Source: Candidatus Neomarinimicrobiota bacterium (GTDB taxonomy: Bacteria > Fidelibacterota > Marinisomatia > Marinisomatales > TCS55). From it: 64,000 nucleotides of DNA. This document shows positions 1 through 64,000 of this stretch, in pieces (the first letter of the stretch is position 1; each line of letters begins with the position of its first letter). A program made the translations under genes and the position numbers. The notes beneath the pieces are model-generated. The model was given only the letters and a program-made list of their open reading frames with translations. It was not told the origin of the DNA and made no database searches. The stretch covers positions 43,294-107,293 of the forward strand of contig JABIDL010000022.1 in NCBI GenBank assembly GCA_018651745.1, in the 5' to 3' direction.

Positions 1-844
1 TGGGTGAGCTTAACTTGGTTAACGGGTGCATTCCTGTTTCATTTACCTTTATTATCCCCGTTGAATCTATTGTTCCATCCCAAGAATTATGCCCCAGCGA
101 AATAGTCCAATCCCCAACAGAAGAATTAATGGTTACTGCGGCTCCTCTTATTTTCCAAAATTCATGAGAAGACCTATAAGGTTTTAATCCGGACCCACTT
201 CTTTGCAAAGATGATAATACATCAAACCCTCTTCGGGTAGATGAATTGCGCCACACAGATAAACCATATCCTGCCAATATTTGATGGTCACCAATTATCC
301 ATCTCATTGAACCGGATTCCCTTTCTATATAAATAGAACCATAGTCAATTACATTCCTTTCCGTTGGGTCCCTTTCTAAAATAAATCCAACTTGAGAACC
401 TCCAACATCCACAATTCCTTTCCATCTGTACCGAATATCATCAGAAAGTGTCATCATTTGTTCAAGATGAACACTGCGAACGGAATTGATTGCTGGAGTC
501 TTAAGCCGCTCAAGTACGGATTTTAGTTCTCGAGAAAGAGCTTTGTTCAGCAAAATACTAGTGGGATCAGGAGACAATGAATAAGTGCTCAAAATAGAAA
601 CATCTTCCTCGGAGAATATGGACACTCTTGACAAGTTTAGTAAATTCAATTTGGAAAGCCCGTTCCCATTAAGAAATACATCATTCAACAGGATTAAATC
701 TTCCTCCGGTAATGGATCCTCTTCATCCCGTCCAAAATCAACAACAATATTTGAACCTGATTGGGATCGAACAGGATTATTCAGCAACATAGCCCATGCC
801 AAACCAATGAGAAAGGCCCAGCTCGGGATGCGTAGAAGTACCAT
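1..844 (-). CDS. HhH-domain outer-membrane barrel protein, partial (C-terminus off window)
   Basis: An open frame runs from an ATG at 844 to the window edge with no stop (281 codons). The first 28 residues form a signal peptide (MVLLRIPSWAF, then a hydrophobic stretch ending near VRSQ). Residues about 35-100 hold a helix-hairpin-helix-like segment (PLPEED..LSKLNLLNLS). The rest has the pattern of the uncharacterised HhH-plus-beta-barrel family common in Bacteroidota: IGDHQILAGYGLSVW, then GSGLKPYRSS and RGAA. Its start lies inside the 3' end of the PorV-like gene, a 68-bp overlap in another frame. An internal ATG at 790 would remove the signal peptide, so 844 is preferred. Function is unknown; an outer-membrane location is inferred. 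Confidence 0.75.
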   Translation of the reverse strand, partial: MVLLRIPSWAFLIGLAWAMLLNNPVRSQSGSNIVVDFGRDEEDPLPEEDLILLNDVFLNGNGLSKLNLLNLSRVSIFSEEDVSILSTYSLSPDPTSILLNKALSRELKSVLERLKTPAINSVRSVHLEQMMTLSDDIRYRWKGIVDVGGSQVGFILERDPTERNVIDYGSIYIERESGSMRWIIGDHQILAGYGLSVWRNSSTRRGFDVLSSLQRSGSGLKPYRSSHEFWKIRGAAVTINSSVGDWTISLGHNSWDGTIDSTGIIKVNETGMHPLTKLSSP

Positions 845-1604
845 AATAAATTCCAAAGTTATTTATGTGAATCGAAATTCCACCGGTTCCTTGCCCCGGG
901 TTTGACACAAATCCTGCCGAAATATCCATCCATGGAAATACTTGATATGCCGTTCCAAATTTAAACCTTCCTGAATATTCTGTGTCCTGTTCCCAGCCAA
1001 AAACAGTTGTAACATTAGTGTAAGGGACCAAAGACATACCGGTATGAATGATTTGTGGAAGGGGATCGGATGAAGCCCCTATGGTAGGTGCGTTAAGATT
1101 TTGAAGTGACCCAGACCAGTTTAAAAAATCATTTAATTGTATTTGCCAAGATGTTGTGATTCCCAGTGCGGTTGCAGATCCATAATCTTTTATACTCAAA
1201 TTGTATCCAGCAATACTGATGCCAAGATTTATTCGTTCTTTTATGGATTTTCCTGCTGCAAGATAGGTGATAGACTCTCGATACAATGAATTTCCGAATT
1301 GCGAATAACCAAAATTTAATCCCATATCAAATGCAAAAATATTAACACTTGCAGATTGGTGACCTAAATCTTTGATACCATATCTATTCCCCCATAAAAT
1401 CGATCCTTCGAGTGATTTCATTCGTGCCAACGCAGATGGAAACCTTAATCCATCAGTGGGATGAACATTCGATGTGAGAACCAAATGTCCCATACCTATG
1501 GATTGAGGAGAGCTCGGGAAATGATCAAAAGCGGCATGAATGGGGTTGATCGCAAAGATCAATAAATAAGAAAATTTTATTATATACCGGCGAAGCAGAA
1601 ACAT
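777..1604 (-). CDS. PorV/UPF0164-like outer-membrane protein
   Basis: This 275-residue protein has an N-terminal signal peptide (MFLLRRYIIKFSYLLIFAIN, cleavage near IHA). It opens with a segment typical of the PorV/PorQ-type barrel family: SPQSIGMGHLVLTS, followed by a short loop with FPSALARM in place of the usual asparagine-proline-alanine motif. Alternating hydrophobic and glycine-rich strands continue to the end. In type IX secretion systems PorV is an outer-membrane shuttle or receptor barrel, but many FCB genomes carry paralogues of unknown role. It is cotranscribed with, and overlaps, the HhH barrel gene downstream. Family assignment is by pattern only. Confidence 0.6.
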   Translation of the reverse strand: MFLLRRYIIKFSYLLIFAINPIHAAFDHFPSSPQSIGMGHLVLTSNVHPTDGLRFPSALARMKSLEGSILWGNRYGIKDLGHQSASVNIFAFDMGLNFGYSQFGNSLYRESITYLAAGKSIKERINLGISIAGYNLSIKDYGSATALGITTSWQIQLNDFLNWSGSLQNLNAPTIGASSDPLPQIIHTGMSLVPYTNVTTVFGWEQDTEYSGRFKFGTAYQVFPWMDISAGFVSNPGQGTGGISIHINNFGIYYGTSTHPELGLSHWFGMGYVAE

Positions 1605-1635
1605 TTTTTCCGGCGAGGTATAAACGATAAACTAA

Positions 1636-1660
1636 TGCGCCCCACAAAATGTGGGGCGCA
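1636..1660 (-). terminator. Perfect GC-rich hairpin, terminator or attenuator
   Basis: The arms TGCGCCCCACA and TGTGGGGCGCA are 11 bp and perfectly complementary around an AAA loop. The hairpin lies between the 70-residue membrane-protein gene and the PorV-like gene, both on the minus strand. The run after it on the minus strand is A/T rich but has no strong T-tract, so it may be a weak terminator or an mRNA 3'-stabilising structure. Confidence 0.6.
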
Positions 1661-1680
1661 AAAGCATTTACCTGATATAG

Positions 1681-1893
1681 TTACTTCTTATACCAGGTCA
1701 CAATCAAGACTAGCGCTAACAAACCTGCTAGTCCTGCATCACCGAATTGTGCCATAAGGGCGCCAATCCCGCCAATTACCCCGAAGTAATCATTAAATAA
1801 AATTCCGATGACTATTCCGAGGATAAGAAGCTTACTTAGCAGATCAGTAATATTGCTGATCCACTCAGTGATGGTGTCAAAGGCATTCTTCAT
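1681..1893 (-). CDS. Small membrane protein (70 aa), paralogue of its neighbour
   Basis: A 70-residue protein with two predicted membrane segments, at about residues 20-45 and 52-66. Its C-terminal motif is DAGLAGLLALVLIVTWY. It starts after a strong ribosome site (AGGAGG, spaced 7 nt), so it is very probably expressed. The C-terminal helix closely resembles that of the next gene upstream (GGFAGLLALLLLVSF), which points to a tandem duplication. I do not recognise the family. It carries no lipobox, double-glycine leader or catalytic motif. It could be a small structural membrane protein or a toxin-like peptide, but the sequence does not decide. Confidence 0.65.
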   Translation of the reverse strand: MKNAFDTITEWISNITDLLSKLLILGIVIGILFNDYFGVIGGIGALMAQFGDAGLAGLLALVLIVTWYKK

Positions 1894-1960
1894 GTATTCC
1901 TCCTAAGGAATTGCTCAGGATACTGAGCCCCACACGGGACACAGTAAACTATCCTGATGT

Positions 1961-2167
1961 TTATAGGAATGAAACAAGAAGTAACAGTGCCAACAGACCT
2001 GCAAAGCCTCCGTCTAGGAAAGCTCCTACAAGGTCTATGATTCCGCCAACAGGATCAAATCCGGTTGGGTAGATGATGTTTGCAAATACAAACAGAACTA
2101 CAAGCCCTTTAACTAGGCTTACAACTCCACCTACTACACTGTTTACGGTTGAACTGACATCAGCCAT
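1961..2167 (-). CDS. Small membrane protein (68 aa), tandem paralogue
   Basis: A 68-residue hydrophobic protein preceded by a canonical ribosome site (AAGGAGG, about 6 nt from ATG). It begins MADVSSTVNSVVGGVVSLVKG, has a first hydrophobic helix at about 10-32, and ends with a second helix containing GGFAGLLALLLLVSF. The tail matches the 70-residue protein 67 bp downstream, so the two form a paralogous pair and probably share one transcript starting in the 2168-2402 spacer. Glycine-rich helices suggest oligomerisation in the membrane. Function is unknown. Confidence 0.65.
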   Translation of the reverse strand: MADVSSTVNSVVGGVVSLVKGLVVLFVFANIIYPTGFDPVGGIIDLVGAFLDGGFAGLLALLLLVSFL

Positions 2168-2402
2168 GTGTTCCTCCTTGGTTGTTTAATGTGAAACAGG
2201 GACAGCTATCCCATCCCCGTTCTTTACTATTATGGTATGTATTATGATGGTATGTGGTTTGTTCATCATTGGGTTATTGTTACCCTTTGCACAAATTTAA
2301 GGACTTTTTTTAAAAAATCAATATTTTTCTTGTAATGCTAATATTTGACTAAATTTTGGATTCCATAAGCATTATTATCGTCGAGAACCGGATATCTGAC
2401 AA

Positions 2403-3302
2403 TCATTTATTTGAATTTCTCGCACCTTTAATAACACTATAAATCACTTGATAGCGTACCAACAAATAGCTATTAATAAACCTATCTAAAATGGGTACCA
2501 AAATCCCAATAATGGGGTTGAAAAACAGATAGCCTTTCATGGTATTAATCCAATCGCCTCCTAACTGTTTTTTGTACTTCGGAAAAGCATTTATCAGACG
2601 AGGAAAATTGGTTTCTCCATAATATTCCATTGTTTGTAAAAAATCCTTTAAACTACGCTGGTGGTGATGCTCGCTGAATGCGTTTGCAGAGGTCCTCAAT
2701 CCATTGGGAAAGGATTCCCAAATGCGAATTGCGAGTTCAGTATCTTCACCTCCATAAGAGACGTAATCCTCGTTAAATAACCCAACTTTTTCAATAACAA
2801 ATCTTCTCAAGGCCGTATTGTTGAAGAGAAACCATTGAAAACCCAAAATGGCTTCTTTGGAAAATTGACGTGCGCCACGGATCGACGAATAAAAATAATG
2901 ATCAAGTTTATTGGGTTTTACATCAGCGGGCAAGCGGCAATCTCCAACAACGCCAACGATAGATTTATCTTCAAAACGATTGCGGAATATTTCCAACCAC
3001 GTTGATCCAACTGTCATATCACTATCAAGGAAACAAAGAATTGAACCATTAGATACGCTAATCCCTGTATTTCTTGCTACAGAAAGTCCGCGATTATTTT
3101 CTAAGGATTGAATCAAAACATTCGGATGATTTGCAAATTCCATAATCTTAGAGCTGGTACTATCTGTTGACCCGTCATCCACCAATATCACTTCAAATGT
3201 CTCTTTATCAATGGATTGGTTTAAGACACTTTTGATGCATGGCTCTATTGTATTTTGAACATTGTAGCAGGGAATTATAATAGAAAAAGTGACTTTTCTC
3301 AT
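2403..3302 (-). CDS. Family 2 glycosyltransferase
   Basis: A GT-A fold glycosyltransferase of about 299 residues. The nucleotide-binding DDGSTD is at residues 42-47, the metal-binding DSD at 93-95, and a GGEDTE acceptor/catalytic-base motif near 185-189. A hydrophobic C-terminal part may touch the membrane. I place the start at 3302 because that ATG overlaps the TGA of the upstream gene (ATGA) and has GGGTGG at normal spacing; an in-frame ATG at 3311 would crowd that site. It likely transfers a sugar from a nucleotide donor during assembly of a surface glycan with the neighbouring genes. The exact sugar cannot be read from the sequence. Confidence 0.85.
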   Translation of the reverse strand: MRKVTFSIIIPCYNVQNTIEPCIKSVLNQSIDKETFEVILVDDGSTDSTSSKIMEFANHPNVLIQSLENNRGLSVARNTGISVSNGSILCFLDSDMTVGSTWLEIFRNRFEDKSIVGVVGDCRLPADVKPNKLDHYFYSSIRGARQFSKEAILGFQWFLFNNTALRRFVIEKVGLFNEDYVSYGGEDTELAIRIWESFPNGLRTSANAFSEHHHQRSLKDFLQTMEYYGETNFPRLINAFPKYKKQLGGDWINTMKGYLFFNPIIGILVPILDRFINSYLLVRYQVIYSVIKGARNSNK

Positions 3303-4387
3303 TTGATCCACCCTTGTTCTTCATAAAAGGTATAAAGCATATCCGTGGTTTTAAATAAGTCGTGGTGATTAATAACCCAATCCTGTCCATGTTTTTTATG
3401 ATCCATTATTTTTTGAGGATTTTGAAGTAATCCTTTTAGCGTAGTATAAAGTGAGTCACCCGTAACATTGACGAATGGATGGTCTGGAATAAAATCCACA
3501 TATTCCGGAACAAGCTCGGTAACGCAGCAAAGCCCCATTGACAATCCCTCTACAGAGTTCATACCATAACCCCAGCCTCCCCTGTTGTGGACCTGATCAA
3601 TCAATATATCACAGTTTTGTTTTTCCTTCAGCACTGTTTCATTTGGAAGATTTTCCAACAAAATAAATTCAATACCTTCTTCCTTTTCGAGTTGCCTGCA
3701 AATGGGGATAATAGTCTCGCTACCTTTGTAATATCGATTTGTTGGAGCATGGCATATTTTTATTGGTTCATTAATCTCAAGCGTGGGATAAAACTTGGCC
3801 GTATCAAATGGAAGATAAAGATAGTGAATATCCGGATGTTTTTTCAACAAATCTAATTCGCTTGTTAGGTTGAGTTTGCTCATTTTATCAATGGGGGATA
3901 TAACGCCCCGAGTCCTTAAATCTTGCCCGTGGTACGTACAAACGATTGGAATGCCTTTTTCCGATATTTTTTTTACAAATCGCCCATCTCGATAAAACTC
4001 CAATCCCCATTCAAGATGAACAATGTCAAAATCAAGAAGATTAAACTTCGCAATGGCGGGTTCTACCCAAAAATGCCAAAGCCAATCTCTAAATTTGAAA
4101 TAAAGTTTTTCCATCTTAGAATTTGGCGACCATTCGGGAGGATATCCAATTTTCTCTTCGTAATCTCCGGCGTCACCACGAACTTTTTTATAATACTGAT
4201 GCCTTCCCTCCATATACCATTTATTCGCTGCAACTAAAGGCAAGTTTAAACAAATACCGGGGTCATACTCGCCTCTAGTGGGATATAGCGTTACGAAAGT
4301 GCATTCGTTTCCTCGAGATTCGTGTGCTCGTTTCCACAAATTTAATGTGCCAACTGTATTTTCTGGAGCGATGTATAATATTTTCAT
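3299..4387 (-). CDS. GT-B type glycosyltransferase (family 4-like)
   Basis: A 362-residue protein with a Rossmann-like start (MKILYIAPENTVGTLNLWKR), a central DIVHLEWG segment and a C-terminal half with the donor-site pattern GWGYGMNSVEGLSMG. That pattern resembles the E-x7-E region of GT4 enzymes. There is no signal peptide or membrane helix, so it probably works at the cytoplasmic face. It is translationally coupled by ATGA to the GT2 gene downstream. It is more divergent than typical GT4 enzymes, so the family call is less firm than the fold. Confidence 0.7.
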   Translation of the reverse strand: MKILYIAPENTVGTLNLWKRAHESRGNECTFVTLYPTRGEYDPGICLNLPLVAANKWYMEGRHQYYKKVRGDAGDYEEKIGYPPEWSPNSKMEKLYFKFRDWLWHFWVEPAIAKFNLLDFDIVHLEWGLEFYRDGRFVKKISEKGIPIVCTYHGQDLRTRGVISPIDKMSKLNLTSELDLLKKHPDIHYLYLPFDTAKFYPTLEINEPIKICHAPTNRYYKGSETIIPICRQLEKEEGIEFILLENLPNETVLKEKQNCDILIDQVHNRGGWGYGMNSVEGLSMGLCCVTELVPEYVDFIPDHPFVNVTGDSLYTTLKGLLQNPQKIMDHKKHGQDWVINHHDLFKTTDMLYTFYEEQGWIK

Positions 4388-4413
4388 TTTTAATTATTGT
4401 TTTCCAAGAAACA

Positions 4414-6207
4414 ATGTGCAGAGTTCAATTAGAGCGTGTAAAATTAGATAATATGTTTGGAAAACTATACCAGAAGATCGCGATTTTTTTTGCGCCCATT
4501 AAACTATTTTTTTCAACGAAGCAGTTTTTTGGTTTTTTTCCGATAATAATATCCAATGTATTATTTGTGTCCGAAATAGTTGATTTGGTCGGTTACAATG
4601 CTTTGCGGGTTGTCTTTTCAATTGTTGCCTTTTCAAATTGCTGCTTGTTACTACTTGTGCTTGTTCAAAATTACGGGTTGCGTATTTTAGGAATTGCTAT
4701 TTATATCCTGTTACTCTGGTCTAATGTATTGCATTTCAGGTATTTTGGTTCCACAATACAATTAGGCTCTCTACTGAATTTTGAGTTTCTGCCTTACTTG
4801 GGTTCTCAAATTCAATTGTTAATGCAATGGTCTGATTATATTTATTTACTAACATTTATTGTAAGTGCGGTTTGTTTCAGTGACACTGGGAAACTATCTA
4901 AAAAAAATCGAATCCCCACAATCATTTTATTCACAACTATTTGGCTAGGACTTCAGATATTTCAGTATTTTGCTGAAACGCAAAGCCCGCTTAACTCTGC
5001 CCGAAAATTCAATGAACCATACACACGCTGGGATATCTATAAAGAAATTCGGTTTGAAAGCCGAAATCATTCCGGAAGTATCTTACAGTTTGGATTTTTA
5101 TGGACATATGCGATGGATTTTTATCGATTAAACAATTATAGAGATTCTGGAAAAATAATATCAAAAGAAAATTTCCTGATTGATATTCCTAAAAATAGTC
5201 GAAGAAACATTGTTGTTATCCAAGTTGAATCTCTTGATAAACGTGTAATTAATCACGCTGTTAATGGCAAGCTGGTCATGCCCTTTATGTCTCGTTTAAC
5301 AAAGCAGTCATTTTATTTTTCTAAGGTATTTGCACAACATTCAAGCGCTGGCGGGACATCCGATGCTGAGCTCTGTCTGCTTACTTCACAATATCCTCTT
5401 GGATTTAAAGGTGCTTTCTTTGCCAATAATTTAGAAAAACTTCCTTCCATCCCGACTATCTTAAACAGAAATGATTATGTTACATTAGCTTTCCACGGCA
5501 ATTCGGGCGCATATTTTAACCGCAAACAAGGATTCCTGAAATTGGGATTTCAGAAAACTTTCTTTAAAAATGATTTCGTGATTAATGACCCAGATAAGTG
5601 GCATGCATTAAAAGATTTAGATTTTTTGCGCCAAGTTCAACAAACACTTACCGCAACTAAATCCCCTTATTTTGCCTACATTCTTACTCTAACCAGTCAC
5701 ACACCATTTGATCTCATTGCTGAAAAAGATTATGTAAGTGACTTTCAATTAGAAGATAGGGTCGTGCAAAATTATTTTAATTCCATGGCCTATGTGGATA
5801 AAGCATTGGAAGAATTCATATCTACTATTCAAAAAATGGATCCAAATACGCTTATCGTTCTTTTTGGTGATCATTGCGCGAATATCCATGAAGCGGAATA
5901 TAAATCCTACAAATTCAAAGGACTGGAGCCGATCCCCCTAATTATAATAGACCAGAGAATAGAAAATAAAAAAGATATTTTGACTGCGGGCTCTACCCTT
6001 GATATTGGCCCCACCTTATTTGATTACCTTGGAATTCAGGATCCAGAATTCTGGCAGGGGAAATCATTGCTCAATGAAAACAATAGCGAAAACACTTTCA
6101 TTTTTGGTTCCCCTTATTATTTTGACAACGAGGGTAAACAGAGAAAATTAGCAGATCATAACGTTGATACTGAAGCATTATACAGAATTCGGGAATACGT
6201 CTGGTGA
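4414..6207 (+). CDS. LTA synthase/phosphoglycerol transferase-like membrane sulfatase-fold enzyme
   Basis: An N-terminal block of about four to five membrane helices is followed by an extracytoplasmic alkaline-phosphatase/sulfatase domain. The domain shows VIQVESLD, with Glu as a metal ligand, and SAGGTSDAE, with the Thr that serves as nucleophile in LtaS-type enzymes. It also has LTLTSHTPFD and FGDHCANIH, carrying metal-binding Asp/His. Family members move phosphoglycerol or phosphoethanolamine from a phospholipid to a periplasmic glycan or lipid. Length (about 597 residues) is normal. The start is uncertain: an in-frame ATG at 4324 would overlap the divergent gene, and 4453 is also possible. 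It sits within a polysaccharide cluster and probably decorates that glycan. Confidence 0.8.
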   Translation: MCRVQLERVKLDNMFGKLYQKIAIFFAPIKLFFSTKQFFGFFPIIISNVLFVSEIVDLVGYNALRVVFSIVAFSNCCLLLLVLVQNYGLRILGIAIYILLLWSNVLHFRYFGSTIQLGSLLNFEFLPYLGSQIQLLMQWSDYIYLLTFIVSAVCFSDTGKLSKKNRIPTIILFTTIWLGLQIFQYFAETQSPLNSARKFNEPYTRWDIYKEIRFESRNHSGSILQFGFLWTYAMDFYRLNNYRDSGKIISKENFLIDIPKNSRRNIVVIQVESLDKRVINHAVNGKLVMPFMSRLTKQSFYFSKVFAQHSSAGGTSDAELCLLTSQYPLGFKGAFFANNLEKLPSIPTILNRNDYVTLAFHGNSGAYFNRKQGFLKLGFQKTFFKNDFVINDPDKWHALKDLDFLRQVQQTLTATKSPYFAYILTLTSHTPFDLIAEKDYVSDFQLEDRVVQNYFNSMAYVDKALEEFISTIQKMDPNTLIVLFGDHCANIHEAEYKSYKFKGLEPIPLIIIDQRIENKKDILTAGSTLDIGPTLFDYLGIQDPEFWQGKSLLNENNSENTFIFGSPYYFDNEGKQRKLADHNVDTEALYRIREYVW

Positions 6208-6214
6208 GTGGGCA

Positions 6215-7327
6215 TTATATATTTTGAATCAACGATGTGTAAACATCGAATAACTGGGTTTCCTGTGCTTCCCAATGAAATTTTTCAAGGAAGGCTTTGT
6301 AACCATTTTCACTATATAATTCATATTGATCCTCATTTTCAAATAGTTGAATAATTCCTTTTGCCAAAGCTTCATAGGAATCTACTTCTACACAAATTCC
6401 GCAATTTATGCTATCAATGTATTTTCTTGATGGTGGAAGATCAAACGATAGGATTGGCAATTTGCACGCGCTGAATTCAAACATCTTAATCACAATGTTA
6501 TTCCGGAATTTGTCAATATTGTAAAAAGGCAAAAGCCCAATCGCACTTTGAGAAATCCGTTGGGGGATTTCTGTATGCGAAATCGGCGCAGAAATATTTA
6601 CATTTTGCGATAAATCATATTCTTTTACAATTTTATGAACTTGCTCTTCTTCCTCAGGATAAGAAAAGTGCCCTACCAAATCAAGAGATGCATCAGGATA
6701 TTTTTCTACAACCAGATTTATCGCATCAATCATTAAAAACAATCCTCTTTCTTTGCGCAATTGGCCGTGATGCACACAGGATAAAGGTCGGCGATTTATT
6801 GCGCTGTCGTCCATGATGAAAATATCTTTATTGGGATAATTATAAATTAGAGCACAAGAACCTTTAGCTTGATAATAATCATATAGCCAATCATCGCTGG
6901 CAATGAAAAAATCTACATGAGGCAAAAACCAATTTTCCAACTGACGAATACCCAAACCCAATATTTGCGGAATAGGAATTGGCTTTCTTGAAAATTCCCG
7001 GTACAAAGCACTCCAATCTTCCGCTGGGTCATAAATAATTTTTACACTATTGTCAGATTTGTATTTAACAGCGGGTGGCAATAAAAGCGGTTCGGTTACT
7101 TGAATGATGTCGGGTTTAATACTTTTTAGTTGATTAAAAATCCACGCGGAGTCTTTGGTTTGATCTTCGCGGTTTTTCCCAATAATGTTAACATCGTTAA
7201 TCGTTTCTTTTTGAATGCGGGGATTTATAATTGAAATATTTGCAACCTTATTAATTGACCGGGCAAGCTTATAATAAATACGATCATCGTAAGGATTAGG
7301 ATTAGTCGTTAATAAGCAAATGTTCAT
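6215..7327 (-). CDS. Family 4 glycosyltransferase
   Basis: A 370-residue GT-B enzyme. The N-terminal Rossmann half begins MNICLLTTNPNPYDDRIYY. A linker contains VHHGQLRKERGL, and the C-terminal half has LVGHFSYPEEE, PFYNIDKFRNN and an MFEFSACKLPIL donor-site helix. It has no signal peptide. Its ATG overlaps the stop of the flippase gene by 4 bp, so the two are translationally coupled. The role is probably addition of one sugar to a lipid-linked repeat unit. Confidence 0.85.
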   Translation of the reverse strand: MNICLLTTNPNPYDDRIYYKLARSINKVANISIINPRIQKETINDVNIIGKNREDQTKDSAWIFNQLKSIKPDIIQVTEPLLLPPAVKYKSDNSVKIIYDPAEDWSALYREFSRKPIPIPQILGLGIRQLENWFLPHVDFFIASDDWLYDYYQAKGSCALIYNYPNKDIFIMDDSAINRRPLSCVHHGQLRKERGLFLMIDAINLVVEKYPDASLDLVGHFSYPEEEEQVHKIVKEYDLSQNVNISAPISHTEIPQRISQSAIGLLPFYNIDKFRNNIVIKMFEFSACKLPILSFDLPPSRKYIDSINCGICVEVDSYEALAKGIIQLFENEDQYELYSENGYKAFLEKFHWEAQETQLFDVYTSLIQNI

Positions 7328-8769
7328 TTTTTCAAACCTATTCGCGATTGTAAAAACTGTTTTTCATCTTGCGTGAAAAATCCAGAAACCCATAATAATA
7401 CAGGAAATAATCCGAGATTTAGTAAACCGATCTGCCACGTTTCCCCGGTTCCCATCCAGCTGAAGAAAAGAACGCTGCCAACAAGAACAATCCGTAGCAA
7501 TCTTTTCCATTCCCAGTAGAGCGGGTAGAACCGCACGACCACCAAATACTGAAGAACAACCATCGTAAAATATCCTGCGAGCGTTGCAACAGCTGCAGAT
7601 TTATATCCATACTTTGGTATCAATATCAGGTTAATTATAATGTTGATGACAGCCGCACAACCATTTAAAACCGGTATCCATTTATTTTTCTTTTTTATAT
7701 AAATCCCAGGTAGCTGCACCAAAAACGCTCCCAAAAAAATATAAGCGAGCAATATGATCGGAACAATACTGAGACCGTCCCAATAAATCGGGCTTATAAT
7801 CGGTTTCCCATAAATTGGAATGCGAACCAAATATTCTATAAAAAAGGATAAAAACAGAAACAGAAAAGTAGTAACCAAAATTAAATATGTTCCTGCGCGA
7901 GCAAATAATTTAGGAGCATCTTCTTTGTCTGCTTGGCTCAAATAATATGGTTGCCAAGCAAATTTAAATGCCATCACAATAATGAGCATAAAAATCCCTA
8001 GGCGATAACTGGCGCTATATAAACCAACAGCATTTTCATTAACTAACCATTTTATCATATATCTGTCTATCAGTTCATTCAGAATACTGGCCAATCCCGA
8101 TGGAATATATGGCAGGGCAAAAATGAACAATTCATTCCACCATTTTTTATGAAAATGAAACTCTAGAGATTTTATAATTGTAGGTAAAACAAAAACAAAA
8201 ACTGCCGCTGATGCAATTAGATTGCTGATCAAAATAAATTGAAGATCTAAGTGCAAGATGCCAATCCACCAAACATTTAAACCAAGAACAATTAATACAT
8301 GGATCAATTCTACTGAAACAAATTTGAACGGTTTGTTTTCTAATCGAAAAAGTACTTTGGGTAAGGAAATCAGAGTATCAAAGGCAAGAATACCAACCGA
8401 GAGCTGAATTAATTTTACATATTCAACTCCCACAGTAATGCTTGCGATCGAAGTTCTGAAAAAATAAAGGGTGAATCCCAACACTGAAGTTGTGAAAAGA
8501 AGCCAGATAAAGCTGGTAGAAAATATTGATTTTTTATGATCATTATATTTTTCCATCCCCCGAAACCGCATAAATGCGACATCCATTCCATGAGTAAAAA
8601 TGATATTGGTAAAGGCAATAAAAGCATACACAAGTGAGACAACGCCGAATTCTTCAGGCGATAACCGGTGTGTGTAAAGCGGCAATAATAAAAAATTTAT
8701 AAACCGAGTAAAGAAATGCCCAAACCCGTAAACAATTGACTGTTTGCCTAATTTAAGTAAAGATGACAT
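7324..8769 (-). CDS. Wzx-type polysaccharide flippase (MOP superfamily)
   Basis: A 481-residue polytopic membrane protein with about twelve to fourteen hydrophobic helices. It begins KQSIVYGFGHFFTRFINFLL, the typical start of the oligosaccharide flippase family. It carries LPYIPSGLASILNELIDRYM and GLYSASYRLG, also characteristic. Such proteins move undecaprenyl-linked sugar repeat units across the inner membrane. It lies upstream of the coupled GT4 gene and downstream of the GNAT gene, on the same strand. Confidence 0.88.
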   Translation of the reverse strand: MSSLLKLGKQSIVYGFGHFFTRFINFLLLPLYTHRLSPEEFGVVSLVYAFIAFTNIIFTHGMDVAFMRFRGMEKYNDHKKSIFSTSFIWLLFTTSVLGFTLYFFRTSIASITVGVEYVKLIQLSVGILAFDTLISLPKVLFRLENKPFKFVSVELIHVLIVLGLNVWWIGILHLDLQFILISNLIASAAVFVFVLPTIIKSLEFHFHKKWWNELFIFALPYIPSGLASILNELIDRYMIKWLVNENAVGLYSASYRLGIFMLIIVMAFKFAWQPYYLSQADKEDAPKLFARAGTYLILVTTFLFLFLSFFIEYLVRIPIYGKPIISPIYWDGLSIVPIILLAYIFLGAFLVQLPGIYIKKKNKWIPVLNGCAAVINIIINLILIPKYGYKSAAVATLAGYFTMVVLQYLVVVRFYPLYWEWKRLLRIVLVGSVLFFSWMGTGETWQIGLLNLGLFPVLLWVSGFFTQDEKQFLQSRIGLKK

Positions 8770-8787
8770 ATCAATGATTAATTGAAA

Positions 8788-9795
8788 CTACAAACGAATT
8801 GCAAGCGTATCTCGGAAGACGCCGCTGGCGCCAAAATTTTCCTTAAATCGGGCCAATCCTCTGTTGGGCGCTCCGTTCACAGTAAATGTGCCAAAATCAA
8901 AAGTAGTAATACCGTTATTAATCGCCCATTTAAAAATGGAAAAAAATAACAAATTAATAGGCCTATGCTCTTGAAAAGATTCATCATGACAAATATAAAA
9001 CGCAAGGGCGACATTCTTCTTTACAAGGAAATTGACCACGCCCGCGATCATATCATTGCCCAAGTATGCGCCGAATAAAACAATTTTGTCAGGGAAAAAT
9101 TCTGCGAGCACCTTTAATTCTTTAAGTGAATGGGTCGGTGAAACATTATGTCTAATGCTCAGATTTTTTTCAAGAATGCCGTAAAAAATATCCCAATCGT
9201 TGCTTGGTCTAATTTTAACACCTGATTTTTCAGCCTTCCGAACCGCAGTGCGGTGGGTCGGTTTGAACTTTTTTAATATCAATTCTTCTGATGATTCTAA
9301 TTCAAGAATGCTGGTCACATTCCTTTGATCATATTCAAATCCTTTTGACAGGAGACAAAAATTCATGTACTCAGATGGACTCTCAAGGTAAATCATGGGA
9401 GGAGGTGTGAGTCGAATACCATCAAATCCAGTCGATTTTGCATACTCAATTAATGTATCGGTAATTTCTTCAGCATCAGAAAATGTTAATCCGCTTTGAA
9501 CAATCAACGATCCAAAGGATGCCCCAGGGTGTGAATGAAGAAATCTGCCAGAATCGTTAATAACTTCGGCAGCGGGAAATAACGCTATTGGAATTCCCTT
9601 TTTCAAAAGAATCAGGCTATGATCCTTGAATCGTCCAGATGGATGATAGCTTAAAAACTTTCGCGTATGGAACAAAGTTCCGTTATTGGACTGGGATATA
9701 AAATTATCCCACGACTTTGCGTCCTTCTCGTTATAGGGTTTGATATTCATCAATTTATTCGAAATGAAACTAATAATGCCGAGGGTTAGTTCCAT
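8788..9795 (-). CDS. FemAB-like GNAT-fold acyltransferase
   Basis: A 335-residue protein of the peptidoglycan-bridge/FemAB GNAT type. The pattern NGTLFHTRKFLSYHP is near the start, HSHPGASFGSLIV follows, and a basic central helix reads FKPTHRTAVRKAEKSGV. A second GNAT half ends with FDFGTFTVNGAPNRGLARFKENFG. These enzymes transfer amino acids from aminoacyl-tRNA, or acyl groups, to surface polymers. A shorter start at 9750 (MNIKPYNE) is plausible and would remove 15 residues; neither start has a clear ribosome site. Its place beside the flippase suggests it modifies the surface glycan. Confidence 0.7.
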   Translation of the reverse strand: MELTLGIISFISNKLMNIKPYNEKDAKSWDNFISQSNNGTLFHTRKFLSYHPSGRFKDHSLILLKKGIPIALFPAAEVINDSGRFLHSHPGASFGSLIVQSGLTFSDAEEITDTLIEYAKSTGFDGIRLTPPPMIYLESPSEYMNFCLLSKGFEYDQRNVTSILELESSEELILKKFKPTHRTAVRKAEKSGVKIRPSNDWDIFYGILEKNLSIRHNVSPTHSLKELKVLAEFFPDKIVLFGAYLGNDMIAGVVNFLVKKNVALAFYICHDESFQEHRPINLLFFSIFKWAINNGITTFDFGTFTVNGAPNRGLARFKENFGASGVFRDTLAIRL

Positions 9796-9873
9796 AGATA
9801 AACAGTTGTTTCAATCTAACTTGTATCTCGGGAACAGTCCCATTAATTTGATATCCTAGCTTTAAGGCAAACA

Positions 9874-11151
9874 ATGGCAGAAATCCTTATACAAAACGTT
9901 ATAGCAAGATCTATCCTTGATTCTCGAGGAAATCCGACAGTGGAAGTGGATGTCATTTTATCTGACGGAACTCTGGGACGCGCTGCGGTTCCATCCGGTG
10001 CATCTACCGGGACCTACGAAGCTGTAGAAATACGGGATAAAAATCCAAAAAAATACTTAGGGGAAAGTGTTGATATTGCTATACAAAATGTCATATCCCA
10101 TTTATCGCCTGCTGTTATTGGACTCGATCCTAATAACCAATCGAAGCTAGATAAAGCATTAATTGATGCTGACGGTACAGACAATAAATCAAATTTAGGT
10201 GCAAATTCAATTTTAGGTGTTTCGATTGCAGCCGCAAAAGCATCCGCTACGAGCAAGGGTATTCCTCTTTACAAACATTTATCAAGCGGTTTAAATCCTC
10301 TCCTTCCCATTCCAATGATGAATATCCTTAACGGTGGAACCCACGCCGACAACAATGTAGACATACAGGAGTTCATGGTGTTCCCCGTAGAAGCCCATTC
10401 ATTTTCAGAGGCGCTACAAATGGGCACAGAAACATTCCATCATTTGAAATCCGTCTTAAAAAAGCGCGGGTTAAATACGTCGGTGGGAGACGAAGGTGGC
10501 TTTGCACCTAACTTGCGTTCTAACGAGGAAGCTGTGGAAATCATTTTAGAAGCGACTGAGCAGGCAGGGCATTCTCAATTGCCGCTCGCTTTGGATGTTG
10601 CGGCTAATGAAATATATGAAGATGGAAAATATCAGCTCAGATCTGAAAATAAGTCGTTATCCTCAGAAGAAATGGTGGTTTATTTAAGTGATTTAGTAAA
10701 CCAATATCCTATCATTTCAATAGAAGATGGGTTGAACGAGGATGATTGGGGCGGCTGGAAATTGCTAACGGAAGAGCTCGGTGGAAAAATCCAAATAATT
10801 GGAGACGACCTCACCGTAACCAATCCTAAACGACTTGACCGGGCCATTAACGAAAATTCAATGAATGGAATCTTAATAAAATTGAATCAAATTGGAACAC
10901 TTACCGAAACTTTGGCAGTCATTGAACAAGCCAAAAATGCAGGTTATAGCGCCGTTATTTCTCACCGATCCGGCGAGACCGAAGATACAACTATTGCCGA
11001 TGTTGCCGTAGCAACCGCTGTCGGACAAATTAAAACGGGATCGGCGTCAAGAACAGATAGAACTGCAAAATACAATCAATTGATTCGGATTGAAGAAGAA
11101 CTTGGTAGTGACGCTATTTTCGCCGGTATGAATGTGTTGGGAAAGTCATGA
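9874..11151 (+). CDS. eno: Enolase
   Basis: A 425-residue enolase, the usual length, converting 2-phosphoglycerate to phosphoenolpyruvate. The substrate loop region [10 protein letters not shown] and GASTG are near the start. The metal ligands appear in [20 protein letters not shown] and [10 protein letters not shown]. The catalytic Lys is in [11 protein letters not shown] and the active-site loop is [10 protein letters not shown]. All key residues are present. The stop overlaps the start of the FtsB/DivIC gene (ATGA), a gene order common in bacteria. Confidence 0.97.
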
Positions 11152-11492
11152 GGAGGCGACAAAAAATAAGAACGGCGAACAGAAATAAATCATCCGCAAA
11201 TTTGCAAAGAAAAATCATTCGGGCTTTTCTAATCCTTGGCGGCGTAGCGCTTTTAATAATTTTTATTTTCGGGGACCATGGCGTTCTGCAACTTTACCAA
11301 TTACGCAATGAACGCGCAGAAACTCAAGAACAGATTAATTCACTTCGGAATCAAAGAATTAAATTAGAAAGTGAAAAACACAGGCTGGAAACTGATTATG
11401 ATTATATTGAACAACTAGCCCGTGAAAAATTCAGAATGGCGAAAAAAGGTGAAAAAGTATTTAAAGTAATCGAGAAAGATTCAGGATCTTAA
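11148..11492 (+). CDS. FtsB/DivIC-family cell-division protein
   Basis: A 114-residue bitopic protein. A basic cytoplasmic tail of about 25 residues is followed by a single membrane helix at about 27-46 and a coiled coil at about 50-85 with heptad Leu/Arg/Glu pattern. It ends with the conserved [16 protein letters not shown] motif of septum-formation initiators. FtsB/DivIC links FtsL and FtsQ at the divisome. It is coupled by ATGA to eno, the common eno-ftsB arrangement. Confidence 0.88.
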
Positions 11493-12079
11493 AACCCAAG
11501 AGAGAAATACACTCGATCGCCACCCATTTTCCCGGTACACATTAATTCAACCCCTTTTGGTTTTGATTTAAAATCATAAATCAATTCTGCCATCACAGAT
11601 TTTTTGGGCCCGATAATTGCAAGGTCTTGATGTTTACCCTCAAATGGATTTAACTCGCCTTTCCTTTCTCCGGACTCTTTTAATTTTATGAGAGCCATCG
11701 CCGAAAAATCTAAATCCTTAGATTGGTGAGTATTGGTAATTTTTAGCTTTAACTTAATGCGTTTCCCATTTTTATCGGCACTTATTAGTTTATATTTTGC
11801 ATTATCTGCGGACTGTTCTTCTCCGATTGCTAGCGCTACCCGCCCTTCCTCTAGATATTCAATAGGGATATAAAATTCTAATGTTGCTTTTACAAATTTC
11901 CCCGATCTGTCTTTCTTTAGTTTTATAATTTTTGTTCCGGGATAAATTTGCCCAACTGCAGATTTTTTATTTACTCTTGGGTTTGGATAAACGCCTGTTT
12001 TTTTAATTACTTCTGTTTCCTGCCCTTGAATCATCCAAAAGGAAGCTGTAAAACAGAGGATAGTTTTTTTCCAAAACAT
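11489..12079 (-). CDS. Secreted protein of unknown function
   Basis: A 196-residue protein with a signal peptide (MFWKKTILCFTASFWMIQG) and a mature part rich in lysine and beta-strand pattern. It includes EYLEEGRVALAIGEEQ and a GPKKSVMAELIYDF segment, which looks like an Ig-like or DUF4352-like fold, but I do not recognise the family. Its end overlaps the convergent FtsB gene by 4 bp. It lies 3 bp downstream of motB on the same strand and is probably cotranscribed with motAB. Confidence 0.6.
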   Translation of the reverse strand: MFWKKTILCFTASFWMIQGQETEVIKKTGVYPNPRVNKKSAVGQIYPGTKIIKLKKDRSGKFVKATLEFYIPIEYLEEGRVALAIGEEQSADNAKYKLISADKNGKRIKLKLKITNTHQSKDLDFSAMALIKLKESGERKGELNPFEGKHQDLAIIGPKKSVMAELIYDFKSKPKGVELMCTGKMGGDRVYFSLGF

Positions 12080-12082
12080 ATC

Positions 12083-12808
12083 TTATAGCGTAAGTGTATT
12101 TGTTTTTATAAAAGCATCAAGATATATCTCAACGCGTCTGTTTTTTGCCCTCGCATCTAACAGTTCTCCATTTGCTTTCCCCATACCGTTAATATCCACA
12201 GCAGGCCGAAATTCGCCATACCCCATTGCTGAAAATTTACTTTCTTCTATACGTGAAAAGTCGGATAACAATTTTACAATATTCAAAGCTCTGGATGTGG
12301 AAAGATCCCAATTGGATTTAAATTTTGCACGGGCGGGTAGCGACAAATCGTCCGTATGCCCCTCACATCGTATTTCTACATTCAGGTAGCCTCCGCGTTT
12401 TTCAATAGCAGATAAAAGATTTACGTATTTATCATCATCGTAAACATTTAACACTTTTGATACACGAATAATTCCGCCTATCTGCCTTAGCAAAGGATAG
12501 ACAATCGGCTGCACTTCAGCATCCATAGATTGAAAAAGTTTGCCACTAGCCATGGTGATTTTGACTCCTTTTGTTACTCTATCAACTGACACATAAGATG
12601 ATTCCACATTTTCTTTGAGTTGAATATATGTTTCGTCTAATAACATATTTATAACTCTATCAATGTGTTTTTCAGCATCGTTAAGGATAACGAGTAATAA
12701 AATGAAGAATGTTAATAACAGCGTAACAAGATCAGCATATGTTATCGCCCATGAAGTGCTTTGAGCCTTGGCCTCTTTTGCCGTGGTACCGTAATCGCCG
12801 GAGCTCAT
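12083..12808 (-). CDS. motB: MotB-type stator protein
   Basis: A 241-residue protein. Its N-terminal membrane helix (about 20-42) contains TYADLVTLLLTFF, where the Asp is the proton-binding residue of MotB. A plug-like linker follows, then an OmpA-like peptidoglycan-binding domain with CEGHTDDL, NWDLSTSRALNIV, GYGEFRPAV and AKNRRVEIYL. It couples ion flow to motor torque as a MotA/MotB complex. motA lies 3 bp upstream. No flagellar genes are visible in the window, so a non-flagellar use (for example gliding) cannot be excluded. Confidence 0.88.
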   Translation of the reverse strand: MSSGDYGTTAKEAKAQSTSWAITYADLVTLLLTFFILLLVILNDAEKHIDRVINMLLDETYIQLKENVESSYVSVDRVTKGVKITMASGKLFQSMDAEVQPIVYPLLRQIGGIIRVSKVLNVYDDDKYVNLLSAIEKRGGYLNVEIRCEGHTDDLSLPARAKFKSNWDLSTSRALNIVKLLSDFSRIEESKFSAMGYGEFRPAVDINGMGKANGELLDARAKNRRVEIYLDAFIKTNTLTL

Positions 12809-12811
12809 TTA

Positions 12812-13618
12812 TCAATCCTCATCTTGTCGTATAGATCTAGGAACAAACGTCATAAGTTTTTCACGCATTAGAATGGGGTGTTCTTTGGCATGAATACTTA
12901 TAATTCCTTCAACAACAATATTTTTAAGCATTATTTCTTCTTGAGATTTACGTGTCAGTTTTCCACCAATCGGCAAAAAAAGAAGATTTGCAAGAAGCAC
13001 TCCATAAAAAGTTGTAATGAGTGCTAGCCCCATTCCACCTAGAAGTTCTGCAAATTTTTGAGCGACATCAAAATTCATACTGTCCACCTCACCGGAACCT
13101 CCAAAATTATTCATCATCACAATAAGTCCCATTACAGTCCCCAACATTCCAAACGCTGGCGCATACGCTCCCATGTAGAAAAATATTTCCTGTCCCATGC
13201 CGTGACGTTGTTGAATGTTATTCATTTCCAGGTTTAAGTAATTCCTTAATCGGCCCGGATCGCGTTCGTTAATGGCAAGCTCAATCCCGCTCTTTAAAAA
13301 ATGATCCTCAATTGTTGGTAAATCCGCTTCCAAAGAAAGAACACCATTTTTCCGTGCTTTTTCTCCTTTTTCAACTAATTCGGTAATTGTACCAAGATAA
13401 TCATGATTATCAGCTATGAAAACATTCTTGAATACTTTAAACAGCCCCAAAACATTTTTTAGTGGATAATTAACGAGAGTGGCTGCAAGGGTTCCACCCA
13501 ATACTATTAATATCGAATTTCCATTGAAAAACCAGTAGAGATCTCCACCTCCACGAAGCACACCAACCACAATGATGGCTATACCTGATAAAAGTCCTAT
13601 TGCTGTCCCAAAATCCAT
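12812..13618 (-). CDS. motA: MotA-type stator protein
   Basis: A 268-residue inner-membrane protein with four helices. Helices 1-2 are at about 5-50, a cytoplasmic torque-generating domain follows, and helices 3-4 contain YAPAFGMLGTVMGLIVMM and LGGMGLALITTFYGVLLANL. The conserved Pro of helix 3 is in the first of these. It pairs with the MotB gene 3 bp downstream. Length and motifs match MotA rather than ExbB/TolQ. Confidence 0.88.
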   Translation of the reverse strand: MDFGTAIGLLSGIAIIVVGVLRGGGDLYWFFNGNSILIVLGGTLAATLVNYPLKNVLGLFKVFKNVFIADNHDYLGTITELVEKGEKARKNGVLSLEADLPTIEDHFLKSGIELAINERDPGRLRNYLNLEMNNIQQRHGMGQEIFFYMGAYAPAFGMLGTVMGLIVMMNNFGGSGEVDSMNFDVAQKFAELLGGMGLALITTFYGVLLANLLFLPIGGKLTRKSQEEIMLKNIVVEGIISIHAKEHPILMREKLMTFVPRSIRQDED

Positions 13619-13686
13619 TTTCGCTCCAAACTAATCATGTTTTGAATTATTTACGTTATGATATTGCAGAAGAGTCGGGCAAGATA

Positions 13687-14511
13687 TCAATCTTTTTTCT
13701 CTTCCTCGGATAAGAGTTGGCTAATTTCTTGCAGTCTTTCTTTTTCGTAGTCGCCGAGGCCCTGATACCCAGATTGATTCATTTTATCAAGGATTTGGTT
13801 CATTTCTTGTTTTAACATGGTTCGGCGCTGTTCTTTTCGTTCCTCTACTTGAGATTTAATATTGACTACTTTTCGCCTAAAGTTAATAGACAATCCTTTC
13901 CAATAGTGTGAATATTTTAAATATATATATCCAATAGCCATTCCGGACAAATGGGCTAAATGACTAATATTTGATGTGGCTGTCATTGAAGATAGGAACG
14001 CAACTACTCCCAAAAATATTACAAGCCATTTCACTTTTACAGGAATAATAAAATATAAAAGAACGGTGCGGTTGGGAAACATGAGTCCGTAAGCAAGCAA
14101 TACACCATATACCGCACCACTCGCGCCAATAAGGATTATTGCGGAGTTTCCTGCGTTTACTAATAACCAAATCAATCCTGATCCAACTCCCGTAAGAAAA
14201 TAATATTTGAGAAATTCCGACCGCCCCCAGATATTTTCCATTTCTGACCCAAACATCCATAAAACAAACATATTGATAGCCACATGCATAAATCCACCAT
14301 GAATAAACATGTAGGTAATCGGTTGCCAGATTTTTGGCCAAACGGTGCCGGGGGATAATCCAAATATTGTACTTAAGTCAATTTGATTTTGACCAAACGT
14401 AGATAGTGCCCACAATCCCAGATTAATTGCAATCAAGGTTTTAATTGCATCTGTAAACATTCGTGGTCGATGCGGAATATTCCCATGTTCAGATTGAAAT
14501 TGATATCTCAT
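13687..14511 (-). CDS. Rhomboid-family intramembrane serine protease
   Basis: A 274-residue membrane protein with six helices. The catalytic Ser lies in IGASGAVYGVLLA (GxSG motif), and the catalytic His in SHLAHLSGMAIGYIYL. The loop WQPITYMFIHGGFMHVAINM is typical of the family. The last 60 residues form a charged cytoplasmic tail (ERKEQRRTMLKQEMNQI). The protease cuts membrane-spanning substrates; its targets are unknown. It shares an ATGA overlap with the gene upstream. Confidence 0.9.
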   Translation of the reverse strand: MRYQFQSEHGNIPHRPRMFTDAIKTLIAINLGLWALSTFGQNQIDLSTIFGLSPGTVWPKIWQPITYMFIHGGFMHVAINMFVLWMFGSEMENIWGRSEFLKYYFLTGVGSGLIWLLVNAGNSAIILIGASGAVYGVLLAYGLMFPNRTVLLYFIIPVKVKWLVIFLGVVAFLSSMTATSNISHLAHLSGMAIGYIYLKYSHYWKGLSINFRRKVVNIKSQVEERKEQRRTMLKQEMNQILDKMNQSGYQGLGDYEKERLQEISQLLSEEEKKD

Positions 14512-15380
14512 TGGGCAAGTAAGGTTAGTGATTTTTTTAGTTTATTTTTGTTAAGGGGATTCAATAAAGGCGTCATTGCGCTTGGTGAAGCCTCCGGAAC
14601 ATTAAGCTGAGGCATCGTGAAAAGTTCTACGCTAATACCTAGTTTTTCCTTGGACATGAGCGCTCCATATAGCGTACTCACAAAAAAATCTCTCGGTAAA
14701 AAACCTGAAATATTGTCAATGCCGTATTCAATGAGCCCATCACGAATAATGGTTGCGCAACTGCGATTCCAAAACTTGAAGTCCCTATATTTTTCTGGAT
14801 GCTTCGGGTCAGTTGGGGTAGAATGTATGGTTTTAAGTTCGCGATGGTAAATGCCTGCTAATTTATCTGTATCTATTCCGGTAAGTCTCAATACATGAAT
14901 CGTTCGCATGAAGTTCCTACCAAATTTATCATAATAATCTCGACCATCCACATCCAACTCAAACATTCCACTTTCGGGAGAGGGAGCAAATTCTCCCAAG
15001 GCAGGGCGATAAAAATATTCCTCACTAGTGATAACTTCATTTTCATTTAACAAGTGCGAAAAGTTAAATATTTCGCCATTCACGCTTATGGCATTATGAC
15101 CAAAGGTTGATGTCCGATATTTAACCAACCGTTCATTATAATATAAATCAACTACCGGATTAGCGGGGTCGGGGTCGTCCGGCCACATAATGATAATAGG
15201 CTCTTCGCGCATATAATCTTTTTGCGAAAGTTCGCGAGCGAAAACCCGCTTATCTTTCCAATGAGATAAATATCCATCCCATATTATCCTGTCTTTATAG
15301 TATTTTTCTCCATCTGACCCTTCCACAAATGTTTCAGAATCCGAATGGCGTAAAATACCCCTAATGGTTTTCTCACTCAT
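14508..15380 (-). CDS. Uncharacterised protein with a possible thiol-hydrolase motif
   Basis: A 290-residue protein without signal peptide. The first 60 residues look like a small beta domain that recurs in cytoplasmic proteins (IRGILRHSDSETFVEGSDG). The middle holds FGHNAISVNGEIFNF, with a possible His in a GHNA context. Later KFWNRSCATIIRDGLIEYG resembles the Asn-Cys region of DUF4105-like or permuted papain-like enzymes. The function is not known. It is coupled to the rhomboid gene (ATGA) and follows recO by 1 bp. Confidence 0.5.
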   Translation of the reverse strand: MSEKTIRGILRHSDSETFVEGSDGEKYYKDRIIWDGYLSHWKDKRVFARELSQKDYMREEPIIIMWPDDPDPANPVVDLYYNERLVKYRTSTFGHNAISVNGEIFNFSHLLNENEVITSEEYFYRPALGEFAPSPESGMFELDVDGRDYYDKFGRNFMRTIHVLRLTGIDTDKLAGIYHRELKTIHSTPTDPKHPEKYRDFKFWNRSCATIIRDGLIEYGIDNISGFLPRDFFVSTLYGALMSKEKLGISVELFTMPQLNVPEASPSAMTPLLNPLNKNKLKKSLTLLAQ

Positions 15381-15381
15381 T

Positions 15382-16086
15382 TTATTGGACTATTTGTCTC
15401 ATCACTTTGATTGCATTTAGTTCTCCCAAACCGTCAAAGTGAATCCGAAAATGGGTAGTGAGGTAGTTACTTATCGCTTTGCGATCGCTTGCCGGGATTT
15501 TGAAAGATTCAATTTCTTTGACAAATGAACTCTCCGAAATTCGGGTGGTCTGTAAATAGGTTAATATATTCATAGCATTGTCTGATTTTACCAAACCTGA
15601 AGAAGTAGATATAATAAACTTATCTGCTTTAAGATCCGGTTTGAAACCCAAAATTTCCAGCAACTTTAATTGATAATACCAAAACACCATATTCAACCTG
15701 ATTGGTTGTGTGTCCACCAATCTAAGAACGTGAATCATTTCTTCAAATAAATCTATGTGAGGATCTTCTCCAGTGAGTGTTTTATCAGTTATTTCGAGTA
15801 TAGCCATTCCATAAGATATTTTTTTCATATCATCCTGAATCATCGACCATCTCTCACGGAACCCTATTTTAGACATGGTATGCAAATCTCTGTTAGGCTT
15901 ATGATAAAACATCAAATCTAGATAAGACAACGGCTGAAGATGGGCAGAAGATGTTGACTTTTTTCTGCGCGCACCTCGAGCAATAATACTGATCTTCCCA
16001 TAGTCCTTTGTAAAACATCTGGCAATGATGCTGGTATCACCATAGGGAAATCGTTTTAAGACAACAGCCGGCGTGGAAACAATCAT
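15382..16086 (-). CDS. recO: DNA repair protein RecO
   Basis: A 234-residue protein beginning with the RecO OB-fold: TPAVVLKRFPYGDTSIIARCFTK is followed by the YGKISIIARGARRKKS motif. The helical C-terminal part fits the family. The four-Cys zinc site seen in some RecO proteins is absent. RecO loads RecA onto SSB-coated DNA with RecR. Length is normal. Confidence 0.88.
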   Translation of the reverse strand: MIVSTPAVVLKRFPYGDTSIIARCFTKDYGKISIIARGARRKKSTSSAHLQPLSYLDLMFYHKPNRDLHTMSKIGFRERWSMIQDDMKKISYGMAILEITDKTLTGEDPHIDLFEEMIHVLRLVDTQPIRLNMVFWYYQLKLLEILGFKPDLKADKFIISTSSGLVKSDNAMNILTYLQTTRISESSFVKEIESFKIPASDRKAISNYLTTHFRIHFDGLGELNAIKVMRQIVQ

Positions 16087-16126
16087 GCGCGGGCTTTATC
16101 CGACGCTATCCAATTAGAATTAATTG

Positions 16127-17593
16127 CTAATATGCCTTTGCAAAAACAACTTCATGTTTTGCCGGTTCCCCGGAATAAATACAATTCAATCCCTTTGGAT
16201 TACTATCAATAGGAATACAGCGAATTGTAGCTTTGGTTTCGGTTTTTATGGCCATTTCTGTTTCTTCGGTGCCATCCCATCCACATCTTACAAAACCACC
16301 GCTATCTTTAATAAAGGATTTAAATTCATCATATGAATTAATTTTTTGTGTGTTTTCATTTCGGAAAGATAGAGCCTGCTGATATAAACCATTTTGAATT
16401 TCATCAAGAAGCTGAGAAATGGTCGCTAAAATAATTTCTGATTTAATGGATGTTTTATCTCCGGTATCTCGCCGAGCTAATACAACCGTGCCGCCTGCAA
16501 CATCTCTTGGACCAACTTCCAGCCGAAGTGGGACACCTTTCATTTCCCAATCGTTAAATTTAAACCCCGGGCTTTCTTCTCTATTATCAACTTCCACCCG
16601 AACACCACATTTTAATAGCGTTGCAACGATAGGTTTAATAAAGGTACCCACAGTCGTTTTATCTTGATCTGTTTTTCCAATCGGAATAACAATGACCTGA
16701 ACAGGTGCAATTTTTGGCGGAAGTCGAAGCCCCTTATCGTCACCATGTGCCATAATAATTGCGCCAATTAATCTAGTACTCACTCCCCAACTTGTTGCAT
16801 ACACAAGCTCTTCTTTATTGTCCTTTGTTTGGAATGTGACACCAAATGCTTTAGCAAAATTTTGTCCCAAGTTATGTGATGTTCCTGCCTGCAATGCGCG
16901 CTTATCCCCCATCATTGCTTCTATGCAATACGTTCTATCGGCTCCGGCAAATTTTTCCGATTCAGACTTTATTCCTGTCAACACAGGTAATGCTAAAAAA
17001 TCTTCCGCAAGTTTTCGGTAAATCTCAAGAATCTTCAGAGTCTCATCCTCCGCTTCTTCTGGGGTAGCGTGGGCAGTATGACCTTCCTGCCATAAAAATT
17101 CAGTCGTGCGAAGAAAAAGCCTAGTTCGCATTTCCCACCTTACAATATTCGCCCATTGATTGATTAATATTGGGAGATCGCGGTACGATTGAATCCACTT
17201 TTTATACATCGACCAAATTACCGTTTCTGACGTAGGACGAACGATAATCTCTTCTTCTAACTTTGAGTCCGGATCCACAACCAGATCATCATCAATCATT
17301 TTCAAACGAGTATGAGTTACCACGGCGCACTCTTTTGCAAACCCTTCGACATGTTCTGCTTCTTGTGCTAAAAATGATTTTGGAATGAAAAGTGGGAAAT
17401 AGGCGTTTTGATGCCCAGTTTCTGACAACATATTATCTAAAGATTGCTTAATATGCTCCCAAAGAGAAAAACCGTACGGCTTAATAACCATAGTTCCTTT
17501 TACGGGACCATAATCTGCAAGCCCGGCTTTAATTACCACATCGGTGTACCATGTGGCATAATCATTACTTTGTGGGGTAACTCCTTTAGACAT
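16127..17593 (-). CDS. proS: Prolyl-tRNA synthetase (ProS type without editing insertion)
   Basis: A class II aminoacyl-tRNA synthetase of about 488 residues that charges tRNA-Pro. Motifs include [26 protein letters not shown], the motif-2 region [20 protein letters not shown] and the anticodon-binding domain. The C-terminal zinc-like domain ends in FAKAY, as in the archaeal/eukaryal-type ProS found in many FCB bacteria. I choose the ATG at 17593 (MSKGVTPQ); a longer open frame back to 17770 adds 59 residues without similarity and would overlap the divergent gene. Confidence 0.95.
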
Positions 17594-17693
17594 AAAAAAC
17601 TTTTTTTTCTTTTGATGATAAGTTCTGAAATTAGTAGGGTTCAATAAACCAATCAAAGGAATTGTACCCTCTTTATTACAATGGGAAAAACAC

Positions 17694-19283
17694 ATGAAAC
17701 TAATATTAATTTTACTTAATCTGATGATGATGTCAGCACAACCTACAATTCTTTTTAAAAATTGCAACATCTACGAAAACCCGGACGTGAAACAAATTTT
17801 TGTAAAAGATGGTAAAATAATTTCATTCAATAATAGTGAGGGGTTTGATCCGGATATTGTTTTTGATTTGCAGGGAGGATTTGTATATCCAGGGTTTGCA
17901 GATGCCCATTTACATTTAGCCGGGCTCGGTGCATCTTTAGAACAAATAAACCTTGTAGGTACAACAAGTCCAGAGGAAATCTTAACGTTGCTAGACAATC
18001 ACCTAGTTGATGATGATCATTGGATTTCGGGCCGAGGTTGGGATCAGAATGATTGGATAAATAACGAATTCCCAACCAAAGAAATGTTGGATTCGATCGT
18101 ACCAAATATTCCGGTTTTCCTACGGAGAATCGATGGTCATGCTGCATGGGTCAATTCTAAGGCGCTAGAGATTGCCGGGATTACAAACGAAACACTTAGT
18201 CCAAAAGGCGGGCGAATTCTAAAAAACAACCGTGGAAATCCAACAGGGATTTTCATTGACAACGCAATAGATCTTATTTCTTCACATATTCCAAAAGATG
18301 ATATCAATGATAAAAAAAGGCAAATTATAAAATCACAAGATTTTCTCATTAGCCTAGGAATTACTTCAGTTCATGAACCTGGAGTAAGCGCCTCAGTTAT
18401 CGAAGCTTTAAAGCAACTGCGGGATGAAAAATTAATGAAAATTAGAGTTTATGCTATGCTGGATGATAATCCAAAAGTGGTCAATCCATTCCTGCAATCC
18501 GGCCCTGAAATTTGTAATTTTCTTCAATTCAGATCCATAAAAATTTATTTCGATGGAGCGCTCGGATCACGAGGTGCTGCATTAATTGAACCTTATTCAG
18601 ATGATGGGTTAAACAGAGGATTATTTCTAACTGATCCGGATTCCATTAGGACGAAAGTAGCACAATTTAACGCAGCTGGATTTCAGGCAAATATCCACTG
18701 TATTGGAGATCGAGCAAACCGGGAAGCTTTAGATATTTTTGAGATCAATGGAACGCCAGAATTGCGAAACAGAATTGAGCATGCACAGATTATTCACCCT
18801 GACGACATTCCCCGTTTCAGGCGCCTTGGGGTAATTCCATCTATGCAACCAACACATTGCACCAGTGACATGCCTTGGGCCGAACTGAGACTTGGACCTC
18901 ATCGGTTAAAGGGTGCGTATGCTTGGCAGTCTTTGATACAGGCAGGGTCTATGGTCCCCGCAGGATCAGATGCTCCGGTTGAACATCCGGATCCTCTTGC
19001 TGGAATTTATGCGGCTATCTCACGACAGAATAAGTATGGCGAACCAAAATCTGGATGGATTCCGAAAGAGCGGATGACTATAAAACAGGCTATTTCAGCA
19101 TTTACTGAGTGGCCCGCTTATGCATCTTTTCAAGAAAATAGTTTGGGGAAAATAGAAGCAGGGTTTTTTGCTGATTTTACCGTACTGTCTCAACCGATTG
19201 AATCATTAAATAGTACCGAAATTTTATCAACAGATGTTTTATTTACAATTGTGAGCGGAACGATTGTTTACACAAAACCTTAA
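17694..19283 (+). CDS. YtcJ-like metal-dependent amidohydrolase (exported)
   Basis: A 529-residue amidohydrolase family 3 enzyme with a short signal peptide ([15 protein letters not shown]). The metal-binding DAHLHL is near residue 75. It is followed by [56 protein letters not shown] and [11 protein letters not shown]. All are standard YtcJ motifs. The substrate, some amide or carbamate, is unknown. The M20 hydrolase gene begins 14 bp downstream, so the two are probably an operon for an imported compound. Confidence 0.85.
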
Positions 19284-19297
19284 TAAAGGATAATACC

Positions 19298-20722
19298 ATG
19301 CTTATAAAGAAATACATACCAAGAATTGCAGTAATATTTATGTTGTTCCATTTGGGTATGGCGGAAGATACTGTTTTGCAATTTCTGGATGGAAAATCCG
19401 AAAAATATGCGGCAATGTCCTATACAATCTGGAGTTGGGCTGAGGTTGGATATCAGGAAGAGAAAACAACGGAGCTCATGCAAGCCCATCTACGCGATGA
19501 AGGATTTTCAATAAACGCTGGTGTAGCAGATATCCCAACAGCTTTTATTGCCAGCTACGGTACCGGAAAACCGGTCATCGCCATTTTAGCCGAAATGGAT
19601 GCGCTACCTGGATTGTCGCAATCGGCACAGCCAGAGAGGTTACCCATAAAAGAAGAAATGCCGGGACATGCCTGCGGACACCATTTGTTCGGAACCGGAT
19701 CTATAGCCGCTGCTGTAGCAGTAAAAAACTGGATGGATGTAACTGGTGCAAGCGGAACCGTTCGGCTGTACGGCACACCTGCAGAGGAGGGCGGGTCGGG
19801 GAAAGTGTATATGGTTCGCGCTGGGTTGTTTAACGACGTCGATGCTGTTTTACACTGGCATCCATCCGACCGTAATGATGCAAGTCCCTCATCTTCTTTG
19901 GCTAACAAATCTGCAAAATTTCGCTTTAAAGGTCGAGCGGCTCATGCTGCGGGCGCGCCGGAAATGGGAAGATCAGCTTTGGACGCCGTTGAAAGTATGA
20001 ACTATATGGTGAACCTCATGCGGGAACATTTACCGGAACCTGCGCGGATTCATTATATTATTACCAAAGGCGGAGATGCCCCTAACATCGTCCCCGAAAA
20101 TGCTGAAGTATATTATTATGTGAGGCACCCACAAGTGGAAGAAATGGAAAAGATTTGGGACAGAGTCATTAAAACAGCAGAAGCAGCGGCAATCGGGACT
20201 GAAACTTCCCTTCAATACGAAGTTATGCATGGAAATCGTCCATTACTGCCAAATCACCCTTTAGCCAATGTAGTATTGGAAAAATTAACTCAAGTTGGAG
20301 GTGTGTATTATTCTGAAGATGAAACTGCATTTGCTAAATCCATAAGGGCTACTCTTGATAATCCCTGGCGTGAATTGGGAAGTGAAAAAGAGATTCAGCC
20401 GTTTGAAGAAAAAACCGGACGGGGATCTACTGATGTTGGTGGAGTATCGTGGGTTGTGCCGACAGCCGGGCTCAGAACGGCAACTTGGGCGCCGGGGACA
20501 CCAGCACATTCTTGGCAAGCTGTAGCGTGCGGGGGAATGAGCATTGGACATAAAGGAATGATTAATGCAGCGAAGGTGCTCGCACTAAGCGCTGTACACC
20601 TCTATCAAAACCCAGCACTCATTCAAGACGCCTGGAAAGATCTTAACGATCGCCGTGGGCCTAATTTTGAATATTATCCTCTGTTAGGCGATCGCGATCC
20701 TCCGCTCGATTATAGAAAATGA
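19298..20722 (+). CDS. M20 family amidohydrolase (AbgB-like), exported
   Basis: A 474-residue zinc peptidase-fold enzyme with a signal peptide (KKYIPRIAVIFMLFHLGMA). Metal ligands are seen in LAEMDALPG, HACGHHLFG, GTPAEEGG and LHWHPSD. The dimerisation domain contains GRAAHAAGAPEMGRSA, and a late GSTDVGGVSW holds the last ligand region. It most resembles the subgroup that cuts p-aminobenzoyl-glutamate or aminoacyl-amide bonds. Its stop overlaps the start of the SpoU gene by 4 bp. Confidence 0.87.
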   Translation: MLIKKYIPRIAVIFMLFHLGMAEDTVLQFLDGKSEKYAAMSYTIWSWAEVGYQEEKTTELMQAHLRDEGFSINAGVADIPTAFIASYGTGKPVIAILAEMDALPGLSQSAQPERLPIKEEMPGHACGHHLFGTGSIAAAVAVKNWMDVTGASGTVRLYGTPAEEGGSGKVYMVRAGLFNDVDAVLHWHPSDRNDASPSSSLANKSAKFRFKGRAAHAAGAPEMGRSALDAVESMNYMVNLMREHLPEPARIHYIITKGGDAPNIVPENAEVYYYVRHPQVEEMEKIWDRVIKTAEAAAIGTETSLQYEVMHGNRPLLPNHPLANVVLEKLTQVGGVYYSEDETAFAKSIRATLDNPWRELGSEKEIQPFEEKTGRGSTDVGGVSWVVPTAGLRTATWAPGTPAHSWQAVACGGMSIGHKGMINAAKVLALSAVHLYQNPALIQDAWKDLNDRRGPNFEYYPLLGDRDPPLDYRK

Positions 20723-21465
20723 ATGAAAAGGAAATAAAGAGGCTCACGTCTCTTCACATAAAAAAATACAGGGATGAGCATAAGCAATTCCTGATTGAGG
20801 GTAAACGGATTATAGCGGAAGCGCTTGAATCCGGCGCGGATATTGTAAAGCTATATTCAGCATCTGAATTGGAAGAATCCATAATTACGGCGGCTAATGA
20901 TCACAAAATTCCAATTGAAAATGTTGATGAACGCCTAGCTCAAAAAATCTCAAGCACTGTTTCGCCCTCCGGAGTGTTGGCATTGTGCAGCATACCCAAA
21001 AAAGACATTTCCTCTATTCAAAAAAATGAAAATTGTATTTATCTTGATTGCGTAAGAGATCCCGGGAATTTGGGAACCATCGCTCGGACGGCCGTATGGT
21101 TTGGGGTAAAGCACATTGTGTTATCAGAAACCTGTGCCGATCCGTACAATTCAAAAGTGGTTCGTTCAGGAATGGGTGCACATTTCTATTCCAATTTTTA
21201 TTCTAAAATTTCTACATCCTGGCTACACCAAAATACAAGAAAGATTTTGGTCGCAGAAATAGGCGGAAAATCCATAAATAAATTCAAATCCATCGCAAAA
21301 CCTTGGGTTTTAGTAATGGGGAGTGAGCCAAAAGGTGTTTCAGAAGAAATCCTCATTGAAAATTATCAAGCACTTTCAATCCCAAAAGTTGGGTATGGTG
21401 AATCTCTAAATGTTGCAATGGCTGCAGGAATTATTTTATCTTCTCTCAATAGAGAAAAAATGTAA
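20719..21465 (+). CDS. SpoU/TrmH-family RNA 2'-O-methyltransferase
   Basis: A 248-residue SPOUT methyltransferase. The N-terminal substrate-binding part contains KQFLIEGKRIIAEAL. The knotted domain has motif 1 VRDPGNLGTIARTA, motif 2 VMGSEPKGVSEEI and motif 3 IPKVGYGESLNVAMAAGI. It methylates a ribose in rRNA or tRNA using AdoMet. The exact site cannot be told from the sequence. Confidence 0.9.
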   Translation: MNEKEIKRLTSLHIKKYRDEHKQFLIEGKRIIAEALESGADIVKLYSASELEESIITAANDHKIPIENVDERLAQKISSTVSPSGVLALCSIPKKDISSIQKNENCIYLDCVRDPGNLGTIARTAVWFGVKHIVLSETCADPYNSKVVRSGMGAHFYSNFYSKISTSWLHQNTRKILVAEIGGKSINKFKSIAKPWVLVMGSEPKGVSEEILIENYQALSIPKVGYGESLNVAMAAGIILSSLNREKM

Positions 21466-21531
21466 CTATTTCCTAATTCAGAATGAAACCCTTAACTTCC
21501 ATGCTTATGACAAAAAAAGAACCAGAAACCC

Positions 21532-22335
21532 ATGAATCAGACCCTTACAGTCAGGCGCGTTTTCAGCGTCATAATCATTTCCATTCTGCTATCCATGTTG
21601 ATCAGCATCGCGATAGCCGCAGTAGGCACCGTCTACGCAAAAGAGGTTAATCAAAACCTCTTTACATCCCTTTCTCTACTCGTAGGGCAGGGGTTTATGA
21701 TTGTTCCCATTGCGCTTTTTTTAGTCTTCCGTAAAGATTCTCTAGTAGAACGATTTAGAATACGATCCATTTCTTTTAATACGGGAGTGGCAATAATTTT
21801 ATTATCAGTGGGGATTATTGTTCTAATCGACGAACTTGATAGGATAGTAAATTCATTATTACCCATGCCCGAAATTTTTGCCGATATGGATGCGCTTTTA
21901 AATTTTGATTCTATGGGTTTTGCGATCATTAGCGTTTTTACTATTGTAGCGGTAGCTCCGGTATTAGAAGAAATGATTTTTCGTGGATTTTTACAAAAAT
22001 TCCTTGAGGAAAAATGGGGAGACCCCACGCGAGCTATTATGGTAACGAGCCTGTTTTTCACCTTGGTCCATATGAATCCGTTTTGGGCAATTCAAATTTA
22101 CTTGTTGGGAATTGTACTTGGATATCTTGCGTGGAAAACGAGATCAATTCTTCCAGGGATTTTTCTTCACGCCTTAAATAATGGAATAGCTCTCATCTTT
22201 TTCGTTGCTAAAGATTCTGTAGATTCGATTTATCTTTGGGGAAAACATGTATCGCCCTTATTCTTATTATTGGCGATAATCATTCTTGTGATTGGTTTTA
22301 AACAATTAACTAAAACACCGGGACAGTTGGCATGA
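21532..22335 (+). CDS. CPBP-family intramembrane glutamic/metallo-protease
   Basis: A 267-residue polytopic protein with the CPBP (Abi) motifs. These are VLEEMIFRGFLQ (the EExxxR motif), LFFTLVHM (the FxxxH motif) and LPGIFLHALNNG (the HxxxN motif). It is related to eukaryotic Rce1 prenyl-protein proteases; bacterial members are often of unknown role or linked to bacteriocin immunity. Its TGA overlaps the ATG of mgtE (ATGA). Confidence 0.88.
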   Translation: MNQTLTVRRVFSVIIISILLSMLISIAIAAVGTVYAKEVNQNLFTSLSLLVGQGFMIVPIALFLVFRKDSLVERFRIRSISFNTGVAIILLSVGIIVLIDELDRIVNSLLPMPEIFADMDALLNFDSMGFAIISVFTIVAVAPVLEEMIFRGFLQKFLEEKWGDPTRAIMVTSLFFTLVHMNPFWAIQIYLLGIVLGYLAWKTRSILPGIFLHALNNGIALIFFVAKDSVDSIYLWGKHVSPLFLLLAIIILVIGFKQLTKTPGQLA

Positions 22336-23702
22336 GAAAAGAAATATTCGAACACGAAATAAAGCTTTTGAAAAATACTTTTAGGAGGTTGTTAAGAAGG
22401 CATGCCAAAGCCAACCTCATTAAACTACTCGAAAAAACTCACCCCGCAGATCTTGCGCTTGTGTTTCGACAATTCAATGAGACTGAACAAAACATATTTT
22501 TTGAGTTAATGAGCCCATCCGAACATACCGGTGATTTTTTGTCAGAGTTGGATCAGTCCATTGTATCCCGAATTCTATCAAACGAAACACCTCAACGCAT
22601 TGCCGAATTTTTGCGGGAAATAAGTCCAAATGAGCAGGTAGATCTATTGGAAGTTTTGGAACAAGATTTATCAGAAGCCACTCTCAATTTGCTTCAGGTT
22701 GATGAAAAGGAAGAACTGGTAGAAATAATGGCCTACCCGGATGATAGTGCCGGGAGTTTGATGGCTACGGATGTTTTTATCCTTCACATGGATGTTACAG
22801 CAAAAGATGCAATTTCTACCATTCAAGAGCAAGAAGCTGCAGAAATGGTATTTTACCTATATGTTTCTGATGATGACAATCGCCTTGTGGGCGTTGTTTC
22901 ACTGAGAGATTTGGTGACAACGCCGGGAATTACTTCGTTAAAAAACATCATGTCTAAAAATGTACATATGGTGAGCCCCGATACTGACCAGGAAGAAGTG
23001 GCCAGAATTGTATCACAATATAATTATTTAGCTGTCCCTGTGGTTGATGGCGATGGCATTTTGCTTGGAATTGTAACCGTTGATAATATTGTGGATGTTA
23101 TCCGAGAAGAAGCAACTGAAGACTTTCTCCAAATGGCGGGGGCAGGTAAAGATAGGGAAATACTACTTAAATCATCCTGGGAAAACGCGCGTGCGCGATT
23201 ACCGTGGCTCTTGGCAAGTTGGATTGGCGGAATTCTAGCAGCTTCTATTATAGTTGCATTTGAAAACGTTTTAGAGTCTGCAATTGCTCTAGCGGCATTT
23301 ATCCCGGTTATCATTGGTATGGGTGGAAACATTGGAACACAATCGTCTACTATTATTGTTCGCGGGCTTGCTACCGGTCGCGTTGATATTGAAAATATGG
23401 CGAAATTGCTTTTCAAAGAAATTCGAGTGGGTCTTATGTTGGGCATTTTATACGGACTAATGCTTGGGTTGTTTGCTATCATTCGATTTATGGATGTATC
23501 TCCCACGTTGGGGATTGTTGTTGGGACTAGTATTTGTGTTTCTATGCTCATAGCCACAACCATCGGCGCATTTGTACCATTATTACTTCACAAGCTTGAC
23601 ATTGACCCGGCTGTTGCAACGGGACCATTTGTAACAACAAGTATTGATATTCTTGGAGTGTCTCTTTATTTCTTGATTGCATCTTATTTTTTGGTTCTCT
23701 AA
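22332..23702 (+). CDS. mgtE: Magnesium transporter MgtE
   Basis: A 456-residue protein with the full MgtE order. An N-terminal helical domain at about 20-135 contains LLEKTHPADLALVF. Two CBS domains lie at about 140-255 (YPDDSAGSLMATDVF, DGILLGIVTVDNI). The C-terminal membrane domain has FIPVIIGMGGNIGTQSSTI and DPAVATGPFVTTSIDI, the conserved selectivity and gate regions. It takes up Mg2+ (possibly Co2+) under intracellular Mg2+ control. It is coupled to both neighbours by short overlaps. Confidence 0.95.
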   Translation: MRKEIFEHEIKLLKNTFRRLLRRHAKANLIKLLEKTHPADLALVFRQFNETEQNIFFELMSPSEHTGDFLSELDQSIVSRILSNETPQRIAEFLREISPNEQVDLLEVLEQDLSEATLNLLQVDEKEELVEIMAYPDDSAGSLMATDVFILHMDVTAKDAISTIQEQEAAEMVFYLYVSDDDNRLVGVVSLRDLVTTPGITSLKNIMSKNVHMVSPDTDQEEVARIVSQYNYLAVPVVDGDGILLGIVTVDNIVDVIREEATEDFLQMAGAGKDREILLKSSWENARARLPWLLASWIGGILAASIIVAFENVLESAIALAAFIPVIIGMGGNIGTQSSTIIVRGLATGRVDIENMAKLLFKEIRVGLMLGILYGLMLGLFAIIRFMDVSPTLGIVVGTSICVSMLIATTIGAFVPLLLHKLDIDPAVATGPFVTTSIDILGVSLYFLIASYFLVL

Positions 23703-24823
23703 TGCTTGCTTTACATTTGGTGCTTGTTGGGGGAATGGCACTATATATATTATTTACACTTTATTTTATTACGGGAATAATTAGGTTAAAAAAATATTCC
23801 ATAACAACTGAGAGATTACCCTCAGTATCGGTAATTGTTGCAGCCCGAAATGAGGAAGAATCACTTCCGGCGCTATTAAATGACCTTTCTCTTCAAGATT
23901 ATCCGAATGATAAAATTCAGTTCATTATTGCGGACGATAGATCTAATGATGCAACATGGGACATCATCCAAAAACAGAGCATTCAGGACGATAGATATAC
24001 AGGAGTACGTATCACCGAATTGTCAGCCGAAATGACTCCCAAAAAACATGCGCTGACACAAGCAATTCTGCAGTCTAAAAATGAAATTATTCTTGCAACA
24101 GATGCAGATTGCCGTTTACCGGAAGGATGGGTGACCACCATGGTTAATCCCCTTTCGTATGAAGAGGGAATTACGGTTGGATTATCAACCATAGATACTT
24201 CGGATGGTACATTTTTCAGCCAATATCAATGGGTTGATTTCATGGGAATTATGTGTGCCAACGCCGGTGTATTGGGTTGGGGGGCCGGGTGGTCGGGATC
24301 GGGTCAAAATTTAGGATATAAACGCAAACTCTTTAATAAAATAGGGGGATTTAATCCCGTAGCAGATTTGATATCTGGGGACGATATGTATTTGGTTCAA
24401 TCCATTTCAAATATTGCGCCTATAACCTTTAATATCGATAAAATGAGTTTTACAAAAACGAAACCGTCTGCAACAATCAAATCTTTCATTCATCAACATA
24501 TTCGCTGGGCCTCTAATTCCAGAACATCTTTTACATCACGACCAACTTTCTTTTTATTTTTGCTATCAGCTTTTATTACGAATTCTTCAATAGTGGCGGG
24601 GTCGTTTTTTACAAATTATTTTCAATGGGTTCTTATGGTCTTAGGGATAAAAATTATATTCGACGGATTGGTTATTTTGTGTGGTGCATACCGTTTTGGG
24701 ATGAAAGTTCCCGTAGTAGTATTTCTATGCTGGAGCGTATTGCAACCTATTTATATTCCGCTCATGGGAGTACTCGGCTTATGGGGTAAATTTAAGTGGA
24801 AACCCGAACCCGCTATAGAGTAG
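23702..24823 (+). CDS. Membrane-bound family 2 glycosyltransferase
   Basis: A 373-residue GT2 enzyme of processive type. It has an N-terminal membrane helix, VIVAARNEEESL, IIADDRSND, the metal-binding ATDADCRLP, SGDDMYLVQ, and the QHIRWAS version of the QxxRW motif. Two to three C-terminal helices follow. It resembles carotenoid or lipid glycosyltransferases and BcsA-type enzymes. Product unknown. It starts at the last base of mgtE. Confidence 0.85.
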   Translation: MLALHLVLVGGMALYILFTLYFITGIIRLKKYSITTERLPSVSVIVAARNEEESLPALLNDLSLQDYPNDKIQFIIADDRSNDATWDIIQKQSIQDDRYTGVRITELSAEMTPKKHALTQAILQSKNEIILATDADCRLPEGWVTTMVNPLSYEEGITVGLSTIDTSDGTFFSQYQWVDFMGIMCANAGVLGWGAGWSGSGQNLGYKRKLFNKIGGFNPVADLISGDDMYLVQSISNIAPITFNIDKMSFTKTKPSATIKSFIHQHIRWASNSRTSFTSRPTFFLFLLSAFITNSSIVAGSFFTNYFQWVLMVLGIKIIFDGLVILCGAYRFGMKVPVVVFLCWSVLQPIYIPLMGVLGLWGKFKWKPEPAIE

Positions 24824-24868
24824 TTTATGGTTGCCTTTTGAATCAGGATATTTTGAAATAATAATCGT

Positions 24869-25282
24869 ATGGAACAGCAAGCAAAACAAAATCCTAAAAC
24901 AGATTGGTTGTTATTTTTCAAGGCCTATCGGCGACATTTCGTTGTTTGGGCATTGATTGGTATTATCATTTTTGTATCCCTAAAACTAGGGATTGATAAA
25001 AAAATAATCGTTTTTGTAACTGTTATTTTAGGTGTTTTTACGCAAGTTTTTGTAGGTCTGGGCGGACTCATTGCTGCCGTGCCGTTGATTGGCCCCATCA
25101 TCATTAAAGTCCTTACCATTCCTTTCTTTTGGATTGTAAATGCTATCGGTTATTTTGTGGGGGCTGTTGCCATTAAAAAGGGTTATACATCTGAATTCAC
25201 CAAAACACGCGTTTTAACACTCGCTTTACTGATTGGAATTATCATTGGATATATATTGGGGCACGCAATTCCACTACGATAA
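24869..25282 (+). CDS. Small integral membrane protein, unknown
   Basis: A 137-residue protein with four hydrophobic segments (about 28-42, 45-67, 72-97, 115-134). A loop contains GGLIAAVPLIGPIIIKV. No known motif. It follows the glycosyltransferase by 45 bp on the same strand and converges on the beta-helix lipoprotein gene, with only 2 bp between stops. Probably the last gene of the run starting at 21532. Confidence 0.65.
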   Translation: MEQQAKQNPKTDWLLFFKAYRRHFVVWALIGIIIFVSLKLGIDKKIIVFVTVILGVFTQVFVGLGGLIAAVPLIGPIIIKVLTIPFFWIVNAIGYFVGAVAIKKGYTSEFTKTRVLTLALLIGIIIGYILGHAIPLR

Positions 25283-25284
25283 AA

Positions 25285-26454
25285 TTATCTGGCGCCAGGG
25301 CCTCCATAAGCGCCCATCGTATTCCTTGTTCCATCTACATTATTATACTGTAAATCCGGATGCCCCGCGTTAATGCAAGGTGAGGTAGATTGCAGATGAA
25401 CATCGGGAAATTCTGATTCAAGACTTATAAATTGGGGATCTGCTGTAATAATACTGTCTCCAGAAATAGATACCGGATTCATTCGTGAATAATCAATCAT
25501 AACTGAAGAGGTGTCAACCGAAAGAACCTTAAAGTTCCTGGAACCATAAATAATATTATTTAAAAATGTAAACCCATCCTTCAATGCAGATACGGCTACG
25601 TTACTACCGCCGCTTACGCCATCTAACACAAATGTATTATTAACCACTTTACCGCTTGAACCCACTATATACAGATTCATATATCCGTACCCAGACATAT
25701 TGTTATACAATATATTATTGTACATCGACCCTTCTTCTTGCAAAAAAACACCTCCCCCAAATTGCCCTGCATAATTATCCCTAATAATACAATTTCGTAC
25801 TTGTCCATTTCCTGCGATATATATACCGCCACCATCCTGTCGGGTTGCGGATATATTTATTAATGTAAATCCTTTTAAAACTCCGGTATTGATCCACACT
25901 CTTGAAAGAAGAATTGCTGTATCTGTTTCAGAAATCGATGTTACATAAACCGTTTTCCCAACCATAGAAAGAGTATCAGAATACGTACCCGCGCTCACTA
26001 AGATTGAATCACCATCATCAATCAATAAAGATTTAAAAGCCATTCCGGGCGTTAGCCATTCACTTGGTACCGAAAGGCTTGTTGTTTTTGGAATTAAGGT
26101 TGATCCGTCACCCCAAAGCACATTTCCATCACTATCCATGACTCCCATTCTATAGGTCAAATCTGCATCATCATGGATAAAGTCTTTGTACCCAACTGTT
26201 AGCGGATTTTCAATATCTACGACGAAAACCCAATCGCTATCTATCACACTTTGCCTTTCAACTCTGAAATGAGAAAAATTTTCAACAGACATAGGGTCCC
26301 AGGACAATTGAACTTCAGCGCTATCTGCAATACGAGAAATGTTATGGGTAATTGCTAATGTAAATACTTCTCCGTCTGATATGGTCGTATTAAAAGGCCA
26401 TTCGCAGGATAAAAACATAAGTGAAACAATCAAGAATAATGGTTTCTTCATCAT
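25285..26454 (-). CDS. Lipoprotein with parallel beta-helix (right-handed)
   Basis: A 389-residue protein with a lipobox (SLMFLSC, lipidated Cys at about 17). A fibronectin-like segment at about 30-120 contains VQLSWDPMSVENFSHFRVER. A right-handed beta-helix follows, with GIYIAGNGQVRNCIIRDNY and GGVFLQEEGSMYNNILYNN repeats. It ends with ADPQFISLES and YGGPGAR, the usual end of this surface family. Such proteins often bind or cut polysaccharide. It begins 1 bp inside the TonB-receptor gene's stop and probably acts with that receptor. Confidence 0.75.
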   Translation of the reverse strand: MMKKPLFLIVSLMFLSCEWPFNTTISDGEVFTLAITHNISRIADSAEVQLSWDPMSVENFSHFRVERQSVIDSDWVFVVDIENPLTVGYKDFIHDDADLTYRMGVMDSDGNVLWGDGSTLIPKTTSLSVPSEWLTPGMAFKSLLIDDGDSILVSAGTYSDTLSMVGKTVYVTSISETDTAILLSRVWINTGVLKGFTLINISATRQDGGGIYIAGNGQVRNCIIRDNYAGQFGGGVFLQEEGSMYNNILYNNMSGYGYMNLYIVGSSGKVVNNTFVLDGVSGGSNVAVSALKDGFTFLNNIIYGSRNFKVLSVDTSSVMIDYSRMNPVSISGDSIITADPQFISLESEFPDVHLQSTSPCINAGHPDLQYNNVDGTRNTMGAYGGPGAR

Positions 26455-28724
26455 TATTTCTCAGGTTTTGCGCTCAATGAAACTTTGAATGAAAGTATAG
26501 CTCTATGCGCATCGTAATAATTGAAATTTACATAATCCGGATGCGCTGTATTAACCAAAGAAACTTTATCAGAAAAAAGATTGCGAACAGTATAACTTAC
26601 TGTTAAATCCACCGGCCAAACATGGCGCTGATAAGATAGGGTTATATTTGTATTGCGGTGACTATCAATCTTCTGGAGGTCAATCCCTCGTATTAAATAA
26701 CTCTGCCGGCCCTGATACATATAACTCATATTCAATCGAAATTTCCTCCATCTTACATCCATCATAACATTCCCTTGGAGCGATGGTTTATTGGGAAAAA
26801 CTTCTTCATCGCTTGGGAATAATGTTGTCATGCTTGTTGTCAACTCAAATAACCGGTCCCAAGTTCTTCCCTGCCAGCGAAACTCCATCCCATTAATCCA
26901 CGCTCTGGTTATATTGGATGGGGCTACAACATTTTTCGTCAAAGGTCTATACACAATTTTATCAAGATAATAATTTCTAAACAGACCAACTCCCAACTTC
27001 CATCTACTAATGGGTTTCGTTTTTAGATTGTCCCAAATTAAATCAACATTTAATTCTGAAGTCGTGACATATTCTTTAAGCAACTTCGTATCGCCGATTT
27101 CTTCCGCTGGATTTTCTATCCATTGTTGAGTTGTTACCCACAGGAGCTGATCGTTTAATGTGGGAGGGCGATGGTTGGTCCCTTGGTTGAAAAAGATTTC
27201 ATAATCTAATCCACCGAGCCTTCCTGACAAATAGGCACCAACCCGAAATGTAGAAAGGGAAAAATCGGAATCATTATTATAATTGGTTTGTTCGATATAA
27301 AGAGTATCATTGTATTCGTCAATTACTTGATTGTGGGTGTAATGGCTGGAGCTGTTCCTTAACCCAAGTTCCCAACGAATTGTTTCTACTCCTTGGACCG
27401 GTTGATGAACAGAGTATCGAAACACGCTTGCCAAACCATTATCCTCTTGTGTCAGAATTCCACTGTCTGCCCATTTCAGTTCTGAATACAAATCGTTTAT
27501 TGTCTGGTCGGCCTTATATGTCTTTGATTCCCGCTCCCACTGAATTGTCCCGTCAAAATTTTTCCATGAAAATCCCTTCCCAACTTTAATTGATTCAGTA
27601 ATATCTTCAAGATTTCTACTCAAATTAGAAAAGAAATTATCTTCCCACGTCCAAGTTTTGATCCCGCCTTGGGCATACCATTCTCCCACAAAAGGAATTT
27701 CTCCATAAATGGATGCTCGATCCACTACCATTTCATCAGCAGATAAAATGGCACCAGAAGGATATTCAATCGTATTTTTTATTTTCATTCTTTTGGCTGT
27801 TGTTTGAATCAAAGAAAAATCCAAGTCCGCACCCACATTATTATAAAAAGCAGTGTGTAGCGTTCTACCATCGTAAAGACGAGATTTTCCTGAAAATCTC
27901 CCGGATGCAGATAAGGGACCTGCGCGTAACAAAATAGCGCCTCCTAAATCTTGATCGCTTTTATCGGTGATACCAAACGAGCGACTAATTTGAAAATCGT
28001 TTTTATCTGGTTTTTTTGAATGAAGCAATACAACTCCACCAAAATTCCCCGGCCCGAATAAAGTGCTCGCGCCTCCGCGGATAACTTCTACTTGCGCTAT
28101 TTCGGAAAGATCAACAAATGCCAAGTTTGCTGTGCCATCAACAGCCCTATTCATTTTCACACCGTCCATATAAACAGAAACTTCATTCGCATTGCTACCT
28201 CGAATGCTGATATGCTGTTTACCCCAAGATGTAGTCGTTACATTAACCGCTTCCATTTCTTGTAATACTTCCGCTACATCACGTATTCCTCGCTCTTCAA
28301 TACGGCGTATTGATACTACTTCCACACTACTGGATACATCTCTGTCAGAAGGTTTGCGTGTTCCCATAATGGTAATCATTTCGCCTTTAAGCACTGTGGA
28401 TTTTAAGCGAATAGAAACAGGAGACTGATCTGAAATTATCCGATTTTCATGGCGATACCCAATATAGGATACATTTAATGTAATGGGAAACGATCCCTCC
28501 CATTCAAGGGTAAATGAGCCATCTTCCCCCGATATTGTACCGAATGTAGTTTCTTGAATGATGATATTTGCACCAACCAATGGCCTGTCGGTTTCATCAT
28601 CAACTACATACCCATTTAACAATTTAATATCCTGAGGAAATGCTATTCCTGTTATCAGAAAAAATCCAATTAGAGCCTGAAAAACAATATTTTTTGCATT
28701 TAGAGAATGAATTGAATTAATCAT
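26454..28724 (-). CDS. TonB-dependent outer-membrane receptor
   Basis: A 756-residue receptor. A signal peptide is followed by a carboxypeptidase-regulatory-like domain at about 33-115 (LLNGYVVDDETDRPLVGAN, GEDGSFTLEW). A plug domain at about 130-235 has VAEVLQEMEAVNV, GVKMNRAVDG and VEVIRGGASTLFGPGN. The barrel follows to the C-terminus. It would import a large or scarce ligand across the outer membrane with TonB energy. The beta-helix lipoprotein gene is coupled downstream. Ligand unknown; the plug resembles vitamin/metal receptors more than SusC, whose length is near 1000. Confidence 0.9.
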   Translation of the reverse strand: MINSIHSLNAKNIVFQALIGFFLITGIAFPQDIKLLNGYVVDDETDRPLVGANIIIQETTFGTISGEDGSFTLEWEGSFPITLNVSYIGYRHENRIISDQSPVSIRLKSTVLKGEMITIMGTRKPSDRDVSSSVEVVSIRRIEERGIRDVAEVLQEMEAVNVTTTSWGKQHISIRGSNANEVSVYMDGVKMNRAVDGTANLAFVDLSEIAQVEVIRGGASTLFGPGNFGGVVLLHSKKPDKNDFQISRSFGITDKSDQDLGGAILLRAGPLSASGRFSGKSRLYDGRTLHTAFYNNVGADLDFSLIQTTAKRMKIKNTIEYPSGAILSADEMVVDRASIYGEIPFVGEWYAQGGIKTWTWEDNFFSNLSRNLEDITESIKVGKGFSWKNFDGTIQWERESKTYKADQTINDLYSELKWADSGILTQEDNGLASVFRYSVHQPVQGVETIRWELGLRNSSSHYTHNQVIDEYNDTLYIEQTNYNNDSDFSLSTFRVGAYLSGRLGGLDYEIFFNQGTNHRPPTLNDQLLWVTTQQWIENPAEEIGDTKLLKEYVTTSELNVDLIWDNLKTKPISRWKLGVGLFRNYYLDKIVYRPLTKNVVAPSNITRAWINGMEFRWQGRTWDRLFELTTSMTTLFPSDEEVFPNKPSLQGNVMMDVRWRKFRLNMSYMYQGRQSYLIRGIDLQKIDSHRNTNITLSYQRHVWPVDLTVSYTVRNLFSDKVSLVNTAHPDYVNFNYYDAHRAILSFKVSLSAKPEK

Positions 28725-28776
28725 TCCAATAAAATAAGGTGTTTTTCGGGGATAAAATACCCGTTAATTTTCATCT

Positions 28777-29199
28777 ATGAAGGTACTGGTTTTGCAAGGT
28801 CCAAATTTTAATTTGATTGGTGTTCGTTCGGCTCAAATCGGAGAACATATCACTTTAAATAAAATAAATAGCGCTCTCAGAAAAGAAGCCAGAGAATTAA
28901 AAGCTGAGTTGAAAATTCTTCAGACTGCAAAAGTTGATCGGGCTTTAACTTTTCTACACCGAAATCGGAATTGGGCTGAGGGCATTATCTTAGCGCCGAT
29001 GGCATGGGCACATTATGAATATTCTATACAAGAGGCACTTGCATTGCTTGCAATACCTTCTATTCAGATTATTTTAAAACCACCGTTCGCTCTATCAGAA
29101 ACGTCTGAATCTATCTTTGATGCCGTTTGTCTAAAAACAATAACAAAAGAACCGGTTAGTGCTTACTTATCTGCCTTACAATCTTTGTTAAACCAATAA
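28777..29199 (+). CDS. AroQ-like protein with degenerate active site
   Basis: A 140-residue protein with the fold pattern of type II 3-dehydroquinate dehydratase. MKVLVLQGPNFNLIGVR matches the start of AroQ, and ILAPMAWAHYEYSIQEAL matches the usual INPGAYTHTSVALRDAL region. The active-site Arg (GVR) and His (AH) remain. The lid Tyr of the normal E-I-Y-G motif is missing (QIGEH), and the Asn of INPGA is replaced. The HLSN region reads ILKPPFA. I infer that it lost or changed the dehydratase reaction; a second true AroQ or AroD should exist elsewhere. The M23 gene begins 5 bp downstream. Confidence 0.65.
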   Translation: MKVLVLQGPNFNLIGVRSAQIGEHITLNKINSALRKEARELKAELKILQTAKVDRALTFLHRNRNWAEGIILAPMAWAHYEYSIQEALALLAIPSIQIILKPPFALSETSESIFDAVCLKTITKEPVSAYLSALQSLLNQ

Positions 29200-29204
29200 A
29201 ATCA

Positions 29205-30275
29205 ATGAAACCAGATTCTGATCGAAAACTGATCATTTTTATTTTTGGTGCATTATTTATCAGTTGTTCTGCGCCGACACCGGATCCAGAATCGATTCCA
29301 CCAGCCGAAACATCATTAACAATACTAAACCAAGGAACGAAGGCTGTCCTCACTATTCCGTATGGTGGTATTATTCCCCATAAGCCTATAAAATTTCTTT
29401 CTGCCGGAGCGCCAAAATCTATAATGAATCGCTGGGTTCCTTCGGGAATAGAAGATTCTCTTGCAGCGCTAATCGTTTCAACCGTAATTAAAAAAATTCC
29501 AAGCGGAGCATTTCAATATAAACTGTCTGACTTTAGCATCGAAAATGGGAATACAATTATTACATTTGCTATTGATTCAGCGATTATTATAGAGTCAATA
29601 AATGGATTATTTACGCGCTATCGCCAACATCAATCAATACCAATTGAACCTCTATTTTCTCATAATGGCAACCCTCCAACGCTAAGAGAAGTGGAGTCAA
29701 TTTCACTATCGCTTCCGTGCCAAGGTTATCCGGTTCCGAAACAAGCAAATCTTTTGCCGAATGCACCACGAACTTACAGGAACGGTATCCATCGGGGGAT
29801 TGACTTTTGGGCGGATTGGGGAACCCCAGTACGAGCTGTAGCTAATGGCACCGTAATTCGAGCGGATCATGGTTTTACTGAGGTAACGCCTGATTTCAGG
29901 GTAAAACTGCTGAAAATCGCCCATAAAACAGGGCATACACCATCAGATATTTTTAATCACATTCTACTTGGTCGAGCAGTTTTTATTGATCATGGGTTTG
30001 ACCTTGTTCCGGGCTATAGAGTTATTTCGATTTACGCTCATTTATCCGGTATCAGTAAACCGCTTTATCCCGGTGTTACCGTTGATAAAAATCAATTAAT
30101 CGGACATTCCGGGAATAGTGGAATAAAGGATGCAACATTGGGCGAAAGAACGGGTGCCCATCTGCACTGGGAATTGATTTTACAAAATGAAGGTGGGGAA
30201 TATTATCTTGGGCAAGGATTGAATTATAATGAATTATTTCCCTTACTTAACAATATCTTTAATCCCATAGAATAG
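29205..30275 (+). CDS. M23-family (LytM) metallopeptidase lipoprotein
   Basis: A 356-residue protein with a lipobox (ALFISC; lipidated Cys at about 22). The C-terminal M23 domain has HRGIDFWADWGTPVRAVANG (HxxxD ligands) and GAHLHWEL (HxH ligands). All zinc ligands are present, so it should be an active endopeptidase, most likely cutting peptidoglycan cross-bridges from the outer-membrane side. It carries an insertion between the two motif regions (HGFTEVTPDFRVKLL). Confidence 0.85.
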   Translation: MKPDSDRKLIIFIFGALFISCSAPTPDPESIPPAETSLTILNQGTKAVLTIPYGGIIPHKPIKFLSAGAPKSIMNRWVPSGIEDSLAALIVSTVIKKIPSGAFQYKLSDFSIENGNTIITFAIDSAIIIESINGLFTRYRQHQSIPIEPLFSHNGNPPTLREVESISLSLPCQGYPVPKQANLLPNAPRTYRNGIHRGIDFWADWGTPVRAVANGTVIRADHGFTEVTPDFRVKLLKIAHKTGHTPSDIFNHILLGRAVFIDHGFDLVPGYRVISIYAHLSGISKPLYPGVTVDKNQLIGHSGNSGIKDATLGERTGAHLHWELILQNEGGEYYLGQGLNYNELFPLLNNIFNPIE

Positions 30276-30282
30276 TAACAAT

Positions 30283-30316
30283 AAAAAAGCCCCCCAAAAA
30301 CGGGAGGCTTTTTTAT
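30283..30316. terminator. Bidirectional rho-independent terminator
   Basis: A hairpin (AGCCCCCC and GGGAGGCT, one mismatch, loop of five A) is flanked by A-rich and T-rich runs. It ends the M23 gene on the + strand, and because of the flanking A-tract it may also stop transcripts of the CADD-type gene arriving on the minus strand. Confidence 0.85.
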
Positions 30317-30543
30317 TTATCTGTTTAAATCAGATTAACTACAACCATTTGGGTCATTATCATTCCGGGCAGATTGATTTGCCGGCGCAGAAACGTTTGA
30401 ATTAGCCTTCCCAGCTGGACCTCATTTGAAACTATTTATAAGTAATAATAATATATTTAGCCTTAGGTAATTCATTTAGTCAGTAGTGGCATTATTGAAA
30501 CAATTGGCTCAACTTAAGGAGCGTAGCGCTTATGAAATGAATA

Positions 30544-31215
30544 CTAACAATACGCTTTTTCAACTCCCGTTAAGAAATTATTCAAGGCAAGCAGGGCCTC
30601 TTTTATGGCTGACATTGTTTGGTCTTGTTTTTCTTTTGAATCATTTAGTTCCACAATCAATTTTCGAATCACCTCTCTATGCCAAATATCCGCATGCATG
30701 TGTACCGTGAAAAATTTGAGTGTGTTTTCATCGGTAATTCCATAAAACTTTTGAAGCCCCTCCTTTTTGGTTTCAGAAATTTCAGGCTGCATGGATTCAT
30801 AGCTGTAAAGCGCGGCTAAACCAATATGATATTGGTCAGATTTTGCAAGATTCATGAACGTGGTAACTAGTTTTTCCGTTTCTTCTAATGCAATTGCATG
30901 ATTAACATCATTCCGACCGTTTCCCATTCCCTCAGCAAACCGCATCCATAATTCCGGATGATTTTCATCTCCCAATTCTTCATCCATGAGATTTTCTAAA
31001 ATAATTTGTCTGATTCGAATATCATCACAATTAGCATGAATTGCAGAAAGATAGCGCGGAAAAACCGATACATGTTTAAAATATTGTGAAGCGTATTTTT
31101 GAATGGCGTTTTTCTCTAATTCGCCCTTACTCCAAGCTTCATAAAAAGAGTGTTTTAATAAATGATTATCTTGAATAATCGAGTCAACCTGTTCGATAAA
31201 TGAATAGTTTTCCAT
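30544..31215 (-). CDS. CADD/TenA-like diiron oxygenase, candidate self-sacrificing pABA synthase
   Basis: A 223-residue all-helical protein of the haem-oxygenase fold. It carries Glu79, His86 (MDEELGDENH), Glu140 (SYESMQPE), His172, Asp176 and His179 (VHMHADIWHRE). This is the six-ligand diiron set of Chlamydia CADD at a constant offset of two residues, as I recall the numbering. The residues proposed there as sacrificial Tyr27 and amino-donor Lys152 fall on Tyr25 and Lys150 here. CADD makes p-aminobenzoate for folate from its own tyrosine. The ribosome site (AAAGGA) is visible. Homologues with other roles exist (PqqC/TenA-like), so function is inferred. Confidence 0.75.
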   Translation of the reverse strand: MENYSFIEQVDSIIQDNHLLKHSFYEAWSKGELEKNAIQKYASQYFKHVSVFPRYLSAIHANCDDIRIRQIILENLMDEELGDENHPELWMRFAEGMGNGRNDVNHAIALEETEKLVTTFMNLAKSDQYHIGLAALYSYESMQPEISETKKEGLQKFYGITDENTLKFFTVHMHADIWHREVIRKLIVELNDSKEKQDQTMSAIKEALLALNNFLTGVEKAYC

Positions 31216-31352
31216 AATGTATCATCCTTTCGGTTTGGTTTGAATTATTACAAAGATTTTAATGTCAGATTAGATTAATAAAAAAGCACAATATTTTGAA
31301 GTTTTTTTTTGAACAGGATATCAGTATAATTATATCAATTCAATCAAAAATA

Positions 31353-31380
31353 AAAAAGGGACTGTTTCCAGTCCCTTTTT
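31353..31380 (-). terminator. Rho-independent terminator after PorV-like gene
   Basis: A perfect 12-bp inverted repeat (AAAAAGGGACTG and CAGTCCCTTTTT, loop TTTC) lies 25 bp beyond the stop of the PorV-like gene. On the minus strand the hairpin is followed by a T-run, so it ends the receptor/secreted protein/PorV-like transcript. Confidence 0.88.
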
Positions 31381-31404
31381 ATACCTAACTAATTGAGAGT
31401 TAAA

Positions 31405-32457
31405 TCAGAATCCAATCGTTACTTGTAAAACGCTAGAATTGCTAAAATAGCTATTCACAGTCCGCATAGAATAAGCAATACCCATATTCATGTCACCTAG
31501 GGGGACATTGAGGCCTGCGCCAAAAGTGGGACCCCAAATGGATTCTGTCCAGTTGGTCCACTGACTATCGGTAGCTGTGCCGGGTTGGTCATCGGTCATA
31601 TTCTGCGTTGACATTCCACCCGCGACCCAAGCCGGGCCCATGGTATATTTACCTGCAAAGGAAACTGTATTCACAGAAAAAGAATTGTTATCAAACGCAC
31701 CCATGAGACTCAAACCGGGCATGGGTTTATAATTAACACCAATGCTTAATGTTGCCGGAAGATCAAAAGCCTCTGCCTTCACTCTGAACCTCTCCGAAGA
31801 AGAACCCGATTGGGATCCCTCCGGTGTGAGCGTTTGTTCTAAATCTGATCCCTGATATTCTAAACGAGATCCAAGATTTCTGAGAACCACTCCAATTGCA
31901 ATCGGCTGATCTGCGAATTGATATTGTACGCCCATATCAACTGCAACGCCATTCGCACCGGTATTAATTATCTGCTCTGAAACAAGCTTCAGGCTGGTGC
32001 CAAACCGAACGCGATCGAAAAATGATTTCGAATAGGCAGCTGTAATGGTTGAAAAACTGGGTGAATAATTTTCACCGGTGCCTTCTGTATTATCAGCTGT
32101 AGTAACCGGAATATCGCCAAAATCCAAGGTCTTTATAGAGAGACCAAAGGATCCGCCATTTCCAAGGTTGGCTACAAAGCCTGAGAAAAATACATTTACA
32201 TCGGCAATGTAATCCATCTGTGAGACAGTACCTTGAAAACCGCCTTTGGCAGCACCAATTCCTGCTGGGTTTGAGAATAAAGCTTCTACGCCGCTAGCTG
32301 TGGCAGTATTAGCCGCTCCTAAGGCTATATTCTGAGCACCCACAGGAATTAAGAGCTGTGACGCTCCAGCTGTTCCTGAGGATTTTATAGTCCCTGCTAT
32401 CGCCATAGACGCAAACAGAAATACACTGCTTACGAAGATTTTTGATTGAGTTTTCAT
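31405..32457 (-). CDS. PorV-like outer-membrane protein (UPF0164/PorV family)
   Basis: A 350-residue barrel protein with a signal peptide (about 21 residues, ending ASMAIAG). The PorV hallmark AGASQLLIPVGAQNIALG is followed by ALFSNPAGI, with the conserved Asn-Pro-Ala. Strand-turn repeats include GVAVDMGVQYQF. PorV acts in type IX secretion as the receptor that carries substrates to the cell surface. It is encoded directly after a protein with a T9SS-like C-terminal domain, which supports a joint function. Family call firm; role inferred. Confidence 0.8.
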   Translation of the reverse strand: MKTQSKIFVSSVFLFASMAIAGTIKSSGTAGASQLLIPVGAQNIALGAANTATASGVEALFSNPAGIGAAKGGFQGTVSQMDYIADVNVFFSGFVANLGNGGSFGLSIKTLDFGDIPVTTADNTEGTGENYSPSFSTITAAYSKSFFDRVRFGTSLKLVSEQIINTGANGVAVDMGVQYQFADQPIAIGVVLRNLGSRLEYQGSDLEQTLTPEGSQSGSSSERFRVKAEAFDLPATLSIGVNYKPMPGLSLMGAFDNNSFSVNTVSFAGKYTMGPAWVAGGMSTQNMTDDQPGTATDSQWTNWTESIWGPTFGAGLNVPLGDMNMGIAYSMRTVNSYFSNSSVLQVTIGF

Positions 32458-32478
32458 AATTAATTCCTTCCTTACGGT

Positions 32479-35400
32479 TTAATATCGGTCAATTCTTTGT
32501 TCTGGCTGAACAACGCCCAACTTTAACACTTTCTCACCTGATGCTGTAGTTACATGGGCAAGATACATTCCGCTGGCTACGGGAATTCCGAAATTATTCT
32601 TCACGTCCCATACAGCATATTGCGATCCTACATCACTACCATCAATCACCTTAACGATTGTTCCAGCTAAGTCAAAGATTCGGATTGAATAATCACCTGT
32701 TTCCGGCAGATGGGTAAACTGTATCTGCTGGTCAACTGTATTCCGTTCTTCCGGATTAAATCCGAAATAAGGATTTGGCCATACATTGATGTTGTCAGAT
32801 GAATAGGTAGCCACTTCACCTTTATTTGAACTGGTTGAAAAGGTGAATACATCGGAGCTATTATTAGGCTTGGTGGTAACCATTCTAAAAATTGTCCCCG
32901 TTTCAGGTATCACAGCATCAACATTAGCTGGGAAGGTAGGATCATTTACATCGCCACCATTCCAATTCGCGAAGGTCATGTTCAATAGAACAACAGATGT
33001 GATCTGCCCAGACACTCCTAAATAATTAGGACTTGAGGCCCAGATGTAACCGGTCATTGCACCATTTGAAGTTGGATCAGCTGTAAGAGCAGCAATAATA
33101 GCGTCATAGCCAGTTGTCCCGGGTTCTTGTAGATAATGTTCCAATACATAAAAACTTTCCATGTATGGATCATTTGTACCGCCTGAAACAGCATGGTCGC
33201 CGGCAGCTAAGTCCCAAACGCCATTGCCATCTGGATCCCAGTACATTGGTAACAATTGGAAATCATCTGCTGGGTCTGCAACAACGCCAACATTCCAAAC
33301 TTCCATCGGTATATCAATGAATACACCGTTAGCATCATCCCACATTTTTCCACCGGTTGCGGTAAAGCGAAATTCAAAGTCATCTGGAATTAGGTGTTTA
33401 ATACCACCATTTGGATTTCCATAACCTGCTGTGTAACGAGTGATATACGGGTAAAAATCCTCGTAGTTCTTATTAGAACTGTTAGAGGTTGTGATAAACC
33501 AAGTAGAACCATTTGTCTGTTGATTTCCAATATTCGTTCTACCCATTCCAGGATACCCATTATAATCTGCCGCTGCACCTGCATAGCCGGAAATATCCCC
33601 ACCCGCATTTGCTGTTGCATAAAAATCCTTAAACTCTAGTGGAGGACCATCAACTTCAATTAAAAATCCTTCAACTACGGGGTTTGAGCTGGCGCCAACA
33701 GTGGTGGCATCGATGAAATCTACACCACCTTGAATAGTTACCTCCGATGCAATTGCTGCGCCGTCTGTCGAATTGGTTAAGGTCCAGTTTGTTACACTGG
33801 AACCATCGCTTAATGTATCTGCGAAGGATACGGAATAACTATCACCCGTAAGTCCAGTAGGATCAACCACCGTTAATGTAACAGAACCGTCAGATGCACC
33901 CGCTGAATGAGTCGCGGCAAACGCTGAACCAACAGTAGCAGTACTATCTGTTGCTGCCCAATTATTTAGCACCTGCGGACGAATGGTCATTATTTGCAAA
34001 GGGCTTTCCAAGGTTTTTGGAATACCATATTGGTTGTATCCATATGCAACCACCGCAAAATAATAGACACGGTTGGTTATTAAGGGTGAATTATTATTGA
34101 GTGCATCTACATCAATTTGGATATATCGCTTTATACCCGAATCATTCCCAAACTGCACTCTACGATTAATGGTTTCACCATAATTGGGATCAAACACATC
34201 ATCAAAAATTTCTGTAATATTATTGATCAGGTCATAGGTTGCAATGCGTTTTATATTTCCCGTTCCCGAAGCTGTCTCATATTGATACACATTATATCCT
34301 TCAAATTTAAAGGTGGTATTTTGACCTTGGAATGTGGTATCAATTGACCCGACCAGCATCACGTTATACACCCAAATTGTATCATATTCAAACCCTGTTG
34401 GTCCGGTAGTAACATCAACCGTAAATGCTGTATCTATTACCTCCACATGTTCTGAGGTTATAGTTGAAACCCAACTTGTATCCCAAGTAGTGTCGTAGGC
34501 CACAGGAATTGGTAGTTTATCAATAACATCTGTAACCGAATACGATTCAGCCGCATTATCCCATGTCATAATAATTTGATCTTCCAAAGTTGTCACAGAC
34601 ACTTCAGGTGCCGGTGGCGACTCAGGCAACGCAAATTGAATATCATAAGCAAGCTGCGCCAATGCATCTACTTCTTTTAAATAATTTAAAGATTGTAACG
34701 GTCCGCCGGCAGCTGCCATGAAAATCGCAAAAACAACTTCCTGCGAATCTCCAGGAGCCATCGTAAATGGGCCGGTGTTCATTAGAAAACGTCTATCGCC
34801 TGAAGGAAAGGCTCCATCGGCATCTATGTATTCAGTATCTGAATCGCCTGTATCCAGAGATGGATCTCCAGGGTGAACGAAGTTAGAGCCACCGGTTACC
34901 CAATCGGGGAAGGGTTCACCAGTCTTCATCAAACCTTGCATCAGGTTATAAGTTTCTTCAGCATAATTAGGATCACTCCAAAGGGGATCATCAGTATTAA
35001 TATATTTGACAAAAGAACTCATACTGAGGTTTTTAAAACCCGGTTGAGACTGTCCAAACATAAAAGCTGTATCACCGGCTGAGGCAACCATTGGTCCTTG
35101 AAAAAAGTCATACCCTACGGCCGGCGTTCCACCGGAATAACCTGCATAATCTGAATCCACTCCATCGTTATAACAAAAACCGAGACCGAGAGTAGTATCA
35201 CAACCTACCCAGTCATCACCTGCGTTGCCAAGGTCGGGGTCAGACCATAATCCTATATATAGATCATCAATCGTATTTCCGCCCTTGTTAATGATCAATT
35301 CCTTTACAAACATCATATCACCAAATGCATCCGGTCTATCAAAACCAAAAATTGTTGTTTGCACCTCCACGCCCAAAGGAAGGGTCCCAAAAATTGTGTG

Positions 35401-35985
35401 AGCCGTGGCGTCTCCATCATTGCTGACATACCAGACGACTTGATCTCCTATAAATTCGGGATAATCATTTCCATTGGGAAGTGGATCGTAAGTTCCATCG
35501 CTGTCCACATCAACCCAGGGTGCGCCATATGCTACCGGCCAGTTTTGAAAATCGCTATTGGCAAGAGGATCCGCAAGATCTGATTTACTAACCTTATACA
35601 ATTTATGAGTAGAAGAGGACGCATCACCACCATACGGACCGGAAACATTCTCAGGACCATATTCGGCGCAAGCTGTTCTAATTCCTCCATCTACCTTACC
35701 CGCCATCCATACTCCGGAAGCATATACTGTATATGTGTGATTATCTTTTGGCCATTCCATGCCGGAGTGACCTGTAACACGGTGACTAACAATCATACCG
35801 TTGTTTTCCAGATCATCACGAACACGGTTTCCATCAAAGTCTCCAGTTGACGCTACCGACGTCTTGTAGGAAGGCGACATATTGCCAACAACTGTTGCGT
35901 TTGATTTTTTGGCCAGCAAAGAACCATTCCAAAACAGAACGGTTATTGCGAGCGATCCAACAATATTATATTTGGAAATTTTCAT
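32479..35985 (-). CDS. Large secreted protein with FlgD/T9SS-like C-terminal sorting domain
   Basis: A 1168-residue protein with a signal peptide (KYNIVGSLAITVLFW, ending LLAKK). The N-terminal half has aromatic-rich repeats (WMAGKVDGG, GDQVVWYVSNDGD) and metal-site-like DxDxD segments (DVDSDGTYDP). Fibronectin/Ig-like strands fill the middle. The last 90 residues match the FlgD-Ig/T9SS type A pattern: NIWPNPYFGFNPEER, then GDYSIRIFDLAGTIVKVI and GIPVASGMYLAHV. It lies between the TonB receptor and the PorV-like gene. I infer a surface protein exported with their help; its activity is unknown. Confidence 0.8.
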   Translation of the reverse strand: MKISKYNIVGSLAITVLFWNGSLLAKKSNATVVGNMSPSYKTSVASTGDFDGNRVRDDLENNGMIVSHRVTGHSGMEWPKDNHTYTVYASGVWMAGKVDGGIRTACAEYGPENVSGPYGGDASSSTHKLYKVSKSDLADPLANSDFQNWPVAYGAPWVDVDSDGTYDPLPNGNDYPEFIGDQVVWYVSNDGDATAHTIFGTLPLGVEVQTTIFGFDRPDAFGDMMFVKELIINKGGNTIDDLYIGLWSDPDLGNAGDDWVGCDTTLGLGFCYNDGVDSDYAGYSGGTPAVGYDFFQGPMVASAGDTAFMFGQSQPGFKNLSMSSFVKYINTDDPLWSDPNYAEETYNLMQGLMKTGEPFPDWVTGGSNFVHPGDPSLDTGDSDTEYIDADGAFPSGDRRFLMNTGPFTMAPGDSQEVVFAIFMAAAGGPLQSLNYLKEVDALAQLAYDIQFALPESPPAPEVSVTTLEDQIIMTWDNAAESYSVTDVIDKLPIPVAYDTTWDTSWVSTITSEHVEVIDTAFTVDVTTGPTGFEYDTIWVYNVMLVGSIDTTFQGQNTTFKFEGYNVYQYETASGTGNIKRIATYDLINNITEIFDDVFDPNYGETINRRVQFGNDSGIKRYIQIDVDALNNNSPLITNRVYYFAVVAYGYNQYGIPKTLESPLQIMTIRPQVLNNWAATDSTATVGSAFAATHSAGASDGSVTLTVVDPTGLTGDSYSVSFADTLSDGSSVTNWTLTNSTDGAAIASEVTIQGGVDFIDATTVGASSNPVVEGFLIEVDGPPLEFKDFYATANAGGDISGYAGAAADYNGYPGMGRTNIGNQQTNGSTWFITTSNSSNKNYEDFYPYITRYTAGYGNPNGGIKHLIPDDFEFRFTATGGKMWDDANGVFIDIPMEVWNVGVVADPADDFQLLPMYWDPDGNGVWDLAAGDHAVSGGTNDPYMESFYVLEHYLQEPGTTGYDAIIAALTADPTSNGAMTGYIWASSPNYLGVSGQITSVVLLNMTFANWNGGDVNDPTFPANVDAVIPETGTIFRMVTTKPNNSSDVFTFSTSSNKGEVATYSSDNINVWPNPYFGFNPEERNTVDQQIQFTHLPETGDYSIRIFDLAGTIVKVIDGSDVGSQYAVWDVKNNFGIPVASGMYLAHVTTASGEKVLKLGVVQPEQRIDRY

Positions 35986-36014
35986 AATTACCTCTTTACC
36001 CTTTTATGTTTGAA

Positions 36015-39000
36015 TTAAATATTGACCTGTAAACCAAAACGCACCATTCTTGGAATTCCCCAATTCCCTGGAGAACTTAGGCGATCCAAATACAGAGCAT
36101 TCCCATCTGTTCCGGGATAATTAGCTTTTTGAGATGAAACCCAAGCTCTGCCTTCCGGAGTTTCCAACCAAGCATCGTCGTCTGCTTGACCACTAGCCGT
36201 ATAGACATCATATACATTTTCCTGGTTCAGCATATTCAAAACCAGTACATAAGCATTCAAACGAACGCCGCCCACGTTAAAACCTTTGTCGGCGCGAATG
36301 TCCAATCGGGATGTCCAAGGCTTTCTGCCTGAATTAACAGCTGCAGTCGGAATATTCCAACCGCGCCCAAACACTTCGCTTTGTATGGTAGATGGAGTGT
36401 AAGCCTGTCCGCTTCCAAATGTAACCACACTATTCACACCAAAGTCATATCGGCTATTGCGGTAATCCACCATAAGCGATCCTGTATGATTTTGATCATA
36501 CGACAATCGGTTTAATGTGGTTGGATATGTATCACCCGTCCATGCAATATTAAAATTATTAGCCGCCGCAGAACCTGTTCCGCGAGCGTCCATGTAGGTG
36601 TAGTTAAAATCGGCCATAAAACCCTTAACCCGGCGAAGACTCAAGTTCACTGAGAACCCTGTTGTTACACCATAATCACCGTTTTGGTATTGGGCCCAGC
36701 TAAATTCTGAACCGTCCACATATGCTCGCGTTTCAGCAGAAGGATACCCGCGATTTTTCATAAAAATATAATCCCGGATTTCCTTGTAATACCCCGTTAC
36801 ATGTACGGCAGCATTTTGACCTATTTGCTGATCAAACCCAACTTCGTATGACGTTGTTCTCTCCGGCTTTAAACCCGGGTTTGGAGAAACGGTCATGTTG
36901 CCCTGTGTCAGATTTGCATCAAGATGTGTGTCAGAAAGATATAAAAGATTCATCGGAGGCGCCTGCCAATAGGTCCCATACTGAGCATGGAACACTGTCT
37001 TATCCGTTACCGGGAAAGCAAAACCAAGCCTTGGATGAATCGCAGTGTGTGTTTCTACTGCTTTCCAGGCATGGGTGCCGGCCGCTAAGCCAAGGGGACC
37101 GTCCCCCGGGGCGCCATTTCTATCAATGCGTCCGTTCGTTGTGTAAACATAGTCAAAGCCTTCGCTTGTTCCATCTGGTGCCTGAGCATTGGGGTTGAAA
37201 GATTCAAATGCCAAGCCGAATTGGACAACCACGTCTTTGAGTTCAATCTTATCTTGGACATATAAGCGCATTTCAACCGGTTTGCCGGGTTCCTGACCGT
37301 GGTCTGTTTCTGCATAGCTGTCTGTCTCATCCCCGAAAATATTGTAACCAATATTATGGACATAAGCATTTCGGTACACAGCAAAATTCCAATCAGCCAA
37401 ATCGGCGGCATCGTTGACTCCGTCGCCATTATAATCACCGGCCTCCTCTATCGAAACAGAACCATCATAATTTGTATCAATCATAGCTATGTTTTGATAA
37501 ATCTCTCGACCTTGCGACATGCGATATTCACGGATCGTGGTTGAATAATATTCTAATCCCGCCTTGAGCTCGTGAACACCCGTTTGGCTAACAAAATCCG
37601 TTCTCAACCCTGTCGTATTTTGATCGCGATCTACCCAATCGCCAATTTGAGATCCATACCCTGAAAAATTTACAAGGCCCGGTACAGCAAGGGTGTTTTG
37701 ACCATGATCTCTATAATAATAGGTGGCAGCATCAACAGACGTTGAACGCTTCCCGAGATTTTCTATATTATCCCTTCCATAAAGATTGGGATTCCCATCT
37801 TCCTGATGGTACATATTCAAACTGGCAATTGCTTTTACATAAGACTTAGGAGACAAAGCAAACGTTGCATTTAAATATCCATAGGTGTGGTTTGATTTAT
37901 AATTGGCGTTGTTTTCCCAGTTCAGTAGCTGATAGCTATGCGAATAGGTGTTTTCATCATATCCATAGTACCCACCACCAACTTTAATTCTTAAAGGACT
38001 CATATCAAAAAGTAAGTTCCCAAAAAATTTCGTGGTTTTATCACCGGAATTTCTTTTGGGACCATATTTTCTGGCATAATTAGAAGCGGTAACATAGGTC
38101 GTGTCATACACGCTTCCACCGCCAACCTTTAAGCTGTCCATCGTCGTGTTGTCTTTAACAAATTGTTCTGCATAAATCATTCCTGTAGGCAGATCCGTCG
38201 CGTAATTTCCTGATGTGGGCGTATAGGTTGTGTCATAACCCATCGCTTCCCATTGATCTTGGGAATAAACAGCTACGTCTGCAAAAGGCGCCGGAGCAAA
38301 AGAAGGGCTATTATCTAAAGAAGATTCAATTTCAGCATTCAAATACCAACGAATATTATTTGATAATGGACCGCCAACATTAAAATTAAAAATTTGGTTT
38401 CCATAACTGTACAGCGCATCTTTATCTAATCCTGGGGTTGTACTTCCCAAATCTTGGACCATTTCTACACCGCCCGAAATCCGGTCTCCACCGCTTTTGG
38501 TAGCCACATTAATAACTCCGCCATTTGCGCCGCCATATTCAGCTGAAAAGCCACCAGCCTGAACTGAAATTTGTTCGGTACCACTTTGGCTTAAAGATGT
38601 GGTTAAATTGCCACCACTCCAGCGGTTTTTAACCAAAACACCATCAACATAATAAGCGTTGTCGCCACTACGACCACCACGGAAATGCCCATCCACAACA
38701 CCCGTTTGAAGATTCACTACACTGCTAACGTCTCTCAATGGTAAAGCTTGAATGACTTCAGCGTCTACAATTTGTGTAGTGTTGGTTGCGTTTTTATTAA
38801 TAAGAGGTCTCTCAGCAACAACGGTTACGCTTTCACCTTCAACCGAGGCCACATCAAGACTGAAATCTTGAACTGTTGTTAAATCGGGATTAACGCGAAT
38901 GTTATTAACCGTTAGCGTTTTATACCCGATGTGCTGTGCTTGAACGGAGTAATTCCCGACAGGAGCGTCCAGAATGTAAAACCGTCCACCTTCATCGGTG

Positions 39001-39155
39001 GCTGCACCCAAAGATGTGCCGACTACTAGGACATTTGCGCCTGCAAGAGCTTCGCCATCAGCAGATTGTACTGAACCTGCCAATTTACCAGACGTCTGAG
39101 CCAAAACAATGGCCGGAAGAACAGCTATCGCAAGAAAAAGAGTAAGCTTTTTCAT
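36015..39155 (-). CDS. TonB-dependent receptor with carboxypeptidase-regulatory domain and EF-hand-like insert
   Basis: A 1046-residue receptor with signal peptide (MKKLTLFLAIAVLPAIVLA). A regulatory domain lies at about 22-105 (GKLAGSVQSADGEALAGAN) and a plug at about 110-230 (LPLRDVSSVVNLQTGV, YYVDGVLVKN). A long barrel follows and ends in RMVRFGLQVNI. About residues 557-587 (37395-37485) contain two Asp/Asn-rich calcium-loop motifs, DTNYDGSVSIEE and DYNGDGVNDAAD, in what should be an extracellular loop. It starts 7 nt after GGAGG. Upstream lie a sigma70-like promoter and a CRP/FNR-type palindrome. It probably imports an unknown substrate. Confidence 0.88.
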   Translation of the reverse strand: MKKLTLFLAIAVLPAIVLAQTSGKLAGSVQSADGEALAGANVLVVGTSLGAATDEGGRFYILDAPVGNYSVQAQHIGYKTLTVNNIRVNPDLTTVQDFSLDVASVEGESVTVVAERPLINKNATNTTQIVDAEVIQALPLRDVSSVVNLQTGVVDGHFRGGRSGDNAYYVDGVLVKNRWSGGNLTTSLSQSGTEQISVQAGGFSAEYGGANGGVINVATKSGGDRISGGVEMVQDLGSTTPGLDKDALYSYGNQIFNFNVGGPLSNNIRWYLNAEIESSLDNSPSFAPAPFADVAVYSQDQWEAMGYDTTYTPTSGNYATDLPTGMIYAEQFVKDNTTMDSLKVGGGSVYDTTYVTASNYARKYGPKRNSGDKTTKFFGNLLFDMSPLRIKVGGGYYGYDENTYSHSYQLLNWENNANYKSNHTYGYLNATFALSPKSYVKAIASLNMYHQEDGNPNLYGRDNIENLGKRSTSVDAATYYYRDHGQNTLAVPGLVNFSGYGSQIGDWVDRDQNTTGLRTDFVSQTGVHELKAGLEYYSTTIREYRMSQGREIYQNIAMIDTNYDGSVSIEEAGDYNGDGVNDAADLADWNFAVYRNAYVHNIGYNIFGDETDSYAETDHGQEPGKPVEMRLYVQDKIELKDVVVQFGLAFESFNPNAQAPDGTSEGFDYVYTTNGRIDRNGAPGDGPLGLAAGTHAWKAVETHTAIHPRLGFAFPVTDKTVFHAQYGTYWQAPPMNLLYLSDTHLDANLTQGNMTVSPNPGLKPERTTSYEVGFDQQIGQNAAVHVTGYYKEIRDYIFMKNRGYPSAETRAYVDGSEFSWAQYQNGDYGVTTGFSVNLSLRRVKGFMADFNYTYMDARGTGSAAANNFNIAWTGDTYPTTLNRLSYDQNHTGSLMVDYRNSRYDFGVNSVVTFGSGQAYTPSTIQSEVFGRGWNIPTAAVNSGRKPWTSRLDIRADKGFNVGGVRLNAYVLVLNMLNQENVYDVYTASGQADDDAWLETPEGRAWVSSQKANYPGTDGNALYLDRLSSPGNWGIPRMVRFGLQVNI

Positions 39156-39274
39156 ATTATACCTCCATAAATGGTGACTTGAATTGTTGTTTCTGTGTTT
39201 CGTTGCAATTTTTATTTTTATTTAATAGACATTAATCCACAAGTTGCGCCAACTGTGCTAGCGCTGATTAATAA

Positions 39275-39304
39275 AAGATAGACATTATTAAAAACGTTTG
39301 TCAA
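39275..39304 (-). promoter_or_regulatory. Sigma70-like promoter of the TonB receptor gene
   Basis: On the minus strand TTGACA (39304-39299) and TATCTT (39280-39275) are separated by 18 bp, about 120 bp upstream of the receptor's ATG. The -35 is a perfect consensus hexamer. No start site has been mapped; this is pattern only. Confidence 0.6.
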
Positions 39305-39351
39305 GACAAATTTGGTTCTATTAAATAACAAGACCTGCCTGTCGGCGAATG

Positions 39352-39369
39352 ATGTGATTTACATCACAT
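39352..39369. promoter_or_regulatory. CRP/FNR-family operator-like palindrome
   Basis: The sequence ATGTGATTTACATCACAT has 7-bp perfect arms around TTAC, with the half-sites TGTGA and TCACA spaced 6 bp as in the CRP consensus. Its centre is about 92 bp upstream of the start implied by the promoter at 39275-39304, a spacing used by class I CRP-dependent promoters. A regulator of the CRP/FNR family is inferred; which one is unknown. Confidence 0.6.
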
Positions 39370-39422
39370 TGGGTATTTCAGCCTTTATTAAAATCAACCA
39401 ATTATAGATTTGCTCATCTATT

Positions 39423-40157
39423 CTATTTTCTCAGCAACGCCTTCGAAAATCGTCTTTCAGGAATATCTGAATCAAATTCAATTTCATCAATAATCCATTC
39501 CGTTCCTCTGCTGTTTCTTTTTAGCTCATCTTTAAAAATATATTTAGATGGAAACCATCGTCCTTGCACTTTTTTAATGCCGTCCATCGTTGCAGTTTTC
39601 AAAAGTTTCCCGCTTTTAGCGTATAGTTCTTCCTTCGTGGGGAGAAGATATTCTTTATCAATCCATGCACGTCGTTTTGGGTAGGACAATCCTTTTATCT
39701 TGGCATCCAAAACCATAATCCAATGGTCGCGTCCGTTGATTGTGACCGACCCTTCCAGCGTTGATGTATAAAGATTGGTCAAGGATTCGTCTTCCATCAT
39801 GTCTTTGTATGACATATCCGAACCCATGACTGATTGCCGTAACATATGACCAGAGATTTGTATTAACCGATCGGTTTGGGGAGAGTATGTCCAGAGTTTA
39901 TCTCCCACTTTTAACATTTTAGTTCCCGCTTCTCGTGGGGGAGAAAGATATTCCGTAAAGGCTAAATCTGTTCCAACTACCCAATTTTTCGATTCAATGG
40001 TTCGACTCGCTCGCCGTCCATGAACCACCATTTTGCTGGTTAAAATTCGACTCTTTGCATTCAGATTATCATCCATTGCCTGAATGATTTCTTCAACGGT
40101 CATTTGCTCTTGCCCAAACAAACATGAAAATAATATTAGTAAAATAATTTGTTTCAT
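39423..40157 (-). CDS. LolA-like outer-membrane lipoprotein-sorting protein
   Basis: A 244-residue periplasmic protein with a short signal peptide (MKQIILLILFSCLFG; the Cys is not in a clear lipobox). It carries the LolA-like fold pattern MTVEEIIQAMDDNLNAKSR, FTEYLSPPREAGTKML, LWTYSPQTDRLIQISG and GSDMSYKDMM. These match the family often annotated as outer-membrane lipoprotein-sorting protein. It lies downstream of two ABC permease genes on the same strand. It probably accepts a lipid or lipoprotein released by that transporter. Confidence 0.75.
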   Translation of the reverse strand: MKQIILLILFSCLFGQEQMTVEEIIQAMDDNLNAKSRILTSKMVVHGRRASRTIESKNWVVGTDLAFTEYLSPPREAGTKMLKVGDKLWTYSPQTDRLIQISGHMLRQSVMGSDMSYKDMMEDESLTNLYTSTLEGSVTINGRDHWIMVLDAKIKGLSYPKRRAWIDKEYLLPTKEELYAKSGKLLKTATMDGIKKVQGRWFPSKYIFKDELKRNSRGTEWIIDEIEFDSDIPERRFSKALLRK

Positions 40158-40183
40158 AATCTTAATTCCCTATTTCTTCTTTT

Positions 40184-40327
40184 GACAGGATTAACAGGAT
40201 TGACAAGATAAAAAATATGGATTGATGGATGAGTAACTTTAAAAAAGTTCCTATGGTAAGTTTGTCGAACCATACTTCAGCAAAGGTGTTTTTTTCATTC
40301 ATCCAGTTCATCCTGTTATCCCGTCAA
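40184..40327. repeat. Palindromic intergenic repeat, copy A
   Basis: The left end GACAGGATTAACAGGATTGA and right end TCATCCTGTTATCCCGTCAA are imperfect inverted copies separated by about 100 bp. An inner pair reads GATTGATGGATGA and TCATTCATCCAG. The same terminal sequence occurs at 42808-43011. Related GACAGGATTAACAGG palindromes are, as I recall, widespread in unrelated bacteria. Non-autonomous mobile origin is inferred. It fills the spacer between the LolA-like and permease genes. Confidence 0.75.
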
Positions 40328-40337
40328 TTTTTTCCAA

Positions 40338-41624
40338 TTACGTTTCCAATTCCTTAAAAAGTTGCGCCATTTCCCGTTTATAAATCGCTCGTCCTGCCAG
40401 CATAGTGCCCAATACCGTTGCCAACACTCCGGGAATAATCCCGATATAATATAAGTCGGGTGTCACTTTCGTGTAAAAAACAGATGACATGATCATTGTT
40501 GTGGTATTCAAGTTTTCAAACGCTGCTGAATAATCCATACCAACTTCCTGCACATAATATGTTAAGGGTAAACCGATTATGGTGCCAATTATGGTGCCTA
40601 TGGTACCGATAATAACCGATTCCAAAATGAGCGAGCGATACACTTGCCCTTTTGTTTCTCCCATGGCAAGGCGAACACCAATTTCACCGTATCTACGGAG
40701 TCCGCTCATAATGCCCATGTTCCATAACACAATCATTGCAATGAGAAGAAAAATCCCAAGAATGATGAAAACAGACCAATCTACTAAGTCAATCATGGTT
40801 CCCATTTGATTTGTATCTCGAAGGGCAATCATACTTGAGCGAAAAATGTCAGATGTATCTGAATTGGCGGCGTTGAATTCGTCCCGAATGTTAAGCGATG
40901 CATCATCGTCGTAATATAAATCATGTGTAAAACCAAGAAGCTCTGACGCAGCATTTTCCATATCCAACGCCAAGCGGGCGCCTTCAATGTCCACCAGTAC
41001 CATCTGTTTATCCAGAGGTCCCATGCCGAGATTAAATGTGCCAACCACCGTAAAATTGAACGTGGTAAATGCATTATTCATTGTTGTTCCGATATAGGTT
41101 ACGTGGTCTCCAAGTGATAATCCAAGTTTATCAGCTAATTTATGTCCCACTAAAGCTTCCCTAGGGTCCTGAATCATGCGTCCCAAAACAATGCGTTTTT
41201 CCAATTCCCATAATTCATATTGGCGGGATTCTGATGATAAAAAATCAATTCCGTATGACATGATTGGGCCTTGGGATTTTGTTTCGCCCTGTTCATCGGG
41301 AAGGTCTAATAATCCTGCAAATGTAATGCGAGGTGACCAAAAATAATCTGAATACACTGAGCTCAAAACTTCGGATATTTCGCCTACATTCATCAGAGCA
41401 AGATCGTTGGGCATGAGTTGACTTTCTTCCTGATATGCGCGGGTCATGATCTTTACATGCCCCGATGAAATCACGGCTGTATCCCGGAACATTCCATTCA
41501 TGGTTCCCACAAGAAATCCTCGGTTGAAAATCACCAATGCCACTATGAGCGATACAACAATGATCGGGAATAAACTGCGAGACCGATCTCGGATAATTCC
41601 TTTTAATACAAATTTTAGCATCAA
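40338..41624 (-). CDS. ABC transporter permease (LolE/MacB-type)
   Basis: A 428-residue permease with the FtsX/MacB layout. One N-terminal membrane helix (about 15-37) is followed by a periplasmic MacB-like core domain of about 220 residues and three C-terminal helices (about 285-310, 335-360, 390-415). The conserved GIMSGLRRYGEIGVRLAMGET lies in the cytoplasmic coupling region. Such permeases extract lipoproteins or export molecules by mechanotransmission. It is coupled by ATGA to the upstream permease, and with it and the ATPase forms a LolCDE-like set. Confidence 0.85.
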   Translation of the reverse strand: MMLKFVLKGIIRDRSRSLFPIIVVSLIVALVIFNRGFLVGTMNGMFRDTAVISSGHVKIMTRAYQEESQLMPNDLALMNVGEISEVLSSVYSDYFWSPRITFAGLLDLPDEQGETKSQGPIMSYGIDFLSSESRQYELWELEKRIVLGRMIQDPREALVGHKLADKLGLSLGDHVTYIGTTMNNAFTTFNFTVVGTFNLGMGPLDKQMVLVDIEGARLALDMENAASELLGFTHDLYYDDDASLNIRDEFNAANSDTSDIFRSSMIALRDTNQMGTMIDLVDWSVFIILGIFLLIAMIVLWNMGIMSGLRRYGEIGVRLAMGETKGQVYRSLILESVIIGTIGTIIGTIIGLPLTYYVQEVGMDYSAAFENLNTTTMIMSSVFYTKVTPDLYYIGIIPGVLATVLGTMLAGRAIYKREMAQLFKELET

Positions 41625-42793
41625 TTAACCTTTCCGCGAAGAGCGTCTGTGGGCTTCATTTTTGCGATGCGACGCGACGGCAAATAGCTCAAAATTAAGA
41701 CGACGAATGAAATAAATATCGTGGTCGTTACAAAGAGCCCCATGGAATAAACGGGGATTAACCTTTTTGCAACAATAAGTCCCATTTCTGAATAATCAAT
41801 GGGTAATGGAATACCATAAAGTGCAAAATAAATAAAAACAGGACCGCCTAAAATCAATGTCATAATTAAGGCAAAAAAGGCATTCATTCCGCCTTCTAAT
41901 GTAAATAAACCGACCACACGAAACCGTGTCATTCCCACTGCCATAAGTGTGCCAATTTCTTTACGTCGTCGGAAAATAGATAATATTTGTGAATTGAAAA
42001 TGCCCATCCCCGCCAATGCCAATAAAATTAAATACATAATTTGCGCCCCCGGTTCATCGGCTTCAATCATGGCTTCCATGTCTCGCATTAAATAATTCAC
42101 ATCTCTATAAATCCATTTTCCTTTATCTTTAACTGTGGAAATATTTTTGTCAAATGTAACAAAGGTGGCTTCGTTTTCCATGTCCAGCATTGTTTGCGCA
42201 CGTTCCAGCGGAATCCAAATGGTGCCCACATCCACTTTAAAATTTTCCGTTTCCATGATGTGAATGACGACACCTTCATCTGCGTCGTAAGTTTTATTTG
42301 CATCTAACCATCGGATGGCGAATGAATCGCCTACTTTCAATTTTGTATATTTTGCCATACCGCTTCCCATGAGCACCGGAATCAAACCGTCAGCTTCTTT
42401 CAAGAGCGATTTTGTAGGGATATTTACAATGGACTGTTCCGGTTCAATGCCTTTCATCATAACAGGCATCATGCGGCCGTTAGGATAAATAGACGCCTGG
42501 CTCACCAAAATAGAAAATGCCTTTTCGTTTTCAATTAATTCACGTATTTCCACCGGAGGAACACCGTGAGAATCTTCGTAAGAAAAAGCATCCAACGGAT
42601 CATATTCCGGGTGCCAATACGCACCGCCGGCCACTTCCGTATCAATGGTAACTTGCTTGGCGTGGGAACGCATGCCGTCATACATCCCGGAAACAAAAAT
42701 AATCATAAAGAAAGAGACGGCGGTTACAAATACATTCAGCCAAGTCCTCATACCGGCACCGACGAGATTTTTTATGGCAAGATTAAAAAGCAT
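41621..42793 (-). CDS. ABC transporter permease (LolC/MacB-type)
   Basis: A 390-residue permease with the same topology as its neighbour. An N-terminal helix is in LNVFVTAVSFFMIIFV, a periplasmic domain fills the middle, and three C-terminal helices follow. The coupling motif is SIFRRRKEIGTLMAVGMTR, and the end is SYLPSRRIAKMKPTDALRG, typical of MacB/LolC permeases. It likely forms a heterodimer with the next permease. A long palindromic repeat separates it from the ATPase gene. Confidence 0.87.
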   Translation of the reverse strand: MLFNLAIKNLVGAGMRTWLNVFVTAVSFFMIIFVSGMYDGMRSHAKQVTIDTEVAGGAYWHPEYDPLDAFSYEDSHGVPPVEIRELIENEKAFSILVSQASIYPNGRMMPVMMKGIEPEQSIVNIPTKSLLKEADGLIPVLMGSGMAKYTKLKVGDSFAIRWLDANKTYDADEGVVIHIMETENFKVDVGTIWIPLERAQTMLDMENEATFVTFDKNISTVKDKGKWIYRDVNYLMRDMEAMIEADEPGAQIMYLILLALAGMGIFNSQILSIFRRRKEIGTLMAVGMTRFRVVGLFTLEGGMNAFFALIMTLILGGPVFIYFALYGIPLPIDYSEMGLIVAKRLIPVYSMGLFVTTTIFISFVVLILSYLPSRRIAKMKPTDALRGKVN

Positions 42794-42807
42794 TATTTTC
42801 CTTATTA

Positions 42808-43011
42808 GACAGGATTACAGGATTGACAAGATGATTCTTTGCGAAAGTTGTTTTTACTTCCGCAAAGTTACGTTTTTGCCGAAGTATCCATTTGCTTTCA
42901 TAACTTTTATTCTTGCTAATTTTTTTCATAATTATTTAATTTTCAAAGGTTACCCATCTTTGCGGAAGTTTGAAACTTTCGCAAAGAATTATCATCTTGT
43001 TATCCCGTCAA
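42808..43011. repeat. Palindromic intergenic repeat, copy B (nested inverted repeats)
   Basis: Ends GACAGGATTACAGGATTGAC and TCTTGTTATCCCGTCAA match copy A at 40184-40327. Inside lies a second palindrome: ATTCTTTGCGAAAGTT pairs perfectly with AACTTTCGCAAAGAAT (16 bp), and CTTCCGCAAAG with CTTTGCGGAAG (11 bp). The right end runs into the 3' end of the ATPase gene and encodes its last residues and stop. The nested structure suggests insertion of one element into another. Confidence 0.78.
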
Positions 43012-43705
43012 CTTCAATTTCTTCATCTTTTACAATTTTTCCGTCTTCCAAATGAATAATCCGGCGAAGGTAGGCCATAATTTTTTCATCGTGTGTTGCG
43101 AAAATAAACGATGTGCTTAGTTCTTTGTTTAAGCGAACCATTATTTTCATAATCTGATGAGAATTTTCCACATCCAAATTTGCTGTAGGTTCGTCCGCTA
43201 ATATTAACTCCGGCTCATGAACAATTGCTCGAGCAATGGCTGTCCGTTGACATTCGCCACCGCTCAATTGGGCCGGGCGAGAATCAATTTTTTCAGTGAG
43301 CCCTACCCATTCCACTGCTTGTTTTACCAATCGTTCCCGTTCCTTTGAGTCCACCTTATTCAAAATGAGCGGCAATTCCACATTTTCAAAAACGGTGTAA
43401 ACGGGCAGCAAATTATAGCTCTGAAAAATAAATCCCATTTGAGTTTTTCGCATGGAAGCCCGTCCGTTATGAGATGCAGAGCCCAACTCCATCCCAAGCA
43501 CATTCACATCGCCTTTTGTAGGTGAATCAAGACCGCCGATGATATTTAAAAGGGTCGTTTTTCCCGAACCGGATGGGCCCACCAAGCCCATAAATTCAGC
43601 TTTTTCCAATCCGAGATTTATATCACTCAATGCTGTGAAAAAGCCCCCGCCAACAGGAAATTGCTTGAGAAGGTTTTTGATTTCGACTACATTGTTATTT
43701 GACAT
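42992..43705 (-). CDS. ABC transporter ATPase (LolD/MacB-type)
   Basis: A 237-residue ATPase with Walker A GPSGSGKTTLL (about residues 42-52), Q-loop FIFQSYNLLP, signature LSGGECQRTAIARA, Walker B ELILADEPTAN and H-loop FIFATHDEKI. It belongs to the LolD/MacB/FtsE branch and would power the two downstream permeases. Its C-terminal six residues, VDGITR, and its stop are encoded by the end of repeat copy B. A 20-bp inverted repeat fills the spacer upstream of its ATG. Confidence 0.93.
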   Translation of the reverse strand: MSNNNVVEIKNLLKQFPVGGGFFTALSDINLGLEKAEFMGLVGPSGSGKTTLLNIIGGLDSPTKGDVNVLGMELGSASHNGRASMRKTQMGFIFQSYNLLPVYTVFENVELPLILNKVDSKERERLVKQAVEWVGLTEKIDSRPAQLSGGECQRTAIARAIVHEPELILADEPTANLDVENSHQIMKIMVRLNKELSTSFIFATHDEKIMAYLRRIIHLEDGKIVKDEEIEVDGITR

Positions 43706-43713
43706 ATTTTTTT

Positions 43714-43781
43714 AGCCACGAAGGCTCAAAGGCTCGCAGAAAATAATTAATGAATCTTTGTGCCTTTGAGCCTTCGTGGCT
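43714..43781. repeat. Perfect 20-bp inverted repeat
   Basis: AGCCACGAAGGCTCAAAGGC at 43714-43733 is exactly complementary to 43762-43781, with a 28-bp A/T-rich loop. The element occupies most of the 86-bp spacer between the ATPase and barrel-protein genes. Similar GCCACGAAGGC palindromes are, as I recall, found in many genomes. It lacks a T-tract and is a poor terminator, so a small non-autonomous repeat is more likely. Confidence 0.75.
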
Positions 43782-43791
43782 ATCTCCATTT

Positions 43792-44895
43792 TTAATGATT
43801 GTAAATGAACATGAATTGAATTCCTGATCCAAATCCTGCAACTGTTTTTGGTAAATATTCTTCCGCAATACTGTAATCTGATCTTTGAGGGCTCTGCGAT
43901 AAAATCAAATTTAAGCTGAATTGATCAAAGGTCGCACTCCAACGCAAATAATTATACGCTCTATCTTCCTTCCAGTCAATTTGAGAAATGAACATAATTG
44001 AGTGAATCATCCCCAAAGGCAGCATGGCCATAAAAGCTGTGAATGTTTGGTCATCAGATTCAGCGTTTTTGACAAACATGGATTCAGTCATTATCAACAG
44101 TCCGTTGGAAATGGGCACGGTGTAATCGGCACCAATAGTGGCCATTTTAATATCTGTATTTTCAGACGTAATAAAGGCGGTTTCTAACCATGAACCAACA
44201 AATCCATCATGACGAATATCGAAGGCAAATCGTTGGTGTCGTTCGGAAATCATAAATCCCAATTGTCCAACTTGTTGCACCGTTTCGGACGGATCGGAAT
44301 GAAATGTAAATCCCAATTCTCCTAAAAAAGATGAGAGTTCTACTCGACCGCCAAAAGACACCGTGTCCTGCTCATTTTGAATGGCCCATGACCAAATGGA
44401 AATCGCGTTGGACGGAAACCATTTGAGACGAAACGCTTCGACACCATCGGTTTGATTGGTCGGGTCTTTTAAGTCAATGGTATCGAACCAGGAAAGTGTT
44501 CGCAAAATTTGTGATGGACCAAATACAATTTTTTGCAACCCAAGTCTAGCTTCCAATTTTTCAGATGAATACCGAGCCCAAAGACGGTGAATTTTTTCTC
44601 GATTAGAAACAAGAGAATAGCCGGAATAAAAACGGTCTAATCGGTAAGCCCATTCAAAATCAACAAAAGAGAAATCAGATAAATCCTGATATAAGGAAAG
44701 TGTGGGAATGTAACCAAATGTTGATTCATAAGCAGATTGCTCGGCGGGCACATCATTTCCTGTAAGACCGCTCGCCCAAAATTGACCTTTTGTTGAAAAA
44801 GGATTCCCATATAAAAAATTTGAAATCACACAAATCGTAATGTACAAAAAATAAATGGATAGGCATCGTTTACTTCGATTAATTTCCACAATCAT
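43792..44895 (-). CDS. Predicted outer-membrane beta-barrel protein of the ABC operon
   Basis: A 367-residue protein with a signal peptide (about 30 residues, LSIYFLYITICVISNFLYG). Alternating aromatic strands follow, such as FVDFEWAYRLDRFYSGYSL and GLQKIVFGPSQIL, in a pattern like DUF1302-type barrels or porins. It ends with IQFMFIYNH. I place the start at 44895 because that ATG overlaps the upstream stop (ATGA); an in-frame ATG lies 9 bp upstream. It is encoded with a LolCDE-like transporter, so it may be the outer-membrane part of an export route. Confidence 0.6.
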   Translation of the reverse strand: MIVEINRSKRCLSIYFLYITICVISNFLYGNPFSTKGQFWASGLTGNDVPAEQSAYESTFGYIPTLSLYQDLSDFSFVDFEWAYRLDRFYSGYSLVSNREKIHRLWARYSSEKLEARLGLQKIVFGPSQILRTLSWFDTIDLKDPTNQTDGVEAFRLKWFPSNAISIWSWAIQNEQDTVSFGGRVELSSFLGELGFTFHSDPSETVQQVGQLGFMISERHQRFAFDIRHDGFVGSWLETAFITSENTDIKMATIGADYTVPISNGLLIMTESMFVKNAESDDQTFTAFMAMLPLGMIHSIMFISQIDWKEDRAYNYLRWSATFDQFSLNLILSQSPQRSDYSIAEEYLPKTVAGFGSGIQFMFIYNH

Positions 44896-45659
44896 TTGCT
44901 CCAAATGAGATCAAAAGCCGGGAAGATATGAACTTCTCCGCCAAACGGATATTCGCCATAAATCAATTTATAACCGCATAAAATCCGAAATCCCGAGTGA
45001 CGAACCCATTCAATTTGCGATGTGTTTTCAAATGCAAATTCCCCTAGTGCGCCTGGCATTAAAAACGCTTCACCGCTTACAATATATCCCCAATGTTTGT
45101 TTATTCTGGAATGGATGGATGATCCCATTTTGATAACAACATCGGTATAATACACGGCAAGGCGTGGAAAAATAAACGGCAAATCGATAGTGGATTCCTT
45201 TGCCAATTCATTTGCGCCAATAGCAATACCCAACTCCGCGCTTCCAGTAAAGTGTACGTCCTCCATTATTTTGCGGGTGGCGATTACCGAATTCCAAATT
45301 GAAACCATATGGTGAATCTCAAATTCCGGTGAAATGAGGGCAAACATGTCCGGTCCGCCGAGTTCCATTCCAAGCGGGCTTTGCAACCATTTAAACAACG
45401 GCGTCGGATAATACATGCTGTGACGTGTGGAAATGTCCCAATTAGATTTGCGCCATCGCAGTTTTTTATAAGAAATATTTGGCATTTTTATGTTTAATAA
45501 TTTATAGGTGGAAACCTCTCTCCCGCTTCCAAGCCCGTAACGTATTGGTTTTACTATTCCAATTTCCCACTTGCCTTTTTCAAGAGGGACTGCAGATTCC
45601 ATTGCACAAAGTTGTAATCCTACTACAACAAAAACGAAACGGATAATGATGTGTTTCAT
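44892..45659 (-). CDS. Exported protein, unknown (barrel-like) in ABC operon
   Basis: A 255-residue protein starting at MKHIIIRFVFVVVGLQLCAM, a clear signal peptide. The ATG overlaps the upstream stop by ATGA, which decides this start; a longer frame back to 45746 would bury it. The mature part has KGKWEIGIVKPIRYGLG and long amphipathic strands (FIFPRLAVYYTDVVIKMGS), suggesting a small outer-membrane barrel. Not recognised. It is coupled to the genes on both sides. Confidence 0.6.
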   Translation of the reverse strand: MKHIIIRFVFVVVGLQLCAMESAVPLEKGKWEIGIVKPIRYGLGSGREVSTYKLLNIKMPNISYKKLRWRKSNWDISTRHSMYYPTPLFKWLQSPLGMELGGPDMFALISPEFEIHHMVSIWNSVIATRKIMEDVHFTGSAELGIAIGANELAKESTIDLPFIFPRLAVYYTDVVIKMGSSIHSRINKHWGYIVSGEAFLMPGALGEFAFENTSQIEWVRHSGFRILCGYKLIYGEYPFGGEVHIFPAFDLIWSK

Positions 45660-46780
45660 TGAGAAAAATTCAACGTTGCGGAAACTGGCATATGGTCCGA
45701 CCAATTGCTTGCATCTTGGTGGGTGGAATCTGAATTTGTATTCCACGTTAGATTGGTGAATATATAATCAAGTTTACGGTCAGCGGTTACATCGCCCGTA
45801 CTTGGTGCATGAGTAAAATAATTGGATTCGTTAGCCGAATAATTTGTCAAAGATACCGCCGGAGTATAAGAATCATACAGTGCCTGAAGTAGTGTTGGCT
45901 CATTTATAAAATTGTTAAAATAGCTCCCATCCTTGTGCGGGCCTCCATCTGCATCGGAGTGAAAGGATTCACCGGAACAAATGTCGGCCATGCAAAAGTC
46001 TATGGAAGTTGCGCCCGGTGGTAGGGCGTTCAAATCTCCGCCCGTCACAAATTTTGCACCCGCATCATCCAAGTCTTTTAAAGTTTGTATGTAGGTGTCC
46101 ACATGTTTCTGTTTGGTGTCATCGGTGGCAAACGCTGTAGCATGAATATTCACAGCATAGAATTCGGTCTGATTGGGAACGGCTACTTTTGCCTTTAATA
46201 TATTCCTCCGCAAATAAAAATACTGTGTCAGCGCATCTTGATCTTCTCTCAGCGGAAGCTTGATTCGTTCTGCGTCTGACAATTCCCATTTGGATAAAAT
46301 CACATTTCCGAAATCCATTCGCCCAATTCCGTCACTTGGAATAACTTGGGCTTTCCATACCGAAGCATAAGCGCCGTAATTCAAATTTGTGTTATCCAGA
46401 ATCCACTGAACCTGATCAATGTAAGCTGATCGTTTGGATTGGCGATCCACTTCCTGTAATAAAACTATGTCCGGATCAGATAAATTTATTTTTGCGGCGA
46501 CACCTTCTAAATTAGCTTCTATTTCTCCTGATGTAAAAACGACTCTGTCCCCGCAGGCATCTCCGAAAAATGGAAGGCGCCCTGCGCCGAATCGGATATT
46601 CCAAGTCATAACATTTATTTCAAAAGGATCCGTTGTATAATCTACGTTTTGAATATTGGCAGCTTCATAATAAAGCGCATCTTCCGAATCACCAAAGGTT
46701 GTCACCAATGGTTCGCAGGAAAATAATATTGCCACCGCTAAGAGGTTGAAATACCTTAAACGATCTTTAATAAATATCAT
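45656..46780 (-). CDS. Endonuclease/exonuclease/phosphatase-fold lipoprotein
   Basis: A 374-residue protein with a lipobox (AVAILFSC; Cys about 22). The EEP-superfamily motifs are NVMTWNIRFG, DIVLLQEVDRQ (catalytic Glu), GNVILSKWEL, VNIHATAF, GGDLNALPPG (Asp/Asn) and NWSDHMPVSA (catalytic His). All metal and catalytic residues are present, so it is likely active as a phosphodiesterase, with lipid, DNA or nucleotide substrate undetermined. First gene of the operon containing the LolCDE-like transporter. Confidence 0.85.
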   Translation of the reverse strand: MIFIKDRLRYFNLLAVAILFSCEPLVTTFGDSEDALYYEAANIQNVDYTTDPFEINVMTWNIRFGAGRLPFFGDACGDRVVFTSGEIEANLEGVAAKINLSDPDIVLLQEVDRQSKRSAYIDQVQWILDNTNLNYGAYASVWKAQVIPSDGIGRMDFGNVILSKWELSDAERIKLPLREDQDALTQYFYLRRNILKAKVAVPNQTEFYAVNIHATAFATDDTKQKHVDTYIQTLKDLDDAGAKFVTGGDLNALPPGATSIDFCMADICSGESFHSDADGGPHKDGSYFNNFINEPTLLQALYDSYTPAVSLTNYSANESNYFTHAPSTGDVTADRKLDYIFTNLTWNTNSDSTHQDASNWSDHMPVSATLNFSQ

Positions 46781-46826
46781 GAAATAAATTACATCTTTAT
46801 TAACGCGTCGGCAAAGGCTACTACAC

Positions 46827-47936
46827 TTAGCGTTCTACACCTGTTATCGGCACCACAACGGTTGATCTCTCTTGAATCCAACCAGATTGCAAAAGCTTTT
46901 TCAGCCCAAGCCATACAACGCCTGCTTCTAGTGAGGCATTGATTCCTGTTCTTGCATTAATTTCTGATGTCGCATCTTCAATATCTGCCTCGTCAACTGA
47001 AACGGCAGTCCCTCCGCTTTCGTTCAATATATTCAGCATCCATGCGCCACCGATTGGTCCCGGAACATTTAATCCCAGAGCCTGCGTAGAATCTGAATCC
47101 CAAAATTTTGTATCCATTTTTTCGTTTTCAAATGCAGTAACTACCGGCGCGCATGCTGAGGATTGAATTGATGCCATTCTTGGTAAATTGCCTTCTACCC
47201 AACCCAGCCATTTCATTTCATTGAATGCTTTCCACATACCAATTAGCCCCGTGCCGCCTCCGGTCGGGTAAATCACCACACCCGGGTATTTCCACCCAAG
47301 TTGTTCAACAATTTCGTACCCCATGGTTTTTTTGCCTTCCACTCGGAACGGTTCTTTAAGGGTTGAAATGTCAAACCAATGTTTCTGTTTATTAATTAAC
47401 ATTTCTTTTCCCGCTTCCGCAATGGTTCCCCCTTTTAAATAAACGGATGCGTGATACTTTTCTGTCTCTTTAACAAAACTGCTCGGGATGGATTCCGGAA
47501 GGAATACATGACATTCAATGCCGGCCTTTTCACAATACGCTGCTGCAGCTATTCCTGCATTACCAGCTGATGGCAGGCAAATAGCTTTTACGCCTTGTTC
47601 TTTTGCCATCGATATCGCCAAAGCCATGCCGCGGTCTTTGAAGGATCCAGTAGGGTTTTTAGTTTCGTCCTTTATATATAAGGACACATTCCATTCATTT
47701 TCGATTGAAACTAATGAAGTAAATCCCTCTCCAAGAGTCATGGTATTTTTTTCTTTGATTTCGGGCAAAACAGCTCCGTACCTCCATAGAGAAAAGTCGG
47801 TTTCTTCAATGACATTCTGCTGATTCATCGGTGGCCAGTCAAAAATTACCTTTAATGGTTTTCCACATGTACAAAGGTTTATCGGATGATCAGATAGCTG
47901 AACCTGAGATTTACAATTAGTGCAAATATAATCCAT
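46827..47936 (-). CDS. thrC: Threonine synthase
   Basis: A 369-residue PLP enzyme. The N-terminal zinc-ribbon has YICTNCKSQV and CTCGKPL. The PLP lysine lies in NPTGSFKDRGMA and the phosphate loop in SAGNAGIAAAAY. GGGTGLIGMWKAF and GLNVPGPIGG are late motifs. It converts O-phosphohomoserine to threonine. It belongs to the shorter ThrC type with an N-terminal Cys pair set; a cysteate-synthase or 2,3-diaminopropionate relative cannot be fully excluded. Only 7 bp separate it from the upstream DUF1028 gene. Confidence 0.83.
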   Translation of the reverse strand: MDYICTNCKSQVQLSDHPINLCTCGKPLKVIFDWPPMNQQNVIEETDFSLWRYGAVLPEIKEKNTMTLGEGFTSLVSIENEWNVSLYIKDETKNPTGSFKDRGMALAISMAKEQGVKAICLPSAGNAGIAAAAYCEKAGIECHVFLPESIPSSFVKETEKYHASVYLKGGTIAEAGKEMLINKQKHWFDISTLKEPFRVEGKKTMGYEIVEQLGWKYPGVVIYPTGGGTGLIGMWKAFNEMKWLGWVEGNLPRMASIQSSACAPVVTAFENEKMDTKFWDSDSTQALGLNVPGPIGGAWMLNILNESGGTAVSVDEADIEDATSEINARTGINASLEAGVVWLGLKKLLQSGWIQERSTVVVPITGVER

Positions 47937-47943
47937 TGATGAA

Positions 47944-48921
47944 CTATTGACTCATGATCAATTTTAAAGTTTGGTCGTCAAGCGGAAGAAATCCTGACTT
48001 CGCTACAGCAGGTGTCATTGTTTTCAGATTAGGATTCCGCTCAAAGACGTCCTTAAATAATGGAAGTGCTTTTTCCATTTCACCTGTGCTGGCCAATGTT
48101 ACCGCTGTCCAATAAGGCAACTCCGGATTTTCCGGATAAGCAGCTGCTGCTGCGTTGTATTCTTTAAGCGCAGCTTCCATGTTTTTTTCTGATAGAAAAA
48201 GATCTCCCTTATTGGCATGCTCATAGGCGCGATGAATTTGAATTAACCGGCGGAGTTGAATGAGTGGCTCTGGGTGATCTTCTATCCGCAATTCAAGTGA
48301 AATATCTTTCCACAAAACCCCGGTTGGTTCACCGGTTACAATTAACATGGCTGCTGATTGTCTGCCGCGCAAATCCCCACCTTCTCGCTCGGCGGCTTCT
48401 AGAGATTGCATCATTCTCTCAGCCAAATCCCCTTCCGCTGACTCAAATGCTTCTGCCATTGCAGACCAAACGGTTGGTTTAGCCATGATATTCGCTTGAA
48501 CTGTGTAATTTTTCCCTTTTTGAAACCCGGCAAAATCCATACAGTTTGACCCGGTATGCGAAGCAACGTTGCCTTGAAAATCTACCATACCAACTTGCCG
48601 GTACTTTGCACCCTCATCCTGAGCCAACAAAATGTCCAAGGACTCCTGAGCTGTTTTCCCTTCTTCCATAAGCAGAAGGCCTTCCGGTCCATACTCAATT
48701 TTCGCAAGAGATTGAGTGGCAACAGCTCCAACACCTGCCTTCGCCCAAGGGACCACAGACCCCACAGAAAACCAATGGCTTTGAACGGCTACGCCCAATT
48801 CCTTTGTTTCTGGATCTAAAGCTACGATGGAATAGGTCGAAATGGGACGATGTAAACTACCCTGCCCATATGATACGACTGTCAGGACAATCAGTAAAAA
48901 CCAAGTTAAATTGTTCTTCAT
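47944..48921 (-). CDS. DUF1028 Ntn-hydrolase-like secreted protein with TPR tail
   Basis: A 325-residue protein. A signal peptide (WFLLIVLTVVSYG) is followed by the DUF1028 core: RPISTYSIVALDPETKELG, SHWFSVGSVVPWAKAGVG and ATQSLAKIEYGP, ending before a TPR-like helical part (HANKGDLFLSEKN, AAAAYPENPEL). DUF1028 proteins have an Ntn-hydrolase fold of unknown substrate. The start at 48921 is decided by a perfect GGAGGT ribosome site 5 nt upstream; an open frame extends further but has no such site. Confidence 0.82.
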   Translation of the reverse strand: MKNNLTWFLLIVLTVVSYGQGSLHRPISTYSIVALDPETKELGVAVQSHWFSVGSVVPWAKAGVGAVATQSLAKIEYGPEGLLLMEEGKTAQESLDILLAQDEGAKYRQVGMVDFQGNVASHTGSNCMDFAGFQKGKNYTVQANIMAKPTVWSAMAEAFESAEGDLAERMMQSLEAAEREGGDLRGRQSAAMLIVTGEPTGVLWKDISLELRIEDHPEPLIQLRRLIQIHRAYEHANKGDLFLSEKNMEAALKEYNAAAAAYPENPELPYWTAVTLASTGEMEKALPLFKDVFERNPNLKTMTPAVAKSGFLPLDDQTLKLIMSQ

Positions 48922-49044
48922 GGATACCTCCTTAATTATTTTGATCGTCATTGGTGCGTCGAATTTGAACCTAATCTTCCGAATATTCAACAAAATCGGG
49001 AAATCCGATTGGAACTATCTTCTTAACAATCCTACTTTCGACTC

Positions 49045-50241
49045 GTGTTCAAATCTATTGCAGAGATAAGTCTCATTCAGTTGAAAAAAGGTTCATCAGA
49101 ACTGTATCGCGCTGGGATGCCAAAAATTTCCGGTTCCGATATTCATAAAATTGAAGGAAATCCAAATTCGGGAGATATTGTTGTTGTATCTGATAGCAAC
49201 GGAAAATCTATTGGCTGGGGGCCATACAACGCTGAAGGCTTTACTCCCGTTAGACTGCTTGCAATGGAATCGGAAAATTTGGACGGGTTTGATTTAGAGC
49301 ATTTGCTGGATATCCGAATTTCGGAAGCAGCCTCCTTACGACAAATAATGAGACTTCCATCGCAAAACACAAATGCTTATCGGCTTATCAATAGCGAGGG
49401 CGATCGCCTTTCGGGATTAATCGTTGATGTATATGGAAATGTAGTTGTCATTTTTTCGGAAGCAAGTTGGACGGAAATCCACAGAAAAACCATTGAAAAT
49501 GCCATTCAAAAACACCTAAAACCTGAAATGATCATTTGGCGACCAATGGCTGGAGAACTTATTCAGGATGGTTGGGAATCGTTTAACCAAAATGAAAATG
49601 GTCATTTTGAAGGTGTCATTATTAAAGAGCTTGGGCTCAATTATAAAGTTGCGCTTGGTTCGGGACAAAAAACAGGATATTACTGCGATCACCGAGAAAA
49701 CAGGGCGCTGATACGTGAGTTGGCCAGGGGACGGCGAGTGATGGACGCCTTCTGCTACACAGGTGGTTTTGCTTTAAATGCTTCCATAGGCGGCGCTCAA
49801 AAGGTGGTTGGTATTGACTCGTCAGAATCTGCAATTGAACTTGCTCAGGAAAACGCAAGGCTCAATCAAATAAATGATGTCAGCTTTAACCGAATGGAGG
49901 CGCTTACTGCGCTCAATGGAGCGCATGGATTTGATCTCATTATTCTTGACCCTCCAAAACTCGCACCCAGCGTTAAAGAGCTGGATGCTGCCATTTCCCA
50001 TTATAAACATTTGAACCGTGAGGCAATTAAAGCGCTCCCAACTGATGGATTATTATTTACCGCCTCATGTTCTGCCGCGCTTGGAATGGATAGGTTTACA
50101 GAAGTCCTAAGGCAGGCTGCGAATGAGGCTGAGCGTAGGATTTCCATATTAAAATCATCGGGCACCGGGCCGGATTATCCCACACATCCATCTTATCCAG
50201 AAGGAAATTATCTTACCTGTCTTTTGGTCTGCGTTTTATAA
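49045..50241 (+). CDS. Class I rRNA methyltransferase with PUA domain (RlmI/COG1092 family)
   Basis: A 398-residue protein. The N-terminal PUA-like domain at about 1-75 has IGWGPYNAEGFTPVRL. It is followed by the RlmI linker RLINSEGDRLSGLIVDVYG and a Rossmann methyltransferase with FCYTGGFALNA (motif I), LIILDPPKL (motif IV) and FTASCSAALG. This family makes m5C in 23S rRNA (RlmI, C1962). The likely start is a GTG at 49045. No catalytic residue is obviously missing. Confidence 0.88.
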   Translation: MFKSIAEISLIQLKKGSSELYRAGMPKISGSDIHKIEGNPNSGDIVVVSDSNGKSIGWGPYNAEGFTPVRLLAMESENLDGFDLEHLLDIRISEAASLRQIMRLPSQNTNAYRLINSEGDRLSGLIVDVYGNVVVIFSEASWTEIHRKTIENAIQKHLKPEMIIWRPMAGELIQDGWESFNQNENGHFEGVIIKELGLNYKVALGSGQKTGYYCDHRENRALIRELARGRRVMDAFCYTGGFALNASIGGAQKVVGIDSSESAIELAQENARLNQINDVSFNRMEALTALNGAHGFDLIILDPPKLAPSVKELDAAISHYKHLNREAIKALPTDGLLFTASCSAALGMDRFTEVLRQAANEAERRISILKSSGTGPDYPTHPSYPEGNYLTCLLVCVL

Positions 50242-50591
50242 TGGATTAAAATCCGGGGCTTCGGCTATTACCTGTTTCAATTGAAAATGAAAATTTGATC
50301 ACTCTATGAGAATAGATGTGAGAGAGAACGTAAAACGACTGAAACAACAAAAAGTCACCCTTCGGAAATCTCCCCCGAGGAGTCCGAAGGTATTTCAACT
50401 AAAATAGGCACTTCAAATAAATCATGGAATGAAATCACAGAAAACAAAGACTTACTTTATGTTCCGCCGAAGTTTTACTTCATATGATGACAAACTTTAA
50501 CCAGATCGCTCTAAAACGATTGACTGTTAAATAAAAAGCCCTCCGCATGCGGAGGGCTTTTTATAGTTCGATAAATATGATTTAAGCGGGA
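50242..50591. other. 350-bp intergenic region with one strong hairpin
   Basis: Convergent spacer between the methyltransferase and EF-hand genes. A hairpin lies at 50359-50390 (CCTTCGGA/TCCGAAGG arms, inner CTCC/GGAG). It overlaps a 33-codon frame (50306-50407, + strand) whose codons give a basic peptide without ribosome site. The terminator at 50533-50562 closes the region. I see no convincing gene, and no RNA family I recognise. Confidence 0.5.
50533..50562. terminator. Strong rho-independent terminator
   Basis: A perfect palindrome, AAAAAGCCCTCCGCA joined to TGCGGAGGGCTTTTT, gives a GC-rich stem with T-run on either strand. It is 30 bp past the stop of the EF-hand/zinc-finger gene, which it most probably serves, and could also stop leftward-facing transcripts. 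Confidence 0.9.
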
Positions 50592-51791
50592 TTAATTATC
50601 TCCGCCGTCGTGGCATGGTTCACCAATATCGAATGCACCGTTACCGTTGCAGTCGTCATAGGCCATACAGCCTTCGTCAGGTCCCGGAGGATTGTTTGGA
50701 TATTCAGCATTTGGGTCACACTCTTGTCCACCCATAGTATGTCCCATGTCCGCTGCGTGCTGGTCCATTTCTTCTGCAGTCCCAAAATCCATATCGCAGA
50801 TGGCACAATAGTAGCCATCTTGGGGTTCACCGGCACCTTCGTCGCCAGAATCCATCTCTTCCGTCATTTCTGATCCAGCAGCTTCGTGTTCGGATGGATC
50901 AACCACGCCGTCATTGTTGGTATCTACTTCGTTGTAGCCTTCCTCAAATTCGGCATCATCGTATTCCGGATCATGTTCCTGGAACCAAGCTCTTGCCTCT
51001 TCCATGTCAACTTCTCCGTTAGCGTCTGCATCTATTTCATCAAACGGCGGCGGCCCCGGATGAGCCATAAAACCAATCTCATCTAAAAGGTATCCGCAGT
51101 CAACGTTGGGGTCGTCCCACACTGCAAATTCATCTTCACCAATCCAATAGGTGTCGTGTCCTTCCGCCATCGCAATACAATTTTCTACGGTATGGTCTCC
51201 GTATTCCTCATATTCACCGCCATCATCAGCTGCCATATATTCAGCATGATCAACCGTACCATCATCGCCTGCAATTCTATCATATTCTTCATCGAAGTTT
51301 GGGTCATCACCAAAAAAAGCTCGGGCCTCTTCGCGGTCAATTGAACCATCACCATTGGTATCTACATCTTCAAACGGAGGGCCGTCATCAGCAGGGCCTT
51401 CTTCGGCATAATCACTGTCATCGTCAGGATCTTCTCCGGTATAATCGCCGCCGCCTTCACCGGGGTCCATATCTGTATCAAGGTGCCCCATGTCAGCTGC
51501 GTGTTGATCCATTTCTTCACCTGTGGCAAAATGCATATCACAGATTTGGCAATACCAATTAGCGGTGCCTTCAAAACATGGCTCGCCCAAATCAAAAACG
51601 CCATTCCCGTTACAGTCCGCATAATCGGCACAGCCTCCATCCGGGCCAGGATCGGCTACAGGATATTCAACATCTCCGCACGGGTCACCTGTGTCACCCA
51701 TGTCTGCCGGCATTCCGTCATCTTGGGCTGATAGATTTAATGTTAAAAGAAAAAAGGTTGATAGACATATACGATTGAGTTTCAGCATCAT
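50592..51791 (-). CDS. Secreted acidic protein with EF-hands and paired C2H2 zinc-finger-like modules
   Basis: A 399-residue, very acidic protein with a signal peptide (RICLSTFFLLTLNLSAQ). Domain order is mirror-like. A Cys-flanked calcium-loop module (CADYADCNGNGVFDLGEPC, about 54-72) comes first, then a finger at 81-103 with C-x2-C-x12-H-x5-H. EF-hand loops are at 144-155, 254-265 and 290-301, plus a degenerate one near 174-185. A second finger follows at 329-351 (again C-x2-C-x12-H-x5-H), then the second Cys-flanked module (about 375-393). Both fingers contain MDQHAADMGH. No catalytic domain is seen. Calcium and zinc binding are inferred. Tandem CRP-like sites lie upstream. Confidence 0.75.
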   Translation of the reverse strand: MMLKLNRICLSTFFLLTLNLSAQDDGMPADMGDTGDPCGDVEYPVADPGPDGGCADYADCNGNGVFDLGEPCFEGTANWYCQICDMHFATGEEMDQHAADMGHLDTDMDPGEGGGDYTGEDPDDDSDYAEEGPADDGPPFEDVDTNGDGSIDREEARAFFGDDPNFDEEYDRIAGDDGTVDHAEYMAADDGGEYEEYGDHTVENCIAMAEGHDTYWIGEDEFAVWDDPNVDCGYLLDEIGFMAHPGPPPFDEIDADANGEVDMEEARAWFQEHDPEYDDAEFEEGYNEVDTNNDGVVDPSEHEAAGSEMTEEMDSGDEGAGEPQDGYYCAICDMDFGTAEEMDQHAADMGHTMGGQECDPNAEYPNNPPGPDEGCMAYDDCNGNGAFDIGEPCHDGGDN

Positions 51792-51903
51792 GTGTTCACT
51801 CCTTTGTTTTTTTGGTTTCTATTGTCTTTCCCGAGGTAGAGGGATAATAGTGACTTTTTTACTTATAGTAAAGCAAAACTAACAACTATTTTAATTATCG
51901 GTA

Positions 51904-51947
51904 TGTGGTACAAATCACACAGAAATCTTTTGGTGATGCAACTCACA
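51904..51947. promoter_or_regulatory. Two tandem CRP/FNR-like sites
   Basis: TGTGGTACAAATCACA (51904-51919) and GGTGATGCAACTCACA (51932-51947) each match TGTGA-N6-TCACA with one mismatch. They lie 113-156 bp upstream of the EF-hand gene's ATG and just past the secretin gene. Their starts are 28 bp apart. The better copy of the site is at 39352-39369. Binding is inferred. Confidence 0.45.
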
Positions 51948-51956
51948 CTTCCGATG

Positions 51957-54041
51957 TTATTTCAACAAATGAGATAATTCTGAAGTATTTCGGTTAAACA
52001 CCTCTTCGAAGGCGCCATAGTAATCATTGATCTCGTAAAAGTACTTGGCTGCATTGCGATCGACAATATGATAATTCTTCTCCAAAACATCCGGGGAAGG
52101 AAATAGAATTTCAATTCCAGGCTGAAAGTATTCCAAGTTGAGTGACAAATCCGGATTCAGCTCGAGAATTTTTTTAAGGATCAGCACTTCGTATAATTGA
52201 CGCTGATGCAACGGTTCGCCTATCAGAATGGTAAAAACATCATCCTGCGGTTTATCGCCCCGCACATTATATTTCTTTAGTGTTTGCTTGAATTCTGTTT
52301 CAATCGGCACATAGTCCGTTTGGGCAGTCGGCCGGACGAATGGTTTCTCAATTGTGGATTTTCCGCGGACCGTATAGCTTAATTTGAGAGGTTTATTTTT
52401 CGTCGCACTTTTGATATATGGGTTAAGCGGACGAATGGTAAATCCAGCGGGATCATCCGGAGCATCTAAAAAGAATAAAACTTTTTCCTGTTCTACAAAT
52501 TTATAATATTCCATTTTGCGAATAATCTCCCAAATCATCCGGCGAACCAAAATATCTTCACCTGGGATCCGTCCATCCAAAAAACTTTTGTACGGTTCGG
52601 TAACAGCAATCGTAGGATCCTTTTTTACTTCCTTCTTAATGGATGCAAGCAATTGATTAAAAATAGGACTTTCATGAATAAAACTAAGATCAAAAACATC
52701 GTTATGTTGAAGACGGTAGCTGTTCGGAAATGATTGATTCCCAAATGCATTGAACAACTCCGAATCTTGAGGTATAACTCGGCTGAAATTATTTTCCTTC
52801 TCCGTTATAATATGCGGTGTGATCACCACAATCACCTCTTTGCGTGTCTCTTGCTGGGTGGAAAATGTAAACAGCCGCCCTAAAAACGGGATATCCATTA
52901 AAATGGGGATTCCGCCTTCATTATCAGACATCTTCTTTGAAATGAGTCCGCCTATAATAAAAGGAGTGTTATTCGCCACTCTAACTATTGACTGTACCCT
53001 CCGATTATTAATAACAGGCGCTTCTAGAACGCCCGCGGCGGCCGATGTTCCAATCCGCTCTGCCGTTTCACTGATAATGGTCTCTACCTGAATCGTTATT
53101 CTCGTACCGGCTTGATTGATACGCGGTCTGAGATTCAGCACAATTCCGACCGGAATGTAATCCACCGATTTTTCTGAAGCGAAATCTGTGGACGTGGTGC
53201 GCACGATGGGAATTTGCTGACCGATCTGAATTCGCGCCTGCCGTCCATCCAATACCAACACCGAAGGTTTTGATAAAATTTCCCCTGCCTGAGAACTCAC
53301 TAGCGCATCAACCGATGCCTTAAAAGTTTCTGCGCTGCCAAATAAGGTTCTATCCATCACAATATTAAAAGGATTAATGGCGCCCGTTTCCGAGTCTGGC
53401 GGCGGAAAAGCCGCTGTATAGCCAGAGCCTTGTTTGCTGAAATCAATTCCAAGCTCATCAATTTTATCCGAATCCAATTCAATAACAAGCGCTTCCAATA
53501 AAATCTGTGAAGCGGGAACATCAATCTCATTTTGAAGAAATTCCATGAGTTCAGCTACGGGTTTAAAATTTCCAGGGTGGTATCCGATCAACAGGCGCTG
53601 CATGGGTTCGCCGGTAGTCATTTTCTCCATCGGAAGCCCACCCAAGTCGGCGCCTAAAGAAGATCCTTTTCTGGACTTGACTGATTTTTCTTTAAAGACC
53701 AAAGAAGTGGATTCCGTATCCGGAAGCTTGATAATCACCGGAAGCTGGGCACGTGTTATAGCTAAGGGATTTAAATTGGGTGTCTCTTTTGGAGTAAACT
53801 TGTAATCGCCGGCGACTTCTTTTGCACTGTTGGCATCAAACTCAATGACAGAGTATCCTATAGATTTCAGGATGGCAATTGCCCTATCTGTTTGAATGTA
53901 GCTGAGCTTTATCGTTTCAAAATCAAGATCCTTGAGCTTCATCCCTGCTGCAGCCGGGCGGGGCGTTTGGCCCATAGATACAGACGCGCATAACAGAATT
54001 GCTGTAACAAAAAATGCTGAAATTTTAAAACGCACCGTCAC
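51957..54041 (-). CDS. Secretin (type II/III secretion GspD/PilQ superfamily) with C-terminal extension
   Basis: A 694-residue protein with a signal peptide (ISAFFVTAILLCASVSMG). An N-domain-like region lies at about 35-170. The secretin domain at about 175-415 has ILLEALVIELDSDKIDELG, SKPSVLVLDGRQARIQIG, PVGIVLNLRPRI and the closing PILMDIPFLGRLF. About 280 residues follow that I do not recognise (EPYKSFLDGRIPGE, IGEPLHQRQLYEV). Secretins form gated outer-membrane rings. No other type II, III or type IV pilus gene is in the window. Its ATG overlaps the stop of the upstream lipoprotein gene (ATGA). Confidence 0.82.
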   Translation of the reverse strand: MTVRFKISAFFVTAILLCASVSMGQTPRPAAAGMKLKDLDFETIKLSYIQTDRAIAILKSIGYSVIEFDANSAKEVAGDYKFTPKETPNLNPLAITRAQLPVIIKLPDTESTSLVFKEKSVKSRKGSSLGADLGGLPMEKMTTGEPMQRLLIGYHPGNFKPVAELMEFLQNEIDVPASQILLEALVIELDSDKIDELGIDFSKQGSGYTAAFPPPDSETGAINPFNIVMDRTLFGSAETFKASVDALVSSQAGEILSKPSVLVLDGRQARIQIGQQIPIVRTTSTDFASEKSVDYIPVGIVLNLRPRINQAGTRITIQVETIISETAERIGTSAAAGVLEAPVINNRRVQSIVRVANNTPFIIGGLISKKMSDNEGGIPILMDIPFLGRLFTFSTQQETRKEVIVVITPHIITEKENNFSRVIPQDSELFNAFGNQSFPNSYRLQHNDVFDLSFIHESPIFNQLLASIKKEVKKDPTIAVTEPYKSFLDGRIPGEDILVRRMIWEIIRKMEYYKFVEQEKVLFFLDAPDDPAGFTIRPLNPYIKSATKNKPLKLSYTVRGKSTIEKPFVRPTAQTDYVPIETEFKQTLKKYNVRGDKPQDDVFTILIGEPLHQRQLYEVLILKKILELNPDLSLNLEYFQPGIEILFPSPDVLEKNYHIVDRNAAKYFYEINDYYGAFEEVFNRNTSELSHLLK

Positions 54042-55060
54042 TGAATATAAATAGGTATGCTGACATCAAGATCAGAATAGGAGGCGCTTATATACCCCTC
54101 CGTTTCTGAAGAAGACGTAGTTTGGAAAAAACATGTCACATTTTCGATACTGTTTTTTGCGGCATCTAGATTTATTGAGAACGATTTATAAGAAGCACCG
54201 CTGGAAGAGTTCTGCACATAGATGTACCCCGCATGGGCGGATACATAAAGATAAGTTGTACTTTCTTCATCGGGGAGTTCAAATTCAGTTTCAGTAGCTG
54301 TCTTTTCAAAGGTGATGGATTTGGATGATCCAGAAAAAACCATGAAAGCACCAAGGGGAATTGTGGCCAAGTCGGTATCAAATGAAACTGCGCCAGAATC
54401 TGCCTCGCCTCCTACCACATCCAGAAAATTCATTTTCAGTTTGGCGGATTCCGGCGAATACGTCCATTCCCCGGATCGGGTGGTTACTACGCTGTCGGTT
54501 GTGGATGTTGTATCAATATTGTCTTCCTTATTTTCAGAAGAAGTGCTCCACGTAATGGTTGTGTCAGTTGTGGTAACAGTGGTGTCCAAATACACAACGC
54601 TTTGTCTGTACGAAAATGTGTAATCGTTGCTGAAGGTGTAGAAAATAGAGCGTGATGAATCGGTATAAACGCTAACCTGCTGCGTCACAGAATATGTCGA
54701 ATCTCCGGTGGCCCAATTGTTTATTTCGGTCGCGGAACCAATCGTGGAATCTGAGTAGGTGAATTTGAGGGTGTCGGTTCCGGATATTTCCTGTGAAACT
54801 TTCCACGTGCCAAGCACTTGCGATCCCAAATCCGTGTGCTCCATCTTGCGAACAATCTGTACATCTATTTTAATGTCCTCATATTTAGAAACAATATCCT
54901 CAGATATAGTGAGACTCAGACTGAAATAATCATCTTCAATCGATTTTGTGATGGATGTATCGTTGTTAATAATATCGTTTTCACAACCGGTTGCTAAGAA
55001 AAATAACGAAACAATGATAAATAGATACTTTGGGGGGTTCGTATTTCTATTGAATAACAT
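54038..55060 (-). CDS. Lipoprotein of unknown function, partner of the secretin
   Basis: A 340-residue protein with a lipobox (SLFFLATGC, Cys about 26). The mature part is rich in Ser/Thr/Asp beta-strand pattern (YRQSVVYLDTTVTTTDTTI, WSTSSENKEDN), like cell-surface beta-sandwich repeats. No domain is recognised. It is coupled to the secretin gene by ATGA, so it may be a pilotin-like or accessory lipoprotein, but the sequence has none of the short pilotin features. Start chosen from the lipobox context. Confidence 0.6.
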   Translation of the reverse strand: MLFNRNTNPPKYLFIIVSLFFLATGCENDIINNDTSITKSIEDDYFSLSLTISEDIVSKYEDIKIDVQIVRKMEHTDLGSQVLGTWKVSQEISGTDTLKFTYSDSTIGSATEINNWATGDSTYSVTQQVSVYTDSSRSIFYTFSNDYTFSYRQSVVYLDTTVTTTDTTITWSTSSENKEDNIDTTSTTDSVVTTRSGEWTYSPESAKLKMNFLDVVGGEADSGAVSFDTDLATIPLGAFMVFSGSSKSITFEKTATETEFELPDEESTTYLYVSAHAGYIYVQNSSSGASYKSFSINLDAAKNSIENVTCFFQTTSSSETEGYISASYSDLDVSIPIYIQ

Positions 55061-55205
55061 TTATGCTGTATGAGTCAAGTCTGCCTAGGGATAAAATTGA
55101 CACAAATCCAGATGAAATAAAACACTTTCTTTAAGCAAATAATTCGCAGGAGTGTTTTTACATGATTCACGAAACTTCAATTGATTAAATTAATCTTAGC
55201 TTTGC

Positions 55206-55964
55206 ATGAATAAAATCCCATCCATAGATCAATATCCGTTTATTAAAAACGAACTGCTGTTTGCCCAAAAAGCTTATTTCAAGGAATATGGGATTAAGGG
55301 GGCTTACAAACAGTTCAGACCAAACATCGGAAGGCCATGGTCCAGAAATGTGGTTCATCAATATTCGAAAACGGGGATTGGTCTCGAAATTGGAGTGGGC
55401 GAGCGGACCATTGCGCCGGTATCAAGAACCATTTTGAGCGACGCGTTTAAAAGTCATGGGGCGGATAAAACGAGTCTTGCAAAAGTTTTTTTCAAGGCGG
55501 ATAAAATTCCTTATGAGGATGATTCGTTTGGTTTCGTTTTCAGCGAACACGCGTTGGAGCACCTCTCCAATCCTCTAAAGGCTCTTTTCCATTGGAAAGA
55601 AAAACTGACGGTTGGGGGATTCTTGATCCTCTTTATCCCGCATCAGAAACGCTGTTGCGATATTTACCGCAAGCGCACTCCTATGGCGCACATTGTGGAT
55701 GATTACAAAAAGAATATTCAGGACGACGATCAAACACATGTGGATGATTTTTATGAAAATGTCGTTTTGAAGGGATTAACGCCTCACTACGAACATTTGA
55801 AAAAGGAAGAACTTGCTCGATCAGGCAACATGCACCACCATGTCTGGGTCCCTGAGGATCTTGTAGAACTATTAAACTATGTTGGATTAGAAACTGTTTA
55901 CTCAGAAGACTGTGTTCCAGATAGACGGGATAGTTTTGTGATTGTTGGTCAAAAGAAAAGTTAG
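55206..55964 (+). CDS. Class I SAM-dependent methyltransferase
   Basis: A 252-residue protein. GIGLEIGVGERTIAPV is the AdoMet-binding motif I. DDSFGFVFSEHALEHLSNP is motif II/post-II of the Methyltransf_11 type and HWKEKLTVGGFLILFIPHQ follows. The C-terminal part has AHIVDDYKKN and GNMHHHVWVPEDL. Substrate unknown; this subtype is common near surface-glycan genes. Its stop overlaps the end of the convergent arsC gene by 4 bp. Confidence 0.8.
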   Translation: MNKIPSIDQYPFIKNELLFAQKAYFKEYGIKGAYKQFRPNIGRPWSRNVVHQYSKTGIGLEIGVGERTIAPVSRTILSDAFKSHGADKTSLAKVFFKADKIPYEDDSFGFVFSEHALEHLSNPLKALFHWKEKLTVGGFLILFIPHQKRCCDIYRKRTPMAHIVDDYKKNIQDDDQTHVDDFYENVVLKGLTPHYEHLKKEELARSGNMHHHVWVPEDLVELLNYVGLETVYSEDCVPDRRDSFVIVGQKKS

Positions 55965-56311
55965 ACCAACTTCAGAACATTTCCCGGTGGCCGCCCCAAC
56001 ACCGCTTTTTCTCCCTTGACCATAATTGGCCGCTCCATCAGCTTGGGATAATCTGCCATAGCTTTAAACAATACATTATCATTTTCCAGCTTATCCTTTA
56101 AGTCCAATTCCTTGAAATCCTGTTCACCTCTTCGAATGAAATCCTTGGGACGTAAATCCATCATATCTGCCAGCGTTTTCAACTCATTTACAGATAGCGG
56201 ATGTTTCAGGTATTCTACAATATCCAGCTCAATGTCTTTGTCTTTGAGAAGCTGCACGGCTTCTCTGCTTTTACTTCACCTCGGGTTGTGGTATATCGTA
56301 ATTACGTCCAT
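55961..56311 (-). CDS. arsC: Arsenate reductase ArsC-type selenoprotein (in-frame UGA as Sec12)
   Basis: The frame from ATG 56311 reads MDVITIYHNPR, then TGA at 56278-56276, then SKSREAVQLLK on to a TAA at 55961 (116 residues). TGA replaces the catalytic Cys of the ArsC motif NPRCSKS. The Arg residues of R773 ArsC (R60, R94, R107, numbering as I recall it) fall at the same positions here: IRRGE, ERPIMV and GRPPG. The hairpin at 56247-56266 begins 9 nt after the UGA. The ribosome site AAGGAGG is ideal. Without recoding, translation would stop after 11 residues; a GTG start at 56257 would lose the active site. The flavoprotein gene lies 19 bp upstream. A sequencing error or pseudogene is the alternative. 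Confidence 0.8.
56247..56266 (-). promoter_or_regulatory. Bacterial SECIS-like hairpin after the UGA
   Basis: On the mRNA, GAGAAGC pairs perfectly with GCUUCUC over a CGUGCA loop. The stem begins 9 nt past the UGA. The loop carries G-U as bacterial SECIS apical loops usually do, and its position (about 17-23 nt after the UGA) lies at the near edge of the usual 16-37 nt range. Confidence 0.7.
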
Positions 56312-56330
56312 TTTTTCCTCCTTATTTAGT

Positions 56331-56984
56331 TTAAGTTTCTTCACAAATTTCTTTAAACGATTTCTTGGTGATAACCGGGACTTGCGAGTCTTCCGCCGGG
56401 TATCCAACGGGGATAAGAACATATGCCCGCTCATTATCAGGACGGTTGAGGATTTTCTGTAGAAATCCCATCGGGCTTGGAGTGTGAGTCAAGGTCGCCA
56501 AACCGGCGTTATGCAGAGCTGTTAACAGAAACCCAACCGCAATCCCAACAGATTCGTTTACATAATAATTCTTACTTTGGTCCTCATTGTTAAAATCATA
56601 AATCTGCTTAAATACCACAATGAGGTATGGTGCTGTTTCTAAAAACGGCTTGTGCCAATCTGTACCAAATTGGTTCAAATCTTTAAGCCATTCATCTGGC
56701 GCACGTGAAGAATAAAACTCTTTTTCTTCTTTTTCCGCGTAGATGCGAATATCCTTTTTTATGGCTGGGTCATTTACTATTGAAAAAAACCATGGCTGCT
56801 TATTTGCGCCGGATGGAGCTGATCCCGCTGTTTTAATAGCATTTTCTATTATTTCTTTTGGAAAGGACTTATTTGAAAATTCGCGGACTGTTCGTCGGGT
56901 TTTCATTAATTTTAGAAATTCTTCCGAGTGCTTTATCATTTCCGATTCGGGAGACGACTCAAAATTTAAGGGCTTAAATGACAT
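56331..56984 (-). CDS. Iodotyrosine deiodinase-like flavin nitroreductase-fold enzyme
   Basis: A 217-residue FMN protein of the nitroreductase superfamily. RRTVREFSN and PSGANKQPWFF are FMN-binding. The lid region has E87, Y91 and K112 (E-x3-Y, then 21 residues on to Lys), the same spacing as E157, Y161 and K182 of mammalian iodotyrosine deiodinase as I recall them. It continues with THTPSPMG, whose Thr lies where IYD hydrogen-bonds flavin N5. LNRPDNERAYVLIPVGYPA closes the match. It likely dehalogenates a halotyrosine. The start at 56984 is set by MSFKPLNF with AAGGAAG upstream; a longer frame is open to 57062. Confidence 0.78.
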   Translation of the reverse strand: MSFKPLNFESSPESEMIKHSEEFLKLMKTRRTVREFSNKSFPKEIIENAIKTAGSAPSGANKQPWFFSIVNDPAIKKDIRIYAEKEEKEFYSSRAPDEWLKDLNQFGTDWHKPFLETAPYLIVVFKQIYDFNNEDQSKNYYVNESVGIAVGFLLTALHNAGLATLTHTPSPMGFLQKILNRPDNERAYVLIPVGYPAEDSQVPVITKKSFKEICEET

Positions 56985-57066
56985 GATTATTCTTCCTTCT
57001 GTTATCAACAGTTTAATTGAATTTAATCCTTGCATCATAGAACTCCTTTCGTAAAAACTCACTCAT

Positions 57067-57630
57067 ATGTTAGACCTATTAATCCAACTGGATCATAAAA
57101 TGTTTTCATTGCTAAATCAAGGTGTCGCAAACCCGGTTTTTGATTTTGTAATGCCATTCATAACAAATCAAAATAATTGGATTCTGCCAATACTCTTTGG
57201 ATTTGCTTATCTCGGGTGGAAAGATGGTAAAAGAGGATTATTCGCAATTGGAATTTTGTTCGCAACATTTATTTTTACAGATGTTGTATGTGCACAGATC
57301 ATTAAACCATTGGTCGGAAGACTTAGGCCTTCCCATGATAATTTAGAGGGGTTGAGACTTTTAGTCGGAGCGGGTGGACAATTCGGTTTTGTTTCAAACC
57401 ATGCGGCAAATTCATTTGCAGCAGCATTTGTTCTCGGATCATTTTATAAAAAAATTCGCGTTCCTCTTTTTGTATTGGCAACCGTGATTGCCTTCAGTAG
57501 AATATATGTTGGAGTACATTATCCTGCAGATATTATTGTAGGAGCTCTGGTGGGAATATTGTTTGGAGGATTGGTTCTTAAATTGTTTTCTCAAAGCCCT
57601 TGGAAAACCTATTTGGAAAAGGATATTTAA
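57067..57630 (+). CDS. PAP2-family membrane phosphatase
   Basis: A 187-residue protein with about five membrane helices and the three phosphatase motifs. These are KPLVGRLRP, SNHAANSF (the PSGH motif in variant form, catalytic His kept) and SRIYVGVHYPAD, whose Arg, His and Asp complete the site. It removes phosphate from lipid or polyprenyl diphosphates, for example undecaprenyl diphosphate. Divergent from the deiodinase-like gene, and 1 bp before the hydrolase gene below. Confidence 0.88.
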   Translation: MLDLLIQLDHKMFSLLNQGVANPVFDFVMPFITNQNNWILPILFGFAYLGWKDGKRGLFAIGILFATFIFTDVVCAQIIKPLVGRLRPSHDNLEGLRLLVGAGGQFGFVSNHAANSFAAAFVLGSFYKKIRVPLFVLATVIAFSRIYVGVHYPADIIVGALVGILFGGLVLKLFSQSPWKTYLEKDI

Positions 57631-57631
57631 C

Positions 57632-58996
57632 ATGCGCCCGATTGAAATTTTAATTTGCATATTACTTAGTGGATCTACTTGGATCATAATCAGAGCGAAC
57701 GCTCGAGCTGATCATTTAATACGTATTTTGTTTTTAACCGTTCTGCTCTGCCTTTTTCACCTTTCCACTGAGGGATACCGCATACAGATGGTTCCTGCGT
57801 ATGGGTTGTTGGGATATTTATTTTTACGGATCAAGTTGAAAAATAAAATTTCGATTGGAACAAGCGGAAAATCTTTGCTGGTGCTCTGGATTGTAATTGC
57901 AATCCTTTTTCCGTTGGTCGTATCAGTTCCAATATTGCCCAAACCCAGCGGTCCATTTTCGATTGGCACCCGCGTTTTCCAATGGACAGACTCAACACGC
58001 TTGGAATGGTTTACTGATAAAAACCCTAACGACTTAAGAAAATTGGTGGCACAGGTTTGGTATCCGGCAATCGACGATGGAGAAAAAAATGCTCCGTATA
58101 TGGATCATATGAACCAACGAGCAGAAATGCTTGGGAACGCGGGTGGCGTACCCGGATTTTTAATTGAACAATTGGGGTTGGTTAATACACATAGTTTGTT
58201 AAATGCAAAACCTGTTTCCTCAAGCGCAGATATCCCCCTTATTTTGTTCTCACATGGAATTACAGGGCAACGCTCTTTGCATACTATTTTATTCGAACAC
58301 CTTGCAAGTTTTGGGTATTGCGTTGTTGCGCTCGATCATCCATACGATTCAAATTTGACAATTTTCCCGGATGGCACAAGTGCAGATTATCGATCAAATA
58401 TAACCGGAAACCCCGATAGCTTAGCCATCCGCCGTAAACAACTAAATACAAGGGTTGCTGATATAAAATTCATTGCAAATAAAATGGAGCAAATGAATCA
58501 AATCGATGGTGAATTCTACAATGTTTTAAATATGGATAAGGTGGCTATTGTTGGGTATTCGTACGGAGGCGCCACAGCAATTCAAACTACATTTGAAGAT
58601 AGCCGATTTAAGGTTTGTATTGTGTTGGACGCTTGGACAAACCCGGTTCCATATCAAATTATTGACAAAGGAATTGATAAACCGTTTTTGAGTTTAAGTC
58701 GTCCACGTTGGGATAACAATCCCAATAGATCAATCTTGCTTGATACTATAATTTCGTCCGGGAATTTAGATCAATATAATTTTGTAATCATGGGAACAGA
58801 GCATTTGGACTATACCGATACGCCGGTTTTAAATCCGTTTAGCGACTATGTATTAGGTACGGGGTCTATTGATAATAAACGGGTTTTAGACCTTGTGAAT
58901 CAATTTGTACGTGGTTTTTTAGAAAAATATTTAATCCAGACCGATGAAGATTTTTATTCTATTCACCAAGCGTTCCCGGAAGCAATAATTCAATAA
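57632..58996 (+). CDS. Membrane-anchored alpha/beta hydrolase (PAF-acetylhydrolase-like)
   Basis: A 454-residue protein. Three to four N-terminal helices (about 5-110) precede an alpha/beta hydrolase domain with the oxyanion strand LILFSHGITGQRS, DHPYDSN, the nucleophile elbow VGYSYGGATA and a late GTEHLDY with the likely catalytic His. The pattern fits platelet-activating-factor acetylhydrolase-like lipases. The ATG at 57632 has AAAGGA 8 nt upstream, and a longer frame from 57563 overlaps the PAP2 gene without support. Substrate unknown. Confidence 0.78.
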   Translation: MRPIEILICILLSGSTWIIIRANARADHLIRILFLTVLLCLFHLSTEGYRIQMVPAYGLLGYLFLRIKLKNKISIGTSGKSLLVLWIVIAILFPLVVSVPILPKPSGPFSIGTRVFQWTDSTRLEWFTDKNPNDLRKLVAQVWYPAIDDGEKNAPYMDHMNQRAEMLGNAGGVPGFLIEQLGLVNTHSLLNAKPVSSSADIPLILFSHGITGQRSLHTILFEHLASFGYCVVALDHPYDSNLTIFPDGTSADYRSNITGNPDSLAIRRKQLNTRVADIKFIANKMEQMNQIDGEFYNVLNMDKVAIVGYSYGGATAIQTTFEDSRFKVCIVLDAWTNPVPYQIIDKGIDKPFLSLSRPRWDNNPNRSILLDTIISSGNLDQYNFVIMGTEHLDYTDTPVLNPFSDYVLGTGSIDNKRVLDLVNQFVRGFLEKYLIQTDEDFYSIHQAFPEAIIQ

Positions 58997-59099
58997 TAGT
59001 CCTATATTAAGATTGCCTTATCATATATAACAGGTGTAATTTATTTAACTTGGTTTTTTAATGGAAATTTCGTCTACAAATTAAAATCAGGAGCAAAAC

Positions 59100-60347
59100 A
59101 TGAAAAAAATCTTATTAATCCCCGTGGTATTCATTTTGACCAGCAGTGCTTTTGCTGATACCTGTGTGGAGTGCCATACAAAAATCACACCAGGCGTCGT
59201 CACTGACTGGGAAATCAGCAGACATTTTGATGAAGAAGTTGGGTGTGAATCATGTCATGGTGAAGGACACAATACGATGGACGATTTCGCGTTGACGGAA
59301 ATTCCGACAGCAGAAACTTGTGCTTCCTGCCATGAAGATCAGGTTGGGCAATATAAAAAGGGCAAACATTCATTTGCGTGGGCTGCTTTAAAGGCTATGC
59401 CCACAACTCACTTTAAGCCTATGGAATTAATCGATGGAGGAAAAGGATGCGGTGGGTGTCATAAAATTGGAATAAAAAGCGATGATGATATAAAACAACT
59501 TAAAGCTGATGGTCATATATTTGGGTATTCATCCTGTGACGCATGCCATACGCGCCATGTTTTCTCGTTAGAAGAGGCCCGTCAGCCACAAGCATGTCAA
59601 ACCTGCCATATGGGTTTTGACCATCCCCAGTGGGAAATGTATTCATCTTCAAAACATGGTGTTAGATATTTATTAAAACAAAACGGCATCCTTCCAAAAG
59701 AAACGTCAGCGCCAACATGTCAAACTTGCCACATGCAGGATGGTAATCACGAAGTAAGAACCGCTTGGGGGTTTCTTGCGGTTCGAACCAATGGTCTTGC
59801 ACCATATCCGGGCGAAAGCGATGAGTGGTGGGCTGACCGAGTAACTATTTTACAGGCGTTGGGCGTGTTGGATCCAGAAGGAAAACCCACAGCAAGACTT
59901 GAGGTTGTAGATAAGGCCCAAGTGGCGCGATTAACGGCAGAAGGCTTTGATAAAGAACGTGATAAAATGATTGCCATTTGCGGCGAATGCCATTCGGAAA
60001 ATTTTGCTCGGGGTGAACTTGAAAAAGGAGATGAAATAATCCGCAGAGGTGATGAATTGCTGGCAGAAGCCATCCGAATTATCGCAGATCTATATAAAGA
60101 CAAACTGTTAGAAAAGCCTGATCATTATGCTTACGATTTCCCGGATTTGCTTGCATTTCATGACGCGCCCACTCCTATTGAACAAACTTTATTTGTGATG
60201 CATTTGAAGCATCGCATGCGGTTGTTCCAAGGCGCGTTTCATAATAACCCAGATTATACACTCTGGTATGGATGGAATGAAATGGTGATGGACCTCACCG
60301 AGATAAAACATATGGCGGCAGAAATTCGTGAAGATAGTGGTGGATGA
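59100..60347 (+). CDS. Octahaem cytochrome c of the hydroxylamine-oxidoreductase family
   Basis: A 415-residue periplasmic protein with a signal peptide (LIPVVFILTSSAFA) and eight CXXCH sites at Cys22, 49, 74, 117, 146, 166, 207 and 294. After the last haem the C-terminal helical part has FQGAFHNNPDYTLWYGWN, as in HAO/octahaem nitrite-reductase-like proteins. Such enzymes interconvert hydroxylamine, NO and nitrite or reduce nitrite/other oxoanions. Whether the cross-linking Tyr of true HAO is present cannot be settled by eye. A terminator follows. Confidence 0.8.
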   Translation: MKKILLIPVVFILTSSAFADTCVECHTKITPGVVTDWEISRHFDEEVGCESCHGEGHNTMDDFALTEIPTAETCASCHEDQVGQYKKGKHSFAWAALKAMPTTHFKPMELIDGGKGCGGCHKIGIKSDDDIKQLKADGHIFGYSSCDACHTRHVFSLEEARQPQACQTCHMGFDHPQWEMYSSSKHGVRYLLKQNGILPKETSAPTCQTCHMQDGNHEVRTAWGFLAVRTNGLAPYPGESDEWWADRVTILQALGVLDPEGKPTARLEVVDKAQVARLTAEGFDKERDKMIAICGECHSENFARGELEKGDEIIRRGDELLAEAIRIIADLYKDKLLEKPDHYAYDFPDLLAFHDAPTPIEQTLFVMHLKHRMRLFQGAFHNNPDYTLWYGWNEMVMDLTEIKHMAAEIREDSGG

Positions 60348-60401
60348 TATTTATCAAAAATGTTTAAGTAGATTTACTACATAACATTTATTTTGTAAAT
60401 T

Positions 60402-60434
60402 GAATGCCCCGCTTAGGCAGGGCATTCTTTTTTT
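60402..60434 (+). terminator. Rho-independent terminator after the HAO-like gene
   Basis: GAATGCCC and GGGCATTC form a stem over CGCTTAGGCA, followed by a run of T. It separates the HAO-like gene from the c554-like gene, so expression of the two may be uncoupled or read-through dependent. Confidence 0.82.
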
Positions 60435-60459
60435 AATCATGTAATCAAAAAGGCAATCG

Positions 60460-61065
60460 ATGAAAATTTTTATTCTACTCATGGCAACATCACTCTCATT
60501 TGGTCAAGAATATGTTGGAAGCAAAAAATGCAAATCTTGTCACAATAAAGAAAAATCCGGTGCACAATATGTCGTTTGGAACAAGTCTCCTCACGCCCAT
60601 TCCTACGAAACTTTAAAAACACCCGCCGCTAAAGAGACGGCAATTAATCTTGGAATTACAACAAACCCTTGGGAAACTCCCGAATGTGTCCGTTGCCATA
60701 CTACAGCCTTTGGAAAAGGGGGATATGAGCTCAAAGATGAGGCCTTTTGGAATCAAGTAACGAAAAAAGACAAACCAACCAAAGATGTCAAACGTATGGC
60801 GGGCTTGCAGAATGTTGGTTGCGAAGCGTGTCATGGCCCGGGAAGTAAATATAAATCTAAAAAGAAAATGGACCATATTTTTTACGGCAAAATAGACCAA
60901 GAAAAGTTTGGGCTTATTACACCATCTGAAAAAGTATGCAAACAGTGTCACAATGAGGAAAGCCCTAATTTCAAAGCATTTGATTATGAAAAAAGCTACG
61001 CAGCAATAGCACACCCATATCCAGATGGATTTAGGAAAATGAAAATGAAAAAAAGAAAAAAATAA
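60460..61065 (+). CDS. Tetrahaem cytochrome c554-like protein
   Basis: A 201-residue periplasmic cytochrome with signal peptide (MKIFILLMATSLSFG) and four CXXCH at Cys24, 76, 121 and 160, plus PHAHSYETL, the cytochrome c554/c-prime family pattern. In nitrifiers c554 takes electrons from HAO. The highly basic C-terminal tail (KMKMKKRKK) may interact with membrane or partner. Its last base overlaps the Rieske start. Confidence 0.85.
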   Translation: MKIFILLMATSLSFGQEYVGSKKCKSCHNKEKSGAQYVVWNKSPHAHSYETLKTPAAKETAINLGITTNPWETPECVRCHTTAFGKGGYELKDEAFWNQVTKKDKPTKDVKRMAGLQNVGCEACHGPGSKYKSKKKMDHIFYGKIDQEKFGLITPSEKVCKQCHNEESPNFKAFDYEKSYAAIAHPYPDGFRKMKMKKRKK

Positions 61066-61523
61066 TGGGAAAGGATAAATCAAAGAAAACACAAAGTCGG
61101 CGGACTTTTCTCGATTGGGCATTGAGAGGTGGGCTAACTGCTTGGTTTGGAAGCATGGCATATCCTGTTTTCAAATATATGATTCCACCCGATGCGCCCG
61201 AACTAAATATTAACAGAATTGAAGTGGGAACCTTGGCTGATTTTCCCCTCGGTTCATCAAAAATTATACGAATGGGTAGAAAACCTGTTTTAATTCTTCG
61301 GAAGAAAGACGGCAATTTTAAAGCCTTGGAAGCAACCTGTACACATTTAGACTGTACCGTCCAATTTAAAAGAGAAACGGAACAAGTATGGTGTGCTTGC
61401 CATAACGGTTTTTATGATGTTGAGGGTCGCAATGTTTCAGGACCGCCTCCTCGTCCTCTTGGAAGATTTAACGTAGTTCTTAAAGATGATAAAGTTATCA
61501 TTACAAAGCCGGATTTAATTTGA
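61065..61523 (+). CDS. Rieske 2Fe-2S subunit of a bc-type complex
   Basis: A 152-residue protein. A twin-arginine signal anchor (SRRTFLDWAL, helix about 22-40) precedes a Rieske fold with cluster boxes CTHLDC (first) and CACHNG (second). The first box has Asp in place of Gly. It carries electrons from quinol to cytochrome c in the complex with the adjacent cytochrome b. It overlaps the c554 gene by 1 bp and the cytochrome b gene by 4 bp. Confidence 0.9.
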   Translation: MGKDKSKKTQSRRTFLDWALRGGLTAWFGSMAYPVFKYMIPPDAPELNINRIEVGTLADFPLGSSKIIRMGRKPVLILRKKDGNFKALEATCTHLDCTVQFKRETEQVWCACHNGFYDVEGRNVSGPPPRPLGRFNVVLKDDKVIITKPDLI

Positions 61524-62587
61524 ATAAAATCTTTCAATGGATTAATGATCGCTTAAATTTGAGCGAAGCTATTGCTTTTGCGACTAAAAAAAGAGTTCCT
61601 GTATTTTATGGAACCGTTTGGTACTATCTAGGAGGTATTTCACTTTTTCTTTTTGCTACTCAACTTGTTACCGGCATTCTTCTTATTTTATATTACCAGC
61701 CGGGTTCTACAACAGCCTTCGAGAGTGTAAAATTTATTGTTAGTAAAGTCGAATTTGGATGGCTTATTCGAGAACTACACAGTTGGTCTGCGAATTTATT
61801 CATCCTATTTGTATTTGCTCATATGTTTACGGTCTTTTTTGCAAAAGCGTACCGAAAACCGCGAGAGATGACTTGGATTTCGGGAATGATTCTTCTTGTT
61901 TTGGGGCTTGCTTTCGGGTTTTCAGGATATTTGTTACCTTGGAATGAGTTAGCATATTTTGCCACTAAAGTTGGTTCTGATATTGCCGGCGCCGTTCCTT
62001 GGGTGGGTGAATTCTTATTACAAGTTTTACGAGCTGGGGACGAAGTAACCGGCGCAACCCTCACTCGGTTTTATGGGATACACATTGCAGTTCTGCCTGG
62101 TATATTTACTATCATTCTCGCTTTTCACTTAATGTTAGTTCAGATTCAAGGAATGAGCGTACCGCCTGAAATCGAAAAACTTCCGGAAGAAAAAAGACAA
62201 ACCATTCCATTTTTCCCAGACTTTGTTTTACGAGACTTTATGGTTTGGTTAATTGTGTTAAACGTTGTGGCATTGCTCGCCGTTTTCTTTCCATGGGAAT
62301 TAGGGAATAAAGCAGATCCCCTGGCTCCGGCGCCGGCCGGGATTCGCCCTGAATGGTATTTTATGTTTATGTTTCAAACATTAAAATTAATTCCTGCTCA
62401 TGTGTTCTTTTTGGAGGGCGAGTTGTTCGGAATTTTATTATTTTCTATCGGTGGGCTCATCTGGTTTTTCGTGCCCTTTTTAGATAAAAAAGCACATAAA
62501 GGAATCCGATCAAAATTTTGGACTTGGTTTGGTATTCTATTAATTATTTATATGATAATATTGACAATTTGGGGGTACTTGGTTTGA
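61520..62587 (+). CDS. Cytochrome b of a b6f/bc1-type complex
   Basis: A 355-residue membrane protein with about seven to eight helices. The first haem-ligand helix pair has LHSWSANLFILFVFAH, giving His-x13-His, and the second has HIAVLPGIFTIILAFH, giving His-x14-His, which is the cytochrome b6-like spacing. PEWYFMFMF carries the quinol-site PEWY motif. It is shorter than usual cytochrome b. TTG at 61520 overlaps the TGA of the Rieske gene, so TTG is the start. It oxidises quinol with the Rieske subunit. Confidence 0.92.
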   Translation: MNKIFQWINDRLNLSEAIAFATKKRVPVFYGTVWYYLGGISLFLFATQLVTGILLILYYQPGSTTAFESVKFIVSKVEFGWLIRELHSWSANLFILFVFAHMFTVFFAKAYRKPREMTWISGMILLVLGLAFGFSGYLLPWNELAYFATKVGSDIAGAVPWVGEFLLQVLRAGDEVTGATLTRFYGIHIAVLPGIFTIILAFHLMLVQIQGMSVPPEIEKLPEEKRQTIPFFPDFVLRDFMVWLIVLNVVALLAVFFPWELGNKADPLAPAPAGIRPEWYFMFMFQTLKLIPAHVFFLEGELFGILLFSIGGLIWFFVPFLDKKAHKGIRSKFWTWFGILLIIYMIILTIWGYLV

Positions 62588-63813
62588 AGAAGTGGCTATT
62601 CTTTATAACCTTCGGTTTTACCGCAACGATTATAGCGGAAGAAGATAGTTGCATTTCTTGCCATTTAGATCAAGATGAGGGAGAAATACTTGTTGAAGGG
62701 TTTTTGTCAGGAATTCATGCAAACAAAAACATTGGCTGTGCGGGTTGCCATGGTGGAGACCCAGAAGCGTTTGATGATGAAGATGAAGCAATGTGGGATG
62801 TGGATGATTTTCTTTCTGATATAACGAAGCATGATCAGCTCGAAATGTGTGGTAAGTGCCATAGTTCGCCCAAATATATGATGCAGTTCTCAGCATCGAT
62901 AAAGACGGACCAAGTAAGCCAATATAAAACTAGTAAGCATGGTGAGTCTCTGATTTCCGGAAATGAAAAAGGCGCTATTTGTACTGACTGCCACAGTGTG
63001 CACGGAGTGCTGTCAGTTGATGATCCGCGATCGACTGTTTATCCAACAAACCTGCCAACTACATGTGGAGAATGTCATTCAAATGCTTCTTATATGGAAG
63101 GCACGGATCTACCAACTGATCAATTTGAAAAATATCAAAATTCAGTTCATGGAAAAGCACTTTTAGAACATGGTGATATTGGATCTCCAGCCTGTAATGA
63201 TTGTCATGGAAATCACGGTGCTACACCGCCTGATATTTCTCACGTAAAAGATATTTGCGGAACGTGTCATATAAACAATAGAGACCTATTTCAAAATAGC
63301 CATCTCTTTTCAGCGTTGGCTGAGGGGGGATTTGCACAATGTAGCGCTTGTCATAATAATCATGAAATCATCAAACCCGATGACACATTATTAGATTGGT
63401 CTGACAATTCGTTGTGTCGCCAATGCCACCCGGAAGGCGGCGAAGCTAAATTGATGGCTGACCACTTTTATAACTTAATTGATAGTTTGAAAACTAGTTT
63501 AGATCAGGCTCAAAATCTGGTAAAGGCTGCCGAACAAAAAGGAATGGTGGTAAGTGATTTGCTTTTTGATTTAGATGAAACGAGGAAAACGCTAATACAC
63601 ACTAGAACCAATATACATAGTTTTAATATTGATTATGTTGACTCAAATGCTGTAGCGGGATTTAAAGCTGCCCAGGCGGCAATGATGGGGGCAAACGCCA
63701 GTTTGAACGAATTTGGTTTTCGCCAAAAAGGACTTTTTCTTTTTTCATTCATTATTACGTTTCTCGTTTTAGTCCTTGGTATAAAAATTAAGGGTTTAAA
63801 AGAAAATAATTAA
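62584..63813 (+). CDS. Membrane-anchored nonahaem cytochrome c
   Basis: A 409-residue protein starting at TTG 62584, overlapping the cytochrome b stop by 4 bp. A signal peptide (LFFITFGFTATIIA) is followed by nine CXXCH sites at Cys23, 52, 89, 133, 161, 204, 225, 253 and 278, and a C-terminal membrane helix near 385-403 (LFLFSFIITFLVLVLGIK). An in-frame ATG lies 66 bp upstream at 62518, inside cytochrome b. Multi-haem proteins next to a bc-type pair can replace cytochrome c1. It would take electrons from the Rieske protein and pass them on. Confidence 0.82.
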   Translation: MKKWLFFITFGFTATIIAEEDSCISCHLDQDEGEILVEGFLSGIHANKNIGCAGCHGGDPEAFDDEDEAMWDVDDFLSDITKHDQLEMCGKCHSSPKYMMQFSASIKTDQVSQYKTSKHGESLISGNEKGAICTDCHSVHGVLSVDDPRSTVYPTNLPTTCGECHSNASYMEGTDLPTDQFEKYQNSVHGKALLEHGDIGSPACNDCHGNHGATPPDISHVKDICGTCHINNRDLFQNSHLFSALAEGGFAQCSACHNNHEIIKPDDTLLDWSDNSLCRQCHPEGGEAKLMADHFYNLIDSLKTSLDQAQNLVKAAEQKGMVVSDLLFDLDETRKTLIHTRTNIHSFNIDYVDSNAVAGFKAAQAAMMGANASLNEFGFRQKGLFLFSFIITFLVLVLGIKIKGLKENN

Positions 63814-63822
63814 GGGTCATGA

Positions 63823-64000
63823 CTAGTTTAGCGTTTTATTTCGAAAGTTTTCGAGTAATATTTGGTAGATATTTTCATGCCTGTAATTGAACCTAAACTC
63901 ACTTTCTTTCAAATGAAAATAGAACGCATTTTTATGGATTCCACGATATTTAGAAAGCCTGGTTTTCGCGTACCCCCAAAAGCTCTCAATCCCATTAATA
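63823..64000 (-). mobile_element. IS1595-family transposase, C-terminal end (cut by window edge)
   Basis: The minus frame from 64000 to a TAG at 63823-63825 (58 codons) reads INGIESFWGYAKTRLSKYRG, HKNAFYFHLKESEFRF, and YQILLENF. This is the end of ISXO2/IS1595-like transposases, with the late NGIESFW motif near the active site. It lies 9 bp past the nonahaem gene, in the opposite orientation. The rest of the element is outside the window; no terminal repeats can be judged. Confidence 0.85.

What the first reader, a model, noticed from the sequence alone, without database searches (positions are those of the whole stretch)
55961..56311. Hidden selenoprotein: ArsC with an in-frame UGA at the catalytic Cys
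The frame from 56311 keeps full ArsC similarity on both sides of a TGA at 56278-56276, which sits exactly where the catalytic Cys12 of YHNPxCSKS stands. The three substrate Arg residues fit the R773 ArsC positions once residue 12 is counted as Sec. A perfect 7-bp hairpin with a GU-containing loop follows 9 nt later, in the place of a bacterial SECIS. Normal gene calling either drops the first 18 codons or ends after 11 residues. Selenocysteine ArsC-like proteins have been reported from marine metagenomes, as I recall, but this one is not visible to standard annotation.
Basis: partly seen in the sequence, partly recalled or inferred. Interest (0 to 1): 0.92.

Follow-up and report, generated by a model that had tools for sequence, protein, structure and literature searches.

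The report
Selenocysteine arsenate reductase in a marine bacterium
A small gene that normal annotation would cut in two is almost certainly a whole enzyme of the arsenate reductase family whose catalytic cysteine is replaced by selenocysteine; such enzymes were already reported from ocean metagenomes, and this one adds a host lineage (Neomarinimicrobiota), a signal hairpin that sits in two alternative places among its relatives, and a conserved flavoenzyme gene upstream of it.

Summary
An arsC gene (56311-55961, minus strand) has an in-frame TGA at codon 12, where ArsC has its catalytic Cys. The genome encodes tRNA-Sec, SelA, SelB and SelD, and its selD has a TGA of its own. Of 61 homologues examined, 52 have TGA at exactly this codon; the other nine have Cys. 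A hairpin that meets the published bacterial SECIS rules follows the TGA. It covaries and exceeds synonymous-codon shuffles, while Cys homologues lack it. No other TGA in the window passes the same filter. The selenoprotein reading is therefore secure by comparative evidence; expression was not tested. It is not a new family: Sec-ArsC with a UxxS motif was described from Global Ocean Sampling data in 2008. What seems new: (i) carriage across Neomarinimicrobiota; (ii) the SECIS hairpin lies in one of two registers 13 nt apart, the distal one with an extra hairpin before it; (iii) an iodotyrosine-deiodinase-like flavoenzyme gene lies upstream on the same strand in 27 of 27 genomes with both on one contig, whereas the arsenite pump ACR3 shows no association and ArsB is absent. 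The physiological substrate is less certain than the selenocysteine.

The parts
55961..56311 (-). arsC with in-frame Sec-UGA: 116 aa, Sec12 in motif U-S-K-S (UxxS); contains no Cys, so Sec12 is the only redox-active chalcogen residue
   Evidence: AlphaFold model pLDDT 95.8, best PDB matches are arsenate reductases 3rdw, 3f0i, 1i9d
56276..56278 (-). TGA, codon 12, read as selenocysteine
   Evidence: TGA at this codon in 52 of 61 homologues examined from the order; TGC/TGT in 9
56246..56265 (-). SECIS hairpin (register A): stem GAGAAGC/GCUUCUC, loop CGUGCA at 56258-56253; 10 nt after the TGA, loop 17 nt after the TGA
   Evidence: meets the bSECIS constraints quoted in PMC13188914
56317..56322 (-). 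Shine-Dalgarno AGGAGG, 5 nt before the ATG
   Evidence: read from sequence
56331..57062 (-). FMN nitroreductase-family protein resembling iodotyrosine deiodinase, 19 bp upstream of arsC on the same strand (probable operon); homology starts near residue 27, so the true start is probably internal
   Evidence: 5ko7 E 1e-80, mammalian IYD E about 1e-55; linkage

Best explanation
The gene encodes a glutaredoxin-type ArsC-family reductase whose nucleophile is selenocysteine at position 12. During translation the hairpin 10 nt after the UGA is bound by SelB carrying Sec-tRNA(Sec), and UGA is read as Sec instead of stop (inferred from machinery, hairpin and conservation; not shown by expression). Sec12 at the start of the first helix, with His8, Arg60, Arg94 and Arg107, would attack the oxyanion substrate, most simply arsenate; as the protein has no Cys, the adduct must be resolved by an external thiol such as glutathione/glutaredoxin or an equivalent (inferred from the known chemistry of R773 ArsC). 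It is a member of the Sec-ArsC (UxxS) family described in 2008. I put about 0.97 on Sec insertion and about 0.6 on arsenate being the physiological substrate; the confidence given is for a functional Sec-ArsC selenoprotein.
For: Sec machinery: tRNA-Sec 68.7 bits, also called tRNA-SeC(tca) by ARAGORN; selA 502 bits and selB 355 bits side by side; selD 402 bits with a TGA of its own. TGA at codon 12 in 52 of 61 homologues from the order, Cys codons in the others, and in most class-level members. SECIS: full 7-bp stem plus CGUG loop in 14 of 30 register-A genes against a mean of 0.07 in synonymous shuffles (max 3), and in 20 of 21 register-B genes against 0.64 (max 4); compensatory pairs such as G-C/U-A at +18/+27 (27 and 21 genes); Cys homologues pair poorly and have no CGUG loop in register A. 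Of the 25 UGA genomes in the first set of 61, 23 show SelB over cut-off or tRNA-Sec (my count; the other two are 86% complete). ArsC identity by family model and fold.
Against: No expression, mass spectrometry or 75Se data. Arsenate specificity is not supported by context: ACR3 is absent from this genome and not associated with ArsC in the order (10 of 59 with, 8 of 71 without, p = 0.45), and ArsB is absent from all 130 genomes. The nearest solved structures, 3f0i and 3rdw, come from structural-genomics-type entries titled (putative) arsenate reductase; R773 ArsC, the characterised one, is only 33% identical.
Confidence: 0.95

Rival explanations
1. Pseudogene or assembly/sequencing error: a Cys codon TGC/TGT became TGA by mutation or error.
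For: TGA is one substitution from TGC and TGT; only one genome sequence is held for the window itself.
Against: The same TGA stands in 52 homologous genes, down to about 39% identity; the rest of the frame is intact with R60, R94 and R107 invariant; a Shine-Dalgarno is kept; the hairpin is under synonymous constraint.
Confidence: 0.01
2. Real Sec protein, but not an arsenate reductase in the cell: a selenium-based thiol oxidoreductase that serves the iodotyrosine-deiodinase-like flavoenzyme encoded just upstream.
For: The flavoenzyme gene lies upstream on the same strand in 27 of 27 genomes with both on one contig, 18 within 3 kb; co-occurrence odds ratio 11.5. No link to ACR3 and no ArsB.
Against: The arginines that bind arsenate in R773 ArsC are invariant and the family model is an ArsC equivalog; the co-occurrence test is not corrected for shared ancestry; in 20 of the 47 genomes with both genes they lie on different contigs.
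Confidence: 0.3
3. UGA is reassigned to another amino acid, or simply read through without selenocysteine.
For: The frame beyond TGA is open.
Against: The only exchange partner of TGA at this codon is Cys; tRNA-Sec and SelB are present; no other TGA in the window passes the open-frame plus SECIS filter, and the neighbouring genes are intact under the standard code.
Confidence: 0.01

Closest known systems
Arsenate reductase (ArsC) 1, UxxS selenoprotein family of the Global Ocean Sampling set (PMC2398784; listed as TIGR00014, UxxS in PMC13188914)
   Same: Same protein family (pfam03960/TIGR00014), same UxxS motif, marine bacteria, Cys/Sec pair at the active site
   Different: Those were metagenomic sequences without a host in the table I read; here the host lineage, the complete Sec machinery, the SECIS in two registers and the flanking flavoenzyme are seen
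E. coli plasmid R773 ArsC (1i9d and mutants)
   Same: Fold (Foldseek TM 0.91), Arg60, Arg94, Arg107 and the nucleophile position 12
   Different: Cys instead of Sec; 138-141 aa against 116; 33% identity; belongs to an ars operon with an arsenite pump, absent here
Arsenate reductases of Vibrio cholerae (3f0i) and Yersinia pestis (3rdw)
   Same: Closest solved structures, 44-46% identity, same length
   Different: Cys instead of Sec
Arsenate reductase-like UxxC selenoprotein (NF041106)
   Same: Another Sec protein of the ArsC/COG1393 superfamily (PMC13188914, PMC9312934)
   Different: Resolving Cys in the motif (UxxC), absent here; NF041106 was not among the hits of the window protein

Membership tests
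ArsC, glutaredoxin type (TIGR00014 / PF03960) | Score above the curated cut-off | tested here: met
   130.3 bits against 106.05; 60.2 against 24
ArsC, glutaredoxin type (TIGR00014 / PF03960) | Nucleophile at residue 12 and Arg60, Arg94, Arg107 | tested here: met
   All invariant in 29 rows, with Sec or Cys at 12
ArsC, glutaredoxin type (TIGR00014 / PF03960) | Arsenate reductase activity | not testable with these tools
   No biochemistry; no association with ACR3, no ArsB
Bacterial selenoprotein | In-frame UGA aligned with a catalytic Cys of homologues | tested here: met
   52 UGA, 9 Cys among 61 genes examined
Bacterial selenoprotein | bSECIS: apical loop 3-9 nt, stem 4-16 bp, G in the first two loop positions, 16-37 nt from UGA, energy at or below -7.5 kcal/mol | tested here: met
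   Loop 6 nt CGUGCA, 7 bp, G second, 17 nt, -8.9 kcal/mol (constraints from PMC13188914)
Bacterial selenoprotein | selA, selB, selD and tRNA-Sec in the genome | tested here: met
Bacterial selenoprotein | Selenium shown in the protein | not testable with these tools
   Needs mass spectrometry or 75Se labelling
Sec-ArsC UxxS family (GOS ArsC 1) | pfam03960 with UxxS motif | tested here: met
   U12-S-K-S15; family as listed in PMC2398784
Arsenic-resistance (ars) operon | Linked arsenite efflux gene (ArsB or ACR3) | tested here: not met
   Neither found in this genome; neighbours are a flavoenzyme, a PAP2 protein and a methyltransferase

The most novel reading that the evidence does not exclude
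Within one orthologous selenoprotein the SECIS has moved 13 nt (loop at +20 in one set, +33 in another) while the Sec codon stayed put, changing the reading frame of the conserved CGUG loop and shifting the synonymous constraint to other codons; the distal form recruited a second small hairpin in the gap that may bring the loop back within reach of SelB. In addition the Sec-ArsC forms a functional pair with an iodotyrosine-deiodinase-like flavoenzyme rather than with an arsenite pump.
Probability: 0.5. Interest if true: 0.6.

Novelty: new member of a known kind. Interest (0 to 1): 0.48.

Why it matters
It places a known but little-studied marine selenoprotein family in an identifiable lineage and shows it is the prevailing ArsC form there. 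The two SECIS registers in one family give a natural experiment on how far a bacterial SECIS can move and what spacing SelB tolerates. The conserved flavoenzyme partner and the missing arsenite pump question the assumption that the enzyme serves arsenic resistance.

Tried and rejected
Rfam scan of the locus: no match. Genome-contig scan with the single protein found no relative; with the alignment it gave 80 loci, 78 Cys and 2 Sec, both Sec from Neomarinimicrobiota. Tested and rejected: an ACR3 or ArsB partner; the idea that Cys forms only follow loss of Sec machinery (G041 has a Cys form, SelB over cut-off and tRNA-Sec); the gene pair outside the phylum (only one weak, partial nitroreductase match in the flanks of 80 loci). 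Genes lying between the flavoenzyme and arsC in relatives differ, so only the pair is conserved. The tree rests on 101 columns and cannot settle the number of register changes. No paper in the held library names iodotyrosine deiodinase, arsenate reductase and nitroreductase together.

Full report
1. What is there. On the minus strand a frame starts at ATG 56311, 5 nt after AGGAGG, meets TGA at 56278-56276 as codon 12 and runs on to TAA ending at 55961. Read through, it is a 116-aa ArsC: TIGR00014 130.3 bits (cut-off 106), PF03960 60.2 bits. The AlphaFold model has pLDDT 95.8 and its best PDB matches are arsenate reductases 3rdw, 3f0i and E. coli R773 ArsC. Residues 12, 16, 60, 94 and 107 are invariant among 29 homologues, with Sec counted as Cys, and the alignment to R773 ArsC has no offset. 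The protein has no cysteine, so without Sec it has no nucleophile.

2. The TGA is conserved. In the first 61 genomes, 30 had the gene: 25 with one in-frame TGA and 5 without. After widening to the order, 52 of 61 genes examined have TGA exactly at codon 12 and nine have TGC or TGT. At class level TGA also prevails, and Cys forms occur as well. Two named genomes carrying the TGA form are Candidatus Neomarinimicrobiota, which places the window in or near that phylum; the window's own record is unnamed.

3. The genome can insert selenocysteine. tRNA-Sec scores 68.7 bits and ARAGORN gives anticodon tca. selA and selB lie side by side on contig C40. selD on C8 itself has an in-frame TGA in a GSG-U-ACK motif. 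SelB over cut-off was found in 50 and tRNA-Sec in 47 of 61 relatives.

4. The SECIS. Ten nt after the TGA stands GAGAAGC-CGUGCA-GCUUCUC (56265-56246), -8.9 kcal/mol. It meets each constraint of the bSECIS model as quoted in PMC13188914. A scan of all TGAs in the 64-kb window for open frames on both sides plus such a hairpin returned only this one. Among homologues the hairpin occurs in two registers. Register A (stem +13 to +32, loop at +20, counted from the T of TGA) is found in the window and 29 other genes, all with CGUG in the loop; class-level members have hairpins in the same place, often with CGUG, AGUU or CGUU. Register B (stem +26 to +44, loop CGUGA at +33) is found in 21 genes, mostly of the window's own family. 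No gene has both. With the protein held fixed and codons shuffled, full stem plus loop is seen in 0.07 of 30 genes for A (observed 14) and 0.64 of 21 for B (observed 20). Pairs covary: +18/+27 is G-C in 27 and U-A in 21 register-A genes; +27/+43 is C-G in 17 and U-A in 4, and +30/+40 is U-A in 17 and C-G in 4 register-B genes. Cys homologues lack both hairpins. Related sequences are not independent, so these counts are not probabilities.

5. The constraint moves with the register. Register-A genes spell residues 18-19 mostly GCC/TCC-GTG and vary at 23-24; register-B genes spell 23-24 always CGT-GAC and vary at 18-19. Register-B genes also tend to form a 5-bp hairpin at +10 to +24, between TGA and SECIS: 4.33 of 5 pairs on average against 2.86 in shuffles, reached in 0 of 1000. 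Some Cys homologues can pair there too, so its role is a hypothesis: it could shorten the distance from UGA to the displaced loop. The class-level distribution suggests A is the older register. The gene tree, on 101 columns, needs three changes between A and B, but well-supported branches do not exclude one origin of B.

6. Context. The gene 19 bp upstream encodes a nitroreductase-family protein close to 5ko7 (E 1e-80) and to mammalian iodotyrosine deiodinases (E about 1e-55). In the order, 47 genomes have both genes; in 27 they are on one contig, and in all 27 the flavoenzyme is upstream on the same strand, 18 within 3 kb. Both Sec and Cys forms have this neighbour. In contrast ACR3 is not associated and ArsB is absent. 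The pair was not seen outside the phylum in the flanks of 80 loci, bar one weak partial match.

7. Verdict. Shown by computation: intact ArsC frame with a conserved UGA, complete machinery, a SECIS under selection. Inferred: Sec insertion in the cell, Sec12 as nucleophile, external thiol as reductant. Open: the physiological substrate. The family is known: the Global Ocean Sampling study listed arsenate reductase 1, pfam03960, UxxS, 77 sequences (PMC2398784), repeated in PMC9312934 and PMC13188914. The window is a new member; the register shift and the flavoenzyme linkage are, as far as the few papers I searched show, additions.

Noticed in passing
L024, L029, L031, L058 and others; +26 to +44 after the TGA: In 21 relatives the SECIS sits 13 nt further downstream than in the window, with an extra 5-bp hairpin in the gap.
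   Followed up: partly
window 56331-57062: Iodotyrosine-deiodinase-like flavoenzyme gene directly upstream; in 27 of 27 genomes with both genes on one contig it is upstream of arsC on the same strand.
   Followed up: partly
L019 1531-1533: selD of the same genome is itself a selenoprotein gene, with TGA in GSG-U-ACK.
   Followed up: partly
L190 and L201 (genome G166): One class-level genome carries both a Sec and a Cys copy of ArsC.
   Followed up: no
L173 (genome G104): A TGA gene whose loop lacks CGUG; an alternative hairpin with loop UGGUUACU may serve.
   Followed up: no
genomes G030 and G046: Two tRNA-Sec matches over cut-off in one genome; duplication or mixed bins not distinguished.
   Followed up: no
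window 59100-62587: Two proteins with several CxxCH motifs (candidate multihaem cytochromes) followed by Rieske-like and cytochrome b-like genes, read from the translations only.
   Followed up: no
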